Source: an uncultured Bacteroidota bacterium (GTDB lineage Bacteria; Bacteroidota; Bacteroidia; Chitinophagales; Chitinophagaceae). Taken from it: 64,000 nt of DNA. The notes beneath the pieces are model-generated. The model worked only from the letters and a program-made list of their open reading frames with translations. It made no database searches and was not told the DNA's origin. Made by a program: the position numbers and the translations under genes. The stretch covers positions 1 through 64,000 of the forward strand of contig CAIUZK010000268.1 in NCBI GenBank assembly GCA_903903635.1, in the 5' to 3' direction. Below are positions 1 through 64,000 of the stretch, piece by piece (the first letter of the stretch is position 1; each line of letters starts with the position of its first letter).

Positions 1-184
1 AATTAAAATTTCGGCTCCTAAATCATTAGGATGACCGCACATACTGCACTATGCTTTACTTACATAATTACTTTTATAACGAAATAAAAATGGAATAGAA
101 CGAGTAAGATGGTGGCACTTATTTCATCAACGTTCCTTAACAACGCTGTTAAGAGGCTTAAAATAAATTGCGGAAAGCCCCTGT
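1..184. other. Intergenic left edge with repeat remnant and a small hairpin
   Basis: No gene is visible. Bases 48-71 (ctatgctttacttacataatta) match almost exactly a stretch at about 6408-6431, so the right end of a dispersed repeat reaches into the window here. A perfect 7-bp stem, CTTAACA-acgc-TGTTAAG, lies at 136-153, just downstream of the minus-strand methyltransferase gene. It could help end that transcript but has no T-run, so this is only a possibility. Confidence 0.4.
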
Positions 185-934
185 CTACTTACCGGTTTTA
201 ATAATAAGTCCGTGCCCGTTGAGGTTGTATACCTTAAAGCCGTCTGGCAAATGCAGGTTATTTACAAGGCGTGTCACACCTTCGCAGCCCCAAAATCCGA
301 AATCATCAAAAACAACTACTCCGCCAGTCACCATACGGGGCCAAACAAAATCAAAAATATCTTTTGCTGATGCATAAGTATCCACATCTATATGGCAGAA
401 TTTATAGCTCTTATCTGCCATCTTTTCGGCAAAGTCTTCAGGAAATATGCCTTTTAGAATCGTAGTGTTTTTTAAGTTTACTTTATCCAGCAATCCGGTC
501 ACGATCTCCTCGCTGGTGTCGCGATGTTCGCCGCCTTTATAAATGGTATCATTTTCGCCCGCTTTAACCACACCTTCAAAAGTATCGCATAAGTATACTT
601 TCGATTCGCTGTTGATCTCTGATGCTTTAGCAATTACGGTTCCTGTTCCGCCTTTCCATACGCCTACCTCAATAACATCTCCACTAAGGGGGGCTACCTG
701 CCTTGCAAGCTCCCACAATTCATAACAACGGTATTGGTCTATTAGCGTATGCCCGTTGATAGCGGTAAATATTTCCTTAAACCCTTCATCATTTTCCCAC
801 GGAGCATAGGAGGCAAATGGAATGATCTGCTGATGAATGAAATCATTGGTCAACCTCGTAAAATGTGTTGACCTCATTAAATTCAATATGTTTTTGCGTT
901 CAGTATGTAAGATGGTGAGAAAATCATTTTGCAT
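185..934 (-). CDS. TylF/MycF-type class I SAM-dependent methyltransferase
   Basis: Probable O-methyltransferase of the TylF/macrocin family, acting on a sugar or polysaccharide precursor in the cytosol. In the numbering of the chosen start, residues 85-98 form the SAM-binding motif I (GDVIEVGVWKGGTG), followed by the acidic DTFEGV strand; HIDVDTY (about 181-187) and VVVFDDFGFWG (about 208-216) are the conserved acidic blocks that hold the metal ion in this family. The ORF track starts 30 codons earlier, but that extension (rich in N, Y and F) does not look like family sequence and ATG at 934 opens MQNDFLTIL, so I prefer it; the longer form at 1024 cannot be excluded. It points away from the polysaccharide genes at 1165-3791 and shares their upstream gap. 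The sugar substrate cannot be told. Confidence 0.85.
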   Translation of the reverse strand: MQNDFLTILHTERKNILNLMRSTHFTRLTNDFIHQQIIPFASYAPWENDEGFKEIFTAINGHTLIDQYRCYELWELARQVAPLSGDVIEVGVWKGGTGTVIAKASEINSESKVYLCDTFEGVVKAGENDTIYKGGEHRDTSEEIVTGLLDKVNLKNTTILKGIFPEDFAEKMADKSYKFCHIDVDTYASAKDIFDFVWPRMVTGGVVVFDDFGFWGCEGVTRLVNNLHLPDGFKVYNLNGHGLIIKTGK

Positions 935-1164
935 ATTATCAGTTTGGCTTTGATTAAAACAGTTATGGTATATATTATTATAGGTTGCGAAAATACGAAT
1001 TAAATGGTTGAATTTGCTACCCAAGCACCTATTTTAAAAAGTAATTGCTGCAATGTTGTGTTTTTAATGGGCATTCTTTTTGCACAAAAACAGATTTAAA
1101 CGTATTTTTACGCACTTTATTTAGCGACTTATTCTAAATGTTTGCATGAAATAATGATTTTCAG

Positions 1165-1875
1165 ATGAAGATAGCTATAATGCAACCTTATTTTTTTCCA
1201 TACATTGGTTATTTTCAATTGATTAATTCGGTGGATCGTTTTATTTTATTCGATGATGTGCAATACATCCGGCATGGGTGGATAAGCCGAAACAGGATAT
1301 TAAAGCCGGTTGAAGGTCACCAATATATAATGATGTCGCTTGCCGAACATAACAGAGACACACTCATAAGGAATATTAACGCAAAAGAGGGAGATGACTG
1401 GAAGATCAAAATTTTACGTCAGATAGAGCATTACAAAAAAAAGGCTCCCTATTATTCGCAAGTCCGGCAATTGTTGATTGAAAGCTTTAATTCTGCTGAA
1501 TTGAATGTTACGAGGCTCAACGGTCATTTTCTTAAGCAAGTCTTTTGCTATTTAGGCATTGATTTTAAGATAGAAATATCCTCGGAGATGAACTTTGATT
1601 ACTCGAATGTAGCTGATGCAGGGCAATGGGCTTTGCGCATAAGCGAACAGATGGGCGCATCAGAGTACATAAATCCGCCAGGGGGAGTTGCGCTGTTTGA
1701 CAAGTCGAAATTTGACAAGTCGGGTATTCAGCTTGGTTTTATTCAACCACAATTGAAAGAGTATAGCCAGCAGAGAAGTATTTTTGAGTCCGGGTTGTCG
1801 ATAGTGGATATACTGATGTTCAATGCTCCGGAAAAAGTACGGGAAATGCTAAATGATTATGCTATAACGTCATGA
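1165..1875 (+). CDS. WbqC-like family protein
   Basis: A 236-residue protein that opens with the family hallmark MKIAIMQPYFFPYIGYFQL and continues with DRFILFDDVQYIRHGWISRNRI, the pattern of the WbqC-like family. Members sit in O-antigen and capsule loci and in loci that modify glycans or proteins; the biochemical reaction is not established. No signal peptide or membrane segment is visible, so it is probably cytosolic. It overlaps the next gene by 4 bases (stop TGA and start ATG share ATGA), which argues for translational coupling with the aminotransferase-like protein. Length is normal for the family. Confidence 0.9.
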   Translation: MKIAIMQPYFFPYIGYFQLINSVDRFILFDDVQYIRHGWISRNRILKPVEGHQYIMMSLAEHNRDTLIRNINAKEGDDWKIKILRQIEHYKKKAPYYSQVRQLLIESFNSAELNVTRLNGHFLKQVFCYLGIDFKIEISSEMNFDYSNVADAGQWALRISEQMGASEYINPPGGVALFDKSKFDKSGIQLGFIQPQLKEYSQQRSIFESGLSIVDILMFNAPEKVREMLNDYAITS

Positions 1876-2831
1876 AATCAATAGGCGGTTATTTTGAACT
1901 GGAGTTAAAGAAAGGCAGTGGTCATTATCACGACACTCCTTATGCGTTAAAAAGTGGCCGGTCATCACTCCACCTCATACTCAATTTCGTTAAACCTACC
2001 TGTGTATTTATCCCCTATTACACCTGCGATGCTTTATTGGAGCCTTTCCTGGCAGCGAATGTCAGCTACCGTTTTTATGAAATAAATGAAAAGCTGGAGC
2101 CCGATACCCTACCCGAATTGCAGCACGGCGAATACTTTTTATACGTGAATTATCTGGACCTGAAAAGAGATGTAGTTAGCGTTCTTTCTGAAAAATACAG
2201 GGACAGGTTGCTGGTGGATTGTACGCAGGCTTTTTTCATGAAGGGTAACGGCGTATCATGGTTTTTTAATTCAGGCAGGAAATTTTTTGGCTTGCCCGAT
2301 GGGTCTAATCTCTATACACCCGCGGATATGGCGATAGAAATACCCACTGACCGGAATACTGATTTTGAAACTGCGCATTTAATAAAGCGGTTCAACGGAT
2401 ATCCAAATGATGGCTTTAACTGTTTTCAGGAAAATGAAGTGCTGGCAGGTAAAGGAGTGTATGCTATGTCGCGGCTGAGTGAGTATTTGCTGAGTAATAT
2501 TAACTTTGAAGAGGCGGCTGAAAAAAGGCGGCTGAATTATACTTATTTATCAGAACAGTTTGCTGATATAAACCTTATGGATGCAACAATGGATGCAATG
2601 GCGGTACCCATGAGCTTCCCGTTGTTGCTAAACAAGTTTGTGGACAAAACACCATTGTTTGCAAAAAATATTTTCATACCCACCTTCTGGAAAGATACAC
2701 AGAGCCGCACTAAAAATGGATTTGATTTTGAAAAAGACCTGACGGACAGGTTGTGGCCCCTGCCTATGGACCACAGGTATAATATAGAAGACATGGCCCG
2801 TCTCTGCTCATTAGTAAAAAGTATTTTGTAG
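1872..2831 (+). CDS. DegT/DnrJ-like PLP-dependent aminotransferase fold protein
   Basis: A 319-residue protein with a divergent fold-type I aminotransferase pattern. VDCTQAF (about 115-121) matches the DegT E/D-x-x-Q-A block that holds the PLP ring, and SGRKFFGLPDG (about 134-144) places a lysine (K137) where DegT enzymes carry the Schiff-base lysine. It is shorter than usual DegT enzymes (360-400 residues), so it may be a specialised or degenerate member. It starts inside the WbqC gene stop codon and is followed after 3 bases by a GT2 glycosyltransferase, so all three are probably one transcript. Likely role: amino-sugar formation for a surface glycan. The family call is moderate and the substrate is unknown. 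Confidence 0.65.
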   Translation: MKSIGGYFELELKKGSGHYHDTPYALKSGRSSLHLILNFVKPTCVFIPYYTCDALLEPFLAANVSYRFYEINEKLEPDTLPELQHGEYFLYVNYLDLKRDVVSVLSEKYRDRLLVDCTQAFFMKGNGVSWFFNSGRKFFGLPDGSNLYTPADMAIEIPTDRNTDFETAHLIKRFNGYPNDGFNCFQENEVLAGKGVYAMSRLSEYLLSNINFEEAAEKRRLNYTYLSEQFADINLMDATMDAMAVPMSFPLLLNKFVDKTPLFAKNIFIPTFWKDTQSRTKNGFDFEKDLTDRLWPLPMDHRYNIEDMARLCSLVKSIL

Positions 2832-2834
2832 AAC

Positions 2835-3791
2835 ATGGATGATAAAGAAGAAGTAATGGTGAGCGTAATTGTGATTACTTATAATCACGGCCATTTTATT
2901 GGGCAGGCTATTGAGAGCATTGTTACACAGAAAGTAAACTTTAAATTTGAACTGGTAATAGGTGAGGATTGCAGCCCTGATAATACCCGGCAGATCTGCG
3001 AACACTATGCCAGGCAATATCCTGATATTATTAAGTTACTGCCATCAGACAGGAACTACGGCCCAATGGCCAATTTTTTAAGAATACTAGCCGTAAGCAA
3101 TGGTAAATACATCGCCTTATGCGAAGGCGATGATTATTGGTGCGACCCTTTAAAGCTCCGGAAACAGGTTGATTTCCTGGAATCAAATCCTGAATTTACA
3201 ACTTGTTTTACCAGTGTGGGCATAGAAGATGAAATGGGTTGGGAACTGCCTGATGAGCATTATTTTCCAAAGCCACAGAAGGATGTATTTACCATTGACG
3301 ACTTTATTCTCTCAGAGATGAACATTATTCCCACACCTACAGTGCTGTATAAAAATGTGCTGCCTAACCCATTGCCTGATTTTTATATTCAGGCATTGGT
3401 GGGTGATATGGGGCTGCAATTGTTTGCAGCCGACAAGGGGAAGGCAAAATGGCTTAACCAAAAAACGGCAGTATACCGCAACCATGCCGGTGGTGTTACC
3501 AAATCAAAAGAAACTATTGAAACAGCGAATACCAATTTGATGAATTTTTACAGGGAATTTAATGAGTATACCGGGTATAAATACAATGCTGTCTTTAGAA
3601 AACGGTTTCTTATGAATGCCACGATGCACCTCATATTCGGCGCGCGCGATAAAAAAGGGTGGGAGCGCGTGAAGCACTACTTCAGAAGAATGCCTGCTTA
3701 TTTAAAATACTCAGATAAGCTAAAAATAAAGGAATTCCTTTATTACAATTATGTACTTCTGTTTCCATCTTTTATCAAAAAGAAGAAGTAG
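2835..3791 (+). CDS. GT2 family glycosyltransferase
   Basis: A 318-residue inverting glycosyltransferase with a GT-A fold. Seen: the N-terminal nucleotide-binding strand VSVIVITYNHGHFIGQAI (about 9-26), GEDCSPDNT (about 43-51), and the metal-binding acidic motif EGDDYW (about 97-102), followed by DPLKLRKQVDFL, which is typical of GT2 enzymes. No transmembrane segment is evident, so it should work at the inner face of the membrane on nucleotide-sugar donors. It ends the three-gene run starting with the WbqC-like gene. The KKKK C-terminus could favour membrane contact. Donor and acceptor sugars cannot be read from the sequence. Confidence 0.9.
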   Translation: MDDKEEVMVSVIVITYNHGHFIGQAIESIVTQKVNFKFELVIGEDCSPDNTRQICEHYARQYPDIIKLLPSDRNYGPMANFLRILAVSNGKYIALCEGDDYWCDPLKLRKQVDFLESNPEFTTCFTSVGIEDEMGWELPDEHYFPKPQKDVFTIDDFILSEMNIIPTPTVLYKNVLPNPLPDFYIQALVGDMGLQLFAADKGKAKWLNQKTAVYRNHAGGVTKSKETIETANTNLMNFYREFNEYTGYKYNAVFRKRFLMNATMHLIFGARDKKGWERVKHYFRRMPAYLKYSDKLKIKEFLYYNYVLLFPSFIKKKK

Positions 3792-3908
3792 CATTTTGCC
3801 CATTTCTGCATAGCGCCTACCCATGCATCATTTACATTCTGTTAAGGGCTAACAAGTGTATTATTAATGTTTATCCCTGACCTAAAAAAACACTGCCAAT
3901 TGATTGTG

Positions 3909-4481
3909 TTATTCATCCACTTTACTAACTCTGCCATCCTCTAATTTATAGTGCCATCCGCTCTCCGGACAGGTTGCCATATGGTCTTTAAAGGCTAGTT
4001 TATGCCCATGAACACTCATCCAGCCGGTTTGTCTTGCCGGGTTGCCCATCATTAAGGCATAAGGAGGAATGCTCTTTGTAATTACAGATCCGGCTCCAAT
4101 AAAGGCATACTCCCCTATATTATTACCGCAAACAATTGTCGCATTAGCTCCAATAGTCGCCCCTTTTCCAACATGGGTTTTTTTATATTCTGATTTTCGG
4201 TTAAATGCACTTCTTGGATTGATCACGTTGGTAAATACACAAGATGGGCCAAGAAAAACATCATCATCACATGTTACTCCTGTATATACAGAAACATTAT
4301 TTTGAATCCTGACATTTTTACCTAGTACAACTTCCGGCAGTACTACACAATTTTGCCCGATGTTACAATCATCTCCAATTTTACATCCAGGCATAATATG
4401 AGAAAAATGCCAAATCTTAACGCCCTGGCCTATTTCACAACCATCATCAATAATAGCAGTAGGGTGAGCATAATAATTCAT
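3909..4481 (-). CDS. Hexapeptide-repeat N-acetyltransferase, WbpD/WlbB-like
   Basis: A 190-residue left-handed beta-helix acetyltransferase: IGxGxxIWxFxHI near the start, then successive hexapeptides (CKIGDDCNIGQNCVV, VVLGKNVRIQNNVSV, ATIGANATIVCGNNIGEYAFIGAGSVITK) and the C-terminal GNPARQTGWMS. Length and motifs fit UDP-2-acetamido-3-amino-2,3-dideoxy-glucuronate N-acetyltransferases of the WbpD/WlbB group, which use acetyl-CoA in the making of diacetamido-uronic acid for O-antigens. The neighbour upstream in the same direction is a Gfo/Idh/MocA dehydrogenase like WbpB, the enzyme two steps earlier in that pathway; the WbpE aminotransferase step is not obvious unless the DegT-like protein nearby supplies it. 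The exact substrate is inferred. Confidence 0.8.
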   Translation of the reverse strand: MNYYAHPTAIIDDGCEIGQGVKIWHFSHIMPGCKIGDDCNIGQNCVVLPEVVLGKNVRIQNNVSVYTGVTCDDDVFLGPSCVFTNVINPRSAFNRKSEYKKTHVGKGATIGANATIVCGNNIGEYAFIGAGSVITKSIPPYALMMGNPARQTGWMSVHGHKLAFKDHMATCPESGWHYKLEDGRVSKVDE

Positions 4482-4552
4482 AAATTACTTTTTTATATGC
4501 GTGATAAATTGGTGAAAATTTAAATTTTATACGGGACAAAAATCCAATAGTT

Positions 4553-5569
4553 TTATCCTTGCACTGCGCCATCATACATCTGCTCAATAATTCTCAGAAT
4601 TTCTCTGCCCTCTTCTGCACTTGTCATTATCGGATGGTTTTTATTAAGTACATCCAATACATTTTGTATCACTTTGTCATGATTACTCATTGAGCCCTGG
4701 TAGACTCCACCATAATCATTTGCTTTTGAGGTAATATTTATTTCCGGTAGCGTAATGTCACTAATATTCTGATATTCAATTGTATTTAAGTACTGTCCGC
4801 CAATTTTTACTGTACCCTTCTCACCAAATAGGGTAATGGAGCCTTCCATATTCTTTTTGTAAGAATTGGTGGTAAAGCAAAAATTAATAATAGCGCCATT
4901 TGCCGCCTTCAAAACAAATGATCCGGTATCCTCCACTTCAGTATTTTGCTGATGGGCAAAGTTATTTACAATACCATAAGCGCTGGTTATTGGCCCATTC
5001 AGGTAAAACATAATATCAACGAAATGACTAAATTGAGTATACAGACATCCACCATCCTTTGCTTTCTTTCCTCTCCAGTCACTTTCTGCATAGTACGCTG
5101 CTCCACGATTCCAGAAACAGTTGATCTGAAGCATGTATATTTGCCCCAGATCATTGTTTTGAACTAATTTCTTTACTGCCTGAACCGGCGGATTATATCG
5201 GTTTTGCTTTACGGCAAAAATTGTTTTACCTGTCTTTTCCGCCGCTGCTATCATATTGGTACATTCCTGAACACTCATAGCCATTGGCTTCTCAACCACA
5301 GTATGAAAGCCTGCTTCCAACCCTTCTATTGTATGCTTTTCATGCATATAGTTTGGGGTACATACACATAACACATCAGCCTTAACATTGCTGAGCATCT
5401 CTGGCAGTGAATGGTAAAATTCAACTCCTGATGCTACTTTACTCTGTACGGCACTATTGATATCACAAACAGCTACTAATTCAGCATGCTCATTTTCAAT
5501 TATATGACCTGCATGACGACGCCCAATATTACCAAAGCCAACTATACAAAACCGTATCTTATTATACAT
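4553..5569 (-). CDS. Gfo/Idh/MocA family oxidoreductase, possibly WbpB-like
   Basis: A 338-residue NAD(P)-dependent sugar dehydrogenase. The Rossmann motif is GFGNIGRRHAGHI (about 11-23), followed by the family signature VVEKPMAMS (about 91-99) with its conserved Lys, and the second-domain motif GGCLYTQFSHFVD, whose His is the usual catalytic residue. Members oxidise sugars or sugar nucleotides; next to a WbpD-like acetyltransferase the best guess is UDP-N-acetylglucosaminuronate 3-dehydrogenase activity (WbpB/WlbA type). It lies 71 bp upstream of the acetyltransferase in the same direction, so the two are probably co-transcribed. The family is certain; the pathway is inference from the neighbour. 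Confidence 0.82.
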   Translation of the reverse strand: MYNKIRFCIVGFGNIGRRHAGHIIENEHAELVAVCDINSAVQSKVASGVEFYHSLPEMLSNVKADVLCVCTPNYMHEKHTIEGLEAGFHTVVEKPMAMSVQECTNMIAAAEKTGKTIFAVKQNRYNPPVQAVKKLVQNNDLGQIYMLQINCFWNRGAAYYAESDWRGKKAKDGGCLYTQFSHFVDIMFYLNGPITSAYGIVNNFAHQQNTEVEDTGSFVLKAANGAIINFCFTTNSYKKNMEGSITLFGEKGTVKIGGQYLNTIEYQNISDITLPEINITSKANDYGGVYQGSMSNHDKVIQNVLDVLNKNHPIMTSAEEGREILRIIEQMYDGAVQG

Positions 5570-5867
5570 TAAATTAAATTTTAATCCTAAACAGCAATTA
5601 AAGGCAGTTATTTAGCCTGCAAAAGTAAACAAATTCAGACATTCAACAGGTATAAAGAGGTGCAATAATAATTCAATTGCTTAAATTTACTACAACTATA
5701 TCAGATAATACAAACAAGGGCTATTTCGGCTAAGGCATTGTTAAGAAATATCTAATACATTCTAACCTGTTCTTTTCCATTTTCTCTGCATTGCCTCCCG
5801 AAAGCTTTCGGATTAAATAGGCTTGCTATTCGCGGCTCTGGACATTGCAACTTTCATTGGGGGGAGA

Positions 5868-5966
5868 ATTGCACACTGTGCAAAATATATTTTCTTGCGC
5901 AGTTTTTTATTGATAATCAAGCGTTTAGGTTAGAATAATTGCGCATTTTGGGGTGAAGTGTGCAAT
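5868..5966. repeat. 99-bp MITE-like element with 10-bp terminal inverted repeats, copy 1
   Basis: Bounded by ATTGCACACT on the left and its exact complement AGTGTGCAAT on the right. The interior carries a second pair of inverted TTGCGCA words and the core TTATTGATAATCAAGCGTTTAG. A second copy of the same 99-bp length lies at 56502-56600, about 88 percent identical by eye. In both copies a further GTGTGCAAT follows 3-4 bases beyond the right end. No ORF inside, so it would have to be moved by an enzyme encoded elsewhere. Confidence 0.8.
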
Positions 5967-6004
5967 TCGGTGTGCAATTCGGGGGTAATGGTTAATGTGA
6001 GATT

Positions 6005-6078
6005 TTAACCACAATGAGCACAAAGGAGGGCGCTAAGTGCACAGGGGTGGAAGGTTAAAGATATAGGGCACAAAGATG
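6005..6078. repeat. Dispersed repeat block A (ttaaccacaatgagcacaaagg), copy 1
   Basis: The stretch taaccacaatgagcacaaag followed by gagggcgctaagtgcacagg recurs at 8206-8275 with a few changes, and a more decayed form is at about 56420-56462. It is an intergenic repeat of unknown role. Confidence 0.6.
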
Positions 6079-6171
6079 CTTGCATTTGATTCTTTCCGGT
6101 GTATACTGTTTGTTTTGGCATAGTATTATAGGATTTAAGTGATATGTGATTGGCTGGTATCACAAAGCTAT

Positions 6172-6315
6172 TATGGAGCCCTGAATTGAGCAAATTGAAA
6201 ATCTATGATAGTACGCTATTCGGTCTATGACAGACCGCTGGCGATCTGTCATAGAAAATAGTTTGTGGGACTGGCGCGGGTTTGGGGGGATTTTGGGGTG
6301 TTTTTGGGAGAGGCT
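6172..6315. repeat. Dispersed repeat block B with palindrome, copy 1
   Basis: About 140 bp matching 8283-8415. It contains a perfect 10-bp inverted repeat, CTATGACAGA (6225-6234) and TCTGTCATAG (6245-6254), separated by 10 bases, then a G-rich tail (gcgggtttggggggatttt). In the second copy the inner hairpin is kept while the outer arms have drifted. No coding capacity. Confidence 0.65.
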
Positions 6316-6348
6316 CATATATTACAAATCAACATTTGTGGTTATGAT

Positions 6349-6431
6349 GTGCTGTGCGAGTTACGCCTGAGTCTTTGCTGGTGCAAAGGGCCGTGCACCG
6401 AAAGACTGCTATGCTTTTCTTACATAATTAC
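6349..6431. repeat. Stem-loop intergenic repeat, copy A
   Basis: It opens with gcgagttacgcctgagtc, shared with copies at 7217-7290 and 8456-8523. The stem here is AGTCTTT/AAAGACT with a nested GGTGC/GCACC hairpin. The right end (ctatgcttttcttacataatta) matches the left edge of the window. The stem letters differ between copies while the pairing is kept, as in a structured RNA or a palindromic element. Confidence 0.6.
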
Positions 6432-6483
6432 TTGGCCGTTACAAAAAAGCACTTTGCCATTTCATTCAGATAAATTAAAACTG

Positions 6484-6491
6484 TATTTTTG
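6484..6491 (+). promoter_or_regulatory. Probable -7 promoter box of the antitoxin gene
   Basis: TATTTTTG fits the Bacteroidota -7 consensus TAnnTTTG and ends 14 bases before the antitoxin ATG, implying a very short leader. A TTTG word is at 6453-6456, but the 27-base spacing is longer than usual. Confidence 0.5.
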
Positions 6492-6505
6492 TATAAAAGT
6501 GAATT

Positions 6506-6817
6506 ATGGCTGTTATATTCATTGAAAGCGATAATACAAAAAGTATTAAATTATTGACTGTGCTCGCAGTTCAGTTAGGTGTTAGTGTAAATAAATTGTC
6601 GAAACCTCAAGCCGAAAATTTACATCTAAACTTAGCAGCAAAAAATTATAATAGGAGTACTGAAACAAGATTAGTTTTAGAAAAAGTGACTTCTGCAAAT
6701 GAAAATGCTGAAAATACGTTCCTGAAGCTGCGCAAAAGGATCAAAACTAAAATGACTAACGAACAAATTGATAAGCAGATTAAATCATTACGTCAGGAAT
6801 GGCAAAGGGATAATTAA
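6506..6817 (+). CDS. Small putative antitoxin paired with a PIN-domain toxin remnant
   Basis: A 103-residue protein, not recognised by family. The N-terminus MAVIFIESDNTKSIKLLTVLAVQLGVSV looks like the small DNA-binding or strand-helix antitoxins found before PIN genes in Bacteroidota, and the Lys/Arg/Gln-rich C-terminus ends as EWQRDN. It is called an antitoxin mainly from position: the PIN toxin reading frame begins inside its last codons (ATG at 6799, 19-bp overlap), the usual VapBC arrangement. A TAnnTTTG box sits directly upstream. Because the toxin is broken, this gene may be under no toxin-linked selection; it could itself be drifting. Confidence 0.55.
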   Translation: MAVIFIESDNTKSIKLLTVLAVQLGVSVNKLSKPQAENLHLNLAAKNYNRSTETRLVLEKVTSANENAENTFLKLRKRIKTKMTNEQIDKQIKSLRQEWQRDN

Positions 6818-7197
6818 CTGATACCTGTGCAGTGGTAAAGTATTTAAATGAAACTTATCCCCAGCCTGGGATTGCTTATCTTGATAAAGCGCTTTCTACT
6901 AAATGTGTTATATCCTTTATTACAGAAATCGGACTACAGGTATGGCAACCTTCCGGCAGCAGGGATGCCCAAGTCTACCGGGATTTTATTACAAGTGCAG
7001 TAATTTTAGGAATAGATGAAAAAACCATTAAGGAGACAATCAGAATACGCAAAAAGCATAAATTAAAGATACCAGATGCGATAATCGCTGCAACAGCTAT
7101 TATGAATGAATTAATATTAATTTCTGATAATGAGAAAGATTTTAATAAGATTCATGGATTAGACTTTGCTAATCCATCTTCCATGCTTCGCCTATAA
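6799..7197 (+). pseudogene. vapC-type PIN-domain toxin gene with an early stop and damaged DTN motif
   Basis: The natural start is ATG at 6799 inside the antitoxin gene, reading M-A-K-G-stop-L-T-D-T-C-A-V-V-K-Y-L-N-E-T. This matches the family opening (M-x-x-x-Y-L-I-D-T-N-x-V-I-x-Y-L), with codon 5 (TAA at 6811-6813) in place of Tyr and the catalytic-site motif IDTN changed to TDTC. The rest is a normal PIN domain: SFITEIGLQVW with its Glu, KIPDAIIAATA and ISDNEKDF with their Asp residues. The ORF-track version begins at GTG 6832, after the first catalytic Asp, so even if reinitiated it would lack an essential nuclease residue. PIN toxins of this group cleave RNA; this copy should be inactive. 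Total length from 6799, 132 codons plus stop, is normal for VapC. Confidence 0.8.
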
Positions 7198-7676
7198 ATT
7201 AGGCACTATATTTTCCTTGACCTGCGTGGGTTGCGCCCGAGTAGTTCTCGCAACAGCACAGGGCTATACTCTGCGAGACACGACCGCGACAAAAAATTGC
7301 TTATGCCTCGTGTTGTTGGCTAGCAGCACTGTTGATTAGGTTTAAGATAGCCAGCCTTATAGTACACCTTCGCAAATCAAAGGATTTTCCACCTCATGGG
7401 CGTAGCAAATACCGTTATTTAACAGTATAAATACCGTTGATTACACCTGATTAATAAGGAATTATAATCCAAGATTTGCATTCATGTTTTGCAAGTAAGG
7501 GTTAACAAAATACAGGTTGCATTCTATAAGCTATCCTCCATATTAACCTCGCTGTTAAAAGACTGTGGAACCCGGAAACCACAATAAAAACGGCCTGGCT
7601 GCGCAGGAATAAAGCAGGGGCGTAATCTGAAAAGCCATCAAGAGAGTAGGAGTTTAATCTTGAAAATTTAAACAAT
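7198..7676. other. Intergenic region with one stem-loop repeat
   Basis: About 480 bases with no credible gene. It contains copy B of the stem-loop repeat (7217-7290) and otherwise AT-rich unique sequence, including a weak TTAAC/GTTAA hairpin near 7543-7558. A promoter for the downstream orphan gene is not recognisable. Confidence 0.6.
7217..7290. repeat. Stem-loop intergenic repeat, copy B
   Basis: Flank ggttgcgcccgagt, perfect stem TCTCGCA/TGCGAGA around the loop core acagcacagggctatact, then cgaccgcgac. It lies just after the broken vapC gene, so the toxin-antitoxin remnant is bracketed by this copy and copy A. Confidence 0.65.
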
Positions 7677-8048
7677 ATGCCAACTCAACTTAATCTCAAC
7701 AACACGACAAACAAGGTAATGGTAACAGTAATGGCCGGCGCGAATTTGATTTCCATTTACCTTAACCCGGACGGGAGTCCCGGCGGCATGGTAAAGGTTT
7801 ATGAATGCCACCAGTCGCAAATGGGTGTTTCGTATAATGCCGCTATCGACATGACTAATTTTCTGCTCACTTTCAAACTCATTAATCCAAAAGTGCAATC
7901 GATAGATATGGTAGTATGCATATCCAACTTTGCGGCGGGCGGACCATATAATTATTCCATCAGCGGGTCATTAAAAACGCACAGTGAAGTAGGAGACCTC
8001 CCCTCCTGGTCGAGCAAAATGGATTCTTACCAGATCAAGATATATTAA
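7677..8048 (+). CDS. Hypothetical protein, isolated between repeat regions
   Basis: A 123-residue protein I do not recognise. It has no signal peptide, no membrane segment and a beta-rich look with alternating hydrophobic residues (KVMVTVMAGANLISIYL, NFLLTFKLINPKVQSIDMVVCISNF). It opens MPTQLNLNN and ends in YQIKIY. A clear intrinsic terminator follows 36 bases after its stop, so it is probably a single-gene unit, which supports it being real. Its place between two repeat-laden gaps and beside a decayed toxin-antitoxin pair suggests accessory DNA. No function can be proposed. Confidence 0.65.
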   Translation: MPTQLNLNNTTNKVMVTVMAGANLISIYLNPDGSPGGMVKVYECHQSQMGVSYNAAIDMTNFLLTFKLINPKVQSIDMVVCISNFAAGGPYNYSISGSLKTHSEVGDLPSWSSKMDSYQIKIY

Positions 8049-8084
8049 TAACCAGATCAGCATTGCTGCTGCAGGATAGGTATG

Positions 8085-8130
8085 CCAAATCCCTTATGAT
8101 GAACATCTTAAGGGATTTGGTGTTTTTTAA
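8085..8130 (+). terminator. Intrinsic terminator after the orphan gene
   Basis: Perfect 12-bp stem CCAAATCCCTTA/TAAGGGATTTGG with a 12-base loop, followed by tgtttttt. Confidence 0.85.
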
Positions 8131-8205
8131 ATGTGGTAATGCGGTTTTAATGAGGTAATGTGGGGGGGGTAATGTGGTAATGTGATTTTATGGCGGTAAT
8201 GTGGT

Positions 8206-8275
8206 TTTAACCACCATGGGCACGAAGGAGGGCGCTAAGTGTACAGGTGTAGAAGAATAGTTATTGGGCACAAAG
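8206..8275. repeat. Dispersed repeat block A, copy 2
   Basis: Reads ttaaccaccatgggcacgaagg then gagggcgctaagtgtacagg, matching 6005-6078. The same two blocks A and B follow one another in both places, but copy 1 has about 100 extra bases between them. Confidence 0.6.
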
Positions 8276-8282
8276 CACTTAT

Positions 8283-8415
8283 AAAGCCAGGAATTGAGCC
8301 AATTGAAAATTTATGATAATTGGCTATTCGGTCTATTGCAGACCGGTGGCGATCTATGATAGAAAATAGTTTGTGGGACTGGTGCGGGTTTGGGGGGGAT
8401 TTTGGGGTGTTTTTT
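8283..8415. repeat. Dispersed repeat block B, copy 2
   Basis: Matches 6172-6315, including ctattcggtctat, ggcgatct, agaaaatagtttgtgggact and the G-rich tail. The inner CGGTCT/AGACCG hairpin is intact. Confidence 0.65.
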
Positions 8416-8455
8416 ACAGGAGGTAGGGATGGTGAGGCTCTTTCTCCAGTTTCAT

Positions 8456-8523
8456 TGACCTGAGCGAGTTGCGCCCGAGTCCTCTCAACAGCACAGGGCT
8501 ATACTTGGAGAGACGGCCGCGAC
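8456..8523. repeat. Stem-loop intergenic repeat, copy C
   Basis: Flank gcgagttgcgcccgagtc; stem CTCTC/GAGAG with one bulge; loop core aacagcacagggctatact identical to copy B; ends ggccgcgac. The stem has different letters from copies A and B, yet still pairs. Confidence 0.65.
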
Positions 8524-8728
8524 CAATAGTTATAGCAATAAAATATTAAATATATTTAATGTGTTCGTGTTTTTTGCGAAAGGAATGGCAAAGAGGTATA
8601 TAGCGATTATTTATGTGCTCTGCCTGATTTATTCAACAAATCTAAATCGGTAATAACTTATCAACCACTCAACTTATCAAACTTTCAACAAACAAAATCC
8701 CCCCTATCAACATATCACCCATTCACCT

Positions 8729-8736
8729 TAACTTTG
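8729..8736 (+). promoter_or_regulatory. -7 promoter box of the PurF-like gene; near-leaderless transcript
   Basis: TAACTTTG matches TAnnTTTG and ends only 7 bases before the ATG at 8744. Transcription would begin at or within a base or two of the start codon. No clear -33 element. Confidence 0.6.
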
Positions 8737-8743
8737 CGGTCGC

Positions 8744-10588
8744 ATGTCCGACCAAATTAAGCACGAATGCGGCCTCGCATATATCAGGCTGCTGAAACCT
8801 CTTTCCTACTACCACCTCAAGTATGGCACCGCATTTTACGGCCTCAACAAGCTGTATCTGCTCATGGAAAAACAGCATAACCGTGGCCAGGATGGCGCGG
8901 GTATTGCTACCCTGAAGCTGAATATCGAAGCAGGACACCAGTTTTTGCACAGGCTGCGTATCAGCGGTCCGCAGGCTATATCGGGTATCTTCCAGAACAT
9001 AAACCAGGAAGTGGCCGAGATGGAAAATATGTATCCGGATATACTGCAGCATCCCGGCATGATGAAGGGGTATATGCGGTTTATAGGCGAGGTGATGCTG
9101 GGGCATTTGCGATATGGCACGCAGGGTAAGAACAATGTTGAGTTCTGCCATCCGTTCCTGAAGCCAAATATCAATCCGACACGCAACCTCACCATGGCAG
9201 GCAACTTTAACCTGGTGAATACGGATGAGCTCTTTAATATGCTGGGTCAACATCCTAATGGCACCATGCGCGAAAGCGACCTGGGCGCCATGATAGAGAC
9301 CATACACTACTATCTGTGCCTGGCCGACGACAGCAATCCGGCCAACCTGAATGTGGAGGGAATACTGAAGCAGGCCACTACTCATTTTGACGGTGGCTTT
9401 GTGTTCAGCGGGCTGATAGGCAACGGCGACAGCTTTGTGATGCGCGATGCCCATGGCATAAGGCCGTGCTACTACTACCAGGATGAAGAGATAGTGGTGG
9501 CTGCCAGCGAGCGTGCTGCAATAATGACTGCATTTAATGTGACCCAGCAACAGGTGCGTAAGCTGGAGCCGGGCCACGCGATAATAGTGAACCGTGAAGG
9601 TGACTTTAAGGATGTAGAGATACTACCTGCCAAAAAGCATACTGCGTGCAGTTTTGAGCGCATCTACTTCAGCCGGGGCAGCGATCCGGATATATACAGG
9701 GAGCGCATGGAGCTGGGCCGCAACCTGGCAGGTACTGTGCTGAAGGCTCTGGACAATCACCTGAAGCATACCATCGTTTCGTTTATTCCCAATACTGCCG
9801 AGATCGCATTTTACGGGCTTATAAAGGGCCTGGAAGACTATCTGAAAGAGATAAAGCTGCAGAAGATCCTCAACAACAAGAACATGACTGAGGAAGAGAT
9901 GCGGCAACTGATAGGCAGAAGGGTGCGGATAGAAAAAATAGCCATCAAGGATGTGAAACTGCGCACCTTTATAACAGAGGACAGCAGCCGCAACGAAATG
10001 GTGCAGCATGTGTATGACATAACCTATGGCACTGTGGAACGTGGCGTAGATACACTTGTAGTAATAGATGACAGTATAGTGAGGGGTACCACGCTGCGCG
10101 AGAGCATAATAAAAATGCTGAACCGCCTGGGCCCTAAACGCATAATAGTAGTATCGAGCGCGCCACAGATAAGGTATCCTGACTGCTATGGCATAGATAT
10201 GAGCCGCATGGGCGATTTCATTGCGTTTCAGGCGGCAGTGGGCCTGTTACACGATCATGGCAAGGGGCACATACTGAATGATATTTATAAGCAGTGCCAG
10301 GAGGCTGAGACCAATGGCACACTGCATGAACATAACTTTGTAAAGGGTGTTTACCATCCGTTTACGGTGGAGGAGATAAGCCGCAAGATAGCACAGATGC
10401 TTCGCCACGAGGATGTGACCGCTGAAGTGGATGTGATTTACCAAAGCATTGAGGGGCTTCATGATGCTTGTCCGCATAACCAGGGTGACTGGTACTTTAC
10501 GGGCAACTATCCGACACCGGGCGGCAACAAGGTAGCCAACAGGGCGTTTATGAAGTATATGGAGAAGAAGGATGGAAGAGGATATTAA
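8744..10588 (+). CDS. Long amidophosphoribosyltransferase-like protein (PurF paralog)
   Basis: A 614-residue class II glutamine amidotransferase joined to a PRPP-binding phosphoribosyltransferase domain. The Cys after HE at residue 9 (HECGLAY) corresponds to the N-terminal nucleophile exposed after removal of a short propeptide in PurF; EKQHNRGQDGAG, GHLRYGT and the MRDAHGIRPCYY block are glutaminase motifs; VVIDDSIVRGTTLRES (about 439-454) is the PRPP loop. Known PurF enzymes have about 470-510 residues, and Bacteroidota often carry this roughly 620-residue second form. It probably uses glutamine and PRPP to make phosphoribosylamine in purine synthesis, but a different acceptor role is possible since a normal PurF is expected elsewhere. 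It stands alone, with its own promoter. Confidence 0.85.
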   Translation: MSDQIKHECGLAYIRLLKPLSYYHLKYGTAFYGLNKLYLLMEKQHNRGQDGAGIATLKLNIEAGHQFLHRLRISGPQAISGIFQNINQEVAEMENMYPDILQHPGMMKGYMRFIGEVMLGHLRYGTQGKNNVEFCHPFLKPNINPTRNLTMAGNFNLVNTDELFNMLGQHPNGTMRESDLGAMIETIHYYLCLADDSNPANLNVEGILKQATTHFDGGFVFSGLIGNGDSFVMRDAHGIRPCYYYQDEEIVVAASERAAIMTAFNVTQQQVRKLEPGHAIIVNREGDFKDVEILPAKKHTACSFERIYFSRGSDPDIYRERMELGRNLAGTVLKALDNHLKHTIVSFIPNTAEIAFYGLIKGLEDYLKEIKLQKILNNKNMTEEEMRQLIGRRVRIEKIAIKDVKLRTFITEDSSRNEMVQHVYDITYGTVERGVDTLVVIDDSIVRGTTLRESIIKMLNRLGPKRIIVVSSAPQIRYPDCYGIDMSRMGDFIAFQAAVGLLHDHGKGHILNDIYKQCQEAETNGTLHEHNFVKGVYHPFTVEEISRKIAQMLRHEDVTAEVDVIYQSIEGLHDACPHNQGDWYFTGNYPTPGGNKVANRAFMKYMEKKDGRGY

Positions 10589-10602
10589 AGTTCAAAATGC
10601 TG

Positions 10603-10686
10603 GCCTCACCCCGGCCCTCTTTTACCCTTCCGCTCCGAACGTAGTCGGAGCACCTTCCCTTCAAAGGGAAGGAGTTAGGGTGAAGT
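10603..10686. repeat. Palindromic intergenic repeat (CTCACCC...AGGGTGAA type)
   Basis: Outer arms ctcaccc and agggtgaa, with two inner hairpins of 7 and 9 bp. Elements of this general form are widespread between genes in many bacterial genomes. Only one copy is seen in this window. Confidence 0.55.
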
Positions 10687-10850
10687 AGAATGAGTTACCT
10701 GAAGTGTGTGAGTGAAACTTTTTAATTTACTATTGTTCAATTTCCAATTTCCAATTGCTGAGCGAGGGGAAATTGGAAATTTTGGTTTTGGGGGATTGGG
10801 TTGTGGAAGTTGGGTTGCCAATATCAACTGATGTGGGTAGCTGAATCAGA

Positions 10851-10858
10851 TAAATTTG
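10851..10858 (+). promoter_or_regulatory. Probable -7 box of the first GT-C-like gene
   Basis: TAAATTTG fits TAnnTTTG, 60 bases before the preferred ATG at 10919. No convincing -33 element. Confidence 0.45.
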
Positions 10859-10918
10859 CTATTTTACGGGGCAATGCGGCGGGAAGGAAAATGACCGCCG
10901 GGGTTGCGGGTATTGTTT

Positions 10919-12424
10919 ATGACTATTAAATCTGTTGATCCATATAAGTTTTTCAGGGTAGCAACTATTGTCACGCTGGCATTTCTTGCTATATGGGGAC
11001 TGGTGCAGGTGGTGGCGCAGATAAAGCCTTACTGGGCCGATGAATGGCGGCTGATCTATAATCTGAAATTCAAGAGCCATGCGGCACTGTGGGGGCCACT
11101 CGAATTTACCCAACAATTTCCCAGGGTTTATTTGCAACTGATGAAGGCTATAACCTCCCGGTTTGATTATAGTTACCTCATACTGCGTATGCCTTCTTAT
11201 GTGGTAGGTAGCGCCACGATACTGCTGGCCTACAGGTTGATGAACAAACTATATCCGGCTAAAAATATAACCCGATTCCTGTTTGTGCTAATCGTGATTT
11301 CTTCGCTCACATTTACCGAGTATTTTGTGCAGGTGAAGCAGTATACCATGGAAATGCTGCTGAGCCTGGTAGCTGTATGGCAACTGATAACCCTGCTGGA
11401 CCTGAGTAAAGAAAAGGGCTTCAGGGCAGGGCGTTATTTATTACTATGCCTGTCGTTTGTGGTGGTTCCTTATTTCAGTTATACCTACCCCATAGCAGTT
11501 GCACCGGTATTTATAATTATGGGGTGGCAGTACCTGGGGTTGATGAAGCAGGGCAAGTGGGGGGCAATCGTGTTGCAGTGGCTGCCTTTGCTGGTAGGCA
11601 TAGGCGCAATAAGCGCATTTTATTATCTGGATGTGTCGCACCTCATGGGCGATAAGCAGATGCACAACTACTGGAGCTACCGCATGATGGGCCACTCGGG
11701 GGTATTGCATACTGCGGTGAAGTTCTGGGACTTTTTTGCGCAGGCAGGAACGGGGCTGCTATTCGAAATCTTTTTTGGGGTGGCGGGTTTGAGTGCATTT
11801 TTCTATAGCCTGTATCAATGCGGCAGTAAGGGCTTGTGGCATAAGGACGATGAAAATGCCCCGGTAAGGCTATATAGTATATTGCTTATTGTGCTGGCCC
11901 TGGGCTTGTTTGTGGCTGGTAAGTTGCCAATAGAGCCTAAGTTCAATGCATTTACATTGCCTTCACTGGCAATACTTATAATCTATCTTTTGGACCAGTT
12001 GAAAGAAACGGCAAGATATCGCATGGTTGCCATAGTCATGTCTTTTGTGTTTTTGTTGGGGCTTTTGGGTAATGTATACAGCCAATCGCTCAGGTTGGTA
12101 CTTGCCCCTGATTATGGCAAACGCATACACATATATGAGATCACCGAAAACGCAATAGTACAGGCACAGGCAGCCAAAACACCTATATTGGTAACACCCG
12201 AAGTGGCCTACCCAGACGATATAGGCGTTATCAACCCATATATGGCGCCCATAAGTGCCGCTGCGGTGCTGAAGACCTTTCCGGCCTACAAGGTGGCAGA
12301 AGATTTGCCTGTGTACTCTATACCCAATATGGCAACTGTGGCGGATACGTTTAAACAACTACCTCCATCGGTACAAGATGTGCTTGTCTGCGACGGGTTG
12401 CGTGTAAGGGCCGTAAAGAGGTAG
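10919..12424 (+). CDS. Multi-spanning GT-C-like membrane glycosyltransferase, tandem paralog 1
   Basis: A 501-residue integral membrane protein with about 10-12 hydrophobic spans. The acidic motif ADEWRLIYNLKFK (about 40-52), just after the first span, sits where GT-C enzymes (ArnT/PMT/GT39 and GT83 types) carry their catalytic acidic residues in the first outer loop. EYFVQVKQYTMEML is shared with the next gene. I use ATG at 10919; the ORF track starts at a TTG five codons earlier. The protein is clearly homologous to the product of 12482-14080, sharing the DEWRLIYN motif, QQFPR.Y and a C-terminal LKTFPAYKV block. Likely role: transfer of a sugar from a lipid carrier to a surface molecule; substrate unknown. 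Confidence 0.75.
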   Translation: MTIKSVDPYKFFRVATIVTLAFLAIWGLVQVVAQIKPYWADEWRLIYNLKFKSHAALWGPLEFTQQFPRVYLQLMKAITSRFDYSYLILRMPSYVVGSATILLAYRLMNKLYPAKNITRFLFVLIVISSLTFTEYFVQVKQYTMEMLLSLVAVWQLITLLDLSKEKGFRAGRYLLLCLSFVVVPYFSYTYPIAVAPVFIIMGWQYLGLMKQGKWGAIVLQWLPLLVGIGAISAFYYLDVSHLMGDKQMHNYWSYRMMGHSGVLHTAVKFWDFFAQAGTGLLFEIFFGVAGLSAFFYSLYQCGSKGLWHKDDENAPVRLYSILLIVLALGLFVAGKLPIEPKFNAFTLPSLAILIIYLLDQLKETARYRMVAIVMSFVFLLGLLGNVYSQSLRLVLAPDYGKRIHIYEITENAIVQAQAAKTPILVTPEVAYPDDIGVINPYMAPISAAAVLKTFPAYKVAEDLPVYSIPNMATVADTFKQLPPSVQDVLVCDGLRVRAVKR

Positions 12425-12481
12425 AGATATTGAAATTGTCCGATAATTTCAGAAATAGTCTATTTTTATCGTCAATCTGAT

Positions 12482-14080
12482 ATGCCGATGGCCAATGGCT
12501 TACTTCCATTTAACCTGAATAAAAGTGTAAGAATTATTACCTGGAGCATGATGGGTGTTATGCTGGTGTATGGCATAATGGTAGTGGCAGCGAGGTTGAT
12601 CCCTTTTGGTGTGGATGAATGGCGGCTTATCTATAATATCAAATTCAAGAATGCTGCTGAACTGTTGGGGCCGCTCGATTTTGTTCAGCAGTTTCCGCGC
12701 ACCTATCTCGAGGTGATCAAGTCCTTTTCAGGAGCTTTTGATTACAGCTATTTTTCATTGCGGTTGTTGCCTTTTACCGCAGGCGCTGGTTGCATTCTTT
12801 TTTCTTACAGGTTAATGCAAAAGATGTATAAAGAGGATCAGCCCAGCCGGTATTTATTTGTGTTGCTGCTGATAGGTTCGCCGGCTTTTTTTGAATACAT
12901 CATACAGGTGAAGCAGTATACCATGGATATATTGCTGAGTCTTGTGGCCTTGAGGCAATTGCTGGCGCTGCATGATATAGCCACTGGAAAGAAGCAGGAT
13001 ACAGGGGCGTATTTATTGTTGTGTATTAGCTTTCTGGCAGCGCCATTTTTAAGTTATACTTATTCTATTGTTGTAGTGCCTGTAATAGGTGTTGCAATGC
13101 TGCATTGTGTGCAGTTGGTGCGCAATAATACGGCTGGCCTTAAGCCTGTACTGTTGCGAATGTGGCTGCCCATTGTGTGCCTGCTGGTGGCAATAGGTGT
13201 GTTCTACAAATTGGATGCCGCGCAATTGCTGAAGGATGATAAGATGCACTTTTACTGGCGGTATATGATGATGCAGGACGGCTTCGACATTGTGCTGCTG
13301 GGCAAGGCATTGTATAATTTGTTTGCGCTGGGTGGGTCAGGGCTGGTGTTTGAGATAATAGCGGGTGGTATGAGCATTGTGGGAATTGGCATTGCACTGG
13401 CACATTGCATCGGATCACTACGCAAAAAAGAGTGGCTGGCAGAGGACTATGTTATGTGGTACAGTGCAGGCCTGGTGGCGCTTGTGCTGGTGCTGTTCAC
13501 GTTGGGTAAGCTGCCGATAGGTGAGCGGAGGTTAAATTCGTTTATACTGCCTGTAACAGGGGTTTTAATTATAGGTGTAATAGGCAGGATGAAGCAGGCT
13601 GTTGCACTGAGTAAGTGGGGTGAGGGATTGGTGGTATTGCTGGTGCTGGCATCAGTTGGGAGTGTAGTTAGTTCGCCGGTGAATGAGTTGACCAGTGATA
13701 AGCGCAGGAATACTCTGCTTATTTATGAGCATACCGAAAAGGCTATTGAAATCGCGACAGCAAAACATCTGCCGTTATTTATTACTCCCGGCATTGCCAG
13801 TCCATATCAGCAGATCATCAACTATCCGCACACCAATGTGGTGGCAACTGAATTGTGTGTGTTGCCGGGAAGCCGTGATGCGGCTTGTGGCAGCCTGGGA
13901 GATAATATACCCGGAGACTGGATATTAAAAACGTTTCCTGCTTACAAGGTTACATCTCACCTGCCTGTATATGCTATTGGCGCTATGGCCGATGTGCCCG
14001 CATGTATGCAGCAATTGCCGCCTGGTGTTACTTCGGTTATGGCCGGCGATGGTATTAATTTCAGTGAGGTGAAGCGGTAA
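12482..14080 (+). CDS. Multi-spanning GT-C-like membrane glycosyltransferase, tandem paralog 2
   Basis: A 532-residue membrane protein, homologous end to end to its left neighbour: VDEWRLIYNIKFKNA (about 44-58), QQFPRTYLE, EYIIQVKQYTMDILLSL, GKLPIGER and the C-terminal WILKTFPAYKVTSHLPVYAI all have partners there. It carries an extra Cys-containing stretch (ELCVLPGSRDAACGSLGDNIPGD) before the LKTFPAYKV block that paralog 1 lacks. The gap to the first gene is 57 bases, so one transcript is likely. The G-rich coding strand resembles that of paralog 1. Probably a sugar transferase on the outer face of the inner membrane, different from paralog 1 in acceptor or donor; this is inferred from the GT-C-like layout only. 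Confidence 0.75.
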   Translation: MPMANGLLPFNLNKSVRIITWSMMGVMLVYGIMVVAARLIPFGVDEWRLIYNIKFKNAAELLGPLDFVQQFPRTYLEVIKSFSGAFDYSYFSLRLLPFTAGAGCILFSYRLMQKMYKEDQPSRYLFVLLLIGSPAFFEYIIQVKQYTMDILLSLVALRQLLALHDIATGKKQDTGAYLLLCISFLAAPFLSYTYSIVVVPVIGVAMLHCVQLVRNNTAGLKPVLLRMWLPIVCLLVAIGVFYKLDAAQLLKDDKMHFYWRYMMMQDGFDIVLLGKALYNLFALGGSGLVFEIIAGGMSIVGIGIALAHCIGSLRKKEWLAEDYVMWYSAGLVALVLVLFTLGKLPIGERRLNSFILPVTGVLIIGVIGRMKQAVALSKWGEGLVVLLVLASVGSVVSSPVNELTSDKRRNTLLIYEHTEKAIEIATAKHLPLFITPGIASPYQQIINYPHTNVVATELCVLPGSRDAACGSLGDNIPGDWILKTFPAYKVTSHLPVYAIGAMADVPACMQQLPPGVTSVMAGDGINFSEVKR

Positions 14081-14134
14081 TTGCGGAGGCAATAAGATTA
14101 TACTATCTTTATCGCTCACGTATAGGCTTGCCAA

Positions 14135-15016
14135 ATGAAAACCGCGCCCTTTATATTTGCTTTCCTGCTTTATGCAATGACCGCAGCAGGTCAGGGTAAG
14201 GATACTTTTGAAGTTTATTTTCCATTCAATAATGCCCGGATCAATAAGGAAGCAGAAGCCAGTATCGACCGGATGATTTTTAATGATTCGCTTATACATG
14301 GTGATAAACTGATTGTGCTGGGATATACAGATTATGTGGGCGGCAGCGGGTATAATGACAGCTTGTCGCGGGTGCGGGCAAAGAGTGTGCGGGACTACCT
14401 TGTGCAGGCCGGATTTACAAAGGATGATATTAGCCTGTGTATAGGTAAGGGGAAAATAGACAGAAATAATGTATCGGGGAAGGGAGGGTTTGCACCAGAC
14501 AGGAAAGTGCAGATCATTATAGACCATACCCCACCCAAAGTGGTGGACAAACCGGTAGCTGTAAAGCCAGTCTCAACCAAAAAGGTATTGAAGCCTGTGA
14601 CAGCGGTAGTGAAACCAGAGGATAAGATAGATATCAATAGCCTTGAGGTAAACCAGGCTTTTGCCTTGAATAATATAAATTTTGAACCAGGGCTACCGAT
14701 TATTCTGGAAAACTCGATGCCCGACCTGGAAAAGCTATATGAATTTTTATATGAGAACGAAAATGTGAAGATCCAGATAGAGGGTCATGTGTGCTGCGTA
14801 GGGCCGGTGGAGGGAACCGATAGTCCGTTTGAATTGGGTTTTCTTTCTGATTATCGTTCGCAGGCTATAGCCAGGTATCTGGTTGGGAAGGGTATAAAAG
14901 GCAACCGCCTGAAAGCAGTGGGTCTTGGCAACCGAAATCCGGTAGTTAAGGTAGAAGAAACAGAAGAAGACAGGGTGAAAAACAGAAGGGTGGAAATAAG
15001 GATACTGAGCAAGTAG
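14135..15016 (+). CDS. Secreted protein with two OmpA-like peptidoglycan-binding domains
   Basis: A 293-residue protein with a signal peptide (MKTAPFIFAFLLYAMTAAGQ). The first OmpA_C-like domain is at about 25-130 (VYFPFNNARINKEAEASID, GYTDYVGGSGYNDSLSRVRAKSVRDYL, then DRKVQIII) and the second at about 175-293 (INFEPGLPIILENSMPDLEKL, IQIEGHVCCVG, LSDYRSQAIARYLVGKGI, NRRVEIRI). A Pro/Val/Lys linker joins them. No beta-barrel or lipobox is present, so it should be a soluble periplasmic peptidoglycan-binding protein. The paired Cys in EGHVCCVG is unusual where a Thr-Asp is typical. It follows the GT-C pair by 54 bases; a functional link is not evident. Confidence 0.85.
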   Translation: MKTAPFIFAFLLYAMTAAGQGKDTFEVYFPFNNARINKEAEASIDRMIFNDSLIHGDKLIVLGYTDYVGGSGYNDSLSRVRAKSVRDYLVQAGFTKDDISLCIGKGKIDRNNVSGKGGFAPDRKVQIIIDHTPPKVVDKPVAVKPVSTKKVLKPVTAVVKPEDKIDINSLEVNQAFALNNINFEPGLPIILENSMPDLEKLYEFLYENENVKIQIEGHVCCVGPVEGTDSPFELGFLSDYRSQAIARYLVGKGIKGNRLKAVGLGNRNPVVKVEETEEDRVKNRRVEIRILSK

Positions 15017-15372
15017 TCTATTTTAAAACAATCGATTGGCCTCGCCTGGTAAAACCTGATGGTGTGGATTGGGTAGGTCTCTTCACCCTGATCAATGTTA
15101 TTTTGTATTGAAAATTTGTCGTTGCTGGTAGGATTTTAGTTTATTGTTTTATAACTGTTGAGAATATTATTAGTAACTATTCAGGTTGTCTTTTAACGTG
15201 GTGCGGGTGTTAAATTGGCAATGGCAGTTAATTCATGAAGATTTCTTTACTCGATTTGATAGCTGTGATCAAACCCCACCACCTTTCCGCCACCTCTGAA
15301 ATTTTAAGAGGTGGTAAGAATACACTGGAATCTGTGCCCAGGAAGTTGTGGATTAATATTCTATGTTGTAAC
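15017..15372. other. Convergent intergenic region with one hairpin
   Basis: About 355 bases between convergent genes, with no ORF of interest. The only structure is a perfect 8-bp hairpin, CCACCTCT (15290-15297)/AGAGGTGG (15307-15314), without a strong T-run, possibly a shared weak terminator. Confidence 0.5.
15290..15314. terminator. Possible bidirectional terminator hairpin
   Basis: 8-bp perfect stem with a 9-base loop between two convergent genes. Weak T content on both sides. Confidence 0.35.
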
Positions 15373-17058
15373 CTATTCCTTAATAATCTTTAAAACATGG
15401 CTGTTATTAACTTGCACATAGTACATGCCGCGGGTTAGCGTACTCATATCTACAACAGCTTCTTTCACAGAATAAGAACCATAAAACACTTCTCTCCCGA
15501 AAAGATCAGTAATCTTAAGGTTGGTTATTATTGAACCTGACTTAATATTAAATGATTGGGTAAATGGATTTGGATAAATCTCAGCTATGGTTTCAGAAAA
15601 ATCATTTACTCCCGATGGCATATCAAGGTCTCCGCACAATTGCCTGATACTAAGATGTGAAGTGCCGGTATCTACGGTAGAGTAGACAGGTACAAAACTG
15701 GACGAACTGTATGATACTACGGGATTCGTATAAACACAACTGGTTATGCTTATGGATGCATGAGCAGTATCACAATCATGGTTTATACTTGAAAGTCCGG
15801 TAGCGGCAACAACATAATACATATCATTATTGCCAAATCCTGATGGAAGATTTGTTGCGCCTGCAAGCTGTAATAAACCACTATGGTAATCCACATCAAG
15901 GAATGAATTTACGCCTGTCATTGAAGATACAAATTTTACAGGGCTGTTTGATGTTCCGGAATTAATGGATGTTATTTCATTGACCACTGTGCTGGAAGAT
16001 GCTCCAGATACCCACTCAGTAGCATCATAATATACAGCGGATGGTGATTGGATTGCAAATATCCGATCAGAGTCCTTTACAGCTATACATGGGGTATTTG
16101 TGAAACCTGCACCAGAATTCTGAATGCTTTTTATCTGGGCTCCGCTACCATCTGCGGCATTTAGGGACATTACAAATTGGCACAACCCACCTGATGTGGA
16201 ATAATCTACCATACTGGCGCCGCCCACAATAAGTTTTGTGCCGGACAAATAGATGTTCAGGAAATAATTGCAGGGCAGGGAACCATTTAGATAAAAGTCA
16301 AAATACTTTGACCAGTTTACAGTTCCGTTCGTTGTACCAGGGGTGTAGCTTATTATGCGGCCATCATGAGAATTGCCATTATATATTCCACAGGTGTAAA
16401 TACTATTTCCAGCAGCAGAGGTGGTCACGCCATAAAATGCATCGAAGCTGGGTATGTCTAAAATCTCGTCATAAATAAATGTTCCATCAGAATGAAAAAC
16501 ACAAATCATACCTGCTGCACCTGAAGGTGTATAATTGTGAGCGCCTATTGCGACCAATCGATGGGTGCCGTCAGTCAGTTCGGTAACCCCACAAAACATT
16601 TCTCCACCGGTTGTAGTTGCAACATCTCTCAGGCAGGTCTGCCATATAAGGTTGCCGTTGTGTGCATCATACTTGATAATTGCTGCGGTATTATCTGCAT
16701 AGAGCGCGCCTGAACCACCTACTGTTCCCACCACAACAATATTGCCATCCTGAGTAATGATCATATCCTTAATAATGTTATTTTTTGTGGGAACACCAAA
16801 TGTTTTCTGCCAGGCAATTACCCCGCCATGGAATACCTTCATCACAATAGCCTGGCAGTTTGAAACTGTACCACCTGAATAATCATAGGTATAGCCAGCT
16901 ATTATCGTAGACTGATCGGCAGGATAATATCTTACTTTGGTTGCCAATTCATTGCCTGCACTACCGATAGCGTATTGTGAAAGTTGGCAATCACCTTTTA
17001 CAGAAGCCAGTAAAGACAGCGTAACAATAAGAATATATTTACAGGTTGAATTTTTCAT
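15373..17058 (-). CDS. T9SS-exported repeat protein with type A sorting domain
   Basis: A 561-residue secreted protein. It has a signal peptide (MKNSTCKYILIVTLSLLASVKG), then a Gly/Thr/Asn-rich body with recurring strand units such as TQDGNIVVVGTVGG and YDAHNGNLIWQTCL, which suggests a beta-propeller or delta-60-like repeat fold. The last 75 residues form a T9SS type A sorting domain: EIYPNPFTQSFNIKS, LKITDLFGREVFYGSYS, then GMYYVQVNNSHVLKIIKE. It should pass the outer membrane by type IX secretion and be anchored or released. No enzyme motif is seen. Its stop faces the ompA-like gene, and the tRNA-Asp region lies upstream. Confidence 0.85.
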   Translation of the reverse strand: MKNSTCKYILIVTLSLLASVKGDCQLSQYAIGSAGNELATKVRYYPADQSTIIAGYTYDYSGGTVSNCQAIVMKVFHGGVIAWQKTFGVPTKNNIIKDMIITQDGNIVVVGTVGGSGALYADNTAAIIKYDAHNGNLIWQTCLRDVATTTGGEMFCGVTELTDGTHRLVAIGAHNYTPSGAAGMICVFHSDGTFIYDEILDIPSFDAFYGVTTSAAGNSIYTCGIYNGNSHDGRIISYTPGTTNGTVNWSKYFDFYLNGSLPCNYFLNIYLSGTKLIVGGASMVDYSTSGGLCQFVMSLNAADGSGAQIKSIQNSGAGFTNTPCIAVKDSDRIFAIQSPSAVYYDATEWVSGASSSTVVNEITSINSGTSNSPVKFVSSMTGVNSFLDVDYHSGLLQLAGATNLPSGFGNNDMYYVVAATGLSSINHDCDTAHASISITSCVYTNPVVSYSSSSFVPVYSTVDTGTSHLSIRQLCGDLDMPSGVNDFSETIAEIYPNPFTQSFNIKSGSIITNLKITDLFGREVFYGSYSVKEAVVDMSTLTRGMYYVQVNNSHVLKIIKE

Positions 17059-17210
17059 ATGGTGTATTTTCCAGTGAAATTAGTTAAAATATATAACCTG
17101 TAAAGAATATTGATCAAATATTTTGTAAATTTATTAGACTGGTTCTATTATTATATAACATACACAGAAACAAGATATGAATAGCGCCGCCAGTCCTACT
17201 CAAAAAATTG

Positions 17211-17235
17211 AAACCCGCTCTGGGAGCAGGTTTTT
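17211..17235 (-). terminator. Hairpin downstream of the decayed tRNA copy
   Basis: On the minus strand the stem AAACC.GCTC/GAGC.GGTTT has one mismatch and is followed by a T-rich tract (TTTCAATTTTTT). It corresponds in position to the terminator behind the intact tRNA. Confidence 0.5.
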
Positions 17236-17242
17236 CTTTTCT

Positions 17243-17319
17243 GCGGACTGGGGGACTCGAACCTGCCTACGCAGAAGCTACGGCAGGTAAACCCGCGACC
17301 TCCGCCGAGAGTGCGGCAT
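17243..17319 (-). pseudogene. Decayed tRNA-Asp 3' half interrupted by a 30-bp palindromic insert
   Basis: Read on the minus strand, it repeats the intact tRNA-Asp from the anticodon stem to the 3' end (ATGCCGC...GGCGGAGGTCGCGGGTT, then CGAGTCCCCCAGTCCGC). The anticodon loop is shortened and altered (ACTCTC where the good copy has CCTGTCAC), and the T-loop is split by a small palindrome. The 5' half is missing. It cannot fold into a working tRNA. Confidence 0.8.
17260..17289. mobile_element. Small palindromic insert (ACCTGCC...GGCAGGT)
   Basis: About 30 bases inserted exactly in the T-loop of the tRNA remnant. Perfect 7-bp arms ACCTGCC (17261-17267) and GGCAGGT (17282-17288) around a 14-base centre. 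The surrounding tRNA sequence is continuous when it is removed, which shows that it is an insertion. It resembles a tiny mobile palindrome of the kind dispersed in some genomes; no other copy is seen in the window. Confidence 0.65.
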
Positions 17320-17326
17320 AAAATGC

Positions 17327-17355
17327 AAAAAGCCTTCCATTTCTGAAAGGCTTTT
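17327..17355 (-). terminator. Terminator of tRNA-Asp
   Basis: Minus-strand hairpin AAAAGCCTTT-cagaaatgg-AAGGCTTTTT starts 2 bases after the tRNA 3' end and ends in a T-run. Confidence 0.8.
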
Positions 17356-17356
17356 G

Positions 17357-17430
17357 CGGACTGGACGGGACTCGAACCCGCGACCTCCGCCGTGACAGGG
17401 CGGCATTCTAACCAACTGAACTACCAATCC
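17357..17430 (-). tRNA. tRNA-Asp (anticodon GTC)
   Basis: Complete 74-nt cloverleaf on the minus strand. Acceptor GGATTGG pairs with CCAGTCC (one G-T), D-arm TAGTTCAGTTGGTTAGAAT, anticodon stem CCGCC/GGCGG with loop CTGTCAC (anticodon GTC), T-arm GCGGGTTCGAGTCCCGT, discriminator G, CCA not encoded. Confidence 0.95.
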
Positions 17431-17481
17431 GGGTAGTGTTTTTCCGGCCGTCCAAAGGATATCCTTTTTTCGTTCGGGCTG

Positions 17482-17514
17482 CAAATATAGCTTCTATTTT
17501 CTGAATTCCGCAAA
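17482..17514 (-). promoter_or_regulatory. Promoter of tRNA-Asp
   Basis: On the minus strand, TTTG (17514-17511), 21 bases, then TATATTTG (17489-17482), a close match to the Bacteroidota -33/-7 consensus. Transcription would start near 17475, giving a leader of about 45 bases. It lies between the tRNA and the 3' end of the fibronectin-type gene. Confidence 0.7.
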
Positions 17515-17542
17515 TGTTTTTTTATTTATTCTGCTCTTGGTA

Positions 17543-19306
17543 CTATTTTTTTGAAGTTTCGGTTACTACTACGTGAAATGGCGCACTGCTATTACTTAAA
17601 ACGCCTATGTCCGAAACCGCAATGAGCGAGAACTCATACGACATTCCCTCTTCAAGTTTTTCTGTCACAAACTGGCGGACCTCTTTTTTTAATTCGATTT
17701 CAGTGGCAATCACCTTCCCGTTCTGTGTCAGCCTGAAACCTTTCAGGTCGGGTATATCCGGAAATTGCCATTCGATGGTAGCCTTGTTGTAGTTATCTGC
17801 AGCTACTTTCTTTATCACGGGCGAAGGCAATTCCATACTGGGTGTCTGTACCGACACCGTATCGCTAAACACACTTTCGGTTTTTTGTTTGTTTACAGAT
17901 GATACACAAAACTTGCGCAAACCGGCTAACCCACGATCTATTACATAAGTAAAGCTGTTGCTCATAATTGGCTGATCTGTAGCCGACATAAATTTATTGT
18001 TCTGCTGGTCGTAGGCATATAGCTTGTAGTAGCTCGTCATACTGTCGCCAGCCATAGGCGGGTCCCAGCTCAGGTAGGCTGTTATCCTTCTGTCGCCCGA
18101 TACACTTTTTACCTTCAGGTTCTGGGGCTGGGGTGGTTCATTTACCGGGAAGTAACTAAATAGGTGGTCGCTGCTGGTTGTAGATACCCTGTCTTTGTAT
18201 AAGGTCTTTACCCGCACTCTTATGTAGCCGTTTACCTGCGAATGGGAATTATCGGTAAAACTCCGGGCAGATGGGTCAATAAGTCCCGATACCTGAGTAT
18301 AACCTGCCGGCATATTATCCTTTTCAATGTAATATCCCTTAATAAACTTTTCCTGATCCTTAGGAAAACTCCATTTCACTGACGTGCCTTCTTTGAAATA
18401 GAATCCCAACGATGCAATATTCGTTACGTCTGCTTTCTTGTATTCTTTCGGATGATCAATTGGGTCATACGCATACGACCGGATAATACCCTCTATATCA
18501 AATACCGATTCGGCAGCAACACTGTATTGAATGGGTGATGTACTGTTTACCGATTTATCATACCACGTATACACAGAAGGGTCTTTGCTGTCTTCGGGCA
18601 AGATACGGTTGGAATTTAATCTGATCCCTTCCCTGTATATATTGAAGCCGGCTACATGTGCTGTCTTTATTTTATCAGTATCTGCAACCCAGATCACCTT
18701 AATACCTTTATTATCTGCCGACACCTTAGAGGTCAGTTCCTGCACAACATCCAGATCAGGTATTGCCCCGAAATTCCAGGAGGTTTTTGCCAGCATTATT
18801 TCTGTTCCCTGTAGGAACAAGCCATATTGATAAGCAGACTTTAATGAAAGTGAATGGTCAATATATCCGAATCCGTTCAAAATAGCCAGTTCATAATCTT
18901 CAGTCATTTCTGCCGTAATCTTTCGCAACTCGTTTTCGTCGGTATTTAGTTTCTGTAAATACCTGGCCGGATCCGTATCCACTTGCTTGTGAGAACTGAA
19001 GAGGCGGTATAATTTCGGTTTTAGCAGACTCTCATCATACTTGTTGCATCCTGAAGTGGAAAGTTTTCTTTTGCTCCACAAGCCTGGCTGAATAGGCTCC
19101 TGATTTAATTTTACCCAGTTTTGCGTGCCGTCTTTTCTGCGTAGGTCGAAACCTGTATAAGACTTATCCCAGTGTTTGATGAACCAGAATAATTTCACTG
19201 TTTTACCGTCATTGCTTTGTGCCAGAAGTGTAACATTATCATTTTGCCCAAATAAATGATTTGAGTTTAACAACAATCCCAATGCCACAAATAATAAAGT
19301 TCTCAT
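17543..19306 (-). CDS. Secreted fibronectin type III-like multidomain protein
   Basis: A 587-residue exported protein with signal peptide MRTLLFVALGLLLNSNHLFGQ. The rest reads as successive beta-sandwich domains of fibronectin type III character: KVIWVADTDKIKTAHVAGFNIYREG (about 200-225), SVKWSFPKDQEKFIKGYYIEKD (about 305-330), AYLSWDPPMAGDSMTSYYKLYAYD (about 400-425), and TIEWQFPDIPDLKGFRLTQNGKVI near 510-535. No T9SS sorting domain and no lipobox, so it is probably periplasmic or secreted by another tag. Single gene, 48 bases or more from any same-strand partner. Role unknown; binding of proteins or glycans is the usual use of such domains. Confidence 0.75.
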   Translation of the reverse strand: MRTLLFVALGLLLNSNHLFGQNDNVTLLAQSNDGKTVKLFWFIKHWDKSYTGFDLRRKDGTQNWVKLNQEPIQPGLWSKRKLSTSGCNKYDESLLKPKLYRLFSSHKQVDTDPARYLQKLNTDENELRKITAEMTEDYELAILNGFGYIDHSLSLKSAYQYGLFLQGTEIMLAKTSWNFGAIPDLDVVQELTSKVSADNKGIKVIWVADTDKIKTAHVAGFNIYREGIRLNSNRILPEDSKDPSVYTWYDKSVNSTSPIQYSVAAESVFDIEGIIRSYAYDPIDHPKEYKKADVTNIASLGFYFKEGTSVKWSFPKDQEKFIKGYYIEKDNMPAGYTQVSGLIDPSARSFTDNSHSQVNGYIRVRVKTLYKDRVSTTSSDHLFSYFPVNEPPQPQNLKVKSVSGDRRITAYLSWDPPMAGDSMTSYYKLYAYDQQNNKFMSATDQPIMSNSFTYVIDRGLAGLRKFCVSSVNKQKTESVFSDTVSVQTPSMELPSPVIKKVAADNYNKATIEWQFPDIPDLKGFRLTQNGKVIATEIELKKEVRQFVTEKLEEGMSYEFSLIAVSDIGVLSNSSAPFHVVVTETSKK

Positions 19307-19384
19307 GTAATTTACGCTTATTTATCAGTTACAAGACCGTAATCTTAACCAATGATTGTTTATGTTTTGGGTCAGCCGGATAAA

Positions 19385-19582
19385 CTACTCCGGCCTCCGC
19401 AATGGTTTATTTTTATGCTTTTTTATATAAATAACTATACTTATCAAAAGTAGTAAGCTTACCAGCCATGATCCTCCTCTAGCTATATCTGCATAAGGAT
19501 AGTGATATATCGGGGCTATAGTCATGTAAGTAGCACAAAACAACCAAACGACACCTAGTATTATTACTGTTGATTTATACAT
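19385..19582 (-). CDS. Small two-span membrane protein
   Basis: 65 residues with two hydrophobic spans (about 4-25, TVIILGVVWLFCATYMTIAPI, and 37-54, GSWLVSLLLLISIVIYI) and a basic tail KKHKNKPLRRPE that should remain inside. No family recognised. It lies 78 bases upstream of the fibronectin-type gene in the same direction and could be co-transcribed with it. The regular composition of a membrane protein and the positive-inside tail support a real gene. Confidence 0.6.
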   Translation of the reverse strand: MYKSTVIILGVVWLFCATYMTIAPIYHYPYADIARGGSWLVSLLLLISIVIYIKKHKNKPLRRPE

Positions 19583-19914
19583 TTGAATTGATTTATACCA
19601 AAATCACATACAAAATTAAGCATTTGCAAGTGCATTGTGTCATTATTATTGCATCTATTCCTTAATGAGTATGTTAATCTGTTAAATATTTTTCCCAAAT
19701 CGTAATCTATTATTTAAGACTTCTTTCATTCATTAATCTGTAATGCCATGGTTGCGAAAGAGATTCATGATAATTACACTTCATTCTGTTCAAAACCAGG
19801 GTTGAAAATATTTGTATGGCTTAAAGTTATTTTTAACAATCCCCCTGCCATTTTTCTTCTATATTTATACGGTTTTTAATAATTATGTTTTCCCGGTATG
19901 CGGGATAGGTAGCT
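19583..19914. other. Intergenic region between divergent genes
   Basis: About 330 AT-rich bases with no ORF and no obvious repeat. It must contain promoters for the genes on both sides, but no TAnnTTTG box stands out clearly. Confidence 0.5.
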
Positions 19915-22536
19915 ATGAACATACAACGTGCCCACCCGGTTAATGAAATGCTTGCAAAGCTTATCTTCCTGATATTGCCCACGGCTGTATTGGGTTATTT
20001 TCTGCTGCTCATCGTTAACCAGTATTATTACCTGTTGCAAAACCATGCATTGCAGCAATCGCTTTATTTCGCCGCAGGCATGGCTATTGCCGCCATTTTT
20101 TACTCATTCCGTTTTAGATTTCTCCCCGCTTTTGTATTACTTATCCTGGGTTTGTTTACAGTATACAAGGGGCTAGACAAGTATGAAGTCGGTGAGTTTG
20201 ATGCGGTATATGTATCCATGGCCTTCAGGATCTTTGCCATCTTGTTTGCCGCAGGTTGGTTGGCAGGCTGGGGCTTCATCAGGCTCCGGTATTGGTCTGT
20301 TGGGCTTGCTGCTGTGTTGGTAAGCGCCTGTATTGCTCTTACTGCAAAGGCCAGTGCGCCCACCGTCAATGGTATCCTATGGTCGTTCACTCCTTCCCTG
20401 TTCTATTCTGTTTATATCATTTTTACTGCCGAGCAGATTTACAATTACAAAGACAAGTCGCAGAAGTTCTGGTGGTATCTTACCCGTCGTGTATTGCTGT
20501 TCAGTCTTCTGGCCGGGGCATGTTTGTGGAGTGTAGCCAAAAGGATGAAGCCGGAATTCGAAGAGGCGGTGGCCACATTTGGCGGTGGTGGAAAAGAAGG
20601 AAAGGGAGGCATGCTTAAAGAAAATAAAGATGGCACATTCGATATCAGGGATTATTCCAGGTTAAGCAGTTCGCTAAGCAGGAGTAAGCAATTGCTTTTC
20701 TGTGCCCATATCGACAATTTTTTCCCGGGCACAGATATTCCCAATCCGCTTTACCTCACCGCTTTTTATTTCACCAAATTCGATACCCTTACCGAAACCT
20801 TCGAGCGCGACAGTACCATTCCGTTCAATGATCTGTTTGAGCCCGATCCTTCAAAGATTCCCCTGTTTTATACAAAAACAGATTCTTCGGTTATTAAAAA
20901 CAGCCTTGGGCCTAAGTTACGAACCACTGTAGAGGTAGAGATTTACAACAAAATGCTCTCTCCCAGCACCTATATGGCGCCCAATGTGGGTTATTTTATT
21001 CAGCCTATAGCCGTTGAAAAGGACTTTCGTGAAGAATTTAAATCGGCTTTCCGCACCAAGAGTTATGTGTCGTTGCTCAACAGTGCCTACTTTGTTTACA
21101 ATGTTTCCAATCCCGAGGTCAGAAAGTTCCAGGAGAAGCGTTTTGAAGTGTTGCGCCAGGTCACCGATTTTGCCGATATCGATCCCCGGTTCATGAAGTA
21201 TTACACCTTCATGCCCGGTAATGATAAGTTCAGATCAATATCAGATCTTGCCCATAAAGTAGCTGATACCGCCAATACGCCTTTGGATAAAGTTCTGGCC
21301 ATCAGGAATTACTTCCTTTCAAAAGATGAGCATGGTGAGCGCCTGTATAAATACACCGATAACCCCGGTATACCCGACCTGCCCAATGCATCCAAACTAC
21401 TTTACTTTCTCAATGAGAATCATAAAGGGTACTGTGCTTATTATGCCGGGGCTACATTGTTTATGCTCAGGTCGCTCGGCATACCGTCGCGCATAGCTGT
21501 CGGATTTCTAACCGAAGAAAGAAGCGATAAAAATAAGGGCTGGTACTGGTATTACGCCAATCAGGCGCATGCATGGGTGCAGGTTTACTTCCCTGGTTAT
21601 GGCTGGCTCGATTTTGATACCACCGTGGGTAACGACAATGAGAACCGCCCCACTCCGCAGCCTGATGGCACACCACCTATGCAGCCGCCCAAGGCATGGC
21701 TTGCCGCCGATGGTATTGTCGAGGATTTGGATACTTTAAAGAAAACGGTGCGGATGTCTGTAAAGCAGATCGTTTTTCACGATAAAGAATATAAGCTTTC
21801 AGACCCTGTATCCATCAACATGGACATGAAAGTTGCCGTGGTATACCGCGACAGTCTGGCCATACCATTGAACATGGTGCAGAAGGGAGATCAGGGCACT
21901 GCCGTGTCCTATGCCGAAGTACTCAAGAAACTGGAGCCTGGCAACACGAATGATGGCCGCGAGATTATTAAAAAATTCCCCGCGCTTACTCCGGTTGATG
22001 AGGTTTACCTCAAAAGAAAGGATGTTGCAAAACCTAAAGAAAAGAAAGAGGTGGCCTCTGAGGCTAAACCTGTCACAGCGCAGAAATTGTTGTGGATCTT
22101 GGTTGGGCTTTTGGTGTTTTTCCTGCTGCTGTTGCTGGCAGCCCCTGTTTTGGTTCTGTGGTACTACCTGCTGAGACATCGTAATGCCGATCCGCAGGGT
22201 AATAAATCTTACTGGGCATACAGAGCCGCTACCTATTATCTGCATATGTGTGGCATTTTCCGAGGATCCCTTACTCCTATGAAATTTGCCAATGATATTG
22301 TAGACCCACGTCTTGGTACTTCATTTGTCCGGTTCATGAATGTGTACCTGAAAAAGAAATATGCAAAGCAAACATTGAACGTTAATGAGCAGCAGCTTGT
22401 TAATGAGTTTTTACACCCCTTCCTGCAAACAGCGAAGCAGAAAATTAAGTTTTCAGATCGCTTTTCAGGATTTTTAAACCCTGTGAGGTGTGCCGGATTT
22501 TTTGTTATGCCTGACGAAGATGAAAAAGAAGCTTAA
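19915..22536 (+). CDS. TgpA-like membrane transglutaminase/protease-like protein
   Basis: An 873-residue protein. The N-terminal 210 residues hold about six membrane spans, followed by a large periplasmic part with a transglutaminase-like core: KGYCAYYAGATLFMLRSLGIPSRIAVGF (nucleophile Cys about 507), NQAHAWVQVYFPGYGWLDFDTT (His about 552, Asp about 566). A further span is at about 723-748 (LLWILVGLLVFFLLLLLAAPVLVL), followed by a C-terminal cytosolic tail of the DUF4129 kind. This layout is that of TgpA/YebA proteins, whose substrate is not settled. A class A PBP follows 104 bases downstream, so a cell-wall role is attractive but inferred. All three catalytic residues are present. Confidence 0.85.
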   Translation: MNIQRAHPVNEMLAKLIFLILPTAVLGYFLLLIVNQYYYLLQNHALQQSLYFAAGMAIAAIFYSFRFRFLPAFVLLILGLFTVYKGLDKYEVGEFDAVYVSMAFRIFAILFAAGWLAGWGFIRLRYWSVGLAAVLVSACIALTAKASAPTVNGILWSFTPSLFYSVYIIFTAEQIYNYKDKSQKFWWYLTRRVLLFSLLAGACLWSVAKRMKPEFEEAVATFGGGGKEGKGGMLKENKDGTFDIRDYSRLSSSLSRSKQLLFCAHIDNFFPGTDIPNPLYLTAFYFTKFDTLTETFERDSTIPFNDLFEPDPSKIPLFYTKTDSSVIKNSLGPKLRTTVEVEIYNKMLSPSTYMAPNVGYFIQPIAVEKDFREEFKSAFRTKSYVSLLNSAYFVYNVSNPEVRKFQEKRFEVLRQVTDFADIDPRFMKYYTFMPGNDKFRSISDLAHKVADTANTPLDKVLAIRNYFLSKDEHGERLYKYTDNPGIPDLPNASKLLYFLNENHKGYCAYYAGATLFMLRSLGIPSRIAVGFLTEERSDKNKGWYWYYANQAHAWVQVYFPGYGWLDFDTTVGNDNENRPTPQPDGTPPMQPPKAWLAADGIVEDLDTLKKTVRMSVKQIVFHDKEYKLSDPVSINMDMKVAVVYRDSLAIPLNMVQKGDQGTAVSYAEVLKKLEPGNTNDGREIIKKFPALTPVDEVYLKRKDVAKPKEKKEVASEAKPVTAQKLLWILVGLLVFFLLLLLAAPVLVLWYYLLRHRNADPQGNKSYWAYRAATYYLHMCGIFRGSLTPMKFANDIVDPRLGTSFVRFMNVYLKKKYAKQTLNVNEQQLVNEFLHPFLQTAKQKIKFSDRFSGFLNPVRCAGFFVMPDEDEKEA

Positions 22537-22568
22537 ATTTGCCGCGGCCTGACCCGGATTATTGGTAA

Positions 22569-22576
22569 TATTTTTG
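22569..22576 (+). promoter_or_regulatory. Possible -7 box for the class A PBP gene
   Basis: TATTTTTG, 64 bases before the TTG start at 22641, matching TAnnTTTG. No clear -33 partner; transcription from the upstream gene is equally likely. Confidence 0.4.
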
Positions 22577-22640
22577 GTAACAACGGTGGGTTGAGCATTG
22601 TTCGGGCATCTGGTATTGATAACTTATTTATTGAACAACA

Positions 22641-24926
22641 TTGAGAAACAAAGCAGAAAATAAGAATAACGTTAAACCGGGTGATAAAAAAGATCAGCCA
22701 CAAAAATTGAAACGGTCCATTCGTATACTCTGGATGCTGTTTCTTTCTTTTATGGTTTTCTTTCCGTTACTGATATGGGCTATTAATGCCGGCCTGCTAG
22801 GCTATATGCCATCGCTTTCCGAACTGGAAAACCCGCAGAGCGCCCTATCGTCTGATGTGCTTTCGGCCGATGGTTCCATGCTTGGCCGCTATTATGTTAC
22901 CGACCGCTCCAACAGTAAATACGCTGACATTTCTCAGAATGTTTTCCATGCCCTGCTCGCAGCCGAAGATGAACGTTTTTATAACCATGCCGGTATCGAC
23001 CCGATCGCTACAATTGCTATTCCGGTTTATGCGCTGCTCAACAAGAAAAGAGGGTCGTCTACTATTACCCAGCAGTTGGCCAAGAACCTGTTTCCCAGGA
23101 AAAGTGTCAATATGTTTACATTGCCTGTTCTGAAACTCAAGGAATGGATACTTGCCGTAAAACTGGAAAGAAATCTTACCAAGAATGAGATACTTACCCT
23201 ATATCTGAATACCGTTCCTTTTGGCGACAATGTTTATGGCATCAAGAATGCATCGCTTACTTTTTATAATGTAATGCCCGATAAGGTAACTGTTGATCAG
23301 GCCGCTTCGTTGATTGGTATGCTGAAAGCCAATACTGCTTATAATCCTCGCAGCCATCCTAAAAAGTCAAAGGAGCGCAGAAACGTTGTATTGGAGCAAA
23401 TGAATAAGTACGACTACATTAGCGACGATACCCTCAAGGCGCTCAAGGCCAGGGAAACACCGCTCAATTATCACAAAATAGATTATCACGATGGTATAGC
23501 GCCCTATTTCCGTATGATTGTGGAGCAGCAGGTAAAGCAGGTCTTGAAGGACCTTAAAAAACCTGATGGCACACCTTATGATGTATATAAAGACGGCCTC
23601 AAGATTTGGACGACTATAGATGTGCGCATGCAGATGTATGCCGAAGAGGCTATGCAGGAGCATTTGACAGCCTGGCAGAAGACCTTTATGAACCAGACTG
23701 CCTACAAAGACGGAACAGTTTGGAACAGAGAAGGCCCTATACAAACGGTTCTTAACCTGGCAATAAAGACCTGCGACAGGTATCAGTCATTCCGCAATCA
23801 GGATATGCCCGAGGAAAAGGCGCTTGCCCAGATGAAAGTACCCATCAAAATGAAGGTATTCGCCTGGAATAAAGCACGGTCGAAAGATACCGTAATGAGC
23901 CCTATCGACTCCATCAAGTACATGAAACTGTTTTTGCAGGCTGGCTTTATGGCTATGGACCCCAATACAGGCATAGTAAAGGCCTGGGTGGGTGGTATAG
24001 ACCACAATTTCTTCCAGTTCGATCACGTCAATATTAATGCCAAAAGGCAGGTGGGCTCTACCATAAAACCACTGCTTTATACCTTTGCGGTCGACAATGG
24101 TTTCGATCCTTGTTCTTCCATAGAGACAACCCCCCAGGATTTCCCCACCAAGCAGGGCTATAATGCCGATAAGGGCGCGACCAACGATCCCCATGTGTCC
24201 ATGAAATACGCATTGGCCTTGTCTATCAACAATGCTGCGCTCTATGTGCTCAGGCAGGTGGGTATAGATCCGTTTGTCGATTTTGTGCATAAATGCAATA
24301 TCACCAGCCGTATCGATAAAGTGCCCGCAGTAGCCTTGGGCGTTTCAGATATTTCGTTGTTCGAGATGCTGGGAGCATATACCATGTTCCCCGGCAAAGG
24401 GGTCAATACCCAGCCATTCTTTATCACACGTATCGAAGATAAAAACGGGATGTTGGTAAAAAGCTTTGCTCCTGTACAAAAAGAGGTTATTAATGCCACA
24501 GTGGCTTATAAAATGGTGAATATGATGCGGGGCGTAGTTAACTTCGGAACAGGTGGCCGCCTGCGTGGCAAGTACCAGATAACCAGCGATATTGCAGGCA
24601 AAACCGGTACTACCAGCAATCAGGCTGATGCCTGGTTTATTGGCTATACTCCCGACCTCATAGCCGGAGCATGGGTAGGGTGTAACGATCGCGAATTCCG
24701 GTTCCGTAGCGAAGATCTGGGCCAGGGTGCTGCTTCGGCGCTGCCTATCTGGGCTTTGTTTATGAAGAAAGTCTGGGCGGATAAGAACCTCAATATTGAT
24801 CCTAAAAAAATCTTTACTGCCCCCGATGGCTGGAAAGATTGTCTTTCTTCAGATTCACTGATCATCAAGGCAGGCACACCCCAGGATTTATTGGACCCTG
24901 TGCCCAGCGCCAGTGTTGATGATTAA
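22641..24926 (+). CDS. Class A penicillin-binding protein (transglycosylase-transpeptidase)
   Basis: A 761-residue bifunctional peptidoglycan synthase. Single N-terminal span (about 30-52) after a charged tail; GT51 glycosyltransferase domain with AAEDERFYNHAGID (catalytic Glu about 112), GSSTITQQLAKNLF and LERNLTKNEILTLYLN; transpeptidase domain with GSTIKP (SxxK, about 472-475), SINNA (SxN) and AGKTGTTSN (KTG, about 653). It polymerises lipid II and crosslinks the stem peptides on the outer face of the inner membrane. The only start in frame is TTG at 22641; the next Met lies in the membrane span, so TTG is preferred. The TgpA-like gene is directly upstream. Confidence 0.93.
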   Translation: MRNKAENKNNVKPGDKKDQPQKLKRSIRILWMLFLSFMVFFPLLIWAINAGLLGYMPSLSELENPQSALSSDVLSADGSMLGRYYVTDRSNSKYADISQNVFHALLAAEDERFYNHAGIDPIATIAIPVYALLNKKRGSSTITQQLAKNLFPRKSVNMFTLPVLKLKEWILAVKLERNLTKNEILTLYLNTVPFGDNVYGIKNASLTFYNVMPDKVTVDQAASLIGMLKANTAYNPRSHPKKSKERRNVVLEQMNKYDYISDDTLKALKARETPLNYHKIDYHDGIAPYFRMIVEQQVKQVLKDLKKPDGTPYDVYKDGLKIWTTIDVRMQMYAEEAMQEHLTAWQKTFMNQTAYKDGTVWNREGPIQTVLNLAIKTCDRYQSFRNQDMPEEKALAQMKVPIKMKVFAWNKARSKDTVMSPIDSIKYMKLFLQAGFMAMDPNTGIVKAWVGGIDHNFFQFDHVNINAKRQVGSTIKPLLYTFAVDNGFDPCSSIETTPQDFPTKQGYNADKGATNDPHVSMKYALALSINNAALYVLRQVGIDPFVDFVHKCNITSRIDKVPAVALGVSDISLFEMLGAYTMFPGKGVNTQPFFITRIEDKNGMLVKSFAPVQKEVINATVAYKMVNMMRGVVNFGTGGRLRGKYQITSDIAGKTGTTSNQADAWFIGYTPDLIAGAWVGCNDREFRFRSEDLGQGAASALPIWALFMKKVWADKNLNIDPKKIFTAPDGWKDCLSSDSLIIKAGTPQDLLDPVPSASVDD

Positions 24927-24949
24927 TGAAAATCTCAGCCTGCGATTAG

Positions 24950-25447
24950 TTATTTGGTGTAGTACCAGTACCGGTGATCATAGGTATCAGTATATGCGTA
25001 ATTTGTATTGATGACTTTAAGCACAAGGCTATCAGCGGTCAGTAAAATGATCCGGGTGTCCCAACCAGGAGTAGCAAAACGGATGTATTGTTCATCGCTG
25101 CTCAGAACCCATGCTTTCCTCCTGTATTCCTGGTAGTTGTTATCCAGTTCATCCGGCGATTGAATCGTTTCTATTGCGCTGGAATCACTAGCCTCAAATG
25201 CGCCGTAATTCGAAATGATATTGGTAAAGAATTGTATGTTGGCCTTGCTGCTATAGCCGGTAAAGATATATACCGAATCAAGGCCGTATAATGAAACAGG
25301 ATAATATCCTACCGAATCCACTTCCTTTTGCAAATACCACTTATGCACAGTAAGCTGGGTCATGGTATTCGAAAACACTGGCCCGGGTATCTGCTTTTGG
25401 CAAGATACCATAATAAAAAAAGGAATCAGGTATATAAGGTTTTTCAT
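24950..25447 (-). CDS. Hypothetical lipoprotein
   Basis: A 165-residue protein with a lipoprotein signal peptide (MKNLIYLIPFFIMVSC, Cys at 16). The mature part has no family I recognise; it is rich in Tyr, Ser and Asp with short beta strands (KWYLQKEVDSVGYYPVSLYGLDSVYIFTGY, DTRIILLTADSLVLKVINTNYAYTD), like small DUF-type lipocalin-like lipoproteins of Bacteroidota. It is convergent with the PBP gene (23-base gap) and divergent from the large adhesin, so it is transcribed alone. Location would be the outer or inner membrane on the periplasmic side. Confidence 0.7.
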   Translation of the reverse strand: MKNLIYLIPFFIMVSCQKQIPGPVFSNTMTQLTVHKWYLQKEVDSVGYYPVSLYGLDSVYIFTGYSSKANIQFFTNIISNYGAFEASDSSAIETIQSPDELDNNYQEYRRKAWVLSSDEQYIRFATPGWDTRIILLTADSLVLKVINTNYAYTDTYDHRYWYYTK

Positions 25448-25504
25448 CGTTCAAAGATAATCTGCGTATTGAATGCAGCACTTCAAATTTTAATAAATTA
25501 TCCA

Positions 25505-25512
25505 TATTTTTG
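25505..25512 (+). promoter_or_regulatory. Possible -7 box for the giant adhesin gene
   Basis: TATTTTTG fits TAnnTTTG and implies a leader of about 80 bases before the ATG at 25601. No -33 match. Confidence 0.4.
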
Positions 25513-25600
25513 CACTGATTCAATTTCTCAATGACTTTCAACATACGAATACGCCATTTTTATATGTTGCTTTTTTGGTTAAACCTCTTCAACAAACAAA

Positions 25601-28600
25601 ATGAAAAACACTCTATCAGTTAGGTCTTTATCTACAAAAGCCAATTCCTTCAATGTCGTTAAGAATGCTTTGTTTTTAGTGCTTGCTTGCATTATGACAT
25701 CGCTTCCTTTGGTAACCCATGCCCAGATATCCGGACTATCCTCTGTCTGTCTCGGTTCCAATATCACATTAACAGATCCTTTATCCGGAAGTACCTGGAG
25801 CAGCAGTAATGGAGCCATTGCCACAGTGGGTGCATCTACCGGAGTAGTTCATGGTGTGAGTGCCGGTACTGTATATATTTATTGCTCCAATGGCACTACC
25901 ACCGACAGTGTATCTATAACAGTAAATCCGGTTCCAGCGCCTATTACCGGCCCTACAATAATTTATGGCCCTCCTCTTTACATTTATGGAGGAATGGGTA
26001 CCCTGGCGGATGCAACACCCGGAGGTACATGGACGTCAAGCAATACACTTGTGGCAAGCATTGCGGTTACAGGAGTTGCCACAGGTGTGGCGTGCGGCAA
26101 CCCGATTTTCACATATACGTTACCGACAGGCTGTTTTGCAAGCCAGCTTGATACAGTTGTTTGCGGTCCGGGCACTCCATGGTTTTATTATAGCATTACC
26201 GGCGGGTCAACCCCTGTTTGCGTTGGTGCTTCAGTCACTTTAGCCGATACCGCTGCAGGAGGCCATTGGGTAAGCAGCAATACATCTATTGCTGTAATTG
26301 GTTCTGCTACCGGAGTCCTGACCGGCATTTCTGCCGGGACGTGCAACATCCTTTATGTACTAGGATCGTCTTATGCCAGCACAACAATTACTGTAAGCCC
26401 TACCCCTGCACCCATTAGCGGGCCTGGTATTGGATTATGCGTTGGCAGCACCTTGACTTATGTCGACACGACTCCTGGCGGCCACTGGTCTTCAAGCAAC
26501 CCCGCTATTGCAACAATAGCTACATTCTCAGGCATCCTTACAGTAGTTGTTCCCGGATGCGTAACGCTAACTTATACTGTTGGTAGTTGTTTTTCTTCAA
26601 CAAGTTATCTATGCTTCACCGATTTGCCAATTCCACCATCAATACCGTATTCATTATGTATCGGAGCTTCCTATACCTGCAGCAGTGGTACCTCCGGCGG
26701 TTCATGGAGCAGCAGCAATCCTGCAGTTGGAACCATAGGGCCACTTTCAGGAGTACTATCAGGAATATCTTCGGGGGTTACCACGATTTCATATACACTT
26801 CCTACCGGCTGCGCCCGTACGCAAACAGTAACGATTAATCCGTTGCCCTCGCCGATAACTGGGTTTAAGAGGATTTGCTATCCATTCGGGGCTACCACAT
26901 TACATGACAGCGCTTCAGGTGGTATTTGGAGCAGTAATAATACCGGTATTGCATTTATCGGTTCAGTTTCAGGCATAGTAACACCAGACACAGCTATAGG
27001 ACTTGATACCATAACATATACACTGTCAACAGGCTGTTTTACGACGACTACTGTTAGTGTGATGCCTCCTCCTATCTCGCCCGGTGTCATATTTGGGCCA
27101 AATTCCGTATGTGCAGGTTCGTGCGTTACTGAAACGGACTTAATTGGCGGAGGAGTCTGGGGTATCAGCAGTCCGCCTATAGCCACAATCAGCGCTACAG
27201 GTATTGTTTGCGGTTTGTCTTCCGGCATTGCAACTATTTCTATTACCGGCACCTGCCCGGCTACCAAAACCATTACTATAATCCCGGCAATTGCACCGAT
27301 TACAGGCAGTTCAACAGTGTGTACAGGCAGTTCTATAACGCTAAGTAACATTGCTCCGGGCGGCACATGGACAAGCAGTAATAGTTCAGTAGCAACAGTT
27401 GGTTCTTTATCCGGAATTGTCTCAGGTATAGGTAGCGGGACAGCTACTATCACCTACACCATTTCCAGCACTGGCTGCTATTCAATCAGGACAATTACTG
27501 TTTCTCCCATCCCCGCAGCATATGGCATTTCCGGGGGTGGCGCTATATGTGCCGGATCGTCTGGTGTGCATATTGGTTTAGTAAATTCTGTGTCAGGTAT
27601 CAATTATCAATTGCTTAATGGCTTAACTCCGGTTATTACATTAGCTGGTACCGGTTCTGCTCTTGATTATGGTCCGCAATCAGTTGCAGGTACCTATACT
27701 GTTGTAGCTACTAATCCTGTTACAACCTGTAGTGTTACCATGTCCGGCAGCGCTAGTATCACAGTAAATCCGGTCCCGGCTCCAATTTCAGGGCCAACGG
27801 CAGTTTGTGTGGGTTCATCAGGTTCATTAACTTCTTCACCTGGTGCAGGTACATGGTCAAGCAGTAATATAGCCGTTGCAAGCATAGGCACCAGTGGAGT
27901 GGTAAACGCTCTGTCTTCAGGAACAACAAACATTACCTATACATTACCCGGTACAGGTTGCTATACAACCAAAACGGTAACTGCTACCTCTGCTCCTTGC
28001 CCACTACCCGCAATACCACCGGTTTGTGTGGGCATCCCTACTACCATAACCGATTGCATCCCCGGTGGTGTATGGACCAGCAGCACATTATTCATAGCCG
28101 GCATTGGCTATTTATCTGGTACGATTACCGGAGTAACACCCGGTATCGATACGATAACCTACTCGTTAGGTACCGGATGCATCGTTACTACAACCGTATC
28201 AGTAATCTCTGCCCCGGCTATTATTACAGGACCTTCTTTTGCCTGCACCGGCTCTACCATTACCCTCAGCGACATTACCCCATCCGGCACATGGACCAGC
28301 AGCGCTACAGCCACAGCTATCATCAGCGGCTCGGGCATTGTTACGGGAGTTACTGCGGGCACAACCACAATATCATACACTGTTTCAGGTTGTACAGCTA
28401 CAAAAATCATTACTGTTAATCCCACGCCCTCACCTATTGGTGGCCCGGCCACCCTATGCCAGTCGGCAACTGCCACTCAGACCAATTCAGTGCCGGGAGG
28501 CACATGGTCCATAACGCCCGCAGGCATTGCATCTATCGATTCGGTTACTGGTTTAGTCACCGGACTTACACCAGGATCAGCAACGGTATCTTATGCAATA

Positions 28601-31600
28601 GGTAGTTGTATTGCTACCAGAATTATTACGGTCAATGCCACTGCTGTTATTTCAGGCTCATCAGGTATATGTGTGGGTAGTGCCAATACACTTAGCGCCA
28701 GCATACCTGGCGGCAACTGGACCAGCGCTACGACCTCTGTGGCAACAGTAGTTTCCGGCACCGGAGTTGTATCAGGCATTACTACGGGAACTTCTGTTAT
28801 TTCTTATACGCTACCTACCGGATGCTTAACTACAAGTACGGTTACTGTAAGTACTTCGCCTGGTCCGATCTCAGGTCCTGCAACTATCTGCAATGGCAGT
28901 TGCAACATATTTTCGCCTGGCGTTGGTGGTGGCACCTGGAGTTCCTCATCGCTCTCTGTAGCAACAATTAATCCACTCACAGGCAACCTTTGTGCCTTAT
29001 CTCCCGGCATCGATACGATTACTTATACTCTAGGGGGCGGCTGTATTATCAGCACAGTATCTACCGTGTTAGCTTCGCCATCCGCAATTGGGGGTTCCAC
29101 CTCGGTTTGTGCCGGACAATTAACCACCTTAACAAATAGCATTAGCGGCGGCACATGGAGCAGCAGCAGCCCTGCCACAGCAACTGTTGATGCCATTTCC
29201 GGTACTGTTACCGGTATCCATTCAGGTACTGCCATTATTACTTATACACTGGGGTCAGGCTGCTCGGCTATACGGCCATTAGTAGTTAATCCTTTCAGCC
29301 CGATATATGGTCCATCCTCAGTTTGTACCGGGCAATCCATTGTCCTGAACGATACAACATTAGGAGGAACCTGGTCATCAACATTACCATCAGTTGCTAC
29401 TGTAAACCCTACAGGTCTGGTAACAGGCTTATCTGCCGGTACAGCAATAATAGATTATACCCTTCCCACTGGTTGTACTGCGAGTGCAACCATAACTGTC
29501 AACTCTATACTATTACCTATTGCCGGTCCTCATACTGTATGCACAGGTGCAACAATCTCGCTTACAGATCCTGTTCCCGGTGGTGCATGGTATAGTAGCA
29601 ACAATACACTGGCTACTGTTTCTACTTCAGGGCTGGTTAGTGGCCTGACGCCAGGTGTCGATACCATTAACTACTCAATTAGCGGAGGTTGCCCCGCAAG
29701 GATTTCACTAACTATAAATCCCTTACCTGCAGCCATCTCCGGATCGGGCGTGGTTTGCCTTGGTACCACAACCGCCTTGACCAACTCCTCCCCCGGAGGT
29801 ATGTGGTCCAGCAGCGCTCCGGCAACCGCATCAATCGGCACTGCTTCAGGCATCGTCTCTGCTATTACTCCCGGTGTAGCTGTAATAACCTATACTTTAC
29901 CAACATCATGCTACATCACCACTACGGTTACAGTTATTCCGACTCCAGCTCCGGTAAGCGGCACCACTCTTTTATGCACAGGCAATCTGGTAACCTATTC
30001 CGATGTTACGCCCGGCGGGGTATGGAACAGCAGCAATAGTGCAATAGTTACTATCGACCCGGTAACAGGTGCAGCCAACGCAATAGCTCCGGGCAATGCC
30101 ACAATTAGTTATAACATAGGCGTAGGATGTCTTTCCGGCATTGTAGCTACCGTAAATCCTTTGCCTGCAGCCATTTCGGGCTCAACGCTTGTTTGCCAGG
30201 CAGGCCACATCACGCTCTCCGATGCTACGCCTCTGGGCACATGGTCCAGCAGCAATCTCGCATTGGCAACGGTTGGCGCCACTACAGGTATTGTCAGCGG
30301 CATTGCTCCTGGTTTGGTTACAATTGCCTATTCATTACCCACTGGTTGTTTTGTCTCGTCCACAATATTTGTAAATCCATCGCCATCCCCAATTACCGGC
30401 GTACTTTCTACTTGTATCGGATTGACAACTCCTCTTAGCGATGCCACACCCGGAGGCACCTGGAGTTCCGGAAATCCGGCAACTGCTTCTGTGGGTACAT
30501 CCGGCAGCGTTACAGGCGCTGCAGCAGGATCTGCAATTATAAGTTACACCGCGCCAACCGGTTGCTCTGTATTTACAACAGTTACTATTTACCCTACACC
30601 CACAATTATTTCAGGCAGTCCAACCATTTGCGCTGGTGCATCCAATGTTTATACAGACGGTGTTTCCGGCGGCACCTGGTCAAGCGCCAATACCGCTGTT
30701 GCATCTGCCACAACCACATCCGGTATCGTTACCGGAGTTTCAGCGGGTATAACCAACATAAGCTACACCCTCGGCTATAGCTGTTGGGTTACTAAAGCAA
30801 TTACTGTAAATCCATTACCTGCTATCATTTCAGGCCCCTCTGCTATATGCGCTGGATCAGGTGCTACTTTTGCCGATGCTACTCCGGGTGGTACATGGTC
30901 AAGCAGCAATCCGTCAATAGCAATAGCAGGCTCCGGTTCCGGACTGGTTCTGGGCGTATCCGCAGGCACTACCTTAATAAGTTATTCGCTTGGCTGCACA
31001 ACTGTTCATTTATTAACAGTGAATCCTATGCCTGCCGCTATAGGCGGCTCATTTAATACCTGTATTGTTGGTACTACCACGCTTACCAATTCCATTACCG
31101 GCGGTACCTGGACCAGCGCTACTACTTCAGTTGCTACTGTTGATGCAATATCAGGTGTTGTTACCGGAATTGCTCCGGGCGCTGCCACGATCAATTACAC
31201 ATTGGGAGGAGGCTGCTACACGAGTGCAGTAGTCAATATTTATCCCGCGCCACTTGCTTTCTCAATAACAGGAGGTGGCAATTATTGTGCAGGGGGAACT
31301 GGTATGTCCATTGGTCTTAGTGGTTCCGAATCGGGTGTAAACTACCTGTTATATCGCGGCACCACAGCCACCGGCACATTCCCCGGCAGCGGTGCTGCTC
31401 TGGATTTTGGTCTGCAAACAGTATCTGGATTTTATAGTGTTGTGGGCACTGCCACCTCAAGTGGTTGCACAATCAATATGACCGGATCTGCCTCAATTGG
31501 CATCCTGCCAACTGTGACTCCAACAGTAAATATTAATGCCACACCGGGCGACTCCGTTTGCTCCGGAACGATGGTAACATTTGTTGCTGCATCAACATTT

Positions 31601-32617
31601 GGTGGTCCCGCGCCACTTTACACCTGGTATGTGAATGGCATTAGCATAGGCAGCGGCCCTACCTATACCTACATACCTCTTGCCGGTGATATCATAAAGG
31701 TTAAACTGACAAGTAGTGCAACCTGCCCGTTACCTGATACTGTTTTCAGCTCCGATACCATGACTATTCACCTGTCTTCAACTCCGGCCATCAGTATTAC
31801 CGCTTCACCATCCGATACTATTTGTAAAGGTTCTGTTTTATCAGTCCATGCTTCTTCCTCATTTGGCGGAACATCTCCTGTTTATACATGGGTGAAAAAT
31901 GGCAGCATTGTCAGCAGTGCCACACTCTATTCATTCATTCCAAATGATAACGACAATATTTACTGCATACTGCAAAGCAACTACCCCTGCCGCACAAAAG
32001 ACTTTGACACCAGCAATACTGTTATCATCAAAGTAGATACACCGGTTACGCCGGTTGTAACCATTTATGCATCCCCCGGCGCAATAGTTAATCAAGGCGA
32101 TACCGTTACTCTTTCCGCAATAGTAGCCTATGGCGGATCTAGCCCGACATACCAATGGTATTACAATGGCATACCAATAAGCGGAGCTACAAACTCAGTA
32201 TACCGGATTGATACTTTCAGTACACCTCAGCTCGATTCATTTACATGCAAGGTAACCGGTAGCGCACCTTGCCATGTCATTGCAAATCAGGGCATCCTTA
32301 TTAAGGTAGCGCCGGTAGGCATTAAGCATTTGTCTTCCCTCTTTACAGATATCACTTTAGCTCCAAACCCGGCCAAAAATCAATTCAGAGTTTACGGCAC
32401 TCTTGGCTCCTGCGCCTACTCAACAGGTGCTGACAATGCCCAACTTGAAATATCCAATATGATGGGGCAGGTGGTGTATAAAAAAGCAGTTACTGTAAAT
32501 GCAGGCAGGCTTAACGAGAACATCCGTCTTAATACCAATATACCAAATGGAGTTTACATCCTGACTGTACAAACTGATGGTGAACAGAAAATTATCCATT
32601 TTGTAATCGAACAATAA
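25601..32617 (+). CDS. Giant Big-repeat adhesin with T9SS sorting domain
   Basis: A 2338-residue surface protein. The N-terminus has an extended signal region with hydrophobic NALFLVLACIMTSLPLVTHAQ. I count 24 copies of a roughly 75-85 residue Ig-like (bacterial Ig/Big_2-like) module, each with G-G-x-W-x-S-S...-A-T-V...-G-V-V-x-G-V-x-x-G-x-x-x-I-x-Y-T-L-P-T-G-C and linked by NPxPxPIxGP. Two different inserts (about residues 640-715 and 1885-1960) share GGGxxCAGxxG and break the series. Near 1965-2250 come three Cys-containing PKD/Ig-like units (TYTWYVNG, YTWVKNG, YQWYYNG), then a T9SS type A tail (TLAPNPAKNQFRVYG ... GVYILTVQTDGEQKIIHFVIE). Probable role: adhesion, gliding or matrix. Very low Lys content in the repeats; no catalytic motif. 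Confidence 0.9.
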   Translation: MKNTLSVRSLSTKANSFNVVKNALFLVLACIMTSLPLVTHAQISGLSSVCLGSNITLTDPLSGSTWSSSNGAIATVGASTGVVHGVSAGTVYIYCSNGTTTDSVSITVNPVPAPITGPTIIYGPPLYIYGGMGTLADATPGGTWTSSNTLVASIAVTGVATGVACGNPIFTYTLPTGCFASQLDTVVCGPGTPWFYYSITGGSTPVCVGASVTLADTAAGGHWVSSNTSIAVIGSATGVLTGISAGTCNILYVLGSSYASTTITVSPTPAPISGPGIGLCVGSTLTYVDTTPGGHWSSSNPAIATIATFSGILTVVVPGCVTLTYTVGSCFSSTSYLCFTDLPIPPSIPYSLCIGASYTCSSGTSGGSWSSSNPAVGTIGPLSGVLSGISSGVTTISYTLPTGCARTQTVTINPLPSPITGFKRICYPFGATTLHDSASGGIWSSNNTGIAFIGSVSGIVTPDTAIGLDTITYTLSTGCFTTTTVSVMPPPISPGVIFGPNSVCAGSCVTETDLIGGGVWGISSPPIATISATGIVCGLSSGIATISITGTCPATKTITIIPAIAPITGSSTVCTGSSITLSNIAPGGTWTSSNSSVATVGSLSGIVSGIGSGTATITYTISSTGCYSIRTITVSPIPAAYGISGGGAICAGSSGVHIGLVNSVSGINYQLLNGLTPVITLAGTGSALDYGPQSVAGTYTVVATNPVTTCSVTMSGSASITVNPVPAPISGPTAVCVGSSGSLTSSPGAGTWSSSNIAVASIGTSGVVNALSSGTTNITYTLPGTGCYTTKTVTATSAPCPLPAIPPVCVGIPTTITDCIPGGVWTSSTLFIAGIGYLSGTITGVTPGIDTITYSLGTGCIVTTTVSVISAPAIITGPSFACTGSTITLSDITPSGTWTSSATATAIISGSGIVTGVTAGTTTISYTVSGCTATKIITVNPTPSPIGGPATLCQSATATQTNSVPGGTWSITPAGIASIDSVTGLVTGLTPGSATVSYAIGSCIATRIITVNATAVISGSSGICVGSANTLSASIPGGNWTSATTSVATVVSGTGVVSGITTGTSVISYTLPTGCLTTSTVTVSTSPGPISGPATICNGSCNIFSPGVGGGTWSSSSLSVATINPLTGNLCALSPGIDTITYTLGGGCIISTVSTVLASPSAIGGSTSVCAGQLTTLTNSISGGTWSSSSPATATVDAISGTVTGIHSGTAIITYTLGSGCSAIRPLVVNPFSPIYGPSSVCTGQSIVLNDTTLGGTWSSTLPSVATVNPTGLVTGLSAGTAIIDYTLPTGCTASATITVNSILLPIAGPHTVCTGATISLTDPVPGGAWYSSNNTLATVSTSGLVSGLTPGVDTINYSISGGCPARISLTINPLPAAISGSGVVCLGTTTALTNSSPGGMWSSSAPATASIGTASGIVSAITPGVAVITYTLPTSCYITTTVTVIPTPAPVSGTTLLCTGNLVTYSDVTPGGVWNSSNSAIVTIDPVTGAANAIAPGNATISYNIGVGCLSGIVATVNPLPAAISGSTLVCQAGHITLSDATPLGTWSSSNLALATVGATTGIVSGIAPGLVTIAYSLPTGCFVSSTIFVNPSPSPITGVLSTCIGLTTPLSDATPGGTWSSGNPATASVGTSGSVTGAAAGSAIISYTAPTGCSVFTTVTIYPTPTIISGSPTICAGASNVYTDGVSGGTWSSANTAVASATTTSGIVTGVSAGITNISYTLGYSCWVTKAITVNPLPAIISGPSAICAGSGATFADATPGGTWSSSNPSIAIAGSGSGLVLGVSAGTTLISYSLGCTTVHLLTVNPMPAAIGGSFNTCIVGTTTLTNSITGGTWTSATTSVATVDAISGVVTGIAPGAATINYTLGGGCYTSAVVNIYPAPLAFSITGGGNYCAGGTGMSIGLSGSESGVNYLLYRGTTATGTFPGSGAALDFGLQTVSGFYSVVGTATSSGCTINMTGSASIGILPTVTPTVNINATPGDSVCSGTMVTFVAASTFGGPAPLYTWYVNGISIGSGPTYTYIPLAGDIIKVKLTSSATCPLPDTVFSSDTMTIHLSSTPAISITASPSDTICKGSVLSVHASSSFGGTSPVYTWVKNGSIVSSATLYSFIPNDNDNIYCILQSNYPCRTKDFDTSNTVIIKVDTPVTPVVTIYASPGAIVNQGDTVTLSAIVAYGGSSPTYQWYYNGIPISGATNSVYRIDTFSTPQLDSFTCKVTGSAPCHVIANQGILIKVAPVGIKHLSSLFTDITLAPNPAKNQFRVYGTLGSCAYSTGADNAQLEISNMMGQVVYKKAVTVNAGRLNENIRLNTNIPNGVYILTVQTDGEQKIIHFVIEQ

Positions 32618-32746
32618 AAAATAACCGTTCAGCCAGCCATCAAAAACACAACTGATTCAGATTTACCTTCCGTTCGGAATAGGTTTTATCAGGAACGATG
32701 CCGAAATAAGTTCTGCCATGTTACGAAGTAATATTGCGGGAGTTAT

Positions 32747-32774
32747 TTTGTTATCGTTCCTTAAGTTAACTTTG
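32747..32774 (+). promoter_or_regulatory. Promoter of the M16 peptidase gene
   Basis: TTTG at 32747-32750, 16 bases, then TAACTTTG at 32767-32774; ATG is 20 bases further on. Both elements fit the phylum consensus, with slightly short spacing. Confidence 0.55.
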
Positions 32775-32794
32775 GCTGGAAAAAACAACAAAGC

Positions 32795-34036
32795 ATGCTT
32801 CAGTTTGAGCGTTTCACCCTTGCCAATGGATTAAGAGTGTTGGTGCACCAGGATAAGGCAACTCCCATGGCCGCCATGAATATTTTATACGATGTTGGCG
32901 CCCGTGATGAAGAACAGGAACGTACCGGTTTCGCGCACCTTTTTGAACACCTCATGTTTGGAGGCAGTATTAATATCCCGGATTATGATGAACCGCTGCA
33001 AATGGCTGGTGGAGAAAATAATGCCTATACCACCAACGACATAACCAACTACCATATCCAGTTACCCCTTAAAAACCTGGAGACTGCATTCTGGCTCGAA
33101 AGCGACCGTATGCTTTCTCTTGCCTTCAGCGAGAAAAGTCTTGATGTGCAGCGTAAAGTTGTTTGCGAAGAATTCAAGGAGCATTACCTCAACAAACCAT
33201 ATGGCGATGCATGGCATCTGCTCAGGCTTTTAGCTTATAAAAAACATCCTTATCAGTGGCCTACCATAGGCAAAGACCTTAAACAGATTGAAGAAGCGCA
33301 ACTGAGCGATGTAAAAGCTTTCTTTAACCTCCACTACAACCCCTTAAACGCGGTAATGTGCGTGGCAGGCGATGTAACGGTTGAACAGGTAAAAGAGCTG
33401 AGTGAAAAGTGGTTTGGAGGTATTCCTTCAGGAGAAAAATATGTGCGCAATATTATTGCCGAACCAGTACAGGAAGCAGCACGCATGGAAACAGTTTATT
33501 CCGATGTTCCGCTTGATGCATTATATAAAGCGTGGCCAATGAGCAGCCGGCTCAAAGCTCCTTATTATGCTGCCGATCTGATCACGGAAATACTGGGCAG
33601 TGGTTTTTCATCACGCCTGTATCAGCGGCTTGTAAAAGAAGAGCAATTATTCAGCAACATAAATTGTTACCACACAGGAAGTCTCGATCCGGGATTACTG
33701 GTAATAGAAGGAAAAGTAAGGGAAGGAAAAACGCTGGAAGAAGCCAATGATGCCGTTGATAAAGAAATCTTAAAATTCCTTGCCGATGGCGTAACCGATA
33801 GCGAACTCAAAAAATCAAAGAATAAAATTGAGGCTATGATCGCGTTCGAAGACATGACACTTCTTAACCGCGCCAATAATCTTGCTTTTTATGAATTGAT
33901 GGGAGATGCCCAGCTCATTAACAGTGAGTGGGAAAGGTATCAGTCGGTTACCGCTGAATTCCTTTTGGAAACGGCAAAAGAAATTTTTAAAGAATCAAAC
34001 AGAAATACTTTGTTCTACAAACGCAAGGAACTTTGA
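32795..34036 (+). CDS. M16 family zinc metallopeptidase
   Basis: A 413-residue peptidase of the pitrilysin/insulinase family. Inverted zinc motif HLFEH at 48-52 (HxxEH; Glu51 catalytic) in GFAHLFEHLMFGG, and the third zinc ligand Glu in VVCEEFKEH (about 130). The N-terminal active half and the C-terminal inactive half (DVPLDALYKAWPM onward) are both present, so this is the single-chain two-domain type of about 420 residues. No signal peptide is visible, so it should act in the cytosol or be exported by an unrecognised route; processing peptidases of this kind degrade short peptides. It stands alone with its own promoter and terminator. Confidence 0.92.
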   Translation: MLQFERFTLANGLRVLVHQDKATPMAAMNILYDVGARDEEQERTGFAHLFEHLMFGGSINIPDYDEPLQMAGGENNAYTTNDITNYHIQLPLKNLETAFWLESDRMLSLAFSEKSLDVQRKVVCEEFKEHYLNKPYGDAWHLLRLLAYKKHPYQWPTIGKDLKQIEEAQLSDVKAFFNLHYNPLNAVMCVAGDVTVEQVKELSEKWFGGIPSGEKYVRNIIAEPVQEAARMETVYSDVPLDALYKAWPMSSRLKAPYYAADLITEILGSGFSSRLYQRLVKEEQLFSNINCYHTGSLDPGLLVIEGKVREGKTLEEANDAVDKEILKFLADGVTDSELKKSKNKIEAMIAFEDMTLLNRANNLAFYELMGDAQLINSEWERYQSVTAEFLLETAKEIFKESNRNTLFYKRKEL

Positions 34037-34083
34037 TCATTATCATTTACATTTCCCTTAACCTTTTCAAAAAGTTATAATTC

Positions 34084-34118
34084 AAACGGGATGCCTGCAT
34101 ATAGCCGGCATCCCGTTT
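34084..34118. terminator. Bidirectional terminator between M16 peptidase and small basic protein
   Basis: AAACGGGATGCC/GGCATCCCGTTT, a perfect 12-bp stem with an 11-base loop, lies between convergent genes. Confidence 0.85.
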
Positions 34119-34140
34119 GTTATTCACCTATCTTATCACA

Positions 34141-34410
34141 CTACCTGGTCTTTGTTTTCTTCTCAGTGGTCTTTACTGCGTCCTTTTTCTTTTCAGCTAT
34201 TGGCCCGGCTTCCCCTTTTACCTGTGTTGTAGGTTTTGTGGTATTTCCCTTCTTAAAAGCCTTACCAGTGGCCTTATGCTTTCCTTCAACTGCTTTTGCA
34301 GGTGTTTGTTTCTCAGTTTTGGGTGCAGTCTTTTCTGCTTTCTGAGCGTTTGCAAATGAAGCTGTCAACATACCAGCTGCGATGGTCATCGCGAAAATTA
34401 CTTTTTTCAT
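34141..34410 (-). CDS. Small secreted Lys/Ala/Thr-rich protein
   Basis: An 89-residue protein with a good signal peptide (MKKVIFAMTIAAGMLTASFANA, cut before QK). The mature 67 residues are almost only Lys, Ala, Thr, Glu, Gly and Pro and are predicted to be disordered and strongly basic (KAEKTAPKTEKQTPAKAVEGKHKATGKAFKKGN). Its composition recalls the Lys/Val/Pro tail of FtsQ encoded 3.5 kb away. No family recognised; such small basic periplasmic proteins could bind DNA or anionic polymer, but this is speculation. It is separated from ftsZ by the ftsZ terminator. Confidence 0.7.
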   Translation of the reverse strand: MKKVIFAMTIAAGMLTASFANAQKAEKTAPKTEKQTPAKAVEGKHKATGKAFKKGNTTKPTTQVKGEAGPIAEKKKDAVKTTEKKTKTR

Positions 34411-34490
34411 TTTTTGTTTAATTGTTTTGATTGCTTATACCTAATCACATTACGTGCCAAACTCGTAATTCAATTAGTTAAAGAAAAATC

Positions 34491-34520
34491 AAAAGCTCCC
34501 GGCACATGGCGGGAGCTTTT
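34491..34520 (-). terminator. Terminator of the dcw operon after ftsZ
   Basis: AAAAGCTCCC-ggcacatggc-GGGAGCTTTT, a perfect 10-bp stem, 26 bases past the ftsZ stop on the minus strand. The T-run works in either direction. Confidence 0.85.
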
Positions 34521-34545
34521 GAAAATAACTGACTATTTCTGGTTA

Positions 34546-36186
34546 TCAATCTGGCTTTTTGCCATCCAGAAATGTGTTGATGGTCTGTATCGCCGATTGT
34601 GAATTGTCCTGATTATCATTCCGTCCTACACTATAACCACTGTAATAAGGATCAGAAGAAGCGAGCTGATTATCCAGCTTCATGTTTTTGCGCATGTATG
34701 CCGGTACAGCTTCCATTTCATCATTGCTCTCTGTACCTTTAATATTAAAGCTCATTCTGCGCAAACGCTCAGCCCTGTCTTCAAGCGCTCTTTTCTGCTC
34801 CTCAAAACGCATCTTCTCTTCTATCTCATCTGCAGTAAGTATACGTTCACCTATCTTCATTACTATTGGCTCCTTAACAGGTTCTTCAGTTTTAATCACC
34901 AGCTGCATAGGAATTTCTTCCTGCTTTTTCTCTTCCTGCACATACACCTGGCTTGTCTGGGCGAATGCAATAAATTGCTCTTCTACCGGTTGCACATAAC
35001 TGGTTGTTTCTTCAGGCTCCATTGTTTCAGGCTCGCTCACTTCAGGTAATGTATAACTGATCACAGGCATTTCTACCAGCACCGGCGACATACTTTCGGG
35101 TTGCCTCATCGTTGTCCTGGCATCATTAAATGCAGGCTCTGCTACCGGGCTCTTTTCACCCAGAGTTACAATTATCTTCTCAGGCTCTGCACTCTTTGCA
35201 GGCATTTCAATATTGATCTCCTTATGATTAAATCCTGTTGCAATTACAGTCACCGCAATCCTGTCTTTAAGATTCGGGTCATGGCCCATACCCAATATTA
35301 CATCGCAGTTGTCGCCGGCCATTTGCTGCACATAAGCCTGTATTGCTTCTGCCTCATCCATGGTATGTTCAAACTCGCCCGCTGCCGATGTAATGTTCAG
35401 CAACAGCCATTTAGCGCCCCTGATATCACTATCATTAAGCAATGGCGAATTCAAAGCTTCTTCTACTGCCATCAGTGCACGGTTCTCTCCGGTTGCTGCT
35501 GCGCTTCCCAGTATTGCCACGCCACCGTTTTTCATTACGGTGCACACATCGGCAAAGTCCACGTTGATCTGTCCGGTAGTGGTGATCACGTCGGTAATAC
35601 ACTTTGCTGCTGTTGCAAGTATATCATCAGCCTTGGCAAATGCCTGGGTAAAAGGCAGGTTACCAAACTGCTGCCTTAATTTATCATTGGATATGATCAG
35701 AATAGTATCTACATGGTCGCGCATACGGTCAATACCTTCCTGGGCCTGTTTCATACGCTTCCTTCCTTCGTAGGTGAATGGCGTTGTAACGATACCTACT
35801 GTAAGTATTCCCATGTCACGGCATATCTTCGATACTACAGGAGCCCCACCTGTGCCGGTGCCGCCACCCATTCCTGCGGTGATAAACGCCATACGCGTAT
35901 TCACCTTAAGTATCTTGGATATATCCTCAAGACTTTCTTCACATGATTGTTTACCAATCTCAGGGTTGGCGCCTGCTCCCAATCCCTGTGTAAGATGTGG
36001 GCCTAACTGCACTTTGTTTACTACCGGACTCAATGCCAGCGCCTGTGAATCAGTATTGCAGACTACAAAATCTACACCTTCAATACCAAGGCTGTGCATA
36101 TAATTTACGGCATTGCTTCCGCCGCCACCTACGCCTATCACCTTAATTATAGACGATTGATTTTTTGGAATTTCAAAATGTATCAT
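34546..36186 (-). CDS. ftsZ: Cell division GTPase FtsZ
   Basis: A 546-residue tubulin homologue that forms the Z-ring on the inner face of the membrane. GTP-binding signature GGGTGTG (107-113), IGVGGGGSNAVNYM near 17-30 and NVDFADV (T7 loop region). Known FtsZ proteins have about 320 ordered residues; here a long Glu/Pro/Met-rich linker (about 350-490) follows. The conserved C-terminal peptide that binds FtsA appears as VPAYMRKNM (about 494-502) and, unlike in model organisms, is not at the end: some 45 residues (ending NTFLDGKKPD) follow it. Last gene of the dcw operon, 76 bases after ftsA. Confidence 0.98.
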   Translation of the reverse strand: MIHFEIPKNQSSIIKVIGVGGGGSNAVNYMHSLGIEGVDFVVCNTDSQALALSPVVNKVQLGPHLTQGLGAGANPEIGKQSCEESLEDISKILKVNTRMAFITAGMGGGTGTGGAPVVSKICRDMGILTVGIVTTPFTYEGRKRMKQAQEGIDRMRDHVDTILIISNDKLRQQFGNLPFTQAFAKADDILATAAKCITDVITTTGQINVDFADVCTVMKNGGVAILGSAAATGENRALMAVEEALNSPLLNDSDIRGAKWLLLNITSAAGEFEHTMDEAEAIQAYVQQMAGDNCDVILGMGHDPNLKDRIAVTVIATGFNHKEINIEMPAKSAEPEKIIVTLGEKSPVAEPAFNDARTTMRQPESMSPVLVEMPVISYTLPEVSEPETMEPEETTSYVQPVEEQFIAFAQTSQVYVQEEKKQEEIPMQLVIKTEEPVKEPIVMKIGERILTADEIEEKMRFEEQKRALEDRAERLRRMSFNIKGTESNDEMEAVPAYMRKNMKLDNQLASSDPYYSGYSVGRNDNQDNSQSAIQTINTFLDGKKPD

Positions 36187-36262
36187 GCTCTTTTAATTTG
36201 GGGGTTAGTGAATATTTATTGAGTTGTGAGTTGTTATTTTTAAATTTTATTTTCTATTTGTT

Positions 36263-37681
36263 TTAACCTATCTCTTCATCTTCTACGTCTTCAAATATCT
36301 TCATGAACTTACCTTTAAGTCCGTCGAATAATCGTTTTACGTTTTCATTTCTGTTCCTGTTTTTTTGTTTATACTTCTCAACCTGCTCTTCACTCTCCAG
36401 TACTTCATCTTCAACAGGCAGTGACGATTCAGGTGGCGCTACAATCTCCGGCTTTGGCTCTGCTACAACAACATGCATGAAATTTCCGCCTTCACCTGTA
36501 AATCGCATTTTCCCATTTTCAAAATCATGATACCCGCGCAGTATCAGGCCTATACAGGTTGAATACATAGGATTCATCAACGCTTCTGAATGACCACCGG
36601 CAAGATGTTCATTCGGATATCCGATCCTCGCTCCCATACCTGTAACAAACTCGGTAAGCTGTGTGATATGCTTCAACTGAGCGCCGCCACCTGTAAGTAT
36701 TATGCCGCCATAAAGACGCTTATCAAGATCTATCTGTTTCAGATGATACACCACATACTCCAGTATTTCCTGCATGCGTGCCTGTATTATATGCGCCAGG
36801 TTCTTTACCGAAATTTCCTTAGGCGGCAACCCTCTGAGACCGGGTATGGTGATATACGCATTACCATTAGCTTCTTCAGCCAGAGCGGTTCCAAACTGCA
36901 CCTTCATCTGCTCGGCCTGAGCACGTAATACACCCAGACCATTACGGATATCATTAGTAATATTTACCCCGGCATATGGTATCACCGCGGTATGCTTCAA
37001 CATGCCGTCATAAAATACCGCCATGTCGGTAGTGCCACCACCAATGTCTACAATGGCCACGCCTGCTTCAAGGTCCTCATCATTCATTACTGCCGCGGCC
37101 GAGGCCAGTGGCTGCAACACAAGATCCCTTGTTATGAGGCTCGATTTATCAACACACCTCTTTATATTCCTGATGGCATTTCTGTCTCCGGTAATGATGT
37201 GAAAATTAGCCCCGATCTTTACGCCGCTCATCCCAATTGGGTCTACTACGTAGCTGGTACTATCTACAGTAAAGTCCTGTGGAATAATATCGATGATCTG
37301 GTCGCCTGCAGGTATGTAGGTCTTATATTGATCTCTTACAAGTAGTTCAATATCTTCTTTGCCAATTTCGCTCTCCACATTGCCGCGCACCCTGTCTCCC
37401 CTGGTCTGAAGACTCTTGATATGTTGTCCGGCTATCCCCACATACACTTCCTTTATTTCCAGATTCGAGTTGGACAAAATACAACGCTCAATGGCCTGCT
37501 CAATGGAGCGGATACATTGCTCGATGTTCATTACAACACCATGACTGACTCCTGCTGAGTCAGCACGGCCTAAACCTAGAATTTCCACTTTACCGAACTC
37601 ATTTTTCCTGCCCGCAATCGCTACCACCTTGGTGGTGCCAATATCAAGGCCTACAATAATGGGTTGCTCTTTCTTGCTCAT
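36263..37681 (-). CDS. ftsA: Cell division protein FtsA
   Basis: A 472-residue actin-like ATPase that tethers FtsZ filaments to the membrane. Phosphate-1 motif IVGLDIGTTKVVAIAG (about 8-23), phosphate-2 VAIVDIGGGTTDMAVF (about 208-223), adenosine motif GGIILTGGGAQLKHI near 327. The extra C-terminal stretch (VAEPKPEIVAPPESSLPVEDEVLESEEQVEKYKQKNRN...) is acidic then basic, and ends in an amphipathic KRLFDGLKGKFMKIF segment, the likely membrane-targeting helix. It lies between ftsQ (21-base gap) and ftsZ. Confidence 0.98.
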   Translation of the reverse strand: MSKKEQPIIVGLDIGTTKVVAIAGRKNEFGKVEILGLGRADSAGVSHGVVMNIEQCIRSIEQAIERCILSNSNLEIKEVYVGIAGQHIKSLQTRGDRVRGNVESEIGKEDIELLVRDQYKTYIPAGDQIIDIIPQDFTVDSTSYVVDPIGMSGVKIGANFHIITGDRNAIRNIKRCVDKSSLITRDLVLQPLASAAAVMNDEDLEAGVAIVDIGGGTTDMAVFYDGMLKHTAVIPYAGVNITNDIRNGLGVLRAQAEQMKVQFGTALAEEANGNAYITIPGLRGLPPKEISVKNLAHIIQARMQEILEYVVYHLKQIDLDKRLYGGIILTGGGAQLKHITQLTEFVTGMGARIGYPNEHLAGGHSEALMNPMYSTCIGLILRGYHDFENGKMRFTGEGGNFMHVVVAEPKPEIVAPPESSLPVEDEVLESEEQVEKYKQKNRNRNENVKRLFDGLKGKFMKIFEDVEDEEIG

Positions 37682-37702
37682 ACTGCTGAGATTTAAAACT
37701 GG

Positions 37703-38848
37703 TTAGTGCTTATTTTTATCTTTTAATTGTTTATCCGTCGAATTTTTCTGCTTACTGTCAGTTGCTTTTTTACCCTTTACCACCGGTTTAGCCTTGGTGC
37801 CCTTCGCGGGCAATTTCTTAACTGGCTTCTTTAACTTCTTCTTTGCCGCTGCACTTAATACTACCTTTTTAACCGGCACCTTAACCACCACCTTTTTCTT
37901 CACCACAGGCTTGATGGCAACTACCGGTTTGGGCACTACAGCAACTTTCGCTGTTGCTTTACCGGTCGAATCTTTCACCCCGTTCATTGCATCATTTCTT
38001 GCCTCTGTTTCCACAATACTGTTTATCCAGTTCATGTTTACAACAGCCTTATCCACCGGACCTTTATAAGGTAAGGATGGCGATGCCACAACCTGCCCCC
38101 TGAACCTCAGATCGAGTGTCTCATATTTGTCCCAACCTATGCTGTTCAGCACATTCTTATAAAATACAAAAAGGTTATTCAGCTTGTCGTCTATTCTGCT
38201 AATGTCTCCAAAAATTATTCTATGGTCTCCCAATACCGGAACCAGCTCATACATACCGGGCGAATCAACTATAACCTGCGATATCTGTGCGTTCCAGAAA
38301 GAATCTGCCTGGATTCTTCTCACCAGTTTCACCATATCCTTACGTAATGCCCAGCCTGCGCTGTCATTGTTTACTGGTGGCATATTGGTGATCACGGTAG
38401 TGTAATAAATATAGTTGGCCGAGATAGGCATGATGCTCAGTGTTGTATCCAGGTAATAGGTACGCATGGTCCGGTCAAATACTCTCGCCACAGGAATACG
38501 CTGTGTTACGAACATCTGAAGCACACACTCATTATCTACATACACCTGCGCATTTGCCACCCATGGATCTGCCATAATAGTATGCTCCATGCCATGTATA
38601 TCCAGCTTGGATAATGGCGTATGTTCAAGATCTATTCCTGGTTTTGTTATAGCCAGATCCATTATTTCCTGTCGCTCAATAAAATGGTACTTCTTGTCGT
38701 TCTTAATGTGAATGGCTATATTTTTAATAGTCTGACTATCTTCAATTTTTGCAGCGCTCACCATGGCAACAATACAGCCGGTAGTCACCACTATGGTAAC
38801 CACAAGTTGCAGTATTTTCCTGATCGATATTTTGCGCTTTTCTGCCAT
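37703..38848 (-). CDS. ftsQ: Cell division protein FtsQ with a long basic tail
   Basis: A 381-residue bitopic divisome protein. Cytosolic N-terminus MAEKRKISIRKILQ, one span (about 13-32, LVVTIVVTTGCIVAMVSAA), then POTRA-like (IAIHIKNDKKYHFIERQEIMDLAI) and beta domains (WVANAQVYVD..., LDLRFRGQVVASP). FtsQ is known to scaffold FtsL, FtsB and later proteins. Unusual: the last 90 residues (about 292-381) are a Lys/Pro/Val/Ala repeat (VVKKKVVVKVPVKKVVLSAAAKKKLKK), which would be periplasmic and strongly positive. The start ATG overlaps the murC stop by 1 base (TAATG), so translation is coupled. Confidence 0.92.
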   Translation of the reverse strand: MAEKRKISIRKILQLVVTIVVTTGCIVAMVSAAKIEDSQTIKNIAIHIKNDKKYHFIERQEIMDLAITKPGIDLEHTPLSKLDIHGMEHTIMADPWVANAQVYVDNECVLQMFVTQRIPVARVFDRTMRTYYLDTTLSIMPISANYIYYTTVITNMPPVNNDSAGWALRKDMVKLVRRIQADSFWNAQISQVIVDSPGMYELVPVLGDHRIIFGDISRIDDKLNNLFVFYKNVLNSIGWDKYETLDLRFRGQVVASPSLPYKGPVDKAVVNMNWINSIVETEARNDAMNGVKDSTGKATAKVAVVPKPVVAIKPVVKKKVVVKVPVKKVVLSAAAKKKLKKPVKKLPAKGTKAKPVVKGKKATDSKQKNSTDKQLKDKNKH

Positions 38849-40206
38849 TATTTATTACTCAACACTGTTTTAATTGGTCCTGTCAATTTATCTATATCAC
38901 CTGCTCCTGCTGTGATAAACATATTCAGCTCTTTGCTGTTCACATAATCAAGCAAACCTTCTTTCGACAGAATGCAGTGTGCCGGATTCTTCATTAGGTC
39001 TGCAATAAGCTGCGACGTTACGCCTTCCATTGGCAATTCCCTTGCAGGGTAAATATCCAGCAGAATTACTTCGTCTGCCATATCCAGGCTTTCAGCAAAT
39101 CCTGTAGCAAGATCCCTTGTTCTGCTGAACAGATGCGGCTGGAAACAAACCACACACCTTCTGTCCGGGAACAACTGCTTGGCACTCCTGATCAATGCGG
39201 CCAATTCTTCGGGATGGTGCGCATAGTCGTCTATGTATACCATCCTGTCTGTTTTCACCAGGTATTCAAAACGGCGCTTTACACCATTAAATCCTGAAAG
39301 TGCTTTCTTAACAGATTCAGCATCTATACCAAGCAATTCAGTTACAGCTATTGCAGCAACCGCATTTTCTACATTATGTATACCACCAACCGGCAACTCA
39401 ATATTGCTGATTTTCCAGTTAGCCCCTTCTACATCAAAAATATATCCACCATCCTTTTGCACGATATTCAAAGCATGAACATCCGCAGCGGTATTATCAA
39501 GGCTATAGGTAACAGTCAGTGGCCCCTTAAGGTCATTCTGCCTGTGTAGTCCGTATTTCACCAGTAGTGTACCACCTGCCTTAATGTTTTTGGTATACTG
39601 TATAAAGGCCGCTTCCATCACTGCCGCAGTACCATAAATATCCAGATGGTCCGGGTCTATGGCAGTAAGCAATGCAATATCCGGAGTTAGTTTCAGAAAG
39701 CTCCGGTCATATTCGTCGGCTTCTATTACTGCGGTATCATTTTTGCTGCTCCAGTAATTACTTTCATAATTTACCGATATACCGCCCAGAAAAGCATTAC
39801 AGCCATAATTCGTTTCACGTAACAGGTAGGCGATCATGGTAGATATCGTTGTCTTTCCATGGGTACCCGCTACAGTTATAGCAAACATAGATTGCGTGAT
39901 CCACTGCAGCACATCACTCCTTTTATATACCGGATAATTATTTTCCAGATACCAGTTCAGTTCTTTGTGATCCTTAGGTATTGCCGGTGTATAAACAACC
40001 AGATTGGTATCCTTATCCAGCAACTCAATATCATCTGAATAATGAACAGCCATGCCCTCGCGCACCAGTTGCTTTGTAAGATCAGTTTCGGTTTTATCAT
40101 AGCCGCTCACCACAGCCCCCTGCTCCCGGAAAAACCGGGCCAGTGCGCTCATACCTATGCCGCCTATACCTGCAAAATAAACCCGCTTTACTTCCCTTAC
40201 ATTCAT
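38848..40206 (-). CDS. murC: UDP-N-acetylmuramate-L-alanine ligase MurC
   Basis: A 452-residue Mur ligase adding L-alanine to UDP-MurNAc in the cytosol with ATP. N-terminal UDP-binding motif VYFAGIGGIGMSALA (about 9-23), P-loop TVAGTHGKTTISTMIA (about 110-125), central IEADEYDRSFL and DPDHLDIYG, and the ligase domain DDYAHHPEELAALI. All the family's catalytic blocks are intact. Overlap TAATG with ftsQ downstream, and a 44-base gap to murG upstream. Confidence 0.98.
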   Translation of the reverse strand: MNVREVKRVYFAGIGGIGMSALARFFREQGAVVSGYDKTETDLTKQLVREGMAVHYSDDIELLDKDTNLVVYTPAIPKDHKELNWYLENNYPVYKRSDVLQWITQSMFAITVAGTHGKTTISTMIAYLLRETNYGCNAFLGGISVNYESNYWSSKNDTAVIEADEYDRSFLKLTPDIALLTAIDPDHLDIYGTAAVMEAAFIQYTKNIKAGGTLLVKYGLHRQNDLKGPLTVTYSLDNTAADVHALNIVQKDGGYIFDVEGANWKISNIELPVGGIHNVENAVAAIAVTELLGIDAESVKKALSGFNGVKRRFEYLVKTDRMVYIDDYAHHPEELAALIRSAKQLFPDRRCVVCFQPHLFSRTRDLATGFAESLDMADEVILLDIYPARELPMEGVTSQLIADLMKNPAHCILSKEGLLDYVNSKELNMFITAGAGDIDKLTGPIKTVLSNK

Positions 40207-40250
40207 ATTGTTACTTCTGCTTTCAAATATTTTTATTCCTTTTTACTACG

Positions 40251-41354
40251 CTAATTTTTTCCACTTATTTCTATCACCTTCCTGGCAATCCTTTCATCTG
40301 CATCCTTTATAGCCATATCCTTAATGTTTGCAGACATCGCCTGCTGCAACTGGCTATCATGGAGTAAGCCCCTGATTTTTTCCAGCAGCAGTGTCTTTGC
40401 ATCACTATCCTTAACCATCAGCGCTGCCTTTCTTGTCACAAGCGCCATCGCATTGCTTGTCTGATGATCCTCTGCTGCAAACGGATAAGGCACGAATACC
40501 ACCGGCTTACCCGCAATACACAACTCAGCTATTGCAAGAGCGCCCGCCCTCGAAATAACTATATCAGCGGCAGCATAAGCATAATCCATTTCCCTGATAA
40601 AGTCATATACCTTCACCCTGCTGCTATGATCTTTAGCCCTTGCTTTCCCCTGCTCAAAATAGGGCTTGCCTGTTTGCCATATCACCTGTATATCTTCTTT
40701 AAGCAGGTCATCAAGACCCGCATCTATACTTTCATTAATTGTTCTGGCGCCAAGGCTGCCACCTACTATCAAAATGGTTTTCTTAACCTTATCAAGTCCA
40801 AACCACCGTTTCCCTTCCTCGCTTGTCCTGCTCATTTCCGTAATACTCTTACGCACCGGGTTGCCTGTCAGTATAATTTTTTCTTTCGGAAAAAACTGGT
40901 CCATACGCTCATAGGCCACACACACCGCCCTCGCATTGCGGCTCAGAATTTTATTGCTCTTGCCGGCAAATGAGTTCTGCTCCTGTATCAGAGTAGGTAT
41001 TTTCATTCCCTGCCCTGCATTCAATACCGGAAAACTCGCATAACCACCCACACCTACTATCGCATCAGGTTTAAAGTCTTTAATTATGTTTTGCGCATCC
41101 CGTCTGCTTTTCCACAGTTTGTAAGGCAACGAAATATTCTTCCAGATATGGCTCCTGTTGAAACCTGCTATATCCAGCCCCTTTATTTCAAAACCCTCCT
41201 GAGGCACTTTTTCCATTTCCATTTTATCCTTTGCGCCTACAAATAATAATTGCGTACCGGGGCGAAGCCTTTGCAGCGCATGCCCCACGGCTATTGCCGG
41301 GAAGATATGCCCACCTGTACCACCACCTGCTATTATTACACGCAAACTGCTCAT
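40251..41354 (-). CDS. murG: Undecaprenyldiphospho-muramoylpentapeptide N-acetylglucosaminyltransferase MurG
   Basis: A 367-residue GT28 enzyme that turns lipid I into lipid II at the inner face of the membrane using UDP-GlcNAc. Motifs: GGGTGGHIFPAIAVGHAL (about 10-27), VGGYASFPVLNAG, TGNPVRKSI, GGSLGARTIN and the UDP-GlcNAc site SRAGALAIAEL followed by PYPFAAEDHQTSNA. Length is normal. It is 5 bases downstream of ftsW and followed by murC, the usual Bacteroidota order. Confidence 0.98.
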   Translation of the reverse strand: MSSLRVIIAGGGTGGHIFPAIAVGHALQRLRPGTQLLFVGAKDKMEMEKVPQEGFEIKGLDIAGFNRSHIWKNISLPYKLWKSRRDAQNIIKDFKPDAIVGVGGYASFPVLNAGQGMKIPTLIQEQNSFAGKSNKILSRNARAVCVAYERMDQFFPKEKIILTGNPVRKSITEMSRTSEEGKRWFGLDKVKKTILIVGGSLGARTINESIDAGLDDLLKEDIQVIWQTGKPYFEQGKARAKDHSSRVKVYDFIREMDYAYAAADIVISRAGALAIAELCIAGKPVVFVPYPFAAEDHQTSNAMALVTRKAALMVKDSDAKTLLLEKIRGLLHDSQLQQAMSANIKDMAIKDADERIARKVIEISGKN

Positions 41355-41359
41355 ATACT

Positions 41360-42694
41360 TTATATCGCCGGTATGGGCGAATTTCCTTTTATTATTGGTT
41401 TCCTTGTTTTCTTTTCTTTTACTTTTTCTACTACTACTTCCTGCTCAGGCTCTGCTTCAGGTTCCTGCCCTGTTTCATCTGCAGATGTTTCATCCTGCTC
41501 TTCTGCCGCGCCTTCTGCAAGTTTCTTAGCGCTGCTCTTCTTCTCTCCTTCCATTTCATCTACATACTTACTTACACTCAATACTATGCCAATGGCAATA
41601 CTCGTAAACCAGATCGACGACCCACCCATGCTGATCATAGGTAGGGTAAGACCGGTCACAGGCACCAGGTGCACATTTACAGCCATATTCAGCATAGCCT
41701 GAAAAACAAGCGTTATGCTTAAACCAACAGCCAGAAAAGCCCCGAATGCAAAAGGGCACCTTTTAAAGATCAATATGCTGCGCCATAAAAATAACAGGTA
41801 CAACATCATAACAACTCCGCCACCTAATAATCCATACTCCTCTATTATGATCGAAAAAATAAAATCAGAATAAGGATGCGGAAGAAAATTCTTCTGTATG
41901 CTCCTTCCTGGTCCCAGACCGGTTATACCGCCATTGGCAATGGCAATTTTTGCCTGCTGAACCTGGTACACATCTTCCGGCTTCCCTTCTTTCTTTTTAC
42001 CTCCTGCAAAATCTTCAATACGCTGTTCCCATGTCTTCGCCCTGCCAAATCCTGTAATCTTAGAGACCACAAAAAGTGTAGATAGACCCATGAGGCCCAC
42101 TACCATCATCAGCAGAATATGCTTAACCTGCACCCTGCCTATAAAGAACAAAATACTGCATGTTATACCCAGCATTAATGCCGTTGAAAGATTAGCTGGC
42201 GCTATCAACGCACAGGTAAACAACATAGGCAGCAATACCGGCACAAAGCCTTTCCTCAAGTCCTTGATCACCGACTGCTTCATACTTAGTACTCTTGCCA
42301 GGAACATGAATAAAGCCAGCTTAGCCAGATCCGATGTCTGAAAGGTCAGATTGATCACCGGCAACTTAATCCATCTTGATCCCTCATTCAGACTGGTACC
42401 GAAAAACAAAGTGTATATCAGCAGCGGCAAGCTGAGCAGGTATAGGATCACTGCCACTTTTGCAAACTTGGTATAGTTTATTTTATGCACCCAATAGGTA
42501 ATCACTAATCCCAATCCAAGCACCATAACCTGCTTTACCAGGTAGTAGTTGGAATTCTTTTCCATCCTGTATGCCAAAGAACCTGTTGAACTATAAACTG
42601 CCAGCAGACTGATGAACGACAGCACAAGGACCACGCCCCAGATCACCTGGTCGCCCTTTGTCCTTTTCAGCAGTTGTTGCATCCTGTCGGCCAT
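41360..42694 (-). CDS. ftsW: Septal SEDS peptidoglycan polymerase FtsW
   Basis: A 444-residue SEDS-family membrane protein with about ten spans. Conserved SEDS blocks seen: NEGSRWIKL (about 118), FQTSDLAKLALFMFLAR, the PHPYSDFIFSIIIEEYGLLGG stretch and PVTGLTLPMISMGGSS near 340-356. SEDS proteins polymerise lipid II with a partner class B PBP; here the partner is the ftsI product encoded upstream in the cluster. The C-terminal 60 residues are an acidic, Glu/Ala-rich cytosolic tail (EGAAEEQDETSADETGQEPEAEPEQE) that is longer than in model FtsW. Its position between murD and murG identifies it as FtsW rather than RodA. Confidence 0.95.
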   Translation of the reverse strand: MADRMQQLLKRTKGDQVIWGVVLVLSFISLLAVYSSTGSLAYRMEKNSNYYLVKQVMVLGLGLVITYWVHKINYTKFAKVAVILYLLSLPLLIYTLFFGTSLNEGSRWIKLPVINLTFQTSDLAKLALFMFLARVLSMKQSVIKDLRKGFVPVLLPMLFTCALIAPANLSTALMLGITCSILFFIGRVQVKHILLMMVVGLMGLSTLFVVSKITGFGRAKTWEQRIEDFAGGKKKEGKPEDVYQVQQAKIAIANGGITGLGPGRSIQKNFLPHPYSDFIFSIIIEEYGLLGGGVVMMLYLLFLWRSILIFKRCPFAFGAFLAVGLSITLVFQAMLNMAVNVHLVPVTGLTLPMISMGGSSIWFTSIAIGIVLSVSKYVDEMEGEKKSSAKKLAEGAAEEQDETSADETGQEPEAEPEQEVVVEKVKEKKTRKPIIKGNSPIPAI

Positions 42695-42784
42695 AACTCT
42701 TAATTACTTATACTCTTTTACTTATACTGGCTTCAACTATTATTTTCTACCTAACCTTTCTTACACCACTAAAACCTTAACAAC

Positions 42785-44140
42785 TCACAAATTTTTCACT
42801 GCCTCTTTAAATTGCCTTCCCCTGTCTTCATAATTTTCAAACAAATCAAAACTGGCACATGCCGGAGCCAGCAAAACCACATCTCCGTTTTCAGCCAGGG
42901 CATATGCAGCATGCACCGCATCTGACGAGATGTTGGTATCAACTATTGTTGGCACTACATTATCGAATGCATCATGAATAGGCTTGTTGTCTGCACCCAG
43001 GCATACTATTGCTTTCACTTTTTCACGCACAAGTGCCATGATCTCATTATAATCATTCCCTTTATCCTGCCCACCCAATATAAGTATCACAGGCTTTTTC
43101 ATACTCTCCAGTGCAAACCACACCGAGTTTACATTGGTGGCCTTGCTGTCATTCACAAATTCCACACCTCTTACAGTTGCCACATACTCAAGTCTGTGCT
43201 CAAGCCCTTCAAATCCGATAAAACTTTCACGGATCTTCTCTTTCCTGACACCTGCTATACGCGCTGATATTCCCGCTGCCATACTGTTATATTGATTGTG
43301 TTTTCCTTTAATTGCCAGGTCATGGATAGACATATCCGTAGTATCTCCGTCTACTTGTATAAACAAACGACTATCGTGAATATGCCCGCCTTCGTTGCCC
43401 ATGTTTGTTTCGTTCATCGTGAAGTAAATTATTTTTGCGTGAATAGAATGAGTTGCCAGGTATTCTTTTATTACTTCATCATCCTGGTTTACGACAAAGT
43501 GGTCTGTTATATTTTGATTCTGGGTTATTCTGAATTTTGATGCCACATAATTTTCAAATTTATAATCATACCTGTCCAGGTGATCGGGTGTTATGTTCAG
43601 CAGAACTGCAACATCCGGCCTGAAACTATGTATATCATCCAACTGAAAACTACTCACCTCCATCACATACCATTCACAGGGCCGCTCGGCTATCTGCCTT
43701 GCAAAACTGTATCCTATATTGCCAACCATAGCCACATCATATCCCGCATTCTTCAGTGTATCAAAAGTCAGTTTGGTAGTAGTGCTCTTGCCATTACTGC
43801 CTGTTATTGCTATAATGCGGCTATTCCCCTTATACCTGTAACCAAATTCTATTTCACTGCAAACCTCTATTCCTGCCTCTCTTACCTTCTTCATTATCGC
43901 CACCTTCTCGCTTACTCCGGGACTCTTCACCAGGCAATCAGCATCCAGTATCTTTTCTAAATTATGTCCTCCCTCCTCGAATGCAATATTTTGCTCAGTT
44001 AGTACAGCCCTGAATGCATCCTTCAATTTACCTCCATCACTTACAAACACATCCCATCCTTCCTTCTTACCCAGCAAGGCAGCGCCTACACCGCTTTCAG
44101 CAGCGCCCAGTATTACCAAGCGTTTTCTCGTTGCCTCCAC
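42785..44140 (-). CDS. murD: UDP-N-acetylmuramoylalanine-D-glutamate ligase MurD
   Basis: A 451-residue Mur ligase adding D-glutamate. N-terminal VILGAAESGVGAAL, P-loop AITGSNGKSTTTKL (about 113-126), LNITPDHLDRY and the C-terminal NDSKATNVNSVWFALE and ILGGQDKGNDY blocks are all there. The start is GTG at 44140, which overlaps the mraY stop by one base (TAGTG), so GTG is well supported by coupling and by family length. It works in the cytosol after MurC and before MurE. Confidence 0.97.
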   Translation of the reverse strand: MEATRKRLVILGAAESGVGAALLGKKEGWDVFVSDGGKLKDAFRAVLTEQNIAFEEGGHNLEKILDADCLVKSPGVSEKVAIMKKVREAGIEVCSEIEFGYRYKGNSRIIAITGSNGKSTTTKLTFDTLKNAGYDVAMVGNIGYSFARQIAERPCEWYVMEVSSFQLDDIHSFRPDVAVLLNITPDHLDRYDYKFENYVASKFRITQNQNITDHFVVNQDDEVIKEYLATHSIHAKIIYFTMNETNMGNEGGHIHDSRLFIQVDGDTTDMSIHDLAIKGKHNQYNSMAAGISARIAGVRKEKIRESFIGFEGLEHRLEYVATVRGVEFVNDSKATNVNSVWFALESMKKPVILILGGQDKGNDYNEIMALVREKVKAIVCLGADNKPIHDAFDNVVPTIVDTNISSDAVHAAYALAENGDVVLLAPACASFDLFENYEDRGRQFKEAVKNL

Positions 44141-45411
44141 TATTGCAGTTTTAATGTTACTATACTCATTATCGCCAGCAGAATCCCAATGATCCAGAAG
44201 CGTGTTACTATCTTCGATTCGTGATACCCCAGCTTTTGATAATGATGATGCAGCGGCGACATCAGGAATATCCTGCGGCCCTCACCATATTTCTTCTTTG
44301 TTTTTTTGAAATACCATACCTGCAGCATTACCGATACATTCTCCACCAGGAATATGCCGCATATAATAGGTATCAACAACTCCTTTCTTATGATAATAGC
44401 CAGCGATGCAATGATGCCACCCAGGGCAAGACTACCGGTATCTCCCATAAACACCTGTGCCGGATAGGCATTGTACCAGAGGAAACCAACACAGGCTCCT
44501 ACAAATGCACCTATAAATATGGATAGCTCGCCCAGGTTGGGTATATCCATTATATTCAGGTAACCTGCAAAAAGATAATTACCCGATACATAGGCAAATA
44601 CACCAAGACAAACCCCTATAATAGCTGATACCCCTGTCGCCAGTCCATCCACGCCATCAGTTATGTTGGCGCCATTAGAAACTGCCACTATAATAAATAT
44701 CACAAACAGGATATAAATAATAGGCGTGGTTACATCTACATATTTCTCACCAAATAATGCCGCGATCTTTTCATACCTGAACTCATGTGATTTCACAAAA
44801 GGTATAGTAGTTGTCGCTGTCCTGATATTCACATAAGCCTGTATCTTTCCGTTTTCATCCTTACGGGTTGAACCTCCCGGCTCAAGTTTTTCTGCAATAT
44901 TATATACGCCACTATAACCCGGCGACACTTCCCTGCTTATTACCACATGGTTGTTATAATACATCGTCAAACCCACTATTATACCTAATCCCACCTGCCC
45001 AAGTATCTTAAATCTTCCGGCAAGACCTTCCTTATTTTTCTTGAATACTTTTATATAATCATCCAGGAAACCTACACAACCCAGCCAAACCGTAGAAACC
45101 AGCATCAGCACTATATACACATTCAGTACCCTTGCGAACAATAATGTGGGTATGAGAATAGCAGCGATGATGATCAGGCCACCCATTGTTGGCGTACCCT
45201 TTTTCTGTGCTTCACCCTGCAATCCAAGATCCCTTACTGTTTCGCCAATCTGTTTATACTGCAGGTATTTTATCAGTCGCTTACCCATCAGCATAGATAT
45301 CACCAGCGACAGTATTATCGCCATGGCTACACGAAAGGTGATATAGTTAAATACCCCCGCTCCTGTAAGATGGAAATGATCACGCAGATATGTAAACAGA
45401 TAGTACAGCAT
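44140..45411 (-). CDS. mraY: Phospho-N-acetylmuramoyl-pentapeptide-transferase MraY
   Basis: A 423-residue ten-span membrane enzyme that makes lipid I from UDP-MurNAc-pentapeptide and undecaprenyl phosphate. Motifs: [10 protein letters not shown] (about 73-82), [43 protein letters not shown] and [10 protein letters not shown]. It is longer than E. coli MraY (360) because of a hydrophilic loop (about 175-235: [24 protein letters not shown]...) found in Bacteroidota homologues. It overlaps murD by one base and follows murE by 8 bases. Confidence 0.98.
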
Positions 45412-45419
45412 TTATACCC

Positions 45420-46895
45420 TTATTTATTTAATGTTTCAAAAGCTTCCGTTAGTATTTCCCTGTCATCAAAGTGTTGTTTCACTCCTTTTATATCCTGGTA
45501 AGTTTCATGCCCCTTGCCAGCCACCAGTATTATATCTCCGGCCCCGGCTATCGTGCATGCCACCTTTATTGCTTCTCTTCTGTCTGTTATCCTCAGGCTC
45601 TTTCTTTTTTGTGGCCCTGTCAATCCCGCCTCCATATCATTCAATATCATTTCCGGATCTTCACTCCTCGGATTATCAGAGGTCAGTATTGCTTTATCAC
45701 TATGTTCGCAAGCCACCTCAGCCATAATAGGCCGTTTGGTTTTATCCCTGTCACCGCCACAACCCAGTACGGTTATCAGTTGTTGCCCCTGTGTGCGCAA
45801 CTGGTTTATGGTTGCAAGCACATTTATCAGCGCATCTGGTGTATGTGCATAATCCACAATTCCCAGTATCTTATCGTTCGTCGACATATAGGTTTCAAAC
45901 CTGCCCGCCGCTCCGCTCAATCCGCTCAGCACCTCAAGCACATGCATCTTTTCTTCGCCCAGCAACTTCGCCACACCATACACCGCCAGCAGATTATATG
46001 CATTGAATGTGCCTATCATCCTGAAATGCGCTTCCTGCCCATCTACCTGCATCACCAGTCCTGTAAGATTATTCTCCAGTACTTTTCCTTTTACACTTGC
46101 AGGCGCTCTCAGGCTATACGTATTCTTTTCCGCCCTGGTATTCTGCAACATCACCATTCCCCTTTTATCATCGGCATTGGTAAGCGCAAAAGCGCCCTCC
46201 GGCAATTCATCAAAAAAACATTTCTTAACCTTTATATACTCATCAAAAGTTTTATGGTAATCCAGGTGATCATGGGTAATATTGGTAAATACGCCCCCTG
46301 CAAACCTGATGCCTGCAATTCTCTTCTGATGAACCGCATGTGAGCTTACTTCCATAAACACATGAGTACATCCTGCATCTGCCATACGCCTCATCAGTTC
46401 TTGTATACTTATTGCATCCGGTGTTGTATGTGTCGACTGCTCAGCCTTATCATGTATCATGTTCTGCACAGTACTGATCAGGCCGCATTTATAGCCCATA
46501 CGTTCATACAACTGGTACAAAAGCGTTGCCGTTGTTGTCTTCCCGTTTGTACCGGTTATACCCACCACTTTCAATTGCGCTGAGGGACACCCATAATACT
46601 CATTAGCCATCAACCCTACCACTGCCGCGCTGTCCTTAACCTGTACATAGGTAACGCCCGCCTTCACTGTTGCCGGCCTTTCTTCACACACTATGGCTGT
46701 AGCCCCCAGCTCTATTGCCTTATCTATAAACAAATGCCCATCCGACAATGTTCCCCTTACAGCAATAAAGACACTATTCTTCACCACCTTCCTCGAATCG
46801 ATACACAAACTTCCGCACAGAACCTGCATATCACCTGTATGGTGAATGATTGCAGCTCCCGCCAAAATGTCTTCCAGAAGTTCTATATGTTCCAT
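45420..46895 (-). CDS. murE: UDP-N-acetylmuramoyl-tripeptide synthetase MurE
   Basis: A 491-residue Mur ligase adding the third stem residue. P-loop GITGTNGKTTTATLLYQL, THDHLDYHKTFDEY, and TSDNPRSEDPEMI: the DNPR motif is the known sign of meso-diaminopimelate specificity, so the organism's peptidoglycan should be the DAP type. The ORF track begins with a TTG one codon earlier; I choose ATG at 46895 because it overlaps the ftsI stop in a TGATG coupling site. Cytosolic, ATP-dependent. Confidence 0.97.
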   Translation of the reverse strand: MEHIELLEDILAGAAIIHHTGDMQVLCGSLCIDSRKVVKNSVFIAVRGTLSDGHLFIDKAIELGATAIVCEERPATVKAGVTYVQVKDSAAVVGLMANEYYGCPSAQLKVVGITGTNGKTTTATLLYQLYERMGYKCGLISTVQNMIHDKAEQSTHTTPDAISIQELMRRMADAGCTHVFMEVSSHAVHQKRIAGIRFAGGVFTNITHDHLDYHKTFDEYIKVKKCFFDELPEGAFALTNADDKRGMVMLQNTRAEKNTYSLRAPASVKGKVLENNLTGLVMQVDGQEAHFRMIGTFNAYNLLAVYGVAKLLGEEKMHVLEVLSGLSGAAGRFETYMSTNDKILGIVDYAHTPDALINVLATINQLRTQGQQLITVLGCGGDRDKTKRPIMAEVACEHSDKAILTSDNPRSEDPEMILNDMEAGLTGPQKRKSLRITDRREAIKVACTIAGAGDIILVAGKGHETYQDIKGVKQHFDDREILTEAFETLNK

Positions 46896-48985
46896 CAACT
46901 CAGTTGTAATGTTATATTTTGTCCCTTTGCTATTATTGTTCCCGGTGTTACCGATTGTAATTTCACTTTTCCCTTTCCTCTCACCTGCACCTGCAAGCCA
47001 TTCATTTCCAGCATATACACAGCATCCTTTAGGCTCATGCCGGTTACATCTGGCATGATGTTCCTGTATACTTTCTTCTCCTCTGTTACAATACGCTTAT
47101 TGGAATCCACCGACATCTGCATCAGCATATTCTTCGAGTCGTCCTGCAACTGCATTGGCTTGCCTATTGCATCCAGCATCACCTGGTAACTCCTTGCTGT
47201 TGCTGCCTTTGCAGGTATTTTAAATGTCCCGTTTTTTGCCAGACTATCCAGCGGACCTTCCCAAGCGCCCATATTCTCCGAGAATATTTTATCGGCTACC
47301 ATCCTGAACACAGGCGCGGCAATAGCTCCTCCATAATAAGCTGCCGAATGCGGCTTCGTCCTGATCACAACACATATTGTGTACTTCGGTTGCTCAGCAG
47401 GCAAAAAGCCCACAAACGATCCCTGGTATACACCATCCGAATACCTGATACCTTTATCACACACCTGAGCGGTTCCTGTCTTGCCTGCCATTGTATAGTA
47501 AGGCGATTCAATACCCTTGGCTGTACCCTCGGTAATCACCGCACGCATGCATTTCTGCAATTGCGCCACTGTGCTCGAGTCGCCCACTTCTGCAACCATG
47601 GTCGGCTTAAATGATTTTACTTCTTTGCCATACTCCTTGATAGCACTTACCAGGTAGGGCTTCATCATCTTACCGTTATTGGCAATCGAATTATACAGCA
47701 TGCAGGTATGCAGCGGAGATACCAGCACCCCATATCCGGTTGCCATCCAGGGGAGTGTAGTGTTGCTCCATTCATCGGTACCTGGCATTATGATATGTGT
47801 CTTTCTTTCTCCCAGCAGATCAATACCCGTTGGCCTGTCCAGGTGAAAGTCCTTCAGATGTTGTACATATTTCGACGGATTATCCTTGTAATAGGTATAG
47901 CCCAGTTTCGCCAGCGCTGCATTGCTCGATTCTGCATATGCCTTCCATATAGGCATAGCACCCAGACCCAGGTGCGAATCTTTCATGATCCTGTTGCCAA
48001 ACCTGATTGCCCCACCCTCGGCATCTACGATCTGATCCACATTAATCAGTTTGTCGTTCAGCAATGAAAGCAATGTAGCCAGCTTGAATGTAGAGCCTGG
48101 CTCAGTAGGAATCATCGCATAGTTGAAATCCTCCCAGTAGCTCCCGTCCGGCTGACGTCCCAGATTCACCAGTGTTCTTATCTTACCTGTACTCACTTCC
48201 ATAACTATACAGGTACCATACAGGCATTCATACTTTTGCAGTATGCTCATTAACGCATGCTCGGCCACATCCTGCACATTTATATCCAGCGTAGTCACTA
48301 TATCCCTTCCGTTCTGCGGATCAACTTCCGAACCCTCAATCGGCACCCATACATTTCCGGTACTCTTCTGCACCACGCGCCTGCCATTTTCTCCTACAAG
48401 GTCCCTGTTATATGTTGCTTCCAGGCCCGATACATTGCTATCCCTGAATACCCCTATTGTTCTGTAGGCAAGCATATTATAGGGAGTCACTCGTTTCTCC
48501 TTGGTATCTTCAATAAATCCGCCATACCCCTTACCCTTATTAAATATCGGGAAAGTGCGCAGAGCCTCATACTGATAATACTTCAGCTTCCTGCCCAGCA
48601 GGTAGTACTTGTTCTCCTCATTATATGCCCTGATAAAATCTTCTTTATACTGCGAAGCCGGTTTATCTTTAAACAACCTCGCTACACAATTCGAAAGAGA
48701 ATCAATATTCTTTGTAAACAAACCAGAGTCTATAACCGAAAAATCAATATGCACTTCAAACTCTGGTATCGATGAGCTGAGCAACACTCCGCTTTCAGTA
48801 TAAATATTCCCTCGCTCGGCAAGCAATGTATCAAACCTTGTATGCATTTCCTTTGCCAGCGCCCTCAGTTTCGGGCCCTCCTTAATCTGGATCATAGCGG
48901 CCTTGAAAATTATAGCGCAACCAAACACGCAAATGCATGTAAAAGCGATATACACCCTGAACCGTATGTCTTTCTTAATATTCAA
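46895..48985 (-). CDS. ftsI: Septal class B penicillin-binding protein FtsI (PBP3) with PASTA domain
   Basis: A 696-residue monofunctional transpeptidase. One N-terminal span (about 10-30, VYIAFTCICVFGCAIIFKAA), a PBP dimerisation domain (LLAERGNIYTESGVLLSS), and a transpeptidase domain with EPGSTFKLAT (SxxK), SSNAAL (SxN) and AGKTGTAQV (KTG). A single PASTA domain closes the protein (about 640-696, NIMPDVTGMSLKDAVYMLEMNGL). PASTA on FtsI is usual in Bacteroidota. The start codon is TTG at 48985; no nearby in-frame ATG exists and the next Met is after the membrane span. Crosslinks septal wall together with FtsW. Confidence 0.96.
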   Translation of the reverse strand: MNIKKDIRFRVYIAFTCICVFGCAIIFKAAMIQIKEGPKLRALAKEMHTRFDTLLAERGNIYTESGVLLSSSIPEFEVHIDFSVIDSGLFTKNIDSLSNCVARLFKDKPASQYKEDFIRAYNEENKYYLLGRKLKYYQYEALRTFPIFNKGKGYGGFIEDTKEKRVTPYNMLAYRTIGVFRDSNVSGLEATYNRDLVGENGRRVVQKSTGNVWVPIEGSEVDPQNGRDIVTTLDINVQDVAEHALMSILQKYECLYGTCIVMEVSTGKIRTLVNLGRQPDGSYWEDFNYAMIPTEPGSTFKLATLLSLLNDKLINVDQIVDAEGGAIRFGNRIMKDSHLGLGAMPIWKAYAESSNAALAKLGYTYYKDNPSKYVQHLKDFHLDRPTGIDLLGERKTHIIMPGTDEWSNTTLPWMATGYGVLVSPLHTCMLYNSIANNGKMMKPYLVSAIKEYGKEVKSFKPTMVAEVGDSSTVAQLQKCMRAVITEGTAKGIESPYYTMAGKTGTAQVCDKGIRYSDGVYQGSFVGFLPAEQPKYTICVVIRTKPHSAAYYGGAIAAPVFRMVADKIFSENMGAWEGPLDSLAKNGTFKIPAKAATARSYQVMLDAIGKPMQLQDDSKNMLMQMSVDSNKRIVTEEKKVYRNIMPDVTGMSLKDAVYMLEMNGLQVQVRGKGKVKLQSVTPGTIIAKGQNITLQLS

Positions 48986-49041
48986 TTTCTTTTGATAAAT
49001 TTTTTACTCCAGTTAATACCCTCTGCTTTGCCTCTACCTTT

Positions 49042-49422
49042 CTATGGGTTAGGCCTGTTGTTGTTCTGCTTTATTTTGTATGCCGGCAACAACGAAGGTT
49101 TCAATCCCAGGTTCTCCGCATTTTTCAATACCTGCGTTTCCGTCTTTACATACATCAGTTGCGACTTGGTATCCATATACTTCCAGCGCAATTCTTTCAG
49201 CACTTTATGTTGCGCATTAAGTTCCCGCTGCATCTCCAACGCACGATGACTGTTGCTGATATACAGCACACAAAGCAGTACTACAAATGCCAGGTAAGGA
49301 ATATTATTTACGATTGCTTTATAAGACACTTTCTCCACCAACGACCGCCAGTCGTTCCTAACCCGTTGTGCGGGCGTCAGCACTTCCTGCTGCTGACCAT
49401 TCTGCTCCACGTTACTCATCAA
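49042..49422 (-). CDS. FtsL-like divisome protein
   Basis: A 126-residue bitopic protein between rsmH and ftsI, the normal place of ftsL in Bacteroidota. Cytosolic charged N-terminus, one span (about 40-58, IPYLAFVVLLCVLYISN), then a coiled coil (HRALEMQRELNAQHKVLKELRWKYMDTKSQLMYVKTETQVLKNAENLGL) and a Pro/Asn tail. The sequence is not well conserved, so the identification rests on topology, length and position. It would link FtsQ with FtsI and FtsW in the periplasm. Confidence 0.85.
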   Translation of the reverse strand: MMSNVEQNGQQQEVLTPAQRVRNDWRSLVEKVSYKAIVNNIPYLAFVVLLCVLYISNSHRALEMQRELNAQHKVLKELRWKYMDTKSQLMYVKTETQVLKNAENLGLKPSLLPAYKIKQNNNRPNP

Positions 49423-49485
49423 TTCTTTTATTAAAACCTACACACTTAAACTGTGTGATAAATCCCCCCCATAAACTTCAACCCT

Positions 49486-50391
49486 TTACCCTATCTTCTC
49501 CGCCACCCGCAATTTTGCGCTTCTCGCTCTCGGGTTCCTCTTTAGTTCATCCTCACTGGGCTCAATTGGTTTTGCATTCACTGGTTGCAGAAGTGGCTTC
49601 ACTGCTTCCTCATACTCATTTGCCTCATCCCATCTTCCTCTCTTTATATAATGCTTCACAATTCTGTCTTCCAGCGAGTGAAAAGTTATTACACTTAATC
49701 GCCCGCCTGGCTTCAGGCATATTGCTGCCTGTTGCAAAAAATCTTTAAGCACTCCCAGTTCATCATTTACCTCTATCCTCAGCGCCTGAAAAACCTGCGC
49801 CAGGTATTTCATTGGGTTTCCTCTCATCACCGGGCCCAGCATCGCTTTCAGCCCTTCTATACTCTGCACCCCATGCCCTTTTCTGTTCGTTACTATATGT
49901 TTGGCCAGTTGCTTAGAGTTTCTCACTTCTCCATACTGTTCAAAAATCTGTAGCAGTTGTTGTTCTGTGTAGGTCTGCAAAACCTTAGCTGCTGTCAGCT
50001 CACTCCGCTTATCCATCCTCATATCCAGCGGCCCGTCAAACCGTATCGAAAACCCCCTTTCAGCGGTGTCAAACTGAAATGAACTTACACCCAGATCAGC
50101 CAGTATACCATCTACTTCCACATTGCCATGCAGCCTCAGAAAGCGCCGCAGATACTTGAAGTTCTCTGTTACCGGAATCAGCCTGTCATCATCAGGTTTG
50201 TTCCGCCATGCATCTGCATCCTGGTCAAATGCTATGAGTTTCCCTTTCGGTCCCAGTCGCTCCAGTATCAGCTTGCTGTGTCCGCCGCCGCCAAAGGTTG
50301 CATCCACATAAACGCCATCTTCCTTTATTGCCAATCCATCCACTGCCTCATGTAAAAGAACTGTTGTGTGGTAAAATTCCGGTGCGCCCAT
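49486..50391 (-). CDS. rsmH: 16S rRNA (cytosine1402-N4)-methyltransferase RsmH
   Basis: A 301-residue SAM-dependent enzyme, also called MraW, that methylates C1402 of 16S rRNA. Motifs: YHTTVLLHEAVDGL at the start, SAM site YVDATFGGGGHSKLIL, GILADLGVSSFQFD, ERGFSIRFDGPLDMRMD and the C-terminal FHSLEDRIVKHYIK. I take ATG at 50391 (MGAPEFYHTT) instead of the ORF-track start at 50424, because it lies one base after the mraZ stop and matches the family N-terminus. The longer form would overlap mraZ by 32 bases. Confidence 0.97.
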   Translation of the reverse strand: MGAPEFYHTTVLLHEAVDGLAIKEDGVYVDATFGGGGHSKLILERLGPKGKLIAFDQDADAWRNKPDDDRLIPVTENFKYLRRFLRLHGNVEVDGILADLGVSSFQFDTAERGFSIRFDGPLDMRMDKRSELTAAKVLQTYTEQQLLQIFEQYGEVRNSKQLAKHIVTNRKGHGVQSIEGLKAMLGPVMRGNPMKYLAQVFQALRIEVNDELGVLKDFLQQAAICLKPGGRLSVITFHSLEDRIVKHYIKRGRWDEANEYEEAVKPLLQPVNAKPIEPSEDELKRNPRARSAKLRVAEKIG

Positions 50392-50392
50392 T

Positions 50393-50860
50393 CTATAAAT
50401 TTTCAAATGGGTTCCCGAAATCAATTGCCACTATCTCTGCCAATCTGCTCATATTCACCGAATTTTGGGATATATACCTGGAATGGGTATCTTTATCCCA
50501 CAACTCCATTTTATTGCCTTGTGACGCCAATACAGCATCTTTCTTTATACCGGCATACTCCAGCAGTTGCTTCGGTATCAGCATGCGGTCTGCGCTGTCC
50601 AGTTCTACTATCGTAGCCCCGTTCAGAAATAACCGCTTGAATTCCCTTACCTCCGGCTTGAAATCATTCAGCTTGTTTATTTTATCGCTTATCGCTTTCC
50701 ATGTCTCTAAAGGATATATGGTCAGGCACGCTTCAAAATCCCTCTTTACTACAAACTGCCCGTCTGTTCCTTCAGGCATCTGCTTCCTCAGACCCGATGG
50801 CAGCAGAAAACGCCCTTTGGCGTCTATTGCTACTTCATATTCTCCGAGAAAGCTGGTCAT
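50393..50860 (-). CDS. mraZ: Transcriptional regulator MraZ
   Basis: A 155-residue protein with two SpoVT/AbrB-like halves. The first DNA-contact block is VAIDAKGRFLLPSGLRKQ (about 10-27); the second, LDSADRMLIPKQLLEYAG, has the DxxGR motif changed to DSADR, as in many family members. MraZ forms ring-shaped oligomers and represses the dcw operon by binding TGGGN repeats spaced by five bases. A plausible target array lies 21 bases upstream of this gene. First gene of the dcw cluster. Confidence 0.96.
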   Translation of the reverse strand: MTSFLGEYEVAIDAKGRFLLPSGLRKQMPEGTDGQFVVKRDFEACLTIYPLETWKAISDKINKLNDFKPEVREFKRLFLNGATIVELDSADRMLIPKQLLEYAGIKKDAVLASQGNKMELWDKDTHSRYISQNSVNMSRLAEIVAIDFGNPFENL

Positions 50861-50880
50861 TGGTTGGATGGATTATTTAC

Positions 50881-50917
50881 AGACACAAAATAACACAAAT
50901 TCCCACAATTCACCACT
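50881..50917 (-). promoter_or_regulatory. Candidate MraZ operator array
   Basis: On the minus strand, reading toward mraZ: TGGTG-AATTG-TGGGA-ATTTG-TGTTA-TTTTG-TGTCT, four TG-words at a strict 10-base period. Known MraZ boxes are TGGGN repeated with 5-base spacers. Only one word is an exact TGGGA; the others are degenerate. Confidence 0.5.
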
Positions 50918-50934
50918 TTTTTGTTCCTACATAT

Positions 50935-50943
50935 TTATCCACA
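50935..50943 (+). promoter_or_regulatory. DnaA box (TTATCCACA)
   Basis: Exact consensus 9-mer on the plus strand, next to the AT-rich tract at 50944-50963. Confidence 0.7.
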
Positions 50944-51017
50944 TGTTTATATATCTGATAAAACCCTTTACTATGGCGCATTTCGGCCCTATTTAGGGGC
51001 AAAAACCCCCATTGCCA

Positions 51018-51026
51018 TGTGCATAA
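51018..51026 (-). promoter_or_regulatory. DnaA box (TTATGCACA)
   Basis: Plus strand TGTGCATAA, the complement of TTATGCACA, an exact match to TTATNCACA. Confidence 0.65.
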
Positions 51027-51038
51027 CCTGTTAATTGC

Positions 51039-51047
51039 TGTGGATAA
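51039..51047 (-). promoter_or_regulatory. DnaA box (TTATCCACA)
   Basis: Plus strand TGTGGATAA, the complement of TTATCCACA, 21 bases (two helical turns) from the previous box and in the same orientation. Confidence 0.7.
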
Positions 51048-51388
51048 CTTGTTCAAACCAATACCACACTGCTTTTCAGGCTTCCTGCCCTCCGTCTCTT
51101 TTACCTGATTTCGCACGAAATTCCCACTCCGGAAACCAACTTCTGTTTCAAATTGCTGCGTACCCGCATTCTTAACCTTCCATATTACCATCCTTCCGCA
51201 GAACCTAAAAACCGTTAATCAACCCTGAAATTTCAGTTGTTCAACGGTAAAAAATGTCATGGCTTATCTATAATTTTACCTGGGTATCAATGCCTAAGCT
51301 TTAAAAGATTATTAATGGGATGCAGGTAGTATCCTATGCAATTACTTACAATGTTGCTTGAATTTGCATCTGTACCAAACACCACTCA

Positions 51389-51676
51389 ATGAACCAACTT
51401 GAAAAATACCTGGTACTCGTTATTGCGGTCTGGAGAGTTACCCACCTCATCAGCTCCGAAGATGGTCCGTTTGATCTTATATTCAAACTCCGGAAATTCT
51501 GTGGCGATTCCTTCTTTGGCAAACTCATGGACTGTTTCTACTGCCTGAGTATCTGGATCGGACTTATTGCCGCCCTTATTGCTGCTTCCGATTGGAAAAT
51601 GGTGATAATACTCACTCTTTATTATTCGGGCGCGGCCCTGATGCTGGAAAAATTAACCAACAAAAACTTTAATTAG
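51389..51676 (+). CDS. DUF1360-like small membrane protein
   Basis: A 95-residue protein with the pattern of the DUF1360 family: VWRVTHLISSEDGPFDLIFKLRKF near the start, then the Cys pair MDCFYCLSIWIG before a membrane span, and a second span (VIILTLYYSGAALML). Members occur in Gram-positive spore formers and in many phage and bacterial genomes; no function is established. It probably sits in the inner membrane. The next orphan gene starts 7 bases after its stop, so the two form a unit. Confidence 0.75.
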   Translation: MNQLEKYLVLVIAVWRVTHLISSEDGPFDLIFKLRKFCGDSFFGKLMDCFYCLSIWIGLIAALIAASDWKMVIILTLYYSGAALMLEKLTNKNFN

Positions 51677-51683
51677 ATCTTTT

Positions 51684-51902
51684 ATGTGCAACTGTAACCA
51701 GAAACGTACAACCACCAATTTTGGCAATCAGATTTCTAATCAGTCTGTTGCCAAAGTAAAACTCATTACAGAAGATCCTGTTACAATCACAGGGAATATC
51801 ACAGGCCGCCAATATGCTTTCCGCTACGTCAACGAAATAAATCTGGTGGACCCAAGAGATTTGCAGGGCCTCAAAGGGATGCACAACCTGCTGATATTGT
51901 AA
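51684..51902 (+). CDS. Small orphan protein with Cys-rich start
   Basis: A 72-residue protein, MCNCNQKRTTTNFGNQ..., with a Cys-x-Cys at positions 2-4 and a beta-rich body (VAKVKLITEDPVTITGNITGRQYAFRYVNEINLVDPRDLQGL). No family recognised. The close spacing to the DUF1360-like gene suggests cotranscription and perhaps joint function. The predicted fold looks like a small beta-barrel, as in some phage head or tail accessory proteins, but there are no other phage genes here, so that is only a thought. Confidence 0.65.
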   Translation: MCNCNQKRTTTNFGNQISNQSVAKVKLITEDPVTITGNITGRQYAFRYVNEINLVDPRDLQGLKGMHNLLIL

Positions 51903-52019
51903 TTCTCTTTTGTTTACCTGAGCACAAAACATAACAATTTTTCACTCCTCAGAATACCATACAGGAAAAGGATTGCCTTGCAATGGCAACCCTTTCTATT
52001 ATTTATTTGTGTCTAATAT

Positions 52020-52871
52020 TTATGGGCAGTTCAAAGTCCAGGTCCATGCGGTTCCGCCACCCAGGCATCCACTTACCACTACTGTTATGTTTTTAGATTT
52101 GTTTGCATCATACGTAAAGTTCAAAGTACTTGCCTGGCCTACAAATCCTGGCAATGGGGTACTGCAATCGCATTGCGGAGGTATGGTAGAGTTCGGATTT
52201 GTTCCTGTACCGGTCAGCCATGTTCCGTTCTGATATACATCTATCCTGTCTGGTACACTGTAAGTATCATAAGTAAGCGTCATTGCTCCCGATGCCTTGC
52301 CGGTCATGTCTATGGTAGTAAAGGTCAATCCTTCCGATCCGTTTACTGTTGCGGTGGCACAGGTTACAGGTGCGGTGAGCACAACATCTGTTGTCAGCAC
52401 ATTCGAGATGTTTCCTGAATTATCTATTATGATATACACCAGCTGGAAATTACCGTATTTCACCTTAGCCGGAATGGTTATGGGCAGTACTATTGTTCCG
52501 GTAGTAGTAGACGAACTGAAACCGGTAACTTCAAGATAACCTGTTGCGCCATACACCTGTACCACTATCTTAGTTATTCCGTTTGGCGATGAATAGTTAA
52601 ATGGAAGCAGCAACTGATAATTTGGCGAAATAGAAGCCGATGACTGGTTAGCCGATATCACAGGCGCATTCGTAAGACTGGTTGTTGGGAAAGTCCCTGT
52701 CTTTGCGGTGCTACCCGGAATAATCAGCACAGCCTGCAATTTAGTGGCATCCGTTGGCGCTATCGAATCCACTGTAGGGGTTGCATTATTACTCTTCTTA
52801 CATCCTATTTGCAACGAAAATAGAAACACTGCTAATGTCAATACCGATGTTAATGCTACGATCTTTTTCAT
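52020..52871 (-). CDS. Hypothetical lipoprotein with beta-sandwich repeats
   Basis: A 283-residue lipoprotein: signal MKKIVALTSVLTLAVFLFSLQIGC with the lipid-anchored Cys at 24 followed by KKSNNATP, the usual flexible linker. The mature part is Thr/Ser/Val-rich with two beta-sandwich-like halves (ISPNYQLLLPFNYSSPNGITKIVVQVYG; TVNGSEGLTFTTIDMTGKASGAMTLTYDTYSVPDRIDVYQNG), the second resembling modules that bind surface or matrix components (PDRIDVYQNG). It ends in NCP with Cys residues that could form a disulfide with the CDCSTPLPG segment. No enzyme motif. Convergent with the two small genes. Confidence 0.75.
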   Translation of the reverse strand: MKKIVALTSVLTLAVFLFSLQIGCKKSNNATPTVDSIAPTDATKLQAVLIIPGSTAKTGTFPTTSLTNAPVISANQSSASISPNYQLLLPFNYSSPNGITKIVVQVYGATGYLEVTGFSSSTTTGTIVLPITIPAKVKYGNFQLVYIIIDNSGNISNVLTTDVVLTAPVTCATATVNGSEGLTFTTIDMTGKASGAMTLTYDTYSVPDRIDVYQNGTWLTGTGTNPNSTIPPQCDCSTPLPGFVGQASTLNFTYDANKSKNITVVVSGCLGGGTAWTWTLNCP

Positions 52872-53169
52872 TTTGGTTGTTTTTAGTTGTTAACACTTAC
52901 TTTTCTCACACTGCTTTTCCTTATTATGTGTTTTCCCCGATAGTTTCTGTTATCCCCATGGCGATTACTGAACTTATACCTCAGAACTGAATCCGATGTA
53001 AAATTAATCCGCCACTTTAGGGCCTAAAATGACCGTGATTGAAAAATCAGTGATTTACATCAGTACAGAATATTGACCCGCTAACCATCGTCATTCCGGC
53101 CATATTGTAACCCTCTCCTCCAATCTCCAATCTCCACTGTATACTGGAATTTGGAATTGGTATTTCAGA

Positions 53170-53197
53170 CTATCTACTATCTACTATCTACTATCTA
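53170..53197. repeat. Heptanucleotide tandem repeat (CTATCTA)4
   Basis: Four exact, uninterrupted copies of CTATCTA, 28 bases. It lies about 160 bases upstream of the thioredoxin-fold/ABC operon and could vary in copy number by slippage, but is outside the core promoter. Confidence 0.85.
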
Positions 53198-53311
53198 AAT
53201 TGTCAGGCATTATCCAGCCCTGCACAGATTAGTGAACTGTATTTCGAAAATACCTCATGTATCAGAATTATAATGCTGACTCTAATCATTCAATATGGTC
53301 CACTTATTTTA

Positions 53312-53319
53312 TAGATTTG
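53312..53319 (+). promoter_or_regulatory. -7 box of the thioredoxin-fold/ABC operon
   Basis: TAGATTTG matches TAnnTTTG, 36 bases before the ATG at 53356. Confidence 0.5.
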
Positions 53320-53355
53320 TACATCAGGGTTTATAAAAAAGTATAATTAAGGCTT

Positions 53356-54096
53356 ATGAGATATTTTCTGTCTGTTTTTTTTACCGCCACATTTTTTTGG
53401 GCTTCGCAAATTTGTACTGCACAAGTATCTGTTGAAATTGCCAATCAGAATAAAAAGGGCAATGCCGTATTCCTTGTGGTAACCAATGGTGGTATCGACC
53501 TTCCCGCCACCAGGGAAATTGCGCTAAAGGCCAATAAATTATATCCCAAATCTTCTGTTATTACTTTAGACAAATCTGATAAAGCCAACGCTGAACTGGT
53601 GAAAAAATATGGCTTATCTGGTTCAGCTACTCCTATGATTATGGTTATCGCTTCTAATGGAGTGGTTACTGATGGATATCCTAAAAATGAAGCAACACCG
53701 CAAAAACTGGTTGAGGGAATTCCCACAAAAAGGCAATCAGAAGCGCTGCTTGGTTTCGATCAGAAAAAACCGGTCTTTGTAGTGATGTATAAAAAGAACT
53801 TCACAGACAGAGCAACCGTAACTGATGCTTGTAAAAAAGCAGCTCTAGCCCTCAACGGGAAAGCCGTTGTAGTTGAAGTTGATTTGGATGATAAAGCCGA
53901 GGCTGAGTTCATTAAATTACTCAACCCTGATTTGCCGGTAACAAAAACGATCGTTCATGTATTTAACAGCAAAGGGCAGTTTACTTCCGATTTCTCTGCG
54001 CCTATAAAAACAGATGCGCTGGTAGCTGCGGCAAAAAAAACTCAAACTGCATGCTGTCCTCCCGGTAGCGGAAAAAGCTGCCCTCCAAAGAAATAA
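53356..54096 (+). CDS. Secreted tandem thioredoxin-fold protein with a Cys/Pro C-terminal tail
   Basis: A 246-residue exported protein with signal peptide MRYFLSVFFTATFFWASQICTAQ. Two thioredoxin-like halves are seen (about 25-120 and 128-230), each with the strand pattern of the fold (NAVFLVVTNGG...; KPVFVVMYKKNFTDR...) and a GSATPMIMVI-like cis-Pro region in the first, but neither has a CxxC active site. The tail ends TQTACCPPGSGKSCPPKK, with three Cys in a Pro-rich peptide, which could bind metal or form mixed disulfides. It is the first gene of a unit with an FtsX-type permease (29-base gap) and ATPase. I infer a periplasmic partner for that transporter; the function is not known. Confidence 0.7.
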   Translation: MRYFLSVFFTATFFWASQICTAQVSVEIANQNKKGNAVFLVVTNGGIDLPATREIALKANKLYPKSSVITLDKSDKANAELVKKYGLSGSATPMIMVIASNGVVTDGYPKNEATPQKLVEGIPTKRQSEALLGFDQKKPVFVVMYKKNFTDRATVTDACKKAALALNGKAVVVEVDLDDKAEAEFIKLLNPDLPVTKTIVHVFNSKGQFTSDFSAPIKTDALVAAAKKTQTACCPPGSGKSCPPKK

Positions 54097-54125
54097 GCAT
54101 TGATCATTCGCACAACACACAATAT

Positions 54126-55343
54126 ATGAACGTCAGAAAACTAGTCTGGCTTGAGTTCAAGTACCACAAGTCGCAGTTAATTTCAGGATTGCTGGCAATC
54201 ACCCTGGGAGTAGCTGTTATTGTGGGCATAAGGTCCATATCTGTAGTATCCGAAAAAGCAGTTGCAATAAATCTCGATAACCTCGGAGCTAATATATTGG
54301 TATTACCCCAGGGCTCAAACGTGGATAACTACTACACTGCCGACATAGATGCCCCAACTTTCCCCGAAGAGTATGTAGAGTTGATAGCAACGTCCTCACT
54401 TGCCGGTGTCGACAATATGTCTCCCAAACTTACCCGCCGAATCAGTATCAATGGTCAGAAGATAGTACTAACCGGGATACTACCTAAAAGTGAACTGGCC
54501 TCAAAACCGATATGGCAAAATTCAGGCTTGTTTGGTAAAACACTGAAAGCGTCGTGCGGGCCAAATCCTTCCAATGAATCCCTTGGCTACAAGGATGAAA
54601 AACTGCAGCGCAAATCCATTGATTCTCTTGCACCCGATGAATGCCTGGTGGGCTACTCGGCGGCCAGAAGATTAAACCTAAAAGAAAACGCCGCTATTGT
54701 TATCGAAGGCAAAACATTCAGGATTGCCAAAGTGATTACTGAAACAGGAACTATTGATGATGACCGCATTTTCGCTCATCTGCACATAGTCCAGAATTTG
54801 CTGGGGATTAAAGAACAGATCAGCGCCATAGAAATAATGGGCTGTTGCAATGCAATAACCGAAGGACTTCTTGGCAAACTCAGGAACATTTTACCCGATA
54901 CTAAAATCACCACAATTGGCCAGATAGTTTCTACCCAGGTGCAAACCAATAAAATGATGAACAAGGTGTCTTTTGTATTCCTGCTCATTATCCTTTTCGT
55001 AGGCGGCATTTCTATTGGCAACTTTATGTGGGCAAATGTAAATGAGCGGAGAAAAGAGATCGGGATGTTTCGGATGATAGGTTTTTCAAAAGGCATTATA
55101 TACCGCATGCTGCTGGCCAAAGCCTTTATTCTAGGGGTTATCGGCGGCATTATTGGGTATATTATAGGTACAGGAGCGGCAATGTGGCTGGGCCCTGAAT
55201 TCGCCAATTTGTCGGTTCGTCCATTGCCCGGATTAATACTGGTGTCCTTATTAATTTCGGTTGCCGTATCACTTATCGGGGCAGTAATACCCGCATGGGT
55301 GGCTGGTAAAATCGATCCGTTTATTAACATGCAGGAGGGCTGA
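54126..55343 (+). CDS. FtsX/MacB-type ABC transporter permease with periplasmic Cys residues
   Basis: A 405-residue permease of the MacB/LolE/FtsX type: one N-terminal span (about 16-38), a large periplasmic domain (about 40-275), and three C-terminal spans (about 278-303, 327-350 and 367-393) ending AWVAGKIDPFINMQEG. FRMIGFSKGIIYRMLLAKAF is the coupling helix region. Type VII exporters of this kind move lipoproteins, peptides or signals without passing substrates through the membrane core. The periplasmic domain carries four Cys: KASCGPN, PDECLVG and a vicinal pair MGCCNAI (240-241), which is unusual for the family. It lies between the Cys-tailed protein and its ATPase (2-base gap). Confidence 0.88.
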   Translation: MNVRKLVWLEFKYHKSQLISGLLAITLGVAVIVGIRSISVVSEKAVAINLDNLGANILVLPQGSNVDNYYTADIDAPTFPEEYVELIATSSLAGVDNMSPKLTRRISINGQKIVLTGILPKSELASKPIWQNSGLFGKTLKASCGPNPSNESLGYKDEKLQRKSIDSLAPDECLVGYSAARRLNLKENAAIVIEGKTFRIAKVITETGTIDDDRIFAHLHIVQNLLGIKEQISAIEIMGCCNAITEGLLGKLRNILPDTKITTIGQIVSTQVQTNKMMNKVSFVFLLIILFVGGISIGNFMWANVNERRKEIGMFRMIGFSKGIIYRMLLAKAFILGVIGGIIGYIIGTGAAMWLGPEFANLSVRPLPGLILVSLLISVAVSLIGAVIPAWVAGKIDPFINMQEG

Positions 55344-55345
55344 TT

Positions 55346-56011
55346 ATGAATTTAACAATTACAAACCTTTGCAAGCAATACCATCATGCCGATGGTCCCG
55401 TTGATGCACTGAAAAATGTAAACTTCTCGGTTAACAAGGGAGACTTCGTTACTATTACAGGATCTTCAGGATCGGGTAAAACCACCTTGCTGTTATGCCT
55501 GGCGGGCCTCATTAAATCAACCTCCGGAACCATACTCTTTAATGACTTCAGAATCGATTCAGCATCCGACAAACAGTTGTCCGGCTTCAGGATGAACAAT
55601 GTGGGGTTTGTAATGCAAAGTTTCGCCCTGATACCCTACCTGACAGCCATCGAAAACGTGATGTTGCCTTTAGCTGTTTCCAATATCGACAAAGCACAGA
55701 AATACAACCGCGCCCTGGAACTACTAAAACTGGTAGGTCTTGAAAACCGGAAGAACCATTTACCCAAAGAACTTTCCGCCGGACAGCAGCAGCGGGTTGC
55801 CATTGCCCGCGCCCTGATAAACAAACCCACTCTTATTTTAGCCGATGAACCTACCGGCAATCTTGACCCGGCCCTATCCATCGAAATACTCGACCTGCTA
55901 AAGAGTATAAATCAGTCGCAAGCCATCACCATACTTATGGTTACCCATAGCCCCCTGGCCTCACAATATGGCAACCATAAAATCCATCTCACAGATGGTT
56001 GCCTAAGCTAG
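55346..56011 (+). CDS. LolD/MacB-type ABC transporter ATPase
   Basis: A 221-residue nucleotide-binding subunit. Walker [10 protein letters not shown] (39-47), Q-loop [18 protein letters not shown], signature LSAGQQQR (143-150), Walker B LILADEPT (163-170) and the switch His in MVTHSP (about 200). Length and the DEPTGNLD sequence are typical of the LolD/FtsE/MacB ATPases that pair with FtsX-type permeases. It starts 2 bases after the permease stop, so the two are translationally linked. It supplies ATP-driven force from the cytosol. Confidence 0.95.
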
Positions 56012-56146
56012 GTTTTTGCATGATTGTTGTCATTTGCAGTAAAAAATTGCAGGGGACTGCAAAAATTGTCTGAATCAGAATCTTCAGAATTATTGAATTT
56101 TCAGAATTGGATGGTTTTTGCATGGTTGTAGTCTTTTGCAGTAAAA

Positions 56147-56198
56147 ATTGCAGGAGTTTATATTGATAATCAATTGTTTAGTAGTTGAAAATTGCAGG
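56147..56198. repeat. 52-bp repeat with TTGATAATCAA core, copy 1
   Basis: attgcaggagtttatattga followed by taatcaattgtttagtagtt and gaaaattgcagg. Matches 56321-56372 with a single mismatch. The core TATTGATAATCAAnnGTTTAG is shared with the 99-bp elements. Confidence 0.75.
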
Positions 56199-56320
56199 GG
56201 ACTGCAAAATTGTCTGAATCGCAGATTAAATGCTCCTTCGCTGAAAAAGCTATGGCGCACGAAGAGGGATTATAGGATTTCGCTGATTGTGTTGCATTTC
56301 CAGAATGGTTTTTCAGAATA

Positions 56321-56372
56321 ATTGCAGGAGTTTGTATTGATAATCAATTGTTTAGTAGTTGAAAATTGCAGG
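56321..56372. repeat. 52-bp repeat with TTGATAATCAA core, copy 2
   Basis: Second copy, 174 bases to the right of the first and in the same direction. Flanks differ after gaaaattgcagg. Confidence 0.75.
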
Positions 56373-56501
56373 TTTCTGTAATTTTTTTGCTGTTTTTTGC
56401 AGAAATTAGAATCACTAAACAATTAACCACAAGGGCAACTAAGAAGTGAACAAAGGTCACAATGGACCTGCTATGATTTTTTTGCTTGTTCTTTTAATAG
56501 A

Positions 56502-56600
56502 ATTGCACACTGCGCAAAAAATATTTTGTTGCGCATTTTTTTATTGATAATCAAGCGTTTAGCTTGAGATAATTGCGCATTTTGGTTGTAAGTGTGCAAT
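56502..56600. repeat. 99-bp MITE-like element with 10-bp terminal inverted repeats, copy 2
   Basis: ATTGCACACT...AGTGTGCAAT, same length and orientation as the copy at 5868-5966, with the same interior TTGCGCA pair and TTATTGATAATCAAGCGTTTAG. It lies about 310 bases from the 3' end of the RhuM gene. Confidence 0.8.
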
Positions 56601-56909
56601 TTTGTGTGCAATGCTCAGGATTTGAATTAGGTTGCTTCATGATGGGATTATTTAGTATTTATTGATGAGATTTGGGGCAAAGATAGGGTAAATAGTTCTA
56701 AATTCCAAATAAAATGGATTGTTTATTTTAATGCCAATTTACCGGGAAACAGGTGGGATTGGATTTTGGACTCTGGAATTTAATATTGGGGATTCCGAAA
56801 TCAGCACCTCATCACTTCCGCGCACTATATTATCCCCTACATAATGAGTAATCCCTCTCCTTACCAAGAAGAGCTATAAATGCCCGTGCTAATTGTGATT
56901 CAGTGAATT

Positions 56910-57938
56910 TCATTTTTTCAACTTCTTTATATCAAGTTCTATATCCTTTAAACTTTGTTCTTTCTCTGCTTTTTTTTGTTCTGTTTTAAATTTCGCAAAC
57001 TCCTCACCCGATTTTTGAACTGCCATTTCATGGCTTATTTTCCCGGCATGAGTTAGCAATTCCCTGCCATTCAGTTGCAATATACTATCCAGCCTGCTTA
57101 TCCAATCCTTCATATACATGGGCGTGCGCTGCTGTGCCATTGTTTCGGCAAAAGCCAGGTACTGTTCCACCAACAGGCCCAATAGTTTTATCTCTTTTTC
57201 GTTCAGATAATTTTTGGCTACCGCCAGGTCGTTTTTAGTTATCTTCTCCGGTATTTTCTTATCATATGACTGCATTCCGAGCAAGGGCAGCGAGGCATCA
57301 ACCCGCCTGTATACCAGTTCTGCCGCAGTTTGTGTGCTTATTGCCCATAGCAATTTGTTCTGCACTATTTTAAAAAACTCTATTGTTTGTTCATCTTTCG
57401 GGTTATAATCAATACTGGTTGTATAAATGTCTTTAATCTTTTGGTAGAAGAAACGTTCCGAGAGCCGGATTTCCCGTATACGCCCCTGCAGTTCCTCAAA
57501 ATAATTCATCGAACTGCCCGACTTGAATCGTTCATCATTCAGTGCAAAGCCCTTAATAATATACTCCTTCAGCCGCTGCGTAGCCCATATCCGAAACTGC
57601 GTTCCCTGTGGCGATTTTACCCGGTAGCCTACCGAGATGATCACATCCAGGCTATAATAGTTTGTTTCATATCCCTTACCGTCACTGGCAGTTGTTCGGA
57701 AATTCCGAACAACTGAATTTTCGTCCAATTCCCCTTCTTCAAAAACATTCTTTATATGCTCGCTTATAGTCGCTTTCGACTTCTGGAAAAGCTCACACAG
57801 TTGCGCCTGGGTCAGCCACACAGTTTCATCTTCCAGCCTTACATCTATTTTGATGTTGCCATCCCGGTTTTGATAAATCAGTATTTCCCCTGTATCCATA
57901 CTAATTAAATAATCTTTATTTTTTTCAAAGATACCCAT
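56910..57938 (-). CDS. RhuM family protein
   Basis: A 342-residue protein of the virulence RhuM-like family: EILIYQNRDGNIKIDVRLEDETVWLTQAQLCELFQKSKATISEHIKNVFEEGEL (about 17-70), the ENSVVRNFRTTASDGKGYETNYYSLDVIISVGYRVKSPQGTQFRIWATQRLKEYIIKGFALN block (about 73-140) and a helical C-terminal half. The first block looks like a helix-turn-helix. Named from a Salmonella pathogenicity island gene; the molecular function is unknown, and homologues travel with mobile and defence islands. Here it stands alone beside repeat-rich DNA, which supports acquisition. A Lys/Glu-rich coiled coil ends the protein. Confidence 0.88.
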   Translation of the reverse strand: MGIFEKNKDYLISMDTGEILIYQNRDGNIKIDVRLEDETVWLTQAQLCELFQKSKATISEHIKNVFEEGELDENSVVRNFRTTASDGKGYETNYYSLDVIISVGYRVKSPQGTQFRIWATQRLKEYIIKGFALNDERFKSGSSMNYFEELQGRIREIRLSERFFYQKIKDIYTTSIDYNPKDEQTIEFFKIVQNKLLWAISTQTAAELVYRRVDASLPLLGMQSYDKKIPEKITKNDLAVAKNYLNEKEIKLLGLLVEQYLAFAETMAQQRTPMYMKDWISRLDSILQLNGRELLTHAGKISHEMAVQKSGEEFAKFKTEQKKAEKEQSLKDIELDIKKLKK

Positions 57939-58269
57939 GCACCCCCTATAATTTTAACATCCCCCCAAATAAAATCTCCAAAATATTTCAGACATAAATT
58001 TCAGGCACGAATACATTATTCAACACAGTCCGGGGAGGGTGGTATTATTCTTCAACCTGGGGCTTCACACCAGGTTATACATATTTAAGTCCTCTGGACT
58101 ATGCCTGCTTTTATTGCCTTAACGGTATAACACACGGAATTCAGAAACTGCATTTTGGATTTTATAATGCATTTTGGATTTTCTCAATTGGAAATTGGAA
58201 ATTCCCACATTGGAAATTAATAATGACCAATATCAGTAAACATTAAAACCTCGCTCGCACTCTTTTGTG
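57939..58269. other. Intergenic region with a degenerate hairpin repeat
   Basis: About 330 bases without a gene. It holds the hairpin pair listed at 58054-58099 and a short ggaaattggaaatt repeat at about 58188-58218, similar in wording to those at 10737-10781. Confidence 0.6.
58054..58099. repeat. Degenerate double-hairpin repeat (CCTGGGGCTTCACACCAGG type)
   Basis: AACCTGG-ggcttcaca-CCAGGTT followed, after atacatatttaa, by GTCC-tct-GGAC. The pattern recalls widespread intergenic repeats of the form cctggggcttcgccccagg...cccctccgggg. The match is imperfect, so the family assignment is from memory of pattern only. Confidence 0.5.
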
Positions 58270-58277
58270 TAACTTTG
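58270..58277 (+). promoter_or_regulatory. -7 box of the thiolase gene
   Basis: TAACTTTG matches TAnnTTTG; the ATG lies 20 bases further. No clear -33 element. Confidence 0.6.
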
Positions 58278-58297
58278 CACCGTTCTAAAAAAAAATT

Positions 58298-59476
58298 ATG
58301 AAAGAAGTATATATTGTTTCAGCAGTACGCACACCAATCGGAATCTGGGGTGGTTCATTGAAAGATTTTTCGGCCACAAAGCTTGGTTCAATAGCCATTA
58401 AGGGCGCAATAGAGCGGGCAGGCATCAACCCCGCCGAGATAAATGAAGTATATATGGGCTGTGTTATCCAGGCCAATCTGGGTCAGGCTCCGGCCCGCCA
58501 GGCTGCACGCTTTGCCGGTGTACCCGATAATGTGCCATGCACCACGATCAATAAAGTTTGTGCCAGTGGTATGAAGTCCATCATGCTGGGCGCACAGGCG
58601 ATTATGCTGGGTGATGCCGATGTAGTGGTTGCAGGGGGTATGGAAAGTATGAGCAATGTGCCTTTCTACAACGAAAATCTGCGCTGGGGTAATAAATATG
58701 GTAATGTTACGCTCATAGATGGTTTGGCAAAAGACGGCCTTATAGATGTGTATCATAACTACGCCATGGGCAATGCCGCCGACCTTTGCGCCAAAGAATA
58801 CAACATATCGCGCGAGGCCCAGGACGAATTTGCGGTTACCAGCTACAAACGCAGCCAGGCCGCATGGGATGCCGGTAAATTTGATAACGAAATCGTTCCG
58901 GTAGAAGTACCTCAGAAGAAAGGCGATCCGATCAAAATATCGAAAGACGAAGAGCCATGGAATGTTAAGTTCGACAAAATACCCGGCCTGCGTCCCGCTT
59001 TCACCAAGGACGGTACAGTAACTGCAGCCAACGCCAGTACTATGAACGACGGCGCTGCTGCGCTGGTACTGATGAGCAAGGAAAAAGCAGAAGCCCTGGG
59101 TATTAAGCCAATAGCTAAAATATCGGGTTTTGCCGATGCCGAGCAGGCTCCCGAATGGTTTACTACTACTCCATCGGTTGCCGTGCCTAAGGCAGTTGCC
59201 AAAGCAGGTCTGAAACTGGAAGATATTTCTTACTTCGAATTCAATGAGGCATTCAGCGTTGTGGGTATTGTAAACACACGGAAACTGAACCTTAAACCAG
59301 AGCAGGTAAATGTGAACGGCGGCGCAGTTGCTATTGGTCATCCATTGGGTTGCAGCGGGGCCCGCATTGTGGCTACCCTCATCAACGTACTGAACCAGAA
59401 CAACGGCAAGTACGGAGCCGCAGCAATATGCAATGGCGGCGGCGGCGCAAGCGCAATCGTAATAGAAAGAATGTAG
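58298..59476 (+). CDS. Acetyl-CoA C-acetyltransferase (thiolase)
   Basis: A 392-residue thiolase that joins or splits acetyl-CoA and acetoacetyl-CoA or longer beta-ketoacyl-CoA in the cytosol. Nucleophile Cys about 88 in NKVCASGMKSIMLG, NEAF block (FEFNEAFSVVG), VNGGAVAIGHPLGCSGARI with the catalytic His, and C-terminal CNGGGGASAIVIERM with the second Cys. All catalytic residues are present and the length is exactly that of bacterial thiolases. Stands alone; it could serve beta-oxidation or ketone metabolism, which the sequence does not decide. Confidence 0.96.
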   Translation: MKEVYIVSAVRTPIGIWGGSLKDFSATKLGSIAIKGAIERAGINPAEINEVYMGCVIQANLGQAPARQAARFAGVPDNVPCTTINKVCASGMKSIMLGAQAIMLGDADVVVAGGMESMSNVPFYNENLRWGNKYGNVTLIDGLAKDGLIDVYHNYAMGNAADLCAKEYNISREAQDEFAVTSYKRSQAAWDAGKFDNEIVPVEVPQKKGDPIKISKDEEPWNVKFDKIPGLRPAFTKDGTVTAANASTMNDGAAALVLMSKEKAEALGIKPIAKISGFADAEQAPEWFTTTPSVAVPKAVAKAGLKLEDISYFEFNEAFSVVGIVNTRKLNLKPEQVNVNGGAVAIGHPLGCSGARIVATLINVLNQNNGKYGAAAICNGGGGASAIVIERM

Positions 59477-59505
59477 ATCTCCTGCATTTAAAAAAGAGAT
59501 TACTC

Positions 59506-59513
59506 TATATTTG
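59506..59513 (+). promoter_or_regulatory. -7 box of the GT87-like gene pair
   Basis: TATATTTG matches TAnnTTTG and lies 53 bases before the TTG start at 59567. Confidence 0.5.
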
Positions 59514-59545
59514 TAACCGGTTCGGCATGGCGCTGCACCGGTTAC
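59513..59545 (+). terminator. Hairpin between thiolase and the GT87-like pair
   Basis: Perfect 8-bp GTAACCGG/CCGGTTAC stem with a 17-base loop, only 36 bases after the thiolase stop. No T-run follows. It overlaps the likely 5' leader of the next gene, so it may act as terminator, attenuator or mRNA-stabilising leader. Confidence 0.4.
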
Positions 59546-59566
59546 TTCGTTAAACAGGTTTATATA

Positions 59567-60745
59567 TTGCAATCCTTACGCCGACTTATCATTCATCCAC
59601 GGTTTCTGCCTGGTGTCTATGTGCTCATGGCGCTTATTGCCAGTATACAGGCTTTGCTGCTGCCACCGCATATGTTTGGCGGTTTCCCTTACACTGAGTA
59701 CAACAATTATGTGATATTCAGGCAGTCGTGGTTTCATTTGCTGGATGGCAGGAACATGTATATGCTGTTCCCCTCCGAGCAGTGGGACCTCTACAAGTAC
59801 AGCCCCACTTTCGCACTCTGCATGGGGCTGCTGGCCCACCTGCCGGATTATATTGGCCTCACCATCTGGAACCTGGGCAATGCACTGGCGCTTTTTTATG
59901 CCATCAGGATGCTGCAGTTCAACGACCGTATCAAGAGCCTGATGCTTTGGTTTGTATTGCTGGAGTTGCTCACCTCTGTTCAGAACGCCCAGAGCAACGG
60001 CATGATGGCGGGACTGATGATAGGGGCCTATGCCTGCATGCAGCGGGGCAAAATAGCATGGGCTACGCTGTGGCTGGTTATTGCTACTTTCATAAAAGTA
60101 TACGGCGCCATCGGGTTTTGCCTGTTCCTGTTTTATCCCGGTAAGGTAAGATTCATAGCCTGGGCCTTACTATGGACCATACTCCTGGCCGTTATGCCAC
60201 TGGCCGTTACTTCACCCCATACGCTCGTATGGCAATACCACAACTGGACCACCATGATGGCCGAAGATCAGTCGGTTTCCTATGGGCTGTCGGTGGCGGG
60301 GTGGCTGCACACCTGGTTCGGCATCAGCAGCGGAAAGGGTATTATCACCTTGCTGGGGTTGTTTTTGTTCCTGCTGCCCTTCATCAGGTTTAAACTTTAC
60401 GGGAGCGAATTGTACAAAATACTCATGCTGTCGTCCATGCTTATATGGGTGATCATCTTCAATCACAAAGCCGAATCGCCTACATTTATAATAGCCATTG
60501 CAGGCGTGGTGTTGTGGTATTTTTCGGCATCGAGGCAGTTATGGCGCAGCCTGTTGCTTGCGGTTGTTTTCATTTTCACCTGCCTTTCGCCCACCGATCT
60601 TTTTCCACCCTATTTCAGAGACCACTTTTTCATTCCTTACACCATAAAAGCGGTTCCCTGCATTATGCTATGGTTCGTTATTCTTTACCGCCTTATGACC
60701 CTTAAAAAAGAAGCTGTTTTACCCCAACACTTTCTAGCGCCATAG
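59567..60745 (+). CDS. GT87-like polyprenol-sugar membrane glycosyltransferase, tandem paralog 1
   Basis: A 392-residue membrane protein of about ten spans, of the GT87/DUF2029 type. The outer-loop acidic stretch FGGFPYTEYNNYVIFRQSW (about 38-56), DLYKYSPTFALCMG (about 74-87), QSNGMMAGLMIGAYA (about 142-156) and WLVIATFIKVYG (about 168-179) are conserved GT87-like blocks. Known GT87 members are polyprenol-phosphate-mannose-dependent transferases; the sugar here is not known. Start is TTG at 59567, the first in-frame start after a stop; no ATG before residue 21. Very similar to the next gene. Confidence 0.8.
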   Translation: MQSLRRLIIHPRFLPGVYVLMALIASIQALLLPPHMFGGFPYTEYNNYVIFRQSWFHLLDGRNMYMLFPSEQWDLYKYSPTFALCMGLLAHLPDYIGLTIWNLGNALALFYAIRMLQFNDRIKSLMLWFVLLELLTSVQNAQSNGMMAGLMIGAYACMQRGKIAWATLWLVIATFIKVYGAIGFCLFLFYPGKVRFIAWALLWTILLAVMPLAVTSPHTLVWQYHNWTTMMAEDQSVSYGLSVAGWLHTWFGISSGKGIITLLGLFLFLLPFIRFKLYGSELYKILMLSSMLIWVIIFNHKAESPTFIIAIAGVVLWYFSASRQLWRSLLLAVVFIFTCLSPTDLFPPYFRDHFFIPYTIKAVPCIMLWFVILYRLMTLKKEAVLPQHFLAP

Positions 60746-60771
60746 TCAACCTTAAAACCCTGTAATAGCAT

Positions 60772-62031
60772 ATGACCAGGCAAACTTTAAGTGCATTAGT
60801 AATCAACAAACGCACACTGTTTATATTGTTTTGCCTGGCCGCGGTTTTTACATCAGTGCAGTTATACCTGCTGGGCACACATCCCTTTATCATGCCCAGG
60901 GCATCAACGATACCGGCAGACATAATGAACCAGCCACGGTATATGAATCTGTACATAGGCCGGCAAATGACCGAATACAACAATTACCTCATTTACAAAT
61001 ACTCTTGGTATCACCTGGTGCAGGGCGCCGACCTCTATGGCATATACCCCTCCAGCCATTGGGACTTTTACAAATACAGCCCCACTTTCGCCCTGTTTAT
61101 GGGTACTATGGCGTGGCTGCCCGATGTGGTTGGCCTTTGTATCTGGAACCTGATAAATGCGCTGTGCCTGTTCTTTGCTGTCCGGTTGCTGCCCTTCAAC
61201 CTCAAGACTCAGTGCCTGCTGCTGTGGTTCGTATTCAACGAATTGCTCACCTGCATATCCAACACCCAGAGCAATGGCATTATCTGCGGACTGATCATAG
61301 CGGCATTTGGCTGTATGGATCGCGGCAAAGTTATCTGGGCGGCGTTGTGGCTGGTTATTGCCACTTATATAAAGGTTTATGGCGCAATAGGTTGCTGCCT
61401 CTTCCTTTTTTACCCCGACAAAATGAAGTTCGCGGGTTATGTGCTGCTCTGGACCGTTGTTTTGGCGGTCCTGCCCTTGCTGGTTACACCCTTCTCTACG
61501 CTGGTATGGCAATATCATAACTGGGCCTCACTGATGGTTGCCGATGCATCAAAGGCTACCGGGCTGTCGGTAAACGGATGGCTGCAAAGCTGGTTTGGGC
61601 TTACCGGTATAAATAACCGGGTGCTCATCGCCGGGCTGCTCTTATTCTTCCTGCCGTTTGCCAGGGTTAACCTTTATGCCGATAAAACATACAGACTACT
61701 GGCGCTGGCCTCTATGCTTATATGGGTGATCATCTTCAATCATAAAGCCGAATCGGCCACTTATATAATAGCCGTGACTGGTGTAGCCATATGGTATTTT
61801 GCCCTCCCTGCTACCGGCTGGCGAACCAGCATCCTGTTTTTTGTACTTGTGTTTACCAGTCTGTCCTCAACCGATTTCTTTCCATCCTATGTCCGGTCGC
61901 ACTTTATACAGCCCTACCGGATCAAGGCATTTCCCTGTATTGTGGCCTGGATTGCGGTCATTGTTGATCTTATGACCCTCAAAATCCGGACCGGTGATGA
62001 AAAAGAAAGAAAGATTCCTGAGTTTCATTAG
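60772..62031 (+). CDS. GT87-like polyprenol-sugar membrane glycosyltransferase, tandem paralog 2
   Basis: A 419-residue membrane protein paralogous to the previous one along its whole length: TEYNNYLIYKYSWYHLVQG, WDFYKYSPTFALFMG, NTQSNGIICGLIIAAFG, WLVIATYIKVYGAIGCCLFLFYPDK and IWVIIFNHKAESATYIIAVTG. The gap to paralog 1 is 26 bases, so cotranscription is likely. It has a longer first outer loop (GTHPFIMPRASTIPADIMNQPRYMN) than paralog 1. Presumed to move a sugar from a lipid carrier at the outer face of the inner membrane; acceptors unknown. The two adjacent pairs of polytopic transferases in this window (here and at 10.9-14.1 kb) are unrelated in sequence motifs. Confidence 0.8.
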   Translation: MTRQTLSALVINKRTLFILFCLAAVFTSVQLYLLGTHPFIMPRASTIPADIMNQPRYMNLYIGRQMTEYNNYLIYKYSWYHLVQGADLYGIYPSSHWDFYKYSPTFALFMGTMAWLPDVVGLCIWNLINALCLFFAVRLLPFNLKTQCLLLWFVFNELLTCISNTQSNGIICGLIIAAFGCMDRGKVIWAALWLVIATYIKVYGAIGCCLFLFYPDKMKFAGYVLLWTVVLAVLPLLVTPFSTLVWQYHNWASLMVADASKATGLSVNGWLQSWFGLTGINNRVLIAGLLLFFLPFARVNLYADKTYRLLALASMLIWVIIFNHKAESATYIIAVTGVAIWYFALPATGWRTSILFFVLVFTSLSSTDFFPSYVRSHFIQPYRIKAFPCIVAWIAVIVDLMTLKIRTGDEKERKIPEFH

Positions 62032-62099
62032 AAAAAGAAAGAAATTTTTTCCGATATTAGCCCCTGATTTAAAAATTGGAATATCTTTATACCTGATTT

Positions 62100-62267
62100 A
62101 TGAAGTATAGTATAGCCAGATTGATTGTATTATTTGTTTTACTCCTCAGCATCGCAAGTTGCTTTGAAGGAAGATGGGCCAAGTATAACAGGCGCTATCA
62201 CTACATTCATACTGCCCGCAAAAAGCACTACATCCGCTTCCATGAGCATCATAGGGGCGATTGGTAG
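62100..62267 (+). CDS. 55-residue basic lipoprotein missed by the ORF track
   Basis: ATG at 62100 opens MKYSIARLIVLFVLLLSIASC, a clear lipoprotein signal peptide (lipid Cys at 21), followed by FEGRWAKYNRRYHYIHTARKKHYIRFHEHHRGDW and stop TAG at 62265-62267. The mature part is rich in His, Arg, Lys and Tyr. It is below the 60-residue cut of the ORF track. The strong lipobox and charged mature part argue for a real gene. Similar short His/Arg-rich lipoproteins are often left unannotated. Role unknown; metal or surface-polymer binding is conceivable from composition only. Confidence 0.65.
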   Translation: MKYSIARLIVLFVLLLSIASCFEGRWAKYNRRYHYIHTARKKHYIRFHEHHRGDW

Positions 62268-62470
62268 TAGTTTTCTCATTTGCTTGTTTATTGATTGCGT
62301 TTTATGGCATTTCGTGCATGCATTTTCATGTGCTGAGGCTATGTAATGCTGTGCAATGTCCCGGCGCTGATACCGTAGTTTTCACGCGATATGGGGTAAA
62401 AAACCCTTTAAATACCGTCGATCAACTGTTAGCGGGGCGGGGCAATGTATCTACCTTGCACGAAATTTAA
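62261..62470 (+). CDS. Possible small membrane-anchored protein
   Basis: A 69-residue ORF starting at TTG (62261), overlapping the stop of the small lipoprotein by 7 bases. It begins MVVVFSFACLLIAFYGISCMHFHVL (a hydrophobic anchor) and continues with NAVQCPGADTVVFTRYGVKNPLNTVDQLLAGRGNVSTLHEI, which reads like a natural soluble part. It ends 3 bases before the next ORF. No family recognised and no ATG start, so it could also be a frame remnant. I keep it because of the tight spacing on both sides. Confidence 0.4.
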   Translation: MVVVFSFACLLIAFYGISCMHFHVLRLCNAVQCPGADTVVFTRYGVKNPLNTVDQLLAGRGNVSTLHEI

Positions 62471-62473
62471 ACA

Positions 62474-62761
62474 ATGTCATTTGTACTGGTTACCGCTGAT
62501 TTCCCTTTATTAGATCCCGAAGTATATTCCATTATCGTTCGCCGGCTGGAACAGAAAAACTGGGTGAGGCTGCATGAGCACGAACTCATGGAAAGCACCA
62601 TCTGGCTGTACCCTATAGCTCCTGAACATCCTGAAGAAGCCATTAAAATTGCCCGTCACAACTTTACGGCATGCTGCATACCTTACTGTATACCCAGGCT
62701 GGCGGTTGAATGGAGTGCATCTGATTCTGTATCTGCTCACCCACTTGAAATCAATCAATAA
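62474..62761 (+). CDS. Small hypothetical protein
   Basis: A 95-residue soluble protein (MSFVLVTADFPLLDPEVYSIIVRRLEQKNWVRLHEHELMESTIWLYPI...), not recognised. The N-terminal half has an alternating strand-helix pattern (FVLVTADF, IIVRRLEQKNW), and the WLYPIAPEHPEEAIKIARHNF part resembles a small ferredoxin-like fold of the kind seen in ribosome- or toxin-associated orphan proteins. Follows the previous small ORF by 3 bases, so these short genes may form one transcript with the lipoproteins on either side. Confidence 0.6.
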   Translation: MSFVLVTADFPLLDPEVYSIIVRRLEQKNWVRLHEHELMESTIWLYPIAPEHPEEAIKIARHNFTACCIPYCIPRLAVEWSASDSVSAHPLEINQ

Positions 62762-62913
62762 AGGCACCATGTTATTCATTATCATACATATCTGGAATAC
62801 CTTTCTCAATGGCGATCTGTTGATGGGGTATATGCTCAAAGTAAGGCAATCGTTTCGCCGGCTGCACCTGCATTGATTTCCGGCATAGTGGTTTTTAGTA
62901 TCTTTATTCCTAC

Positions 62914-63984
62914 ATGCATGCGCTCCGCCTATATTTACTGATGGCACTATTAATGTGGTTATGCTCCTGTGGCGCTAATAACGGGGGGCATGCCACCAGC
63001 GATTCTTTGCTTTACTATAATGATCATCCTGTTCAACAACAAACGGATACTCCAACCCATTCGAATACCGCACCTAAGAAGGAGCCTTACGAATATCCTA
63101 AGATAGAACCACGAAGCATTGCCGGATTTACTCAGCCTGCTGTTGTGCTCGAAAGTCCTTTCCGGCCTGATGAGGCTTTGAAACGGTTGTTTCCCGGACG
63201 GTACTATCATTTGTCCGCACCTTACGAGGACGATAGCGCGCTGAGCCTGGAGGCGTGGCGATGCAAGTCGTGCCCGGAGCAGTGGTTCGAGACCTGGTTT
63301 GGGGAGGGTAAGGTTCTGTTTCCGGAGCAGGATGGACAGATGACCCAATGGGCAGATACCCTTTGCTTTACCGATGATAGCGGACGGCGTAATATTTTCA
63401 TTTCGTTCTCCTCGCTGCAGGTACAGCAGATCGACTTTATAAACTGCGGCCGCATGACGTGTGCCATACTGGGCCTGGCCTGGTTTACCGACTCGGGCGG
63501 GGTATGGAAACTGAAAAACTTTGCGCCGGGATTGGGCTGCTATGGTGCTTTTCAGAGCCTGCCTAAGATACACCTTATCAGATTTGCCCGCAACAATTAT
63601 GGCTGCTACCTGCGGTATGCCAACGGCGGTGCAGGCGGACCGTATTTTGAATACCTGTTTGTATTTGGCCTATTGAACGGGCGCTTCAAAACCTTACTTA
63701 CCGTGCCCAATGCAAGCCGCACAAATGGCGGCGGATCGGAATGGCGCTGGCAACTGAAGGATGCTGCTGCCGATACCGGTTTCGGGGATCTGCCTCTGAC
63801 CATAAAGGGCACCTGCCTGCGAGATATTGAAGCCAATGAGTATGATCCGGACAGCCCGGAAGAACTGCAAAAGAAAAGGCCTGCGGCCGATAGCTTTGGC
63901 TTTGCAATTTACCGCCAGTATCACTTTAGCCGAAACAGTTACAGACTGCTGAAATCAAGAACACAAGCCCCTTTAAAAAGGTAA
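62914..63984 (+). CDS. Hypothetical lipoprotein
   Basis: A 356-residue lipoprotein: MHALRLYLLMALLMWLCSC with lipid Cys at 19 and a Gly/Asn-rich start to the mature part. A Thr/Pro/Glu linker (about 40-70) leads to a globular domain of about 270 residues with several Cys (EAWRCKSCPEQWFETWFGEG; FINCGRMTCAILGLAWF; NYGCYLRYANGGAGGPYFEYLFVFG). No family recognised and no catalytic motif. The 35-codon ORF before it (62769-62876) is not convincing. The gene ends 16 bases before the window edge and appears complete. Confidence 0.75.
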   Translation: MHALRLYLLMALLMWLCSCGANNGGHATSDSLLYYNDHPVQQQTDTPTHSNTAPKKEPYEYPKIEPRSIAGFTQPAVVLESPFRPDEALKRLFPGRYYHLSAPYEDDSALSLEAWRCKSCPEQWFETWFGEGKVLFPEQDGQMTQWADTLCFTDDSGRRNIFISFSSLQVQQIDFINCGRMTCAILGLAWFTDSGGVWKLKNFAPGLGCYGAFQSLPKIHLIRFARNNYGCYLRYANGGAGGPYFEYLFVFGLLNGRFKTLLTVPNASRTNGGGSEWRWQLKDAAADTGFGDLPLTIKGTCLRDIEANEYDPDSPEELQKKRPAADSFGFAIYRQYHFSRNSYRLLKSRTQAPLKR

Positions 63985-64000
63985 AGAGCCCCATCCGGAG

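Follow-up and report, generated by a model that had tools for sequence, protein, structure and literature searches.

What work is done in the cell envelope by an FtsX-type permease that bears its own periplasmic cysteines and is encoded next to a secreted protein ending in more of them? The question is posed by three genes in the 64,000-nucleotide stretch of Chitinophagaceae DNA analysed here (the window). The genes form three + strand reading frames, 53356-54096 (246 aa), 54126-55343 (405 aa) and 55346-56011 (221 aa), separated by 29 and 2 bases. A sequence-only reading of the same DNA had noted these frames, their spacing and the cysteines, and re-reading of the ORFs found all of this as stated. 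We find that exoprotein, FtsX-type permease and LolD-type ATPase constitute a conserved unit across several bacterial phyla. Because this Cys-tailed unit lies mostly inside arsenic-resistance operons, it probably represents a novel means by which arsenic, or soft metals like it, are dealt with in the cell envelope.

The three proteins and their cysteines

The first gene (53356..54096, + strand) encodes a 246-residue secreted protein of tandem thioredoxin fold without CxxC, an assignment drawn from the ORF, Pfam, an AlphaFold2 model and the adjacency of the gene at other loci. The N-terminus resembles a signal peptide and the C-terminal tail reads TACCPPGSGKSCPPKK. The Pfam Thioredoxin_6 match is barely above cut-off and NCBIfam 20.0 gave no match. 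The AlphaFold2 model, built with 49 homologues, consists of two tandem thioredoxin folds (mean pLDDT 91.5) followed from about residue 230 by the tail, which is of low confidence. The nearest solved folds are PDI-like tandem domains, including the non-catalytic ERp27 and calsequestrin, with TM-scores that are all low. The tail (54049..54093, + strand) contains Cys233 (54052-54054), Cys234 (54055-54057) and Cys242 (54079-54081). Among aligned homologues Cys233 is present in 61/61, Cys242 in 60/61, Cys159 in 59/62 and Cys234 in 45/61; exoproteins that lack the second adjacent tail cysteine mostly have CAPGAC or CGPGC. Only six columns of the alignment are invariant and two of these are tail cysteines; at a mean column identity of 34%, such conservation is more than would be expected by chance. 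Pooling of 85 exoproteins gave exactly three cysteines in the last 28 residues of 76 proteins and four in 7, and no CxxC in the body of any (0/85). The two proteins without a Cys tail are a frameshifted copy that has the tail in another frame (L048) and one that stops early beside a truncated permease (L068).

The second gene (54126..55343, + strand) encodes a 405-residue FtsX/MacB-type permease whose TM1 and TM2 are separated by a large periplasmic domain, as indicated by Pfam, a structural model and Foldseek. Pfam matches are to FtsX (PF02687) and MacB_PCD (PF12704), and no NCBIfam 20.0 model scores over its cut-off. The model has the helix pattern typical of the family, at a modest pLDDT of 74 and with low confidence in the Cys loops; its best Foldseek matches are LolCDE and MacB (E about 1e-15). 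An FtsX domain, four TM helices, a TM1-TM2 periplasmic domain and the MacB/LolE fold place the protein in the MacB/FtsX (type VII) ABC superfamily. Cysteines 144, 173, 240 and 241 all fall in the region that links the first two helical membrane segments in the model. Cys144 (54555..54557, + strand), situated in an insertion that forms a low-confidence loop of the model, is conserved in 65/65 aligned permeases; the insertion is missing from FetB/FetC and from CxxC-type relatives. Cys173 (54642..54644, + strand) is conserved in 63/66, the losses being in the early-branching L057, L066 and L073. The GCC motif, Gly239-Cys240-Cys241 (54840..54848, + strand), follows a strand of the porter domain and is found in 66/66, with both Cys240 and Cys241 at 66/66.

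The third gene (55346..56011, + strand) encodes a LolD/FtsE-like ABC ATPase of 221 residues, so assigned by Pfam and NCBIfam. Its Walker A (GSSGSGKT), Walker B and signature (LSAGQ) motifs are intact. Although LolD-like by NCBIfam, the protein scores below the LolD equivalog cut-off (219.9 vs 307.75 bits), and none of the best 25 NCBIfam 20.0 matches listed is over cut-off. The unit is followed, at 56011-56580, by A+T-rich DNA in which several imperfect repeats occur, their units being 35-65 bp long and containing ATTGCAGG.

Conservation of the unit

A scan of genome contigs yielded 68 permease orthologues. It used six patterns, including the peptide IEIMGCCN, and this GCC pattern was the only possible route to 45 of the 65 distinct full-length permeases. 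For this reason permease profile searches were added, covering whole genomes of 295 members of one Bacteroidota order and 246 Planctomycetota. In this GCC-independent search the vicinal cysteine pair was present in all clade members read, to about E = 1e-109, mostly as GCC and as ACC in L178, L182, L184 and L185. Where the locus was long enough, the members so found have an adjacent exoprotein, nearly always Cys-tailed. Permeases of the sister groups outside the clade have CxxC, CVC or CMC in the same loop. The cysteines singled out by the sequence-only reading are thus conserved, the tail with three or four cysteines in 83 of 85 exoproteins and the vicinal pair throughout the clade.

An exoprotein homologue adjoins the permease at 64 of the 68 loci, and three of the other four begin too near the permease; the linkage of the exoprotein gene to the transporter in other genomes, as claimed earlier, accordingly holds at 64 of the 65 orthologous loci that extend far enough upstream. 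The ATPase lies 3' of the permease at 67/68 loci, the sole missing one being at a contig end. Nearly all loci have one permease gene per unit, L060 having a second permease/ATPase pair. At the 38 loci encoding all four proteins, pairwise distances correlate at 0.82 (exoprotein-permease), 0.84 (exoprotein-ATPase) and 0.89 (permease-ATPase), compared with 0.33-0.39 for each of the three with ACR3 of the same locus. Distances within the unit being correlated and those to ACR3 poorly so, we conclude that the exoprotein is co-inherited with the transporter and that the unit has repeatedly joined different ars operons. The special link once suspected between a Cys-tailed protein and a Cys-bearing permease is borne out by the near-universal adjacency, the conserved cysteines and these correlations (r = 0.82-0.89 vs 0.33-0.39 for ACR3).

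Ars operons that contain the unit occur repeatedly in Bacteroidota, Myxococcota, Fidelibacterota and Planctomycetota; Ignavibacteriota carry the unit as well. One locus (L034 and L035) was found in bins named Arenicella (Pseudomonadota) and Saprospiraceae; this is probably cross-binning, so an occurrence in Pseudomonadota should not be counted. No plasmid-borne copies of the unit itself were found, only a distant relative in Pelobacter.

Association with arsenic resistance genes

Representatives of neighbouring genes were checked with NCBIfam and Pfam, and cluster counts were extended by BLAST similarity. Across the 68 loci, the neighbours include ArsR (50 loci), ACR3 (42), ArsC (31), ArsM (19), ArsA (5) and ArsD (3). 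At least one of these ars genes (arsR, acr3, arsC, arsM, arsA, arsD) is nearby at 59 of the 68 loci, and at 38 of the 43 with more than 3 kb of flank on both sides; an ars gene lies directly beside the unit at 53 of 68. This linkage at the locus level is far above a rough chance estimate. Representatives of ACR3, ArsM, ArsD, HTH_metalloreg (ArsR/SmtB subfamily), ArsE-type thioredoxin and ArsP_1 score above curated cut-offs; those of ArsC and ArsA match best to the arsenate reductase and arsenical pump ATPase models, at scores below cut-off, ArsA having been scanned in part. ArsP_1 permeases, ArsE-type thioredoxins, CcdA-like proteins and rhodanese-like proteins are also found in the ars clusters that contain the unit. 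Another recurrent element of such clusters (c11 and c14, for example at L045 and L059) is a secreted protein with an N-terminal CCTSGNPF together with a small CxxC lipoprotein, a pair for which Pfam gave no match.

Nine loci are not linked to ars genes. Two belong to the window's genus (G008 and G031) and have ACR3 elsewhere in the genome. In the seven other genomes with an ars-free locus, ACR3 is over cut-off in five, a weaker match in one and a fragment only in one. Within the window's genus ACR3 is present in 7/7 carriers of the unit vs 3/28 non-carriers (hypergeometric p = 1.8e-5, relatedness ignored).

The copy in the window

The window's own unit lies outside the canonical arsR-arsC-arsM-acr3-arsC operon of its genome, which is on a separate contig (C89). 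The sequence CGTAATATTGCAAT occurs immediately upstream of arsR in 6/6 genomes of the genus that were read (L101 at 10751, L102 at 9035, L104 at 8045, L105 at 8036, L106 at 6740 and L107 at 4766). Because of its position and conservation we take it as a putative ArsR operator, which it likely is. It is absent upstream of the window unit, and control of the unit by the genome's ArsR was rejected on this ground. The window copy has therefore come apart from the ars operon and, with that operon on another contig and no CGTAATATTGCAAT upstream, may be differently regulated. This separation is the main ground for caution about this copy. We also considered a recent insertion between mraZ and the thiolase gene; among five relatives there is no clean empty site, as synteny varies.

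Discussion

A proposed envelope step in arsenic handling

On balance we lean towards the view that the unit is an extracytoplasmic soft-metalloid module, working mainly with ars operons, whose tail binds As(III) and passes it to the permease. The exoprotein is proposed to be an extracytoplasmic soft-metalloid carrier and would not act as a redox thioredoxin. Its flexible tail, usually with exactly three cysteines, would bind arsenic in its trivalent state, either as such or methylated or thiolated. Three closely spaced conserved cysteines (three in 76/85 tails, four in 7/85) are a sequence feature of As(III) three-thiolate sites. The motif CCSTGVC of ArsD is an As(III) site, and ArsD proteins from the unit's own ars operons carry this motif, which is comparable to the exoprotein tail. 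The tail cysteines are odd in number and closely spaced, in a manner like that of ArsD, the folds lack CxxC and the context is ars; for these reasons we favour metalloid binding over disulfide exchange. MacB-fold permeases are expected to act on periplasmic or outer-leaflet substrates (reviewed in PMC5985334). Together with the tail and the ars features, this leads us to propose an ATP-driven hand-off from the tail to the Cys loop of the permease: the loaded exoprotein would deliver to the periplasmic domain, where the vicinal pair and Cys144 may form a docking or exchange site, and the LolD-type ATPase would power the transfer by mechanotransmission. The most likely role would be to clear arsenic delivered to the periplasm by ACR3 or ArsP, or attached to thiols of the envelope. 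That the tail binds As(III), that it docks on the permease and that the unit exports, as opposed to importing or sensing, are all steps that we infer. Soluble, neutral As(OH)3 is expected to exit the periplasm via porins, which makes it less than obvious why ATP would have to drive a step here; no constant outer-membrane partner of the unit was found among its neighbours.

The evolutionary record bears on this proposal in both directions. In a quick tree with long branches, whose deep joins are unsure, the clade with Cys-tailed partners has an SH-aLRT of 99 and is followed outward by the CVC/CMC group, the CxxC type and E. coli FetB/FetC. L176 and L177, the earliest-branching members of one planctomycete subclade, are in ars clusters, which counts for an arsenic module. 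The rest of that subclade is not ars-linked, and many of the planctomycete copies L178-L187 have no ars genes nearby, which counts against it, as does the position of the window unit outside the ars operon with no CGTAATATTGCAAT upstream.

Thiols, other metals or other cargo

The best surviving alternative, although we regard it as unlikely, is that the unit acts as a source or relay of reducing or oxidising power across the envelope, with the tail and permease cysteines forming disulfides; within ars operons it would then serve arsenate or thiol homeostasis. The recurrence of CcdA-like proteins, CxxC thioredoxins, an ArsE-type thioredoxin and rhodanese-like proteins in the same clusters speaks for such a role, and there is a precedent in the Fet system (FetBCD with FetEF), for which FetBCD has been proposed as the source of reducing power (PMC10783030). 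However, no exoprotein homologue has CxxC in its body (0/85), and a disulfide relay would not usually be built on an odd number of cysteines, whereas most tails have three. The exoprotein, with its tandem thioredoxin folds and Cys tail, is also unlike FetE and FetF, each of which is a CxxC oxidoreductase of one domain (PMC10783030). In general layout Fet (FetBCD plus FetEF, from the fetMP-fetABCDEF iron cluster of Campylobacter and E. coli) is alike, and of the systems studied so far it comes closest: FtsX-type permeases, a LolD-type ATPase and extracytoplasmic thioredoxin-fold proteins are likewise encoded at a metal locus (PMC10783030). The E. coli plasmid homologues differ in having two permeases, of about 20% identity and lacking GCC, as against the single permease gene found here. 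The Fet context is iron, with FTR1, P19 and DUF2318, and that of our unit arsenic; no FTR1, P19 or DUF2318 genes were recognised among its conserved neighbour clusters, which contain ars genes instead.

A general heavy-metal module, handling a soft metal ion such as copper, zinc or mercury and using ars operons as one of several hosts, seems to us distinctly doubtful. It draws on a distant relative on plasmid pPRO1 of Pelobacter propionicus, with a CSGC permease and an HMA protein ending in CCGGKNGGCGG, located by metal P-type ATPase and CusA/CzcA genes, and on planctomycete copies that lie near a CzcA-like gene or small Cys/His-rich ORFs or have His-containing tails such as CCDDENCKHH. By eye, L182 adjoins the CzcA-like gene, and the corresponding place in L184 is taken by a large ORF. 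Small Cys/His-rich ORFs, possibly metal-binding proteins, are seen in L178 (8912-9394), L179 (4629-5024), L180 (5325-5750) and L186 (9256-9918). Yet the recurrent identified resistance genes in the window's clade are ars and not cop, mer or czc, and most carriers with no ars genes close by have ACR3 at another place in the genome (over cut-off in 5/7 tested). Copper, mercury or zinc as a first guess thus finds no support in the neighbours within this clade. The sequence-only reading had offered a metal, thiol or copper role; its metal/thiol part stands, and arsenic now takes first place as the likely substrate, ahead of copper, mercury and zinc, although the surroundings of some planctomycete relatives are heavy-metal-like or show no metal link that could be recognised.

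It is very improbable that the unit exports lipoproteins, peptides or drugs in the manner of LolCDE or MacB and accompanies resistance genes simply as a fellow traveller. The fold matches and the LolD-like ATPase are what one would expect of such an exporter, and with MacAB-TolC and LolCDE the unit shares the fold and likely the mechanism, mechanotransmission being the likely mode of action of MacB/LolCDE-type machines (reviewed in PMC5985334). But every curated LolCE, LolD and MacB cut-off is missed by a wide margin (lolCE, 26.9 vs 362.45 bits; LolD, 219.9 vs 307.75; MacB, 34.9 vs 966), and the invariant cysteines, the obligate Cys-tailed partner and the ars linkage are left unexplained. LolCDE has a LolC/LolE pair and the unit a single permease gene; its ATPase is a separate gene, in contrast to the fused NBD-permease of MacB; the unit is without MacA or TolC, no MacA adaptor having been recognised among the conserved neighbour clusters; and invariant permease cysteines are not a defining feature of MacAB-TolC or LolCDE. 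With ars neighbours added to the missed cut-offs, the early suggestion of a metal/thiol role distinct from Lol and MacAB is supported. We consider it just as improbable as a Lol- or MacB-like exporter that the unit hitch-hikes on ars islands with no role in arsenic handling: the window, G008 and G031 copies are unlinked to ars genes, and exoprotein and permease distances correlate poorly with those of ACR3, but the linkage recurs in several phyla and many gene orders, usually as a direct same-strand neighbour of an ars gene, and unlinked carriers within the genus still all have ACR3.

A possible wider class of modules

The unit has relatives of similar design. FtsX permeases linked to DUF2318 or HMA genes (Pelobacter propionicus pPRO1 and Bacteroidota L084-L088) are 25-30% identical to those studied here and have a cysteine pair at the homologous loop, and the partner at the Pelobacter locus likewise ends in a CC...C tail. 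They differ in that the partner is an HMA or DUF2318 protein, the Cys144 insertion is missing and they form a separate clade. The Pelobacter locus (L082, 8883-11692) encodes an HMA-domain protein with tail CCGGKNGGCGG, a DUF2318 protein, a CSGC FtsX permease and an ATPase; an M23 peptidase gene follows the ATPase in what looks like a metal ABC cluster, and metal P-type ATPase and CusA/CzcA genes adjoin it. In L145 (55-843), L146 (2883-3668) and L147 (2880-3668), a lipoprotein with an invariant C-terminal CSC (TA[DE]CSCLIKD) precedes the CVC-type permease, and the two may be a matched Cys pair; homology of this lipoprotein to the exoprotein was not supported (hhalign probability 6%). A Massilia putida plasmid from wolfram-mine tailing (L111, 4756-9356) carries an ArsR/SmtB regulator, three secreted proteins, an FtsX permease, an ATPase and a DsbD N-terminal-domain protein; this too is a metal-type cluster that includes an FtsX unit, but the loop lacks a Cys pair.

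One could tentatively imagine, as a possibility, a class of type VII ABC modules that handle metals, with the Cys cluster of an exoprotein loading a Cys loop of the permease and the two being matched in each lineage. The proposed pairs are a CC...C thioredoxin-fold tail with GCC (arsenic), a CC...C HMA tail with CSGC (heavy metals) and a CSC lipoprotein with CVC. If so, mechanotransmission ABC machines would have branched out into systems that hand over metals and metalloids in the envelope, and the arsenic branch would be an arm of ars operons that has gone undescribed.

Arsenic resistance is among the best-studied metalloid systems, yet a recurrent ABC unit appears to have gone undescribed in the literature searched. 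The term "ABC transporter" does not occur in a 2018 survey of ars genes (PMC6205960), and no description of an ABC, FtsX or MacB unit in ars operons was found in the literature searched, most subscription journals lying outside it. The unit appears, within those bounds, to be an undescribed MacB/FtsX-type ABC system associated with ars operons. It shares operons with the ArsDAB, ACR3 and ArsP efflux systems, and CCSTGVC of ArsD resembles its three-Cys tail; however, ArsD and ArsA work in the cytosol and supply ArsB or ACR3, whereas the unit pairs a secreted protein, the proposed carrier, with an ABC permease. The findings also bear on Fet, where the role of FetBCD is still called unclear: the families described here make the choice between metals, thiols and electrons testable. 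If the arsenic model is true, it would add an envelope step to arsenic detoxification and a metalloid to the substrates of MacB/FtsX machines.
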